DNA of 25,107 bases from a virus (IMGVR_UViG_3300044955_000198:1-25107); one strand, 5' to 3'. Positions 1 through 25,107 are shown, numbered from the stretch's first letter. Notes: generated from the letters alone by a model not told the origin. Numbers and translations: made by a program.

Positions 1-376
1 CAACCCGGTCGTTTACGTCCTTCAGAATATCCGACAGCTTATCCGCCTCGATGCCGACCGTTTGCGCACCCGCTGCCCAGCCCTGGAACTGCTCCGGGTC
101 TGCATTAGCAACCGCCGCCTGCTTTTGCACCTCAAACGCCCGGTCCATCGCCGCATTGGTCGCCGCCACAGCCCCGGCCGCCGCCGCAGAGGCCGCCCCG
201 ATCGCGGCGAACTTCACCCCGCGCGCAAAAGCGGCCAGCTTGGCATTGGCCCGCTGCACCTCACGCGGGATCTTCTGGAACGCCTTCTCACCGGCCTCAC
301 CGACACCACGCAGCTCGCCCTCAACCTGCTTACCGCCACTCGCCGCCAAACGCACCGAGACTTGTTTCGTAGACAT
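1..376 (-). CDS. Phage tail tape measure protein (gpH-like), N-terminal part, cut by window edge
   Basis: The frame is open from an ATG at 376 down to base 1 and continues beyond the window, so 125 residues are visible. The start has an AGAGGT ribosome binding site five bases upstream. The protein begins MSTKQVSVRLAASGGKQ, then has a charged helical stretch, an Ala/Gly-rich segment (about residues 45-65, AAIGAAAAAAGAVAAT) and more helix. This layout is typical of the start of lambda-like tape measure proteins, which set tail length and line the tail tube. Position agrees: in lambda, H follows G/G-T directly, and here it follows G-T apart from the inserted HigBA cassette. The identification rests on context and N-terminal style; the diagnostic long coiled coil lies outside the window. 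Confidence 0.7.
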   Translation of the reverse strand, partial: MSTKQVSVRLAASGGKQVEGELRGVGEAGEKAFQKIPREVQRANAKLAAFARGVKFAAIGAASAAAAGAVAATNAAMDRAFEVQKQAAVANADPEQFQGWAAGAQTVGIEADKLSDILKDVNDRV

Positions 377-402
377 TTTGGACCTCTCGAATGTCTTGAT
401 TT

Positions 403-423
403 ATGTATCATCAGATGATACAT
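403..423. promoter_or_regulatory. Near-perfect palindrome, likely operator of higBA
   Basis: The sequence ATGTATCATC-A-GATGATACAT is a perfect inverted repeat with 10-base arms and a one-base centre. It lies between the divergent starts of the tape measure gene (376) and higB (430). HigA-type antitoxins bind palindromes over their own promoter, so this is probably the autoregulatory operator. A weak -35-like TTGATT lies at 396-401; no convincing -10 is seen. Confidence 0.6.
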
Positions 424-429
424 GGCGTC

Positions 430-711
430 ATGATCATCAGTACGCGTGGAAAGCTTGCCGCTGGGGCTGTTCAAAACCGTTTCGGCAAGGGGTTTCCTGC
501 CGATTTGGTCAAACGAACACGCGCGATGCTTTCAGCTTTGGATGCTGCGCACGTGCTTGAGGATTTACGGTTTCCGCCTGGCAATCACTTAGAAGCGCTG
601 AGCGGAGATCGCGATGGACAACATTCGGTGCGCATTAATGGACAATGGCGCATCTGTTTTATCTGGACGGATCAAGGCCCAGCCGAGATCGAGATTGTGG
701 ATTACCATTAG
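430..711 (+). CDS. higB: HigB-type (RelE superfamily) toxin, mRNA interferase
   Basis: This 93-residue protein matches the HigB/plasmid-maintenance-killer pattern. It has a basic N-terminus, a helical middle, then the conserved block LRFPPGNHLEALSGD, the strand motif SVRINGQWRICF and the C-terminal EIEIVDYH. Such toxins cleave mRNA on the ribosome and are neutralised by HigA. In-frame ATGs exist at 403, 415 and 430. The first two lie inside the operator palindrome, whereas 430 gives the family's usual length and start, so I chose 430. No clear Shine-Dalgarno precedes it, so the message may be nearly leaderless. The order toxin then antitoxin is the HigBA order. The cassette runs opposite to the surrounding phage late genes. 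Confidence 0.88.
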   Translation: MIISTRGKLAAGAVQNRFGKGFPADLVKRTRAMLSALDAAHVLEDLRFPPGNHLEALSGDRDGQHSVRINGQWRICFIWTDQGPAEIEIVDYH

Positions 712-724
712 AAAGAGGATGACC

Positions 725-1015
725 ATGAGCTTACTGACACATCCGTCCCATCCAGGTGACGTGCTTAACGAGCTTTATCTCACGCCGCTTGAGATGAGCG
801 CCATCACGCTGGCCTCTCACCTTGACGTGCCGCGCACACGGATTGAACGTCTGGTTAAAGGACAGACATCCCTTACCGTGGATACCGCCATGCGGTTGGC
901 GCGTTTTTTTGGCACCACGCCAGAATACTGGATGAACCTCCAGAAGGCTTGGGATCTTGCCCGCGCGCGCGAGAGCATTGATGTCTCAAAAATCAAACCC
1001 CTCGAAGCCGCCTGA
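725..1015 (+). CDS. higA: HigA-type antitoxin, XRE-family HTH protein
   Basis: This 96-residue protein starts MSLLTHPSHPGDVLNE, the usual HigA opening (HPGE/D-x-L). It carries an XRE helix-turn-helix around residues 22-60 (LASHLDVPRTRIERLVKGQ), followed by the hallmark TAMRLARFFGTTPEYWMNLQ. It should bind and inhibit HigB and repress the operon through the palindrome at 403-423. The ATG at 725 has AGAGGA (714-719) at good spacing; another in-frame ATG at 719 is too close to that site. It begins 13 bases after the higB stop. Its last 30 bases overlap, tail to tail, the 3' end of the phage G-T reading frame on the other strand. Confidence 0.9.
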   Translation: MSLLTHPSHPGDVLNELYLTPLEMSAITLASHLDVPRTRIERLVKGQTSLTVDTAMRLARFFGTTPEYWMNLQKAWDLARARESIDVSKIKPLEAA

Positions 1016-1372
1016 CCCATCAGGATCAGAGACATTCAGTTTGCGCACCATCACCGCCTCGATCGACGGCAACAGCTCTGCGATCACCCGCGGTGCAATC
1101 CCGAGCGCCGCGCCCAACTGCAAGGTCGCACTCATGTCCCAGCCCGTGACCGCCCCGCCTTCAGCGCCGGTCACAACCCGGACCTGCCCCCCAAGACGCT
1201 GCACCAGATCCCAGATCTGCCAGCCCTCGAGCGTTTGCGGCGCGTTTAGACGCCTTGGGCAGTCCGAACAGCTCGAGAGTGGCGCCCCCCAAAGACTGCG
1301 CCCATCACATGGGCACGCCGCGCAATAGTCACCGCCCCCGCCGAACTCCCAGTCGGCGAGAGCGGTCAGCCG
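986..1372 (-). CDS. T domain of the G-T tail assembly chaperone, made by -1 frameshift (DUF7697-like)
   Basis: This frame is open from the slippery site at 1378-1372 to a TGA at 988-986 and gives 128 residues. There is no ATG, GTG or TTG between 1372 and 1204, so it is not expected as a free-standing gene unless the GTG at 1204 is used, which would lose the N-terminal 56 residues. It contains a Cys-rich block (YCAACPCDG then SCSDCPRRL, two CxxC pairs), the motif LEGWQIWDLVQRLGGQVRV and an Ala/Leu-rich helix. This resembles the DUF7697-type proteins found after gpG in alphaproteobacterial phages. Joined to G it yields a product of 246 residues. Lambda G-T is made the same way and recruits tail tube protein to the tape measure. 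Its 3' end overlaps higA. Confidence 0.8.
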   Translation of the reverse strand, partial: RLTALADWEFGGGGDYCAACPCDGRSLWGAPLSSCSDCPRRLNAPQTLEGWQIWDLVQRLGGQVRVVTGAEGGAVTGWDMSATLQLGAALGIAPRVIAELLPSIEAVMVRKLNVSDPDGSGGFEGFDF

Positions 1373-1725
1373 TTTTTTTCCGCGTCCACCAGCATCGCGC
1401 CAGCGACCACCTTTTCTTGGAAAGCTTCAAACATCGGCCAAAGATCGAGCAACGCACTGATCCAGTCTTCCGAGACGGGCACAGGCGCGCCAGCCTCATC
1501 GCCGACGCCCTCCCACTCTTCGATCACCAGCCCAGCTATGATCTTGGCCACGACCAATGCGATGGTATCGTCATCAGGATCTTCAACCTCGTTCACAACT
1601 GCGGTGACCCGTGGGCTGGAGCGCGCGGCCAGCATCATCGCTGAGGTCAGCGGTTTCACCTTGAGCCGCACGCCGCGAGGCAGATCAACCCAACGGGACT
1701 CATGCGTCAGATTCAAACTCAGCAT
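1366..1725 (-). CDS. Tail assembly chaperone G (gpG-like)
   Basis: This 119-residue acidic protein sits between the tail tube gene and the tape measure, the position of lambda gene G. It begins MLSLNLTHESRWVDLP and ends DAEKNG. A basic N-terminal strand region (VRLKVKPLTSAMM) is followed by acidic helical sequence, as usual for gpG-type chaperones. Its ATG overlaps the stop of the tail tube gene (TGATG), so it is probably translated by re-initiation. A slippery site at codons 116-118 diverts part of the ribosomes into the T frame. G and G-T coat the tape measure during tail assembly and are absent from the finished tail. The family call is by position, size and frameshift rather than by strong motif. 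Confidence 0.82.
   Translation of the reverse strand: MLSLNLTHESRWVDLPRGVRLKVKPLTSAMMLAARSSPRVTAVVNEVEDPDDDTIALVVAKIIAGLVIEEWEGVGDEAGAPVPVSEDWISALLDLWPMFEAFQEKVVAGAMLVDAEKNG
1372..1378 (-). promoter_or_regulatory. Programmed -1 ribosomal frameshift site A_AAA_AAC
   Basis: Near the end of G the minus strand reads GAA AAA AAC GGC TGA in the zero frame. This contains the canonical slippery heptamer A_AAA_AAC, two codons before the G stop. Slipping back one base leads directly into the open T frame (next codon CGG at 1372-1370). The site, its position and the open frame beyond it all match the G/G-T arrangement conserved in long-tailed phages. Confidence 0.85.
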
Positions 1726-2663
1726 CAGTAAGCCTCCACAGCATTGACCAAGGTCACCATCACCATCGAAGACCCGTCCGCTTGCTGCGCGGCTTGCCAG
1801 TCAAAGCTCACCTGCACCCCTTGTGGGCCTTGGATTTCCCGGCGCGGGCGCGGCAGATATACCGTCGGCACTGAGACGGTCAGGCTCTCGCCTGAGGCCA
1901 GCTCATAGGCAAACTCAAGCGCGCAAGATGTGCCATTCACGGCTTGGGTCAACAATGTGGTGTCGGCAAAGCGTACATCAATCTTGCCGGTCATCGCTGC
2001 AATAGAAGGGTCAGCCCCGTCGATCTTGCCATCGGCACGGATCGTCTCCACCCGATCAAGGTTATTGGCATAGGCAATCTCGGCCGACACAATATTGCCA
2101 ATGGAGACCCCATTGCGTTTGATCAATCCGTTAAAATGTCCAAACCGCTGCAGGGTCACATTCGCCAAAGCCCCAGCCCCAGAGCTGGTGGCCAAATCCT
2201 CCCCCTGCGCCACGATATCGACTGACGCTGTCAGCAGACCAGAGCGCGCCATCGACCAACTGAGCTTATCCACCACACAGCCCGCATAGATCGCATAGAT
2301 CGGCACTTCCGGCAGCCCCGTCTCAATCGAGAATGACGGCAGCGTCCAGTTTCCGCTTTCAAACACATGTGTGTAAGGGTCAGATCCCGTGGTTGTCGGC
2401 GCCCCAAACGCCGCCTTCAGCCACATCCCAAAGGCATGAGCATCAATCGGCACCACAACAGTGCCATCCGCTGTCACCGCATCCTTCTGCGGGGCCAAAG
2501 GATCCCTGCCGTAGCCCAGAAGCTCTGAGGCCTGCAAAGGCTGCTCTGCCCCAAGCGAGGCTGTCGCAAACGGCATCTTCGTATATCCCGAACTCGGCGA
2601 AGTGCCATACGTCGTTTCAAACGCGAGCGCCATCTGCGCGCGCGCCCCTTGGGCTCGTCCCAT
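1725..2663 (-). CDS. Major tail (tube) protein, V-like
   Basis: This 312-residue protein reads MGRAQGARAQMALAFETTYG at its start, typical of the phage tail tube protein family often labelled Phage_tube_2. Two similar beta-rich halves seem present: one around VVVPIDAHAFGMWLKAAFGAP and TLPSFSIETGLP, another around MTGKIDVRFADTTLLTQAV. This suits proteins that stack as hexameric rings to form the tail tube. It lies directly upstream of G/G-T as lambda V does. The gene ends in a TGATG overlap with G. Its 5' side faces the divergent bactofilin-nuclease pair on the plus strand. Confidence 0.87.
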   Translation of the reverse strand: MGRAQGARAQMALAFETTYGTSPSSGYTKMPFATASLGAEQPLQASELLGYGRDPLAPQKDAVTADGTVVVPIDAHAFGMWLKAAFGAPTTTGSDPYTHVFESGNWTLPSFSIETGLPEVPIYAIYAGCVVDKLSWSMARSGLLTASVDIVAQGEDLATSSGAGALANVTLQRFGHFNGLIKRNGVSIGNIVSAEIAYANNLDRVETIRADGKIDGADPSIAAMTGKIDVRFADTTLLTQAVNGTSCALEFAYELASGESLTVSVPTVYLPRPRREIQGPQGVQVSFDWQAAQQADGSSMVMVTLVNAVEAY

Positions 2664-2690
2664 GTCACATCCTTTCTGTTACGGCGTGAG

Positions 2691-2719
2691 TTGTCGCTAT
2701 TATCTTGACTTTTTTGAAT
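2691..2719 (+). promoter_or_regulatory. Possible promoter of the bactofilin-nuclease pair
   Basis: TTGTCG at 2691-2696 and TTGAAT at 2714-2719 are separated by 17 bases and each match the sigma-70 consensus at four of six positions. They lie between two divergent genes, where a promoter is needed for the plus-strand cassette. A TTGACT at 2705-2710 is an alternative -35 without a good -10. Confidence 0.3.
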
Positions 2720-2752
2720 AAACTGCCTGATCTATCTGCGGAGGAACGACAC

Positions 2753-3208
2753 ATGTCTCTGTTTGCAAAACACGACAAGCCATCTGAAGCTGAACACAAT
2801 CCCAAAGCGGCTACGGCAAAGGATCAGGCCTACGCGACATCTCGTCCACCCTTGCCAGGGGAGATGCCCGATCCACATCGGGATCGTCGCCATAAGTCCG
2901 TTGTCCAATCGGATTTGGTGATTGAGGGGAATCTCAAGACAACCGGTATTCTTGAGTTTGCGGGCACGATCAGCGGAGATGTGAGTGCAGATACGCTCAT
3001 CCTAAGCCAAGGTGGCCAAATCACAGGCGATGCCAAAGCCAAGCACCTCTCCACAGATGGCGTCATCACCGGCAGTGTGAGTGCCGAGGATGTCACGCTC
3101 AAAAGTCAGAGCGTGACCAATGCAGATATTCACTGCCAGAGAGTGTCAGTGGAATCAGGCGCTGAGATTAAAGGCGCTCTTGATTGCAGCCCCCGGCGTC
3201 AAAGCTGA
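2753..3208 (+). CDS. Bactofilin-family polymer-forming protein
   Basis: The predicted product has 151 residues. About residues 50-146 form the bactofilin (DUF583) repeat: SDLVIEGNLKTTGILEFAGT, then ISGDVSADTLILSQGGQITG, VITGSVSAEDVTL and AEIKGALDC. This is the regular 'G-x-I/V-x-G' beta-helix ladder. The N-terminal 45 residues are charged and disordered, with a short Pro-rich part. Bactofilins polymerise without nucleotide and scaffold cell-wall or membrane-associated proteins. I chose the ATG at 2753 because GGAGGA (2740-2745) lies seven bases ahead; a TTG at 2705 would be the longer option. It is transcribed opposite to the phage genes, together with the downstream membrane-anchored nuclease. 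It looks like host-affecting cargo rather than a structural gene. Confidence 0.88.
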   Translation: MSLFAKHDKPSEAEHNPKAATAKDQAYATSRPPLPGEMPDPHRDRRHKSVVQSDLVIEGNLKTTGILEFAGTISGDVSADTLILSQGGQITGDAKAKHLSTDGVITGSVSAEDVTLKSQSVTNADIHCQRVSVESGAEIKGALDCSPRRQS

Positions 3209-3273
3209 GCCCAAAGGAATCCTCGCGTTTTCTGCTTGTGTTGATAGTCTCCCAATAACTCGCTGTCTGGGGG

Positions 3274-3732
3274 ATGAGCAGCAGGGATATCGACGTTTTG
3301 GGACTGGACTTTAAAAAGCCGCATCGCAAGAAGGGCCTTTGGAGCCTTATTGTCCTTCTGTGTCTGGTGGTGGCAGCCCTCATCCTCACCCTTGTCATGG
3401 CCACCGCAGGGCCTGCCCGTTTGAGCGGGTCCGTTCAAAGAACCGTCGACGGGGATACGTTTCGTCTTCAGGATCTTGATCCGTCTATCCGAATTTGGGG
3501 GCTTGATGCGCCTGAGAGGGGGCAACCCGGTGGTGCTGAAGCCACAAACATGCTGCAAAACCTTATTCAGGGGCAAACCCTGACCTGTCGTATCCGTGAT
3601 ATCGATCGCTACGGTCGCATCGTTGGGCAGTGCTTTCTCTCAGGTGGGCAAGACATTGCGGCAGAGATGATCCGTGCAGGCGTGGCCAGAGAGTATTGTC
3701 GCTATTCTGGTGGATATTACGGCACCTGCTGA
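3274..3732 (+). CDS. Membrane-anchored thermonuclease (SNase-like) family protein
   Basis: This 152-residue protein starts with a short cytoplasmic stretch (DFKKPHRKK), then one hydrophobic segment at about residues 22-45. That predicts an anchored, externally facing domain. The rest is a compact SNase-like (OB-fold) domain. VDGDTF (58-63), R73, D78, E81 and R115 (DRYGR) line up with the calcium-binding and catalytic positions of staphylococcal nuclease (D19/D21, R35, D40, E43, R87), so the active site looks intact. Cys residues at 105, 120, 142 and 152 could form disulfides outside the cytoplasm. It lies 65 bases after the bactofilin gene on the same strand and may share its transcript. It ends seven bases before the convergent U-like gene. 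Confidence 0.87.
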   Translation: MSSRDIDVLGLDFKKPHRKKGLWSLIVLLCLVVAALILTLVMATAGPARLSGSVQRTVDGDTFRLQDLDPSIRIWGLDAPERGQPGGAEATNMLQNLIQGQTLTCRIRDIDRYGRIVGQCFLSGGQDIAAEMIRAGVAREYCRYSGGYYGTC

Positions 3733-3739
3733 CTGTCTT

Positions 3740-4159
3740 TCACCCCAAGGGGTCTGCTGTCGCGTAATGCAAAATAATCGGAATGATCGCCGCCTTTAGG
3801 CTTGGGGCGCCCTCAACAGGCAGGTCCACGGGTTCGGGGGCTTGACCCTCTACCCAATCGCATAGCCCACCCAGAGTGCGATCATCACCATACAAATCAC
3901 CCAAGCCACGACATATCCGATCAAAACCTTCTTCATGTCCCGCACCCTGTACGACAACCTCCACCTCTGCAACATGCCGATAGTGATAGCGCAGAGGGGA
4001 TAAGGTGACCTCAGGCTCTCCCGGGTCCCCATCGCGCAGAATGACCAGGCCACCCGCTGGGATACGCTCTGGTAGCACCGCTCCGCGTAAAACGGTGGTG
4101 TCCAGCGCCTTCAATCGCTCATAGAAACTGCGCAGGATGGTTTCGCGAATTGAAGGCAT
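3740..4159 (-). CDS. Tail terminator/completion protein, U-like (sometimes labelled acyl-CoA transferase)
   Basis: This protein has 139 residues from the ATG at 4159, which has GGGAG at good spacing. A TTG at 4195 would add 12 residues but overlaps the parE stop. It begins MPSIRETILRSFYERLKALD, has the strand-rich middle VAEVEVVVQGAG, and ends with the conserved-looking LGGLCDWVEGQAPEPVDLPV and ILHYATADPLG. Proteins of this type occur in alphaproteobacterial prophages between the DUF6441 gene and the tail tube gene, where lambda has U, the hexameric cap that stops tail tube growth. The automatic name acyl-CoA transferase that such proteins often receive has no support in the sequence. The call rests on position and general fold pattern. 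Confidence 0.65.
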   Translation of the reverse strand: MPSIRETILRSFYERLKALDTTVLRGAVLPERIPAGGLVILRDGDPGEPEVTLSPLRYHYRHVAEVEVVVQGAGHEEGFDRICRGLGDLYGDDRTLGGLCDWVEGQAPEPVDLPVEGAPSLKAAIIPIILHYATADPLG

Positions 4160-4191
4160 GTCACTCCCGGGACACCGGGGGTAGCCCGGTT

Positions 4192-4536
4192 TCAATGCTC
4201 AGTGTCACCCTTCTGGGGCGACAGGTTAGCTAAATGGCGCGGCAGGTTGGATCGGCTGTGCAAGAAGTCAATGATGATGACCTGTACGGCCTCTTCGACA
4301 AAGACGACAAAATGCTGTCCAGCGCGCGCAAAACGCAAATCTTCGGGCAGATCCGGATCGATGATCCTGCGGCAATCCTGCGATTGCGCCGTGCCCGCCG
4401 CGATATCCCGACAGACGGAGATTAAGTCTTCTTCGTATGCAGCGGCCTGCCGTGTACCAAAGGTTTCAACCGTCCAGATTGCAATGTCGATGAGCGAGCG
4501 TTCCGCCGCTCGTGTGAGGCGCCAGGGTTTGGGCAT
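4192..4536 (-). CDS. parE: ParE-type toxin (RelE/ParE superfamily)
   Basis: This 114-residue protein begins MPKPWRLTRAAERSLIDIAI, the usual ParE opening with a helical hairpin. It continues with WTVETFGTRQAAAYEEDL and the strand block RFARAGQHFVVFVEEAVQVIIIDFLHSRSNLPRHL, matching the ParE C-terminal pattern (H-x-V-F-Y ... I-x-I-x-x-x-L-H-x-x-M-D-x-x-x-H-L). Known ParE toxins inhibit DNA gyrase. The gene starts 12 bases after the end of the antitoxin and runs with the phage late genes, between the Z-like and U-like genes. Its tail (NLSPQKGDTEH) is longer than usual. Confidence 0.87.
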   Translation of the reverse strand: MPKPWRLTRAAERSLIDIAIWTVETFGTRQAAAYEEDLISVCRDIAAGTAQSQDCRRIIDPDLPEDLRFARAGQHFVVFVEEAVQVIIIDFLHSRSNLPRHLANLSPQKGDTEH

Positions 4537-4548
4537 TGTCAGTTCGGA

Positions 4549-4806
4549 TCAAGACTGATTGCGGGCAAGCGCAAAGGTACGGCGCATGGCCTCCTCACCA
4601 CTGCCATCGGCCAATTCTGCGCGGCGTGCCTGTTCGAGGCCAACCGACAGGCGTGAGCGCAAATCACGGAGTTCCGCTTCTTCGCGTTCTAGAAGGCGAA
4701 GTCCGGCACGTAAGGCTTCCGAAGCATTCTGATACCGCCCAGAAGCGATCAGCCGATCGACCAGGTCGGATTGCGTTTCAGTTAGGACTACGTTTCTCGT
4801 GGCCAT
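4549..4806 (-). CDS. parD: ParD-type antitoxin (ribbon-helix-helix)
   Basis: The product is 85 residues from the ATG at 4806 (MATRNVVLTETQSDLVDRLI). The open frame extends nine residues upstream, but that extension would enter the operator. It has a short beta strand (RNVVLTE) and two helices with SGRYQNASEALRAGLRLLE, the classic ParD ribbon-helix-helix segment, followed by a charged helix that wraps the toxin. It should neutralise ParE and repress the pair from the inverted repeats at 4827-4850. Antitoxin-first order is standard for parDE. Confidence 0.9.
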   Translation of the reverse strand: MATRNVVLTETQSDLVDRLIASGRYQNASEALRAGLRLLEREEAELRDLRSRLSVGLEQARRAELADGSGEEAMRRTFALARNQS

Positions 4807-4826
4807 GTCGATCTCCATCAGCATCA

Positions 4827-4860
4827 TTGGCAATATATGCCAATATTGCCTGCCTGTCGA
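4827..4860 (-). promoter_or_regulatory. parDE promoter with overlapping operator repeats
   Basis: On the minus strand, TCGACA (4860-4855) and TATATT (4837-4832) are 17 bases apart, each five of six to consensus. The -10 lies inside two nested inverted repeats: GGCAATAT-N6-ATATTGCC (4829-4850) and TTGGCA-N5-TGCCAA (4827-4843). A ParD dimer pair bound there would block the promoter. So the module can be expressed independently of the phage late promoter. Confidence 0.6.
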
Positions 4861-4869
4861 CTGGACCCG

Positions 4870-5499
4870 TTAAGCCCGCCCAGAAACCCATTTCGCCACG
4901 ATCAACTCCGGAACCGCCGCCTGCACGCGCGCAGCATCCCGCGCCAGATCAAGCCGTTTCTTTAGCTTCACCTGCGGCACCAAGAGAAAGATCGGCACCG
5001 TGGCGCGTCCACGTCCCGTCTTTGAGCGCGATTCCACCCCAAGGCCGCGACTGTTGAGCCGCCCATCAGCCACAAGCAAGCTCGGACCGCGGCGGCGATA
5101 GACAAAGCGCAAGCGTAATCCGCGGCGGCGTTCCCACTCGCCCGGTGTTAAGGCTTTGCCACGCGTCCCTTTGCCAGCTGCAGGCAGAGGGATGGCAAGC
5201 CAGAACCCGTCTTTGGACCGGATCAGAGGTCCTGTATCATGGGCGCCAATGATCTCAGGGGCTTTCGACCAGACAAAAGCTGCAGCACTCAGGCTGTCCC
5301 CCGCTTGGGGGTAGGCGCGACTGCGAATGGAATTGCTGAGACGACGCCCGAGACCCGCACCTGTGACCTGAGCCCGCCAATCCCCCTTCAACTCTTGCCC
5401 AGCCTCGCGCATCGCAGCACTCACGGCCTGTTCACCGGCTTTGATTTCAGCTGCCATCGCCGCAACCAAGTCAGGGCTGATATCCACGGAGAGTTTCAT
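4870..5499 (-). CDS. DUF6441 family phage protein, Z-like tail completion/neck protein
   Basis: This 209-residue protein starts MKLSVDISPDLVAAMAAEIK and continues as an amphipathic helix (VSAAMREAGQELKGDWRAQV). Next come GLGRRLSNSIRSRAYP and a strand-rich part with PLIRSKDGFWLAIPLPAAGKG, then a basic C-terminus (VPQVKLKKRLDL). The opening pattern resembles HK97 gp10/lambda Z-like proteins, and the whole resembles the DUF6441 family of alphaproteobacterial phages. It lies between FII-like and U-like genes as Z does in lambda, suggesting a role at the top of the tail. Its ATG overlaps the upstream stop (ATGA). Confidence 0.72.
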   Translation of the reverse strand: MKLSVDISPDLVAAMAAEIKAGEQAVSAAMREAGQELKGDWRAQVTGAGLGRRLSNSIRSRAYPQAGDSLSAAAFVWSKAPEIIGAHDTGPLIRSKDGFWLAIPLPAAGKGTRGKALTPGEWERRRGLRLRFVYRRRGPSLLVADGRLNSRGLGVESRSKTGRGRATVPIFLLVPQVKLKKRLDLARDAARVQAAVPELIVAKWVSGRA

Positions 5500-5807
5500 G
5501 CGGGGGTGAGCTCCAAGGTCCAGACCAACCGTTCTCGATCCCGTTGTGGCTCACCTTGAATGAGGAAGGTCTCCTCGCCGATCAAGATCTGCTCTTGCGG
5601 TCGCGGGGCTGGGATATCCGCCACCCGAACATCGATCCGGGTGGTGTCAGACAATAGCCGGGCCGCACCAAACGAGGTGATCTCATCTGGGCGGCGCAAG
5701 ATCCCACTGGCGCGGGTGAACTGCCCCTCACTGTCTCGGTGCCAGATTTCCACCGAGAGATTGGCATCAAGGAACAGCATCCCAAGGGCATCGGCGAAGG
5801 CGTTCAT
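5496..5807 (-). CDS. Head-tail joining protein, FII-like
   Basis: This 103-residue protein starts MNAFADALGMLFLDANLSVE. It has a beta-rich C-terminal half ending QILIGEETFLIQGEPQRDRERLVWTLEL. Size and layout agree with lambda FII: an N-terminal helix, then a small beta-barrel carrying an 'I-G-E-E-x-F/W' turn. It sits directly after the capsid gene. In lambda FII forms the last ring of the connector, to which the finished tail binds. It overlaps the DUF6441 start by four bases (ATGA), and its own ATG shares a base with the capsid stop. No family-specific catalytic motif is expected. Confidence 0.68.
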   Translation of the reverse strand: MNAFADALGMLFLDANLSVEIWHRDSEGQFTRASGILRRPDEITSFGAARLLSDTTRIDVRVADIPAPRPQEQILIGEETFLIQGEPQRDRERLVWTLELTPA

Positions 5808-6820
5808 CAGGTCCGCTTGGCCGAACGCAGCACCTGCGGCCGAGTGCAGATCGGCAGCGGATTGCTCTCAATCTCAAGCCGCACCCATTCATCACGGTCG
5901 CGATCGGGGATCATACGCGCATAGAGCGGCAGGCCCAGCGTATTGACCGTTTCAAACGTATCGGCAGGCGCATGGTAGATCTCGAAGAGACCCTCAACGC
6001 CCTCGGGATAAAAATAGGCTTTGTCCGTCGGCACGCCAAAGCCGAGGCCACCGCGATAGCGGCGGAAGGTGATGCCGCCAAAGCTGACTTCCTCGCCCAC
6101 CCTGCCCCGCAGGTCGGCAGCCGCTGCCGTATTGAGATAGGTCTCACGCACCTCCTTGTGGGCGACCAGATCGGCGAAGAATGCCGAGCCACATTCGGCG
6201 CGCAGCTGCACCTGTCCGGCCGCGAGCCCGCCGAGGCTGTCCTCGACGCTTTCGATCAGCGCCTGGCAGCGTTTGCGCAGGGCGCCGGATGCGGGCGACT
6301 GATTGTCGAGGTCAAAGTCCACCTCGGCTGCCGGCGTGATGCCAAACTCACTGTAGTAATTGATCACCGTCGCGCCGTCCTTAGGGTCCTTCACCACGCC
6401 CTGAATGCCGTTGAAGAGGTGGAACTCGAAGGTGGCCTCAGCGTCGTTACGAAGCCGTGCCATCTTACGCGCCACCTCAGCCTGCACCTGCTGCGTGGCC
6501 GTCTCGGACCCAAAATCGCGGATGCCCTGGATTTCCGAGGCCCAAAGCACGTCCTGCTTCTTGAACTGGCGGCAGACAAAGGCGCGCATGTCGCGGCGTT
6601 CGGGGATCTGCTGCTCATAGGCCGAACCGCGTTCCGAGAACGGGATCAGCGACAGCGTGCCGTCCCGGCTTTCGATCATCACGGTGCGGCTCCTCACGCC
6701 GCGCGATCCAAAGAGGTTTGACCCCGACAGGATCGCCGGCTTGAAGGGGATGTTTTCCAGAGCCCGGGTGAGCTCGATGATGCTGAAGGCGTCGCCTTCA
6801 AAGATGTCCATGGTGGCCAT
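5807..6820 (-). CDS. Major capsid protein, lambda gpE family
   Basis: The product is 337 residues from the ATG at 6820, close to the 341 of lambda gpE. That ATG has AAGGAGG at eight bases. A longer reading from 6898 would overlap the decoration gene and has no good ribosome site. Characteristic segments are MDIFEGDAFSIIELTRALEN, LIPFSERGSAYEQQIPERRD, a long charged helix (ATQQVQAEVARKMARLRNDA) and the loop FNGIQGVVKDPKDG. Later come DKAYFYPEGVEGLFEIYHAP and the C-terminal RDEWVRLEIESNPLPICTRP. These fit the HK97-fold capsid proteins of the gpE group. It is expected to assemble on the scaffold encoded with the protease and to be stabilised by the decoration protein. Confidence 0.9.
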   Translation of the reverse strand: MATMDIFEGDAFSIIELTRALENIPFKPAILSGSNLFGSRGVRSRTVMIESRDGTLSLIPFSERGSAYEQQIPERRDMRAFVCRQFKKQDVLWASEIQGIRDFGSETATQQVQAEVARKMARLRNDAEATFEFHLFNGIQGVVKDPKDGATVINYYSEFGITPAAEVDFDLDNQSPASGALRKRCQALIESVEDSLGGLAAGQVQLRAECGSAFFADLVAHKEVRETYLNTAAAADLRGRVGEEVSFGGITFRRYRGGLGFGVPTDKAYFYPEGVEGLFEIYHAPADTFETVNTLGLPLYARMIPDRDRDEWVRLEIESNPLPICTRPQVLRSAKRT

Positions 6821-6869
6821 GAGCCAGCCTCCTTCTATTTTCGGGATTTTTGTGAAGCCGTGCTCAGGC

Positions 6870-7241
6870 TCAGCGCAGGATGATGCCGAGCGCAGCAAGG
6901 GCCGTGGTGGCAGTGGTGATCTGGGCCTCAGTCGCGCCCTCTGGCCAGATGATCTCGTGGCGATTGACGATGGCGGGGCCGCGCAGGATCACGACGCCAG
7001 GCGCATCGGCATCGGTCGCATCCACGCCGGCCCAGAGAATGCTAGCAGCATTTTGGCTGCCGTTCGTCGCGGCAGGTGCGAGCCCGGTGTATTTGCCGCC
7101 CGTGGTGATTTTGCCAAGCACTGTGCCGGGCGCGAGCTTTCCCGCCCCAGAGGCAATGGTGACGGTTTCTCGGGTGTAATCGCGCAGAACTTCCCAGACG
7201 AGGAAGCCGCCCGCGTGTTTGGGCTCCGATAGTGTGGTCAT
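6870..7241 (-). CDS. Head decoration protein, gpD family
   Basis: This 123-residue protein has the gpD-like pattern: N-terminal EPKHAGGFLVWEVLRDYTRE, then VTIASGAGKLAPGTVLGKIT, the Gly/Ala-rich core, ASILWAGVDATDADAPGVVI and the end AQITTATTALAALGIILR. gpD trimers bind the outside of the expanded capsid and hold it against internal DNA pressure. It lies between the protease and capsid genes exactly as in lambda. Only six bases separate it from the upstream protease stop. Confidence 0.88.
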   Translation of the reverse strand: MTTLSEPKHAGGFLVWEVLRDYTRETVTIASGAGKLAPGTVLGKITTGGKYTGLAPAATNGSQNAASILWAGVDATDADAPGVVILRGPAIVNRHEIIWPEGATEAQITTATTALAALGIILR

Positions 7242-7247
7242 GATGCG

Positions 7248-8228
7248 TTAGCCTTTCGTCTTGAAGGTACGGGCGATCACATCGCCCCAAGGGTTCGTTG
7301 TGGTGGCCCGGCCAGGTTGGGCATGGGCGGCGGTGATGTCGGGGATGGCGTCGGCCTTGGCAGAGAGCAGCCGGTTGCGGACCTCGTCGAGGCCGACGTC
7401 CTCTTCGAGGAGGCGGCCTGCCATCTGCGGCTGACCAGCTAGGCGGCAGAGATCGATCACGGCGCGTGCGTGGGCAATTGCCTCGGCGCGAACGGTCGCA
7501 GTGTCGACCATTGTGGGCTCACTTGCGGCCACGGTTGGCGCTTGCGCAGCCGATTGTTCGGGGTCAGGCTGGGTGTTGGCGTCCGCAACACCCTCGGCCT
7601 GCGGCTCCGGGGCTGCAGGCTCATCGGGTTCACCTACCGCCTCCACCACTTCCGGCGGCGCATTCCGGAACCGAGCCACATCAAAGGAGGCGGCGAGTTT
7701 CACCGGCTCGGCAATGCGGTCGATAAACCCAAAGTCCAGCGCGTCTTTGGCATCAAGCCAGGTCTCAGCCGCCATAAGCGTGGCAACTTCATCGTCGGCT
7801 TTGCCAGATTTTCCCGCATAGCCCTGGATCAAGCTGCCCTTCACCTTGTCGAGTGCCTCAGCCGTGGCGCGCATATCTTCAGCCGTGCCCATCACCAGCC
7901 CCGAAGGGTCGTGGATCATCAGGAAGGCGTTCTCAGGCATGACAATGGTATCACCTGCCATGGCGATATAGCTCGCAGCCGAGGCGGCAATACCATCGAT
8001 CCAGACGGTGATCTCGCCCACATGGCGCTTCAACGCATTGTAAATGGCAACGGCGTCAAAGACCGAGCCGCCGGGGCTGTTGAGGCGCAGATCAATCGCG
8101 CCGTCATCAGGCAGCGCGCCGAGCTCCGCCAAGAACCCTTTCGCTGTGACGCCATAAGCGCCGATTTCGTCATAGATCAGCACTTCCGTGCCCGAAGCGC
8201 GGGCACGGATCGTGTACCAAGTGTTCAT
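7248..8228 (-). CDS. ClpP-like prohead protease with C-terminal scaffold-like region
   Basis: The product is 326 residues from the ATG at 8228; CAGGAG at the very end of the portal gene serves as its ribosome site. Residues 1-175 are a ClpP/S14-type serine protease domain. They include LNSPGGSVFDA (oxyanion loop, 50-60), the nucleophile Ser83 in GIAASAAS, and His106 in MIHDPSG. From about residue 195 the sequence turns Pro/Glu/Ala-rich and then helical (RAEAIAHARAVIDLCRLAGQ), ending TNPWGDVIARTFKTKG. Lambda C carries its scaffold (Nu3) as a C-terminal in-frame part, so this region is probably the scaffold, with possible internal starts. It is expected to process the prohead. Confidence 0.88.
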   Translation of the reverse strand: MNTWYTIRARASGTEVLIYDEIGAYGVTAKGFLAELGALPDDGAIDLRLNSPGGSVFDAVAIYNALKRHVGEITVWIDGIAASAASYIAMAGDTIVMPENAFLMIHDPSGLVMGTAEDMRATAEALDKVKGSLIQGYAGKSGKADDEVATLMAAETWLDAKDALDFGFIDRIAEPVKLAASFDVARFRNAPPEVVEAVGEPDEPAAPEPQAEGVADANTQPDPEQSAAQAPTVAASEPTMVDTATVRAEAIAHARAVIDLCRLAGQPQMAGRLLEEDVGLDEVRNRLLSAKADAIPDITAAHAQPGRATTTNPWGDVIARTFKTKG

Positions 8229-8232
8229 GGTT

Positions 8233-9729
8233 TTACTCCTGATTGGTGGCGTGATCGGACGCTGCTGCGCCATCCTCTGGATCAGGACGACGCGTCGGCG
8301 TGGCCCTCGCTCCCTGCGTCTCGCCAGAGCTCGAACGATAGGCCAGCCCCAGATCGACCGCGCGTTTCGCGTCCGACGCATTCTCCCGGTCGACCTCTTC
8401 GATGTCGTAGCCCGTGGCCTCGACGACCTTGCGGCGTGAGGTGAGGCCCGCATCCATCGCCAGCACCTGCGCCTGAATATCTTTGAGCGGATCGACCCAG
8501 TCCCACCGGGGCGGGATCCACTGCACGGGCCGCGCTGTGGTAAGATCGACATTGAGGGCGCCCGCAAGCACGGCGGTCTCCAGCCAACGCCGCCAGATGG
8601 GTCGACAGAACTGATGCGCCATAACCCCATGCTGCAATTGACCAATGCGGCGGCGGAATTCGACCAGTTCGGCCCGAAGGCTGGAATAGTTCGCTTGCCG
8701 CACGTCCCCCGTAACCAAGTGATAAGGCAGACCCAGCGACGCCGAGACAGCGAGCAGCGTTCGATACTGGAACGCCTCATAGCCGCCGCCCACATCGGCG
8801 GGGCTCGAGAACTTCACATCCTCACCCGGTAGAAGCACCTGCATCGTGCCCGGCTCTAAACTGGCCAGCGCCGCGCCATCAAGGTCCGCCTCCCCCTCCC
8901 CCATCATTGGGTCTTCTGGCGCTGTCTTGGTGATGAAGCCCGCGAACATTGCCGCAGTTTTCTTCCGGTCGAGCTCAGCGTCGTCGTATTGGTCCAAGAG
9001 GAACAGCCGCACCATAGCAGGCGCAACATGCGGCAGACCCCGGATTTGCCCCGCATCAATGGGGCGGTAGATGTGCAGCACCTCTTCTGCTGGCACGCGC
9101 ACTGTGTCGGGCACCGCGACGCGTTGATCCGTGCTGTCGCCCGGGTGACGGCGGCGAAAGTGATAGGCCACCCGCCGCCCGATCAGGTCGAATTCGATCC
9201 CGCAGCGGATGCGGTTGCCGTTTGGGTCCGTTTCCGTCTTCTCAAAGGGCAGCATCTCGGATTGCAGAAGCTGCAACTGCAGCGGCACAAGCATCCCGTC
9301 TTCCGCCCTTCGCGGGCGCAAGCGCACGAAGCATTCGCCCGCGACAAACATCTCCCGCGCAACCATGGCCTGGAGGCCGTAGAAATCGGTCAGCCCATCG
9401 GCATCCGCCTCATCCGTCCAAGCGAGCCAGAGTTTCTGGACCTGATCACGAAGATCAGCATCACCGATCAACGAAGACGGTTTGATGCCGTCGCCGACGA
9501 GATTGGCCGCGAAGGCTTCACAGGCATTCGCCGCATAGCCATTGGTCACCACCAATTCCCGCGAGCGGGCCAGCAATCGCGGTCCACCCGAGGCAACCAG
9601 CGCGTTGATATTCTCCAGCGGCGGGTTCCAACCGCGCAGCCGGCGCTTGGCCATCGCCCCTTCCAGACGCGCGCGCATGGCTTCAGGGTCGCCCTGCTTG
9701 GGGCGGCGAAACAGGTCGAAGAGTCCCAT
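8233..9729 (-). CDS. Portal protein, lambda gpB family
   Basis: This 498-residue protein starts MGLFDLFRRPKQGD. It contains GPRLLARSRELVVTNGYAAN, VGDGIKPSS, and VLHIYRPIDAGQIRGLPHVA, a signature of lambda-type portals (DUF1073-independent, phage_portal_2 group). It then has LGLPYHLVTGDVRQANYSSL and WRRWLETAVLAGAL. The portal forms the dodecameric channel for DNA at one capsid vertex and docks the terminase. The gene follows W by four bases and precedes the protease by four bases, the standard lambda W-B-C order. The C-terminus is charged and probably disordered. Confidence 0.93.
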   Translation of the reverse strand: MGLFDLFRRPKQGDPEAMRARLEGAMAKRRLRGWNPPLENINALVASGGPRLLARSRELVVTNGYAANACEAFAANLVGDGIKPSSLIGDADLRDQVQKLWLAWTDEADADGLTDFYGLQAMVAREMFVAGECFVRLRPRRAEDGMLVPLQLQLLQSEMLPFEKTETDPNGNRIRCGIEFDLIGRRVAYHFRRRHPGDSTDQRVAVPDTVRVPAEEVLHIYRPIDAGQIRGLPHVAPAMVRLFLLDQYDDAELDRKKTAAMFAGFITKTAPEDPMMGEGEADLDGAALASLEPGTMQVLLPGEDVKFSSPADVGGGYEAFQYRTLLAVSASLGLPYHLVTGDVRQANYSSLRAELVEFRRRIGQLQHGVMAHQFCRPIWRRWLETAVLAGALNVDLTTARPVQWIPPRWDWVDPLKDIQAQVLAMDAGLTSRRKVVEATGYDIEEVDRENASDAKRAVDLGLAYRSSSGETQGARATPTRRPDPEDGAAASDHATNQE

Positions 9730-9733
9730 ACGT

Positions 9734-9949
9734 TCAGAGCCCCTTGGCCGTTGTCACGCGAACATGACGCACAATGCGCCGCCCCTCGGCAGCGGCGATT
9801 TCGCGGTCCAGGGCCTCGATAGCTCGGTCGATCTCGGCGACAGAGCGATAGTCGACCGTCTTACCGTCGTAGCTCACTCGCGCCACACCAGAGGCGCGCT
9901 GCGTTGAAAGTACCTCGCGGCGTAGACGAAGATCGGTAATTGTCGGCAT
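9734..9949 (-). CDS. Head-tail connector protein, gpW family
   Basis: This 71-residue protein reads MPTITDLRLRREVLSTQRAS, then GVARVSYDGKTVDYRSVAEI, then DRAIEALDREIAAAEGRR. It fits gpW: helix, a beta hairpin around an 'x-D-G-K-x-V-x-Y' turn, then a second helix. The basic tail is also typical. gpW closes the filled head and lets FII bind. It lies between terminase and portal as in lambda, separated here from the terminase by an inserted plus-strand gene. Confidence 0.85.
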   Translation of the reverse strand: MPTITDLRLRREVLSTQRASGVARVSYDGKTVDYRSVAEIDRAIEALDREIAAAEGRRIVRHVRVTTAKGL

Positions 9950-9954
9950 CCGAA

Positions 9955-9982
9955 TTGACCTCCCTCATTAAATTGCTTCAAT
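9955..9982 (+). promoter_or_regulatory. Possible promoter of the DUF1186/SEC-C gene
   Basis: TTGACC (9955-9960) and TTCAAT (9977-9982) are 16 bases apart on the plus strand, five of six and four of six to the sigma-70 consensus. They lie about 30 bases ahead of the ATG at 10014, in the gap opposite to the gpW start. Confidence 0.38.
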
Positions 9983-10013
9983 AGGCGCAACAATTGAGAG
10001 TTCAGCCGACACC

Positions 10014-10907
10014 ATGACCCCAGATGAGATCATGCGCGATCTTGCGCGCGACGACATTTTCCCCAAAGCCGCAATGGCCGAGGCCAGCGACAAGCGTGAT
10101 GATATGGCGCCTGTTTTCATCGATCTCATCGACCGTCTCACGCGGCAACGCATTCGCGATATGCAGGCTGATGACGTGATGGCACTCATTCCCATCTTCC
10201 ACTTGCTTGGTGAATGGCGTGAGCCGAGCGCCTATCGGCCATTGCTACAACTGCTCCGACGCCCCACCCACGCTCTCGAGCACCTCCTCGGCGACGCAGT
10301 GACCGAGACCAGCTTTCGCGTCATCGCAGGCACATTCGATGGTGACTTGCAGCCAATCTTTGAGGCAGTCGAAGACGATAAATCTGATGACTTTTCCAGA
10401 AGTTCTCTCCTCGATGCCCTGGTCTTGATTGCGCAACAGCACTCCGAACAACGCGCGGTCATTGAGGAGTACTTCCGGACGTTCCGTCAACGCTGCCCTA
10501 AGGCACAGACTGATGTGCTCACCGGCTGGATTGAAGCTATTGCTGCTCTCGGCATTCCTGACATGTCGCAACCTGTGCGCGATGTGTTCGATCAAGGTTT
10601 GATCCCAAAAGAATACTGCAACTTCGAGCATTTTCTCGAGGATTACGAAGCCACGCTAGCTGCCAATGGCACGCTAGTGGGCCAGCGTTACCAGAAAGCT
10701 CTGATCTCAGATGCGATCGACGAACTTTCGAAATGGCACAGTTATTCCGCAGAATACCTCGCAGAACAAAATCGGCTCAAAGCCGATAATCTATTGCGGG
10801 TTTCGCCATGGACCGAGGCTTTTGTGAACGCCGCAGATAAAGTCGGTCGTAATGACCCTTGTCCCTGTGATAGCGGCAAAAAGTTCAAAAAATGCTGCCT
10901 GCAGTGA
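10014..10907 (+). CDS. DUF1186-type protein with C-terminal SEC-C zinc motif, cargo gene
   Basis: This 297-residue protein is mostly helical. Segments such as MALIPIFHLLGEWREPSAYRP, FRVIAGTFDGDLQPIFEAVE and SSLLDALVLIAQQ read like HEAT-type helical repeats and match the DUF1186 family. The C-terminus VGRNDPCPCDSGKKFKKCC is a clear SEC-C metal-binding motif, as found at the end of SecA. The function of the family is not known; SEC-C binds zinc and in SecA contacts SecB. The gene runs against the surrounding phage genes, between terminase and gpW, where lambda has none, and has its own promoter-like sequence. I regard it as accessory cargo; a defence or host-modulating role would be speculation. 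Confidence 0.85.
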   Translation: MTPDEIMRDLARDDIFPKAAMAEASDKRDDMAPVFIDLIDRLTRQRIRDMQADDVMALIPIFHLLGEWREPSAYRPLLQLLRRPTHALEHLLGDAVTETSFRVIAGTFDGDLQPIFEAVEDDKSDDFSRSSLLDALVLIAQQHSEQRAVIEEYFRTFRQRCPKAQTDVLTGWIEAIAALGIPDMSQPVRDVFDQGLIPKEYCNFEHFLEDYEATLAANGTLVGQRYQKALISDAIDELSKWHSYSAEYLAEQNRLKADNLLRVSPWTEAFVNAADKVGRNDPCPCDSGKKFKKCCLQ

Positions 10908-10932
10908 TGCCACCAATAAACCCATTTCTTTC

Positions 10933-13599
10933 TTAGCCCATGTATGTTGACCGCGCGACGTAGCGGACCTTTGCTTTGCGCGTCGGATTCTGTGCTTTGG
11001 TAACGGCCCTGCCCTTTGCCTCAGCGACAGCGAACTGTTCGGCCAATTCCTCCCACCGCGCATCAGACCAGCGGTCAGCCCCGAGAATCCAAGCCGCAGC
11101 TCGGGCATAAACCCGACAGTCGAGGGCTTCGTTGCGTTCCCGCAGCTTCTGCCATTCGAGCTTCGCAAAGCCGCGCTTGTTCTTGATCGTGACCAGTTGC
11201 TCGGCCGTCAACTGCTTGAGCCATTCGGCGTCGACCCAGCCCGGTAGATGGAGAAAGCCGGGAGGAAACCTCTCCTCCGCCGCCGGGCTGCTGACCTCCG
11301 GCGGATCGAGCCGCAGGAAGCGATAGGTCTCGGCCTTGAAGGTCGAGGTCGCGATCGTCCACAGACGTGCCCCTCTTCGCAGACGCTTGCCCGCGATCGT
11401 CGCGTCGACAAACGTCGGCCCTGTCACTGGGCTTGCCCGATTAAAGCCCTCAAGGCCTTTGATCGGCGCCACCTGTCCAAACCCCACCTGCCGCGCCCAA
11501 GCATAGACAGCGCTGGTCTCATAGCCCGTATCGATCGCCAGTTTGGCGAGGGTCATCGAGATACCACACTCATGCTGCCATGTCCGGCCAAGCAGATCAG
11601 AGAGTTGCTGCCAGCACGCCGGATCCCCCGGGCCACCCTCAATCACGATGTGATCGATGAGCCAGCTTTGCAGGCCCCTGCCCCATGCCCAGACATCGAT
11701 CTCAATCCGGTCTTTCTGCACGTCGACCCCAGCGGTCAGGAACAACCCGCCCGCCGGCACCATGCCCGCGCGCCAATCTTCCTTCAGACCCTGCAGTCGC
11801 TGCCAGTCCGGCGCCTCGCCACTTTCCATCCAGGTCTCGCCGAGCGAGGTGTTGACGAAGGTCTTCATGGTCTCGTCGCCGCCCGCGCGCGCCGAGAGAA
11901 ACGCCTTGGCCATGGCTTCAAGCCGCACCCAGGGCGAATAGATCTCGTTCAGATGGAAGCCTGCAGTCCCATTGAATGGCGCGTCTGCGATCCAGCGGCC
12001 CTTCGAGATGGCTGCCCAGCGGGTCTCATCCTTCCACGCGGCATCGCACTCGGCGCAATGGTAGCGCGCGGTTTCTGGACGATGGCCGCCATTCTCGTCC
12101 TTGTCCCATTTGACCTGTCCCCAGGTCAGGATTTGGTCGTGGCCACAGGCCGGGCATGGCACCCAGAACCGCCTCTGGTCGCTCTCCTCGAATGCCGCCT
12201 CGATCCGGCTCGCGCCCTTGTTCGTCGGCGTGGACACCAGCACGATCTTGCGGTTCCAAAACGTCACTGTCCGCTTTTTCGCGAGGTTGACCGGGTCCCC
12301 CTCAGCCCCTGCGCTGAACGGATAGCGATCGACCTCATCGCACAGCAGCAAGCGGATCGGCCGGCTCGCAAGGCCAGAGGGCGCATTTGCGCCCACGATG
12401 GTCAGATGCCCGCCCGGGAACCGCTTGTGCAGGATCTTGTTGTTGCCGTCTCGCGACTTCGGATTAGCGATCTTATCCTGCAAACACGGCGTATCCCGCG
12501 CCATCGGTGAGAAGCGGTCCTTCGACCAGGTTTCCGCGTCGCGCTCGGTCGGCATCACCACCATGATCGGTGCCGGGTCCTGATCGATGTGGTAGCCGAC
12601 GGCGTTGTTGACCATCTCCGTATTATGCGTCGGGATCATGGTCCGCCCCGCCAGATAGAGCCGGTTTGGGCTATCGACCTGAATGCAGCGCACAGGCACG
12701 CTCTCAACCGGCTCGACAGCGACAATACGGCGCCGCTCGGTTTCCGTTGTCCGCCGTCCCTCACGGGAGACCTGGCGCGCCCGCTTCCTAGACAGTCGGA
12801 ACACTGGCGTGTCGTCATAGATCATGAAGGAGAACCGCGTCGCAGGGTTTCCAAGACGTCGTTCGCCGTCAACCACCACCGTCGGCTGTTTGTCGACGGC
12901 AGTAAACTTGATGCCCAAGGAGGCCAACAATTCGCCAAAGCCATCCGCCAGGCGTCGGTGAATGGTGATGAACTCGCAGCGGCCGCATTCCGCGATGTAG
13001 CCGTCGGTATCCATCAGCCCTTGCAGAAGGGCCATGCGCTGATCTATCGACGCGCGCAGGTAGGCGGGCGGTATGTGTTTGCCGGTTTCTGGCGTCTTCC
13101 GATCCTTCGCCAGCCCCATCTCCCGCAAGCGCAGGCTGAACGGCTTGCCCTCCTCTAGAACAGGATCAACCGCAGAACCGTGCTTCCATTGCATCGAGAA
13201 CTGCCGCCCACATTCCGCGCACTTTCCATTTCCGTGGCGACCCAGCACATTCATGTCATGCCCGCGGCGGCAGATATGCGCTGGCCAAGGCAACGTCGGC
13301 TTCAGTGTCAGGATGTGCGGAAACCGCCTGTCCTTCGACGTCACCTCAACCTCCATGCCGCATGCGTGCAGATGGTCGGCGATTTCCAGATCATCACGAT
13401 GACAGGTGATCTGCGAGCCGTAGCTGTGGCCGTCCCCAAGCCAGATACCAAGGGCATAGGGTGGAATCGGTAAGGCCTGTTCGGGCAGCTGCAGCGCACC
13501 GGCCACAGGGATGGCATATCGGTTCCGCTTTTTCGCGCCGTAGTAATGCGCGGTTTCAGCAATCTCCTTCGTCGTCAGGACCGCCCGGTGGATCGTCAT
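10933..13599 (-). CDS. Large terminase, C-terminal ORF: intein C-part (endonuclease) plus most of GpA
   Basis: This 888-residue ORF starts at an ATG (13599) with GAGGGA eight bases upstream, inside the preceding ORF. Residues 1-326 are intein: LAGLIDADG block LGIWLGDG (50-57), a Cys/His cluster (110-130), the second block LLQGLMDTDG (191-200), block F VRCIQV with Cys305, and the C-terminal splice motif PTHN (323-326). Residue 327 is Thr, the +1 residue. The remaining 562 residues are GpA-type terminase. They have TEMVNNAVGYHIDQ, Walker B LLLCDEVDRYP, LVSTPTNKGASRIE, two CxxC pairs (CPACGH, CAEC), and the nuclease-domain start LTAGVDVQKDRIEIDVW. GpA packages DNA and cuts cos or pac sites. The ATPase Walker A is on the other ORF, so function requires splicing of both parts. 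Confidence 0.9.
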   Translation of the reverse strand: MTIHRAVLTTKEIAETAHYYGAKKRNRYAIPVAGALQLPEQALPIPPYALGIWLGDGHSYGSQITCHRDDLEIADHLHACGMEVEVTSKDRRFPHILTLKPTLPWPAHICRRGHDMNVLGRHGNGKCAECGRQFSMQWKHGSAVDPVLEEGKPFSLRLREMGLAKDRKTPETGKHIPPAYLRASIDQRMALLQGLMDTDGYIAECGRCEFITIHRRLADGFGELLASLGIKFTAVDKQPTVVVDGERRLGNPATRFSFMIYDDTPVFRLSRKRARQVSREGRRTTETERRRIVAVEPVESVPVRCIQVDSPNRLYLAGRTMIPTHNTEMVNNAVGYHIDQDPAPIMVVMPTERDAETWSKDRFSPMARDTPCLQDKIANPKSRDGNNKILHKRFPGGHLTIVGANAPSGLASRPIRLLLCDEVDRYPFSAGAEGDPVNLAKKRTVTFWNRKIVLVSTPTNKGASRIEAAFEESDQRRFWVPCPACGHDQILTWGQVKWDKDENGGHRPETARYHCAECDAAWKDETRWAAISKGRWIADAPFNGTAGFHLNEIYSPWVRLEAMAKAFLSARAGGDETMKTFVNTSLGETWMESGEAPDWQRLQGLKEDWRAGMVPAGGLFLTAGVDVQKDRIEIDVWAWGRGLQSWLIDHIVIEGGPGDPACWQQLSDLLGRTWQHECGISMTLAKLAIDTGYETSAVYAWARQVGFGQVAPIKGLEGFNRASPVTGPTFVDATIAGKRLRRGARLWTIATSTFKAETYRFLRLDPPEVSSPAAEERFPPGFLHLPGWVDAEWLKQLTAEQLVTIKNKRGFAKLEWQKLRERNEALDCRVYARAAAWILGADRWSDARWEELAEQFAVAEAKGRAVTKAQNPTRKAKVRYVARSTYMG

Positions 13600-13855
13600 G
13601 GAAAAGGTCCCTCATCGCGTCCTGCGCGCGCACTGGTGTGTCGCTGTCAACCGCCCAGAGGTGATCGGCATCGGCGATGATCGAACTGCCGTCTGAAAAC
13701 CGCACGCGGTAGCAGCGCCGATTGAGCATCACATCCGTGGCGCCCGTGACGCGGCACGGCGCGCCAGTTTCGTCAAAAAGGATGTCGCCCACCTGTACGT
13801 CGGCCATCGTGGTCCAGCCGGTAGGCGTCGCTAGCGGCGTATCGAGCGCCAGCGC
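12622..13855 (-). mobile_element. Class 3-like intein in the terminase Walker A motif, divided between two ORFs
   Basis: The intein runs from Ala (codon 13855-13853) to Asn (12624-12622). It interrupts SSQVGK / TEMV exactly after the Walker A lysine. Position 1 is Ala, so the usual Cys1/Ser1 nucleophile is missing. Block B reads DADHLW (His, then Trp at B:12), block F has Cys at F:4 (VRCIQV) and block G reads PTHN-T (Thr at G:5). This is the Trp-Cys-Thr set that defines class 3 inteins, where the F:4 Cys starts splicing. The DNA interval is 1234 bases, i.e. 411 codons plus one base. The reading frame changes near 13600, so the intein is either naturally split or carries a one-base insertion. 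A LAGLIDADG homing endonuclease with a zinc-like insert lies in the C part. Confidence 0.85.
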
Positions 13856-14140
13856 CTTGCCCACCTGTGAACTGGACATGATCACGACGGTTTCGGTGGC
13901 GGCATCAGAGACCGCTTCCATGATCCCACGCTGGTATTCCGCGCGGCTCGTGCGCCACTGGCCCGGCTCGGCGCTGGCCTCAGAGCTCAGACGGCGGTTC
14001 TGGTCTGCCCAATCGCTGATCGTCAGGTCCGGCGGCGGCTTCAGAACTGCCAGTGCCTTCGCCACTGTCCGTTTCAGGATTGGCGACCCCTTCAAGATCA
14101 ATGTCGGCTTCAAGTTCAATGTCTGGCTGCGCGAGATCAT
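13556..14140 (-). CDS. Large terminase, N-terminal ORF: N-extein plus intein N-part
   Basis: This 194-residue ORF has about 95 residues of terminase. They include LKPPPDLTISDWADQNRRLS, SEASAEPGQWRTSRAEYQRG, and the Walker A start MSSSQVGK. Intein sequence follows from Ala96: ALALDTPLATPTGWTTMADV (block A), the RCYRVRFSDGSSIIADADHL strand region (block B, His160) and Trp162. The last 14 residues (HDDPPGGPDDEGDC) lie past the frame change and have no intein likeness. It overlaps the next ORF by 44 bases. The start is uncertain: ATG 14140 overlaps the small terminase by 161 bases, while a GTG at 14065 would give a more usual GpA N-terminus. The GpA exteins add up to about 657 residues, close to lambda gpA (641). 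Confidence 0.85.
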   Translation of the reverse strand: MISRSQTLNLKPTLILKGSPILKRTVAKALAVLKPPPDLTISDWADQNRRLSSEASAEPGQWRTSRAEYQRGIMEAVSDAATETVVIMSSSQVGKALALDTPLATPTGWTTMADVQVGDILFDETGAPCRVTGATDVMLNRRCYRVRFSDGSSIIADADHLWAVDSDTPVRAQDAMRDLFHDDPPGGPDDEGDC

Positions 14141-14576
14141 CGAGCACCTCGCGGATCGCAGTGCGGATCAGGGTCCGGGTATCTCCGACGGTGGGTTGGT
14201 CAAAGGCCTGTGGCGCCAGCCGATCCGGCAGCGCCAAAAGGCGGGTTCTCAGAAGCGCAAGCACGGCGATCCAGGCTGCCTCAATCTGGTCCGCTGCGAT
14301 CAGCGAGTGGCGCTTTTCCTCGGCTTCCATTTCAGCGAGGTTCGCCCGCGCTCGGATGAACCGCGCACGTTCGGCGGCATAGTCTGGCGCACCGGCCTGC
14401 GCCTTGACGGCCTGGTCGCGCAGATAGCGGACATAGCCGCGCACAGAGCCGATCAGGTCATACTGCCCACGCTCGGCCTTTGGGATCACACCCTCGCGGC
14501 TCAGTTGCTGCACCCGCCGTTCCGAGAGATCGAGGAGTCGCGAGATGACGCTGATGGGTTGGGTGGCGTTTGACAT
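13980..14576 (-). CDS. Terminase small subunit, Nu1-like
   Basis: The product is 198 residues from the ATG at 14576 with a strong AGGGGGGAG ribosome site; the longer frame to 14693 lacks support. Residues 1-50 form a winged HTH resembling lambda Nu1: ISVISRLLDLSERRVQQLSR, EGVIPKAERGQYDLIGSVRG. Next come YVRYLRDQ, a long helix (ERARFIRARANLAEMEAEEKRHS) and DQIEAAWIAVLALLRTRLLALP, also as in Nu1. The C-terminal 50 residues are acidic and look disordered. The protein should bind the cos or pac DNA and recruit the large subunit. Its 3' part overlaps the terminase N ORF. Confidence 0.88.
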   Translation of the reverse strand: MSNATQPISVISRLLDLSERRVQQLSREGVIPKAERGQYDLIGSVRGYVRYLRDQAVKAQAGAPDYAAERARFIRARANLAEMEAEEKRHSLIAADQIEAAWIAVLALLRTRLLALPDRLAPQAFDQPTVGDTRTLIRTAIREVLDDLAQPDIELEADIDLEGVANPETDSGEGTGSSEAAAGPDDQRLGRPEPPSEL

Positions 14577-14603
14577 AGTGCGCTCCCCCCTCCCCTCAAC
14601 ACG

Positions 14604-14659
14604 ATGACACCCAGAGGAAAAACATGTGTCATTGCGGTGACTCTTGACGCGGACGTCAA
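14604..14659. repeat. Two inverted repeats in the small-terminase leader
   Basis: ATGACAC (14604-14610) pairs with GTGTCAT (14626-14632), and TTGACG (14644-14649) pairs with CGTCAA (14654-14659). Both lie within 85 bases upstream of the small terminase ATG. Because lambda cos lies in the same place, they could be terminase or IHF-like binding sites. The alternative is simple mRNA structure in the leader. Confidence 0.4.
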
Positions 14660-14703
14660 CCCCACGCCTTGCCCCCGGAAAGCCAAACATCAAAGCTTAT
14701 TCA

Positions 14704-14798
14704 CGAGGATTCGCCTGTATGAACCCTCGCTCCATGACGCCTCTCTGCTCGGCGTCATGTGCCTCACAACTGGGCCAGCCATGTGCTGGCCCTTTTTT
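14704..14798 (+). ncRNA. Candidate structured small RNA ending in an intrinsic terminator (plus strand)
   Basis: Three consecutive stems occur without a coding sequence. The first is CGAGG..TTC / GAA..CCTCG (14704-14729). The second is CATGACGCC / GGCGTCATG, 9-base arms and 9-base loop (14733-14759). The third is GGGCCAGC / GCTGGCCC with loop CATGT (14772-14792), followed by six T (14793-14798). The T-tract exists only for the plus strand, so it terminates a plus-strand transcript, although no plus gene precedes it. A transcript here would be antisense to the leader between the HTH gene and the small terminase. A promoter is not obvious (TTGCCC at 14669, weak TATTCA at 14698). It could alternatively be part of a cos/pac region. 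Confidence 0.4.
14772..14798 (+). terminator. Rho-independent terminator, plus-strand orientation
   Basis: An 8-bp GC-rich stem GGGCCAGC/GCTGGCCC with a 5-base loop is followed directly by TTTTTT. The T-tract overlaps the stop codon of the minus-strand gene ending at 14797. On the minus strand the stem is preceded by A6 and not followed by T, so orientation is plus. Confidence 0.7.
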
Positions 14799-15180
14799 AT
14801 CCGCCCGCCTTTAAAGCAGCGCGGATTTGCGCTTGGCTGAGCCCAAATTGGCGCGACAAAACAGCTGGCTTAACCCCGGCCTTTACAGAAGCTTGGATCA
14901 GGTTGATCTGGGATTGCGTTAAGCCCTCAACTTTTTGAGCTGGCTTCCGCTTGGGCTGTGCGGGCTCCATTAGAGGCTTTGCCATCAAAGAATTCCGGCG
15001 ATCCAACTCAGCCGTCACAGCACGCGAAAGCGCTGAAAGCTCCCCATCGGAGAGATATTTGAGCGCCACATCAAGATCATGGGGCAACATACGCCGCTCA
15101 GGAGAGCGTGTATCCTCTACATTAGCGGCCGCCTTGGCGGCATCTAAAAGCGGTGTATCTTGCGACTGCGTTTTGGACAT
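14797..15180 (-). CDS. Small phage protein with C-terminal HTH-like segment, unknown function
   Basis: The product is 127 residues from the ATG at 15180 (MSKTQSQDTPLLDAAKAAAN). It has a charged helical middle (DLDVALKYLSDGELSALSRA) with a basic linker (PAQPKRKPAQK). The C-terminal 40 residues read LTQSQINLIQASVKAGVKPA then VLSRQFGLSQAQIRAALKAG, the pattern of a Hin/resolvase-type homeodomain-like HTH. It may bind DNA near the packaging leader or regulate late genes; no specific family is recognised. It overlaps the preceding membrane protein gene by 59 bases. No strong ribosome site is seen, so translation may depend on coupling. Confidence 0.6.
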   Translation of the reverse strand: MSKTQSQDTPLLDAAKAAANVEDTRSPERRMLPHDLDVALKYLSDGELSALSRAVTAELDRRNSLMAKPLMEPAQPKRKPAQKVEGLTQSQINLIQASVKAGVKPAVLSRQFGLSQAQIRAALKAGG

Positions 15181-15418
15181 AAGGCAAACTATCGCCGACT
15201 CCACGACGCGCAGCAAGCTGGTTAAATAGCCGCCGCAGAGCGAACGATCGCAACAGGCTGACGATCGTGAAGATCCCGCCCATAGCAAGATTTTGTCCCA
15301 ACGTTGTTTGCAGCCCAAAGATCGGAAAGATCAGGATCTGCGTCACAACCGCGACGCCATAGCCGACGATCACGTTGGTGATCGCCTCGACCAGAGACAT
15401 GAGGCGGGACTGGTTCAT
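15122..15418 (-). CDS. Small membrane protein, DUF7220-like
   Basis: This 98-residue protein starts MNQSRLMSLVEAITNVIVGY. It has two hydrophobic segments, about residues 13-36 (NVIVGYGVAVVTQILIFPIF) and 42-57 (NLAMGGIFTIVSLLRS), followed by FALRRLFNQL. This two-helix pattern, with the polar N-terminus SRLMSLVEA, matches the DUF7220-type membrane proteins common in alphaproteobacterial phages. Function is unknown. A holin-like role is conceivable from size and position near the end of the non-structural genes, but nothing proves it. Its ATG overlaps the methyltransferase stop (ATGA). Confidence 0.7.
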   Translation of the reverse strand: MNQSRLMSLVEAITNVIVGYGVAVVTQILIFPIFGLQTTLGQNLAMGGIFTIVSLLRSFALRRLFNQLAARRGVGDSLPYVQNAVARYTAFRCRQGGR

Positions 15419-16647
15419 GCAGCCGCGCGCTCAGGTTTCAGGGCATCGAAGGTCATCTCGCCACCCTCAAGCACTGCCTCTTTGCCCGTGAATTTCTGCC
15501 AGCGTTGGACGGCTACATCGATATAAGCCGGGTTCAGCTCGATCCCGAGACAAACGCGGCCCGTGGTCTCGGCTGCGATCAGCGTCGTTCCTGATCCCAT
15601 GAAGGGTTCATAGACCGCCTGCCCGGGGCTCGAGTTGTTTAGGATAGGCCGTCGCATGCATTCCACGGGCTTCTGCGTCCCGTGAACGGTTTTTTCGTCT
15701 TGGTCCTTGTTTGCAATATACCAGAGCGTTGTCTGCTTGCGATCACCCGCCCAATGGCCTTTGCCGGTCTTTTTGACAGCGTACCAGGCCGGTTCATGCT
15801 GCCAGTGATAATCTCCACGGCTCAGAACCAACCGTTCTTTGGCCCAGATGATCTGCGACCGGATGGTGAAGCCTGCGACCTCGAGACTTTCGGCGACTGT
15901 GGCTGCATGCAAGGCGCCATGCCAGACGTAGGCGACGTCGCCGGGAAACAGCCCCCAGGCTTCGCGCCAGTCGGCCCGGTCATCATTCAGCACCTTGCCG
16001 GTGCGCTTAGTCTTGGCGGCGCCCGCTTGGTTGCGCCAGCTCGGGTCATATTCAACACCGTATGGAGGATCTGTCGCCATAAGGAGGGGTGTTATCCCGT
16101 TCAAGACGCGCTCTACATCCGTGGCGACGGTGCTGTCGCCGCAGAGCAGCCGGTGGTTGCCGAGGATCCAGAGATCGCCGGGGCGGCTGATCGGAGCCTC
16201 GGGAGTTTCCGGCACATCTTCCTCACCCTCTTGGGGACCGGCGCCGTCCTCAAGGCTGGACATCAGTGCGTTGAGTTCATCGTCGGTGAAGCCCGTCAGG
16301 CCAAGGTCGAACTCCGCCTCCAGCAGGTCAGCCATCTCAAGGTTAAGCAGGTCCTTGTCCCACTCCGCGTTTTCGCTGGAGCGGTTGTCCATGATCCGGA
16401 AGGCCCGCGCCTGCGCCTCGCTCAGCCCCTTGGCCACATGCACCGGCGCGGTCTTGAAGCCGAGCTTGCGCGCAGCCTCGAGCCGCGTGTGCCCGGCCAG
16501 CACAACCATCGCCTCGTCCACGACAATCGGCTGGCGCCAGCCGAATTCCTGGATCGATGCCGCGACCGTGGCAATCGCCTCGGCGTTGTTCCGCGGGTTG
16601 CGCGCATAGGGAATGATCTGCTCAAGCGGCAGGTCGACAACGTCCAT
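15415..16647 (-). CDS. ParB-like domain fused to DNA methyltransferase (N6-adenine/N4-cytosine type)
   Basis: This 410-residue protein has an N-terminal ParB/Srx-like domain at about 1-95 (LPLEQIIPYARNPRNNAEAI, LAGHTRLEAARKLG, RIMDNRSSEN). An acidic linker follows (130-150), then a DNA methyltransferase at about 155-400 beginning GDLWILGNHRLLCGDS. The catalytic DPPY is at 193-196 and the S-adenosylmethionine motif FMGSG at 349-353, the beta-class order. The target recognition part lies between. Such fusions are common in phages and probably protect phage DNA from host restriction or mark it; the target site cannot be read from the sequence. AAGGA lies seven bases before the ATG. The upstream gap carries unusual repeats. 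Confidence 0.92.
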   Translation of the reverse strand: MDVVDLPLEQIIPYARNPRNNAEAIATVAASIQEFGWRQPIVVDEAMVVLAGHTRLEAARKLGFKTAPVHVAKGLSEAQARAFRIMDNRSSENAEWDKDLLNLEMADLLEAEFDLGLTGFTDDELNALMSSLEDGAGPQEGEEDVPETPEAPISRPGDLWILGNHRLLCGDSTVATDVERVLNGITPLLMATDPPYGVEYDPSWRNQAGAAKTKRTGKVLNDDRADWREAWGLFPGDVAYVWHGALHAATVAESLEVAGFTIRSQIIWAKERLVLSRGDYHWQHEPAWYAVKKTGKGHWAGDRKQTTLWYIANKDQDEKTVHGTQKPVECMRRPILNNSSPGQAVYEPFMGSGTTLIAAETTGRVCLGIELNPAYIDVAVQRWQKFTGKEAVLEGGEMTFDALKPERAAA

Positions 16648-16670
16648 GGGAATGTCCTTGAATTTGGCCC

Positions 16671-16794
16671 GAAACGAAACGGGGTCAGCGCGCGAAACGA
16701 AATGGGGTCAGACCCCCGTTTCGTTTCAAAGGGGTTTTACGAGCCTTCAGGCCCAGTGTTTATTGGGGTTCGCGTCAAAACGAAACGAAACGGG
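16671..16794. repeat. GAAACGAAAC repeat cluster with a large inverted repeat
   Basis: The motif GAAACGAAAYGGG occurs on the plus strand at 16671-16683, 16694-16706 and 16782-16794, and inverted at 16715-16727. The first two copies extend to GAAACGAAAYGGGGTCAG. Copies two and the inverted copy form an almost perfect inverted repeat (16694-16727): GAAACGAAATGGGGTC and GACCCCCGTTTCGTTTC share the central bases, with one extra C in the right arm. It starts 24 bases upstream of the methyltransferase ATG. Confidence 0.75.
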
Positions 16795-16943
16795 TGTTTT
16801 TGCCGGTGTCACTGGGAAACCCTCGCGCCCAGCCCCCCCGTATACGTTTACGGTCAGGAGGACCCGTGAAATCAGTGTGTTAGCGGATCCGATCCCAACT
16901 GGACCCTTAGCCGAAACCCGAAAGCCAGTACGGTATCCAACAC

Positions 16944-16981
16944 GAAAAACGGGGAGAGCCGTCTTCCAACGCACTCTCCCC
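16944..16981 (-). terminator. Rho-independent terminator of the replication operon
   Basis: On the minus strand GGGGAGAG (16981-16974) pairs with CTCTCCCC (16958-16951) across a 15-base loop, followed by GTTTTTCG. It lies 72 bases after the DUF6362 stop and ends the right-hand operon. On the plus strand no T-tract follows. Confidence 0.7.
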
Positions 16982-17052
16982 ATCATGCCTTACGGATAGC
17001 ATGGAAATGTTGCATGTGTCGAACACAAAAGTGTTGCAACACATTGGAGTCA

Positions 17053-17433
17053 CTAGGCATTCAGCCGAGACGCGATCTTGGTGAGCGCCAGTTGCCAGCG
17101 CCGCCACGCTGTCGTGCGATCGCATCCCAACTCCCCACTGATCTGCTTCCATGGCACACGGGCGGCGCGCGACCAAACGAGCTTGCGCTCGGCCTCCTCA
17201 ATCCAGAGCACCCAGTCGAAGGTCTGCTCCAGTCGGGTTATAGCGGCAGCCGACGGCCAAACCCGCATGGGCTGGGGCTCCATCGCCGCGACCTCACGCG
17301 CAGACCGCACGATGTCGGGCCAAGCGTTGAAATAGCCACGCGCCTTCACGGGTGGCAGCTTGCGCAGGGTGCGGAACGCCTCCTCGAAGTGATCGGCGAC
17401 GTCGTCGGCGGTCCAGGTCTTCTTCTCACCCAT
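17053..17433 (-). CDS. DUF6362 family phage protein, HTH-like
   Basis: The product is 126 residues from the ATG at 17433, which has GGAGGTG at good spacing; an upstream extension to 17496 overlaps the neighbouring gene. It begins MGEKKTWTADDVADHFEEAF. The C-terminal half reads RLEQTFDWVLWIEEAERKLV, WSRAARVPWKQISGELGCDR and TTAWRRWQLALTKIASRLNA. This is a strong match to the DUF6362 pattern, and the end looks like an HTH (WKQISGELGCDRTTAWRRW). It could be a DNA-binding regulator, possibly of late genes, but the function is unproven. It is the last gene before the terminator. Confidence 0.85.
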   Translation of the reverse strand: MGEKKTWTADDVADHFEEAFRTLRKLPPVKARGYFNAWPDIVRSAREVAAMEPQPMRVWPSAAAITRLEQTFDWVLWIEEAERKLVWSRAARVPWKQISGELGCDRTTAWRRWQLALTKIASRLNA

Positions 17434-17623
17434 GGCGCACCTCCCCCGCAGAGCGCGGCCCGTAGAGTTTCGCACCCAGCTGCTCGAGCAATTCACGCTC
17501 GGGCCAGGTCAGGCGGTGATCATCGAGCGACACTGCGAGGACGCCCTGTTCCCGCCAACCATCGCGTTTGACCTCTTCGGGCGACCGGCGTTGACCGCCA
17601 TAGCCTTTTGGAAAGTAGCTCAT
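17426..17623 (-). CDS. Small phage protein of unknown function (65 residues)
   Basis: The protein reads MSYFPKGYGGQRRSPEEVKR, then DGWREQGVLAVSLDDHRLTW, then PERELLEQLGAKLYGP. It is charged, soluble and shows no membrane segment or known motif. Its start overlaps the RuvC-like stop (ATGA at 17620-17623) and its end overlaps the DUF6362 start by eight bases, so it is an integral part of the operon. The phrase 'LDDHRLTWPERELLEQLG' recurs in small proteins next to DUF6362 genes as far as I recall, but I cannot name a family. Confidence 0.75.
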   Translation of the reverse strand: MSYFPKGYGGQRRSPEEVKRDGWREQGVLAVSLDDHRLTWPERELLEQLGAKLYGPRSAGEVRHG

Positions 17624-18108
17624 GCGACACCTCCCCGGGTTTCGATGGCCCAGTGCAGGATGGCGATGGCGTCGGCCTCATTGTCGTCGGCCGGGCTGAA
17701 GCCACGAGCACGGGCGGCATCTACCATCGCCTGCTTAGGCGCATTGCCTTTGCCGGTCGCATGGCGCTTGATCGTTCCGACCGGCACACCCTCATACGGA
17801 ATGCCCCTGAGTTCGGCCCAGCTGGTCAGCGAGGCCATGAGGCCGCCGTAGACATGTGCCGCGTCGGTACCAGCATGCCGTCGGACTTCCTCGAACCAGA
17901 TCGCCGCGATCGGACCGCTGAGCCGATCCAGTTCGGTCAACCAGTTAGTGAAGCGCAGATAGCGCATCCCGCCACCATCGTAGCGGCCGGGTTTGAACGA
18001 GGTTGTGCCGCTGGCGATCAGGCCATCAAAGCTCCGCATTGCCCAGCCTGCCGTGGTTCCGAGATCGAGCGCAAGTATGCTGCACGCCTGTTCTTGTGAT
18101 TGGGTCAT
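17620..18108 (-). CDS. RuvC-like Holliday junction resolvase
   Basis: This 162-residue protein has an RNase H-like fold pattern. ILALDLGTTAGWA carries the first catalytic Asp (D15), IAAIWFEEVRRH the second acidic pair (E73/E74), and SPADDNEADAIAIL the last cluster (D141-D146). The order matches RuvC, and the size is near the 170 usual for the family. It should cut branched DNA from replication and recombination before packaging. AGGAGG lies six bases before the ATG. The stop overlaps the next start (ATGA). The gene opens the distal part of the replication operon after an AT-rich gap. Confidence 0.87.
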   Translation of the reverse strand: MTQSQEQACSILALDLGTTAGWAMRSFDGLIASGTTSFKPGRYDGGGMRYLRFTNWLTELDRLSGPIAAIWFEEVRRHAGTDAAHVYGGLMASLTSWAELRGIPYEGVPVGTIKRHATGKGNAPKQAMVDAARARGFSPADDNEADAIAILHWAIETRGGVA

Positions 18109-18456
18109 GACGACCTCCTCTTCGTTTTGATGAGCTCGGCGAGAGAGCTGGCCGGTGAAGGCTGCGGTCTCGCCAGGCCCCGAAGTGTGGTCTGGTCATG
18201 TCAGGTGCTGGGCGGTCAGGCCGCCCGGCGAATTCTTCTTGGGTTTCAAGGCAGCCCCGATGAAGGTTTGGAGCCGCTAACCCATTGCCCTGTCTATATA
18301 ATTAATAATTATTCAATTTTTAATTATTTATAGAGGGTGTGTGTATCTTTCTTATTAATCGCGCGCGTACACGTGAGGGGAATAGGTATCCCCTTGAAAG
18401 ATTGAAGGACGTGAAGCACCGCACCTTTCCGTTTGGTTTCCGTGCGTTAGACATCA
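18109..18456. other. 348-bp gap with AT-rich island; possible replication origin or promoter
   Basis: Bases 18291-18356 are very AT-rich in an otherwise GC-rich window and include the palindrome AATAATTATT and alternating A/T runs. Near them lie GGGGAATAGGTATCCCC (18377-18393, nearly symmetric) and a GC hairpin GGGCGG-TCAGG-CCGCCC (18210-18226). The gap lies between primase and resolvase genes. A possible 46-residue ORF covers its right third. The rest appears non-coding. The AT-rich part could be a DNA unwinding element or a promoter; no iteron array is seen. Confidence 0.45.
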
Positions 18457-18460
18457 TCAT
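18320..18460 (-). CDS. Possible small basic protein coupled to the primase gene
   Basis: This 46-residue ORF starts with three consecutive ATGs (18460, 18457, 18454). The first overlaps the primase stop as ATGA, with AAGGA just upstream. The product is MMMSNARKPNGKVRCFTSFN followed by LSRGYLFPSRVRARLIRKIH; it is basic and shows no known motif. The coupling and ribosome site favour expression, but its composition follows the AT-rich island at its end, so it may be fortuitous. Confidence 0.3.
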   Translation of the reverse strand: MMMSNARKPNGKVRCFTSFNLSRGYLFPSRVRARLIRKIHTPSINN

Positions 18461-20781
18461 GGTTCCTTCTGAGTGATTTTTCGGCCTGAAGGATCCCGCC
18501 ACGTTCCCTTCCAGCGAGCCAGCCGATAGACCATAGCTTGCTTGGTCGATGATCCCCGCATGCCGGTTGTAACATCCCCGCTCTCTATCAGGGTCAGCAA
18601 AATCTCGTCGCGGTCACGGGATTTCAGCCACTGGGAGGCGCGCGTGATCTCGGACTTTGTGATCCCCTTGACCCCGGCCGCGCGGATGATCTCCTTCAGC
18701 CGTTTCAGATACGTCTCGGTCTCGGTGTCAGCCACATGGCGCTCGACGGCCTCCATGGTACTGCTTGCGAAATGGCGCACGAAGCCGATGGCCCAGTCCG
18801 CCGCCATGAGGTCGATCTCGGGCTGCGTAGGGTTGCGTCCTACAGCCACGATCAGCGCGAGCTTCAAGGCATTCTCGCCGATGCGCGCTAGGATGGCAGT
18901 GAAGGCCGTGCCCCTTGCTGCCCGCAACTCCTCCGTCAACTCGGCGCTCAACGCCCTGAACCGCGCCCTGGCATCCTCGGTCATCGGCACGATGGTGGGA
19001 TTCACGGCCGTGTTCTGGTCCGCGGTCTTGCCCGTGAGGTTGCCGCTCTGGAGCCCACCACCAGCAACCACGTGTTGCAGACCCTGGATCAACGCAGGCG
19101 GCGCCTGCCGGATGCCGACAGCGAGGTTTTCGTCGGGGTAATCCTCATCGCTCGGCAGGATCAGGAAGCGGGCTAGCGAGCCGTCCACCACGTTCGCCCC
19201 CTGCAGCGCGCCCCAGAAATGCAAAGGTGTCGTCGTGCCGTAGACGCACAGACAGGGCTGGACGATGTCCCGCCGCTCGTTAGATCCATCACGGTTGGCG
19301 TATTCAGCGCCGAGGAAGATCCCGCCAGCCGCCGTGTAGAGCTCGGTCATGTTGTCGAGGATCTCGGTGATGTGGCGCGGGCTGCGTTTCCGATCGGCCG
19401 CTGCCGACAGGAACATCCCGAACTCATCGATCTGAAACAGGGTTGCCGCCTGGCGATGCAACGCGGTCAAAAGCCCTGCGCCGGAGGCGATTTTGTTCCC
19501 GCCGAGGTGATGGGACAGCCCCGCCTCAAAGAACACTTCGTTGATGATTTCCCGCGCGTGGTTCTTGCCTGATCCACTGTCCGCGATGCCCACGATATAG
19601 AGGTTCGAGCGCAAATTGCTCTCGGTCCGGTATTGCCGCCCCATCAACGCGCCGATGGCGCAGAGACTTGCCCCGAGCGATAAAAGCGGCTGCGGGCGCC
19701 GAGCCGTCGACAGCATGTAGTCGGTCAGATTGCCAACGAGCCCTTCTGGGATCACGAGGGAGAACGGCTGATTAGCGGGCTCTTGGGCTGCGTCCCCATC
19801 ATGCGCATCAAGCTTGGAGAGCAGCCCGGCCGCCGGATGGTCGCCCTCGTCGCCCAGACTGCCATCGAGGCGCAGGGATGCGTCCGGCTGCCAGCCGCGC
19901 TCCATGGCGAGGTGATAGATCGTACCCGCGCCGATCCGATCGGGTTTGAAGCTCGCCCAGGCCTTGGCCGTGGCCGCCGGCACATCCTTTGCAGCCTGCG
20001 CCGACCATTCGGCGAAAAGATCAGCGCCGGCCTCGCCGAGCGCGCCCTTCAGCGCCATGCCAATCCGCATCCAGCTGTCATAGTCGAGCTCTTCATTCGG
20101 CAGCCAATCCAGCGCCGCCTCGATTGCGGGCAATGTCCCGACCTGGCTGTGGGCACGCTGATGCTCCATAGCCGACGCTGTAGCACCGAGACCACGCTGG
20201 CGCAGGGTGTGTGGCAACAGCGCATAGGCCTCGTCCACGAAAGCTGTCGCAGCCTCGGCGGTGATCTCTGGAAGATCCGAGATATCGAGATCAGCGAGCC
20301 CCTCCTCGGGCCAGGAATAGGGCGCGCCTGTATCCGGATGATCGGCGTAGGCCAGGAACTGCTGCCCGAGACACAGGACCTCCAGTGGATGGCGCTTGAT
20401 CCCCCGGAAGGGCTCGGCCGTGCGGTAGATCAGCATGCGCTTCGGGGCACGGCCAATCCGCAGCGCGGGGGTATCGCCGAAACGCTCGCGCGCCAGTTTC
20501 TCGATGCGCAGCGCCAGCTCGGCGTCCTCGGCAATGTCGATATCCACCGCCGCAACCGCGCCGCCGACGATACCGATGCCGCAATCAAGCCAGCCCGACC
20601 AGGTCGCCACCTCGACCTCGGTGGTCGGCCGCTCGGCATGACGGTTCCATTCCGGATAATCGGCCCATGCCCCGCGCTTGAACTGCCCGGGCTTCTTGGT
20701 GCCTGGGGCGATCGGCAGGATGGCATAGCCGTTGGTGACGAGCCGTGCGCCGAAGCGCGCCATGTAGGACGTGTCGGTCAT
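18457..20781 (-). CDS. Primase-polymerase / DUF3987-type helicase, replication protein
   Basis: This 774-residue protein has three parts. Residues about 8-190 are a bifunctional primase/polymerase domain with VAAVDIDIAED (acidic D80/D82) and the preceding CGIGIVGG. Residues about 215-295 resemble PriCT (LDYDSWMRIGMALKGALGEA, then GTIYHLAMERGW). Residues about 340-650 are a P-loop ATPase with DSGSGKN at 401-407; the last residue is Asn rather than Ser/Thr, as seen in many DUF3987-like phage proteins. LFQIDEFGMFL is the likely Walker B. The C-terminus (GVKGITKSEITRASQWLKSR) looks like a winged helix. It probably primes and unwinds phage DNA. TAATG couples it to the DUF6511 stop, with GAGGTG ahead. 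Confidence 0.9.
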   Translation of the reverse strand: MTDTSYMARFGARLVTNGYAILPIAPGTKKPGQFKRGAWADYPEWNRHAERPTTEVEVATWSGWLDCGIGIVGGAVAAVDIDIAEDAELALRIEKLARERFGDTPALRIGRAPKRMLIYRTAEPFRGIKRHPLEVLCLGQQFLAYADHPDTGAPYSWPEEGLADLDISDLPEITAEAATAFVDEAYALLPHTLRQRGLGATASAMEHQRAHSQVGTLPAIEAALDWLPNEELDYDSWMRIGMALKGALGEAGADLFAEWSAQAAKDVPAATAKAWASFKPDRIGAGTIYHLAMERGWQPDASLRLDGSLGDEGDHPAAGLLSKLDAHDGDAAQEPANQPFSLVIPEGLVGNLTDYMLSTARRPQPLLSLGASLCAIGALMGRQYRTESNLRSNLYIVGIADSGSGKNHAREIINEVFFEAGLSHHLGGNKIASGAGLLTALHRQAATLFQIDEFGMFLSAAADRKRSPRHITEILDNMTELYTAAGGIFLGAEYANRDGSNERRDIVQPCLCVYGTTTPLHFWGALQGANVVDGSLARFLILPSDEDYPDENLAVGIRQAPPALIQGLQHVVAGGGLQSGNLTGKTADQNTAVNPTIVPMTEDARARFRALSAELTEELRAARGTAFTAILARIGENALKLALIVAVGRNPTQPEIDLMAADWAIGFVRHFASSTMEAVERHVADTETETYLKRLKEIIRAAGVKGITKSEITRASQWLKSRDRDEILLTLIESGDVTTGMRGSSTKQAMVYRLARWKGTWRDPSGRKITQKEP

Positions 20782-21167
20782 TAGAAGGGCACCTCGGGGG
20801 TCATGGCGTCGAGCCGCGTGCGGTCCTTGGCGGCAAGCTCACGCAGGTGGTCGCAGTAGCCGGTGACGACCGCGTCAAGAAAGCGGTCCCATTCGGCTTC
20901 GGTCAGGGTGGCGAGATCGGACTTACCGATGCTCTCGAGATATTCGCCGCCCAACTGGCCGCCGACGGTCATCGCCTCGCTCTCGTTCGGGGTGGGATCA
21001 ATCATGCCCTTCCTCCCATGGCAGATGTCTTGGCAGGCGCGGCTGCAGAGCTGCTTGCGGCTGGCATCCCGCCGGCGGTCGGAGAGACGGAAGACTGGAT
21101 TGAACCAGCCGAAGCCCCGGGGCTCACGGTGGCAGACGGCGCAGAGGGCTGGGTGGGCTTGGCGCAT
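20781..21167 (-). CDS. DUF6511 family protein with Cys-rich N-terminus
   Basis: This 128-residue protein starts MRQAHPALCAVCHREPRGFG, WFNPVFRLSDRRRDASRKQL, then CSRACQDICHGRKGMIDPTP. The CxxC pair (9/12) together with the later Cys/His cluster (41/45/49) suggests a zinc-binding fold. The second half is helical (DLATLTEAEWDRFLDAVVTG, YCDHLRELAAKDRTRLDAM). It fits the DUF6511 family of Rhodobacteraceae phages; its role is unknown but it always seems tied to replication genes. Its first 166 bases overlap the helicase gene in another frame. Confidence 0.85.
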   Translation of the reverse strand: MRQAHPALCAVCHREPRGFGWFNPVFRLSDRRRDASRKQLCSRACQDICHGRKGMIDPTPNESEAMTVGGQLGGEYLESIGKSDLATLTEAEWDRFLDAVVTGYCDHLRELAAKDRTRLDAMTPEVPF

Positions 21168-22741
21168 GGGGCGAACCTGTAGCCGGAGATTTCGAAGTAG
21201 CGGCCCGAGGGGCGGACCGAGATTCCGCTGGGGCGCGCGAGGCGGCTCACCTGCGCGATAGCCTCATCCACGCTGAGCGGCACGGGCAGCCCCGGCGCAC
21301 GCTTCCGCCACCATTCGGCGGCCTTCTGGCGCGCATAGCCCTGATGCTCGAAGCAGATCCATTCGTTGTAGGTGGTGAGACCGCAGCTATAGGTGACCTT
21401 GAGCGTGGGCCGCCCGCCGCGTTTGTCGTGACGGCTGTAGGATACGCCGCTCACCTGCAGCCATTGAGACGCTTTTGGGGACAGGACCGGCAGCGCGGCT
21501 GCAGTCGGCGTAATCTTCACCTCACGGGCCGGGAAGACATAGCCACAGTCCGGACACTCGGTCGCCGAGAGCGCGACAATGCTTTCGCATTCCGGGCAGA
21601 CCTTGGTCGGCGCCTCACCATCGCCGCCGTCTCCAGGACGCTTCGGGCGGACGAGATCGATCGGCCCGTGAAGGCGCACATTGCCGGCAAAGTCGAGAAC
21701 GAGGCAGTTTTCCTTGCCCGGTGCCAACCGCGTGCCCCGGCCAACCATCTGGACGTAAAGCCCGGCGGATTTCGTGGGGCGCAGAAGCGCGATGAGATCA
21801 ACCGCGGGAGCATTGAACCCGGTGGTCAGCACGCCCATCGAGGCCAGCGCCCGGATCTCTCCACGTTTGAAGGCGCCGATGATGCTATCGCGCTCATCCT
21901 TCGGCGTGTCTCCGAAAATCGTCTCACAGCTGATGCCGCGCCGCCGGAACTCTTCGGCTACATGTTGGGAATGCTCGACGCCCGAGCAGAAAGCGAGCCA
22001 GGACTTCCGGTCTTTGCCGTGTACCATGATCTCGGCCACGGCCGCTCGCGTGATCGCCTCCTGGTCGACCGCCGCCGCCAGATCGCGGGCAATGAACTCG
22101 CCAGCACGGGTGCCGACCTTCGACACATCGAGCCGGGTGACAGGTTGCTTGGAGATAAGCGGGCTGAGATAGCCTTGGTCGATCAACTCCCGGACCGGCG
22201 CCTCGTAGGCGATGTCGGTGAAGAGCGCGTTCTGCCCCTCGTGCAGCATCCCGCAGTCGAGGCGGAATGGTGTGGCGGTCAGCCCGATCACCTTCAGCGC
22301 CGGGTTGATCTCCTTCAGTGAATCGAGGAAGCGCCGATACATCGTGCTCGATTTGCCGGGGATCAGATGCGCCTCGTCGATCAGCACGAGATCCGTGTGG
22401 CCAACCTCCTGTGCGCGGCGGTGGATCGACTGGATGCCCGCGAACAGGATCCGCGCCTGCGCCTCGCGCTTGCCCAGACCCGCCGAATAGATGCCCGCTG
22501 GCGCGTCGGGCCAAAGACCGATCATCTCGGCATAGTTCTGCGCGATCAGCTCGCGCACATGGGTCACGATCAGGATGCGCTGATCGGGCCAGGCCTTCAG
22601 CACGCCTTCGATGAAGGCGGCCATGACGAGGCTTTTGCCACCCGCCGTCGGGATGACCACCAGCGGATTGCCGATGTTAGTTTGGAAATAGCCGTAGATC
22701 GAAGATATCGCGGCGTTTTGGTATGGGCGCAGGGTCAGCAT
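21002..22741 (-). CDS. DEAD/DEAH-box helicase (SF2) with zinc ribbon
   Basis: This 579-residue protein has all SF2 motifs: Walker A PTAGGKS (31-37), DEAH (122-125), TAT in LTATPFR (154-160), and QMVGRGTR (331-338). A zinc ribbon with C382, C385, C396 and C399 (CPEC...CPDCGY) follows, then a domain with YNEWICFEHQGYARQKAAEW. It should unwind DNA during phage replication or recombination. The last 55 residues are Ala/Ser/Pro-rich and low in complexity; they coincide with the overlapping start of the DUF6511 gene. The start at 22741 overlaps the nuclease stop by seven bases. Confidence 0.92.
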   Translation of the reverse strand: MLTLRPYQNAAISSIYGYFQTNIGNPLVVIPTAGGKSLVMAAFIEGVLKAWPDQRILIVTHVRELIAQNYAEMIGLWPDAPAGIYSAGLGKREAQARILFAGIQSIHRRAQEVGHTDLVLIDEAHLIPGKSSTMYRRFLDSLKEINPALKVIGLTATPFRLDCGMLHEGQNALFTDIAYEAPVRELIDQGYLSPLISKQPVTRLDVSKVGTRAGEFIARDLAAAVDQEAITRAAVAEIMVHGKDRKSWLAFCSGVEHSQHVAEEFRRRGISCETIFGDTPKDERDSIIGAFKRGEIRALASMGVLTTGFNAPAVDLIALLRPTKSAGLYVQMVGRGTRLAPGKENCLVLDFAGNVRLHGPIDLVRPKRPGDGGDGEAPTKVCPECESIVALSATECPDCGYVFPAREVKITPTAAALPVLSPKASQWLQVSGVSYSRHDKRGGRPTLKVTYSCGLTTYNEWICFEHQGYARQKAAEWWRKRAPGLPVPLSVDEAIAQVSRLARPSGISVRPSGRYFEISGYRFAPCAKPTQPSAPSATVSPGASAGSIQSSVSPTAGGMPAASSSAAAPAKTSAMGGRA

Positions 22742-23679
22742 GGCGCGGCCTCCGTGGTACGGGCGTCATTTGACCAGGAGGAGCCATCGGCCATGCGGTA
22801 GGTGACGATGTCGTCTCCCGCATCGATGACCTCACCCGGCACGAGATCGGGGACGAAGAGGTGTTTGTCGCAGGCCGCACGCTGCTCGGCCGGAGCCAGC
22901 ATCCGGTCGTGGCGGGCGCAGTGCCACCCGCCGTCGATCGGCGTCGCGTGCAGGCATGATCGGCAAGTTACGGCAGCACCGCCACCTTCGTGGCAAGCAG
23001 CATGGTGATCGCAGAAACGGCATTCAAACCAGGCCGGGTCCTCGCTGATCCGCGCCGGCGGATGCTGCGCGAATATGATCCGGCCGGCTTTCTCCAGAAG
23101 CCTCTCGGCCATGGCGCGGTCGACCTTGATGCGTTCGATATGCAGCGCGTCAGTATTCTTGCAGACCGCCATGTAAAGCGCCCGGGTGATTCCGGTCAGG
23201 TGCATGTAGATCTGCATCTGCGCCGCGTGCTGCGGCTTCGACAGCACCACGCCTTTCGCGCTCAAATCAGAAAAGCTCTTAACGCCATGTGTCTTGAACT
23301 CCAGCACATGCCAGGTTTTCGGCGCCTCAAGCAGACCGAGCGCGACGCCATCCAGCGAGCCACCGAAATGACCTCCATGGGCCTCCACGCGGACTTGACG
23401 TCCTGTTTCTGGATCCACTTCCAACACGGTCGCACCGGTGGCGCGCAGGTTGCGGACCATACGATCCTCTTCCAGCTGGCCTGTCTCGAACAAACGCAAC
23501 AGCCGGCCGGAAAATCGTGACGGCGACACCCAGCGGAAATCATACCAGAGCGCGCGTGCGCAGGATTTACCGATGATTGATGCGCCGAGGTGATCACGGA
23601 AACCATCGCCCTGGCGGGCCTCGTAATCGGCGTATATCGCCGTCAGTGTCGGCGTGGGGGCTTCGGGAAGCTCTGCCAT
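22735..23679 (-). CDS. PD-(D/E)XK nuclease, Cas4/RecB-like
   Basis: The product is 314 residues from the ATG at 23679, which overlaps the preceding stop (TGATG). The nuclease core shows GGSLDGVAL (D110), HVLEFKTHG (E127, K129) and QMQIYMHLTG (Q154, Y158), the PD-(D/E)XK motif II-III-QxxxY arrangement of the RecB/Cas4 group. Downstream lie CRFCDHHAACHEG and further Cys residues (CRSC, C...H), which may bind zinc or an iron-sulfur cluster as in Cas4. It probably acts as a phage exonuclease in recombination, together with the ATPase and helicase encoded beside it. Confidence 0.87.
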   Translation of the reverse strand: MAELPEAPTPTLTAIYADYEARQGDGFRDHLGASIIGKSCARALWYDFRWVSPSRFSGRLLRLFETGQLEEDRMVRNLRATGATVLEVDPETGRQVRVEAHGGHFGGSLDGVALGLLEAPKTWHVLEFKTHGVKSFSDLSAKGVVLSKPQHAAQMQIYMHLTGITRALYMAVCKNTDALHIERIKVDRAMAERLLEKAGRIIFAQHPPARISEDPAWFECRFCDHHAACHEGGGAAVTCRSCLHATPIDGGWHCARHDRMLAPAEQRAACDKHLFVPDLVPGEVIDAGDDIVTYRMADGSSWSNDARTTEAAPC

Positions 23680-24041
23680 CACAGACCCTCCCGTTCGCTG
23701 CGCGCCTGCGCCTCGGCCAGAATGCTCTCCCAGGCCTCAGGGTCATGGCGTTCGCGCAGGATGCCGATCAGCGCGTCCTTTAGCTTTTCGCGGCGACGGC
23801 GGCCGGTGCCTTGGGCCAAGAGTTCCGCGCGCTCGCGGCACAGGTGGCGAAGGGCCGTGCGGGCCCGGTGGAACCAATCCGGATCGATCGGCTTCTGGCC
23901 GCGCTGGCGGGCAAGATCGGCCGTCGCGATCTGCGTGCGGATCTTGGCGATGGCATCGTCGAGTTCGATCAGCCGCCGCTGATCATCAGGCAAGCCGGGG
24001 CTGTTCACGGCCACGGGGGCCGCGTTGGTCATGTCAGTCAT
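23679..24041 (-). CDS. Small helical phage protein of unknown function
   Basis: This 120-residue protein starts MTDMTNAAPVAVNSPGLPDD. It is almost wholly helical and charged (QRRLIELDDAIAKIRTQIAT, RARTALRHLCRERAELLAQG, REKLKDALIGILRERHDPEA), with coiled-coil character. No motif is recognised. GAGGAT lies seven bases before the ATG. It is coupled by TGATG to the nuclease gene, so a helper role in recombination or replication is possible. Confidence 0.78.
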   Translation of the reverse strand: MTDMTNAAPVAVNSPGLPDDQRRLIELDDAIAKIRTQIATADLARQRGQKPIDPDWFHRARTALRHLCRERAELLAQGTGRRRREKLKDALIGILRERHDPEAWESILAEAQARSEREGL

Positions 24042-24105
24042 GGAAATATCCTCAGGTAGGGTTACGCGCTGCCGCGTCAGTCAGGGCGCAGGGCAGCGCG
24101 AAGGC

Positions 24106-24606
24106 TCAGCCCTTCTTGTTCCAGGGCGCGGAAGCCATCTTCGGCGGCTCCGATGGGGCGGTTGAATTGGCCGCAGGCTTCGCCATGTGGGCGGATGGGG
24201 CTGCATCCTTTTCGGGAGGCAGATAGGCAATCGCGTTGCTTTCTCCATATCCGTTCTTCGGAGGCTTGATCTTCACCTGGATCGTCATCGGGATCAGGTG
24301 CAGTTCCTCGCTGTCGCTGACATGCATCCGGCCCGTCGCATGGCAGATTGCCGACAGCGTCCGCTGTGCGATCTCGACCGTGGTGGGGTTCGGATTCACC
24401 AGGTTCAGCTGATCAAAGATCTTCCGGCCCTTATGCTGGCCATCCAAAATATCCAACATCAGCCAGAGAAACTGACCCATACCGTTGCGGGTCACGCGCA
24501 TCTCGCTCTCGACGATCTGAGCGCGGTATTTACCTGCGGGCAGCAGCTCATAGGGGGTGGTGGGTTCAACGCTGGTGGCGTCAAATGACGTATCAAAACG
24601 TGCCAT
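24106..24606 (-). CDS. DUF669 family phage protein, likely single-strand DNA-binding
   Basis: The product is 166 residues from the ATG at 24606, with AAGGA seven bases ahead; an ATG two codons earlier is too close. It reads MARFDTSFDATSVEPTTPYE, LLPAGKYRAQIVESEM, then GMGQFLWLMLDILDGQHKGR, KIFDQLNLVNPNPTTVEIAQ. That is the DUF669 pattern, a beta-barrel similar to single-strand binding proteins. The C-terminus is disordered and ends SAPWNKKG. The gene stands next to a RecA/Sak4-like ATPase, which agrees with a role in recombination. Confidence 0.88.
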   Translation of the reverse strand: MARFDTSFDATSVEPTTPYELLPAGKYRAQIVESEMRVTRNGMGQFLWLMLDILDGQHKGRKIFDQLNLVNPNPTTVEIAQRTLSAICHATGRMHVSDSEELHLIPMTIQVKIKPPKNGYGESNAIAYLPPEKDAAPSAHMAKPAANSTAPSEPPKMASAPWNKKG

Positions 24607-24627
24607 GGTCATATCCTTTCAAGGCAA

Positions 24628-25107
24628 TCATTGGGATTGGGGCATGGCTGCGAGGAACTCTGACCACGAAAGCGGCAGAGTGTCCGGCAGGCCGTAACGG
24701 TTCTTGGCGAGAAAGGCGGGGCGCTCCTCGGTGTGCATGACGCGCGCACCGGACCCAAGCGCCCGGGTCACCTTCTTGTTGAAGCCGACATCGGATTTGG
24801 CGACCGAGATCTGGTAGTTGGCAAAAAGCACCACATCAGAATGCTCCTGCAGAAGCGCAGAGGCGCGGGTCTGCAGCTTGATCACATACCGGTCGTAAGG
24901 CTCATGCTCAGGGCTGTCGAAACGCTTGATGTCGGTATGGGCGATCTGGATGACCACCATGCCCTTCCTGTCCCGTAGCGCATTCAGCTTGTCGAGATAT
25001 TCACGCCAAATGGTCAGCCCCTCGGCATAGCCCTTGCCAAAGCCCGGGGTTTCGATCGACTGCCAGCCATTGCGTTTGCACGCCTCAGCCCAGATCAGCG
25101 GCTCAAG
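24628..25107 (-). CDS. Phage nucleotide-binding ATPase (AAA_24/Sak4-like), C-terminal part, cut by window edge
   Basis: The frame enters at base 25107 and is open to a stop at 24628, giving 159 residues. It contains GYAEGLTIWREYLDKLNALR, VVIQIAHTDIKRFDSPEHEP, YDRYVIKLQTRASALLQEHS and DVVLFANYQISVAK. This is the C-terminal half typical of the RecA-like AAA_24 phage ATPases related to Sak4. The Walker A lies outside the window. Such proteins load or replace recombinases in single-strand annealing. It precedes the DUF669 gene by about 20 bases. Confidence 0.87.
   Translation of the reverse strand, partial: LEPLIWAEACKRNGWQSIETPGFGKGYAEGLTIWREYLDKLNALRDRKGMVVIQIAHTDIKRFDSPEHEPYDRYVIKLQTRASALLQEHSDVVLFANYQISVAKSDVGFNKKVTRALGSGARVMHTEERPAFLAKNRYGLPDTLPLSWSEFLAAMPQSQ

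What the first reader, a model, noticed from the sequence alone, without database searches (positions are those of the whole stretch)
12622..13855. Candidate naturally split class 3 (Trp-Cys-Thr) intein in a phage terminase
Seen: the GpA Walker A is cut after its Lys by an intein with Ala1, HLW in block B, Cys at F:4 and Thr at G:5. Its reading frame breaks near 13600. ORF one stops at 13556. ORF two begins at an ATG (13599) with GAGGGA eight bases ahead, overlapping by 44 bases, between intein block B and the endonuclease, where natural splits occur. Known: class 3 inteins use the F:4 Cys as first nucleophile, and Ala1 is tolerated; split inteins are so far known to me mainly as class 1. Inference: the two proteins could trans-splice into an active terminase, so that packaging ATPase would require splicing. 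Caution: the interval is 411 codons plus one base, and removing one base from the T4 run at 13602-13605 restores one frame, so an assembly error or a recent mutation is a serious alternative.
Basis: partly seen in the sequence, partly recalled or inferred. Interest (0 to 1): 0.92.

Follow-up and report, generated by a model that had tools for sequence, protein, structure and literature searches.

The report
Naturally split, mobile class 3 intein
A DNA-packaging motor protein of phages infecting marine bacteria is encoded in two pieces that almost certainly have to be joined by a self-splicing intein broken in two; at least 28 distinct copies share exactly the same break, so it is a real, inherited and apparently still mobile arrangement of a type known until now from only one example.

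Summary
On the minus strand the gpA-type terminase is interrupted after the Walker A Lys by a 1234-nt intein with Ala1, B:12 Trp, F:4 Cys, G:5 Thr and a terminal His-Asn. It is encoded in two ORFs, the second in the +1 frame with a 44-nt overlap. I found 39 loci with this junction (28 distinct sequences, 74-99% identical to the window, including isolate genomes). All have the same frame, the same 256-nt distance from Ala1 to the second start, and an NTG start there (26 ATG, 2 TTG). More distant class 3 inteins (about 52% identity or less) are contiguous, 141 of them open end to end. Catalytic residues are invariant and both halves are under purifying selection. The T4 run is CTGTTCC in relatives, so no homopolymer is involved. 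The split arose once, yet its carriers are scattered among intein-free terminases, and near-identical inteins sit in diverged exteins: the whole split unit appears to have moved by homing, consistent with the intact LAGLIDADG domain inside the C-half. The literature I could search holds one natural split class 3 intein (AceL NrdHF). This is a second, separate lineage with canonical WCT. Trans-splicing is inferred, not shown.

The parts
13556..14140 (-). ORF 1 (194 aa): N-terminal part of gpA terminase (N-extein, up to SSQVGK) plus N-intein; true start codon not determined
   Evidence: GpA_ATPase positions 1-45; PHROG terminase large subunit
13559..13855 (-). N-intein: Ala1 at 13855; His-Leu-Trp of block B (Trp67 at 13655-13657); 99 residues including a variable tail that overlaps ORF 2
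   Evidence: A1, B:10 His and B:12 Trp identical in 28 of 28 distinct sequences
13608..13613 (-). Shine-Dalgarno-like GAGGGA, 8 nt before the ORF 2 start; purine-rich in all relatives
   Evidence: mean pairing energy with anti-SD -7.4 against -4.4 (SD 2.4) at other ATGs of the same inteins; about 10% of other ATGs are as good, so moderate evidence only
13597..13599 (-). Start codon of ORF 2 (ATG here; ATG in 26 and TTG in 2 of 28 distinct sequences)
13556..13599 (-). 44-nt overlap of the two ORFs, ORF 2 in the +1 frame; split junction
   Evidence: distance Ala1 to start codon is 256 nt in all 39 loci
10933..13599 (-). ORF 2 (888 aa): C-intein plus C-extein
12622..13599 (-). C-intein, 326 aa: Hint strand and helix, LAGLIDADG endonuclease, blocks F and G; F:4 Cys305 at 12685-12687; ends Thr-His-Asn
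12760..13467 (-). Homing-endonuclease region within the C-intein (approximate limits): GIWLGDG and LLQGLMDTDG motifs, CxxxH...CxxC zinc-ribbon-like insert
   Evidence: LAGLIDADG_3; both Asp motifs kept in all 27 that reach them; model of a homologue matches PI-SceI
10933..12621 (-). C-extein: rest of GpA ATPase (+1 Thr of Walker A) and GpA nuclease
   Evidence: intein-free relatives read SSQVGK-TE without interruption
13980..14576 (-). Terminase small subunit gene upstream, overlapping ORF 1
   Evidence: phrog_57, E 6e-28

Best explanation
This is a naturally split class 3 (WCT) intein in the Walker A motif of a gpA-type phage terminase, with a LAGLIDADG homing endonuclease kept inside the C-half. 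Shown from sequence: a terminase gene is divided into two overlapping ORFs, the break lies inside the intein, the second ORF has its own conserved start codon, and the arrangement is conserved and under selection. Inferred: ribosomes start independently at the internal ATG/TTG; the two proteins associate through the Hint fold; the F:4 Cys of the C-half attacks the Lys-Ala1 bond; the acyl group passes to Thr+1; Asn cyclisation releases the intein halves and leaves an uninterrupted ...SSQVGK-TEMVNN... terminase, as in intein-free phages. Because the break is in Walker A, packaging ATPase activity should require trans-splicing. At the DNA level the whole split unit behaves as one mobile element: the endonuclease in the C-half would cut intein-free terminase alleles, and repair copies in both halves at once.
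For: Layout: 39 loci, 28 distinct sequences, all +1 frame, all 256 nt from Ala1 to start. Start codon NTG in 28 of 28, ATG replaced by TTG in two. Codon-position variability switches from the ORF 1 to the ORF 2 frame right at the start codon, and the stretch before it is relaxed (dN/dS up to about 1). Isolate genomes agree. Function: A1, B:10 His, B:12 Trp, F:4 Cys, G:5 Thr, G:6 His, G:7 Asn, Lys-1 and Thr+1 are invariant; dN/dS is 0.02-0.28 for the N-half, 0.01-0.06 for the C-terminal Hint, 0.06-0.19 for the endonuclease and below 0.09 for the C-extein. Class: best PDB matches are class 3 DnaB inteins. Controls: 170 relatives outside the clade have both halves in one frame, 141 of them open from first to last block; L079 at the same GK-T site and L304 from the same bacterial family are contiguous. 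Single origin, support 99. Mobility: at least 8 forced presence/absence changes on the extein tree; L005 and L014 share 98.6% of intein DNA (dS 0.04) but 75% of extein (dS 1.46); identity islands end about 100-250 bp outside the intein; L016 against intein-free L248 dips from 97-100% to 71-75% beside the insertion point. [quoted passage not shown]
Against: No experiment shows two translation products, trans-splicing or endonuclease cutting. The Shine-Dalgarno signal is only moderate. Backward re-initiation over 42 nt would be unusual, so de novo initiation has to be assumed. A +1 frameshift that makes some contiguous precursor is not strictly excluded. Homing-like islands could in part come from ordinary phage recombination. 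The fused window intein could not be folded, so the structural placement of the split rests on a contiguous homologue about 50% identical.
Confidence: 0.87

Rival explanations
1. Programmed +1 ribosomal frameshifting: the overlap is a recoding site that fuses the two frames into one precursor, and the intein splices in cis.
For: The frame offset (+1) and the 44-nt overlap would allow it; +1 shifts are known in bacteria and phages (own knowledge).
Against: No slippery motif is shared: the sequence before the start is CTTTTCC, CTGTTCC, CTCTTCC, CTGTTCG, CGCCTTG or CTGCTCC. The codon before the ORF 1 stop varies (TGC, CGC, AGC), and in L019 the ORF 1 stop moves 123 nt downstream. ATG/TTG interchange and the switch in codon-position constraint exactly at that codon fit a start codon.
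Confidence: 0.09
2. Sequencing or assembly error, or a recent frameshift mutation, in an ordinary contiguous intein.
Against: 28 distinct sequences from many assemblies and several isolate genomes share the junction; the T4 run is CTGTTCC in the 99%-identical copy and most others.
Confidence: 0.005
3. Decayed intein: the split terminase is dead and these are cryptic prophages or phages using another terminase.
For: Some carriers are prophages in bacterial genomes; one Thalassovita genome has two copies.
Against: Low dN/dS in both exteins and both intein halves over large synonymous distances, invariant catalytic residues, and continued spread into new alleles. The window keeps terminase small subunit, portal, protease and head genes.
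Confidence: 0.025

Closest known systems
AceL NrdHF intein (natural split class 3; Hoffmann et al. 2020, PMC7891396)
   Same: Natural split, Ala1, internal branch Cys in motif C2 (block F), probable phage origin; experimentally trans-splices by the class 3 route
   Different: AceL NrdHF is a 146-aa mini-intein (98 + 48) with Met instead of Trp in the triplet, no His in motifs C1/C2, a free-standing GIY-YIG endonuclease between the genes, the canonical split site, and one metagenomic contig. Here: canonical WCT and histidines, LAGLIDADG inside the C-half, overlapping ORFs with nothing between, split one loop earlier, a conserved family, terminase host. A profile of this family does not pick it up among the PDB sequences.
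Contiguous class 3 inteins with LAGLIDADG in phage terminases (e.g. L079 Parvibaculum, L304 of the same bacterial family; mycobacteriophage TerL inteins, PMC5050341)
   Same: Same Hint and endonuclease architecture, WCT, and in L079 the same GpA Walker A insertion site
   Different: One continuous reading frame, so splicing in cis
Class 3 DnaB inteins of mycobacteria (6bs8 Msm DnaBi1, 6rix Mch DnaB1)
   Same: Closest solved splicing domains; WCT; an artificially split DnaBi1 trans-splices (PMC10559147)
   Different: Contiguous mini-inteins without endonuclease, in DnaB; the artificial split is at 94/95, later than the natural one here
Class 1 natural split inteins (cyanobacterial DnaE, gp41-1, atypically split AceL-TerL; own knowledge)
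   Same: Two separately encoded halves that trans-splice; AceL-TerL also lies in a terminase
   Different: First nucleophile is residue 1 of the N-half; the atypical ones split near residue 25; endonuclease absent or free-standing in the cases I know

Membership tests
Class 3 intein | No nucleophile at residue 1 | tested here: met
   Ala1 in 28 of 28 distinct sequences
Class 3 intein | WCT triplet: Trp B:12, Cys F:4, Thr G:5 | tested here: met
   Trp 28/28; Cys 27/27 and Thr 27/27 of those reaching it
Class 3 intein | Relatedness to proven class 3 inteins | tested here: met
   6rix and 6bs8 are best by sequence (E 1e-32) and among the fold matches of a homologue (TMt 0.84-0.88)
Class 3 intein | F:4 Cys required as first nucleophile | not testable with these tools
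   needs mutagenesis
Natural split intein | Intein divided between two ORFs, conserved rather than an error | tested here: met
   39 loci, 28 distinct sequences, one layout
Natural split intein | Own start signals for the C-half | tested here: met
   ATG/TTG interchange; moderate Shine-Dalgarno signal
Natural split intein | Trans-splicing of the two products | not testable with these tools
   inferred from conserved catalytic residues and selection only
Homing (mobile) intein | LAGLIDADG endonuclease with both acidic motifs | tested here: met
   PF14528; GxWLGDG and GLMDTDG/GLMDSDG conserved
Homing (mobile) intein | Patchy presence with intein more alike than host gene, and co-conversion flanks | tested here: met
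Homing (mobile) intein | Cuts the empty site | not testable with these tools
   needs a cleavage assay
AceL NrdHF type (mini split class 3 with free-standing endonuclease) | No internal endonuclease, separate endonuclease gene between the halves | tested here: not met
   endonuclease inside C-half, ORFs overlap
gpA-type terminase large subunit | GpA ATPase and nuclease domains | tested here: met
   PF05876 in both ORFs, PF20454 in ORF 2

The most novel reading that the evidence does not exclude
A split intein that is still a selfish mobile element: it was broken once, has spread as a two-gene unit among terminases of Rhodobacterales phages by homing with the endonuclease embedded in its C-half, and makes genome packaging depend on class 3 protein trans-splicing.
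Probability: 0.65. Interest if true: 0.82.

Novelty: new variant of a known kind. Interest (0 to 1): 0.76.

Why it matters
A survey found no split form among 1701 class 3 inteins and described a single, atypical one from metagenomic data (PMC7891396). A conserved family with the textbook WCT triplet shows that class 3 inteins can be split in nature and kept that way. It has both nucleophiles, and probably a working homing endonuclease, on one fragment. It offers a natural case for how split inteins arise (one frame change plus an internal start codon, in a loop) and for whether a split intein can still home. It also gives a set of 28 sequence variants for trans-splicing tools, and a simple genetic test of whether phage DNA packaging depends on splicing.

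Tried and rejected
Sequencing error in the T4 run: rejected, since relatives have CTGTTCC and the same frame. L175, the only relative outside the clade with the halves in different frames, is one metagenomic contig with several stops at another place; treated as a probable error or pseudogene, not as a second split. Linking to AceL NrdHF by sequence: no match. Shine-Dalgarno strength alone does not prove a start (10% of other ATGs are as good), and the random-position background gave unusable energies, so only the comparison with other ATGs is used. The contiguous rows sit on very long branches in the extein tree, so only the split and empty rows were interpreted there. Dassa et al. 2009 on split inteins with free-standing endonucleases is not held in the paper library, so I do not claim that no other split intein carries an internal endonuclease.

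Full report
Observation. The window is a 25,107-base virus record. Its terminase lies on the minus strand. ORF 1 (13556-14140) holds the start of a GpA ATPase domain up to SSQVGK and then ALALDTPLATPTGWTTM...DADHLWAVDSDTP. ORF 2 (10933-13599) holds the remainder of an intein, ending VPVRCIQVDSPNRLYLAGRTMIPTHN, followed by TEMVNN, the rest of the ATPase, and the GpA nuclease. The stop of ORF 1 is at 13556, the ATG of ORF 2 at 13599, the overlap is 44 nt, GAGGGA lies eight bases before the ATG, and the intein spans 12622-13855, 1234 nt.

Is it an error? No. A scan of IMG/VR with the C-half found 66 relatives, and one of the species-level genome collection found 80. A further profile scan of IMG/VR brought in more. 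I located both halves in 222 sequences with profiles made from this clade. Thirty-nine loci, 28 distinct sequences at the junction, have the C-half in the +1 frame. They comprise every relative above 73% identity that reaches the junction. The distance from Ala1 to the second start codon is 256 nt in all 39, without a single indel. The window's TTTT reads TGTT in its 99%-identical relative from Thalassovita autumnalis and in most others, so the homopolymer is a point substitution and not the cause of the frame change. Carriers include isolate genomes of T. autumnalis (two copies), Thalassobius vesicularis, Paradonghicola geojensis and Seohaeicola saemankumensis. Of the inteins outside the clade, 170 have both halves in one frame, 141 of them open from first to last block. 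The single exception, L175, is a lone contig broken elsewhere by several stops.

Is the second ORF really started there? Three observations say so. The codon is NTG in all 28 distinct sequences: 26 ATG and 2 TTG, an exchange that keeps a start codon while changing the residue of ORF 1. Variability by codon position belongs to ORF 1 upstream (position 3 about 1.0 bit against 0.2) and passes to the ORF 2 frame directly at that codon. In most members the ORF 2 frame has a stop four or five codons upstream and no other start, so ORF 2 can only begin there or by frameshifting. A purine-rich Shine-Dalgarno-like stretch precedes it in all, with pairing energy -7.4 on average against -4.4 at other ATGs; this is moderate support. 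Frameshifting is less likely: no slippery sequence is shared, and the codon before the ORF 1 stop and the stop's position both vary.

Class. Ala1, B:10 His, B:12 Trp, F:4 Cys, G:5 Thr, G:6 His, G:7 Asn, Lys-1 and Thr+1 are invariant in all sequences that reach them. The best sequence matches among solved structures are the class 3 DnaB inteins of Mycobacterium chimaera and M. smegmatis. AlphaFold of the contiguous homologue L079, inserted at the same GK-T position and aligned with the window's halves, gives a confident model (pLDDT 93.8, pTM 0.90). It matches PI-SceI over its length and the class 3 DnaB inteins over the splicing domain. In that model the block B strand is residues 66-71 and the next strand 87-92. 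The first Met of the window's C-half aligns with about residue 84, inside the loop between them, which is the least confident part of the model. The break is therefore earlier than the endonuclease-insertion loop where split inteins are usually broken, and the C-half takes the following strand and helix with it.

Selection. dN/dS is 0.02-0.28 for the N-half core, 0.01-0.06 for the C-terminal Hint part, 0.06-0.19 for the endonuclease and below 0.09 for the C-extein, while the linker just before the start codon is relaxed, up to about 1. Both halves and both exteins are thus maintained together, as expected if they act as one machine. Intein-free alleles of the same terminase family have an uninterrupted Walker A, SSQVGK-TE or the SSQIGK-SE type (65 loci), which fixes the splice junctions exactly and shows the product that trans-splicing should restore.

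Mobility. On a tree of inteins the split ones form one clade with support 99, so the break most likely happened once. On a tree of exteins the split-bearing terminases are scattered among intein-free ones: 14 changes in all, at least 8 forced by well-supported branches. L005 and L014 have inteins 98.6% identical in DNA (dS 0.04) but exteins only 75% identical (dS 1.46); L011 and L069, and L005 and L006, show the same pattern. In the L005/L014 and L011/L069 pairs identity is 96-100% across the whole split intein and falls over roughly 100-250 bp on both sides; in L005/L006 the identical stretch extends upstream through all 900 bases compared and ends about 200 bp downstream. In the opposite comparison, split L016 against intein-free L248, the genes are 97-99% alike upstream and 99-100% alike further downstream but only 71-75% alike in the 75 nt on either side of the insertion. 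These look like the footprints of homing with co-conversion, and in these pairs the tract includes both halves and the junction: it moved as a split intein. Ordinary recombination could contribute, and endonuclease activity has not been tested. In 395 sampled genomes of the Thalassovita family, three carried the split form (one of them twice) and one a contiguous relative.

Mechanism. Shown: gene structure, conservation, selection, class-defining residues, and the pattern of gene-level movement. Inferred: separate translation of the two proteins, association through the Hint fold, class 3 chemistry started by the F:4 Cys of the C-half, ligation at Lys-Thr of Walker A, and cutting of empty alleles by the embedded endonuclease. 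[quoted passage not shown]

Comparison with what is known. Hoffmann et al. (PMC7891396) found no split form among 1701 class 3 inteins and characterised one, AceL NrdHF: a mini-intein with a free-standing GIY-YIG endonuclease, an MCT triplet, missing histidines and the usual split site. The present family differs in every one of these points, and a profile of it does not pick that intein up among the solved-structure sequences. Literature searches of the open library brought up no other natural split class 3 intein; subscription papers were not searched. Class 3 and class 1 inteins in phage terminase ATPase domains are common in contiguous form (PMC5050341). I rate it a new variant of a known kind.

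Noticed in passing
L067 and L069 (Thalassovita autumnalis CECT 5118, contigs C24 and C48 of G001): One genome carries two different copies of the split-intein terminase (C-halves about 91% identical), so crosswise trans-splicing between two prophages is conceivable.
   Followed up: no
L175:1949-2900: A distant terminase intein whose N-half and C-half are in different frames, with several stops between; a single metagenomic contig, probably error or pseudogene.
   Followed up: partly
window 13190-13280 (minus strand), IntC residues about 110-135: Zinc-ribbon-like CRRGHD...CAECGRQF insert between the LAGLIDADG motifs, kept in the clade and echoed in many contiguous relatives.
   Followed up: no
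L025:2595-6023: ORF 2 is 1142 aa here, about 250 aa longer than in the others, without a Pfam match in the extra C-terminal part; possible fusion with the next gene or an assembly effect.
   Followed up: partly
window 15415-16647 (minus strand): ParB-N domain fused to an N6/N4 DNA methylase just upstream of the terminase genes.
   Followed up: no
window 22735-23682 (minus strand): Cas4-domain exonuclease gene beside phage helicase and primase genes.
   Followed up: no
L223-L297, residues around the GK-T site: Intein-free gpA alleles come in local types, SQVGKTE(V/M)(V/L)N and SQIGKSES(I/L)L; split-bearing genes have the first type even when the rest of the gene groups with the second (e.g. L016 with L247/L248), which fits co-conversion.
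   Followed up: partly
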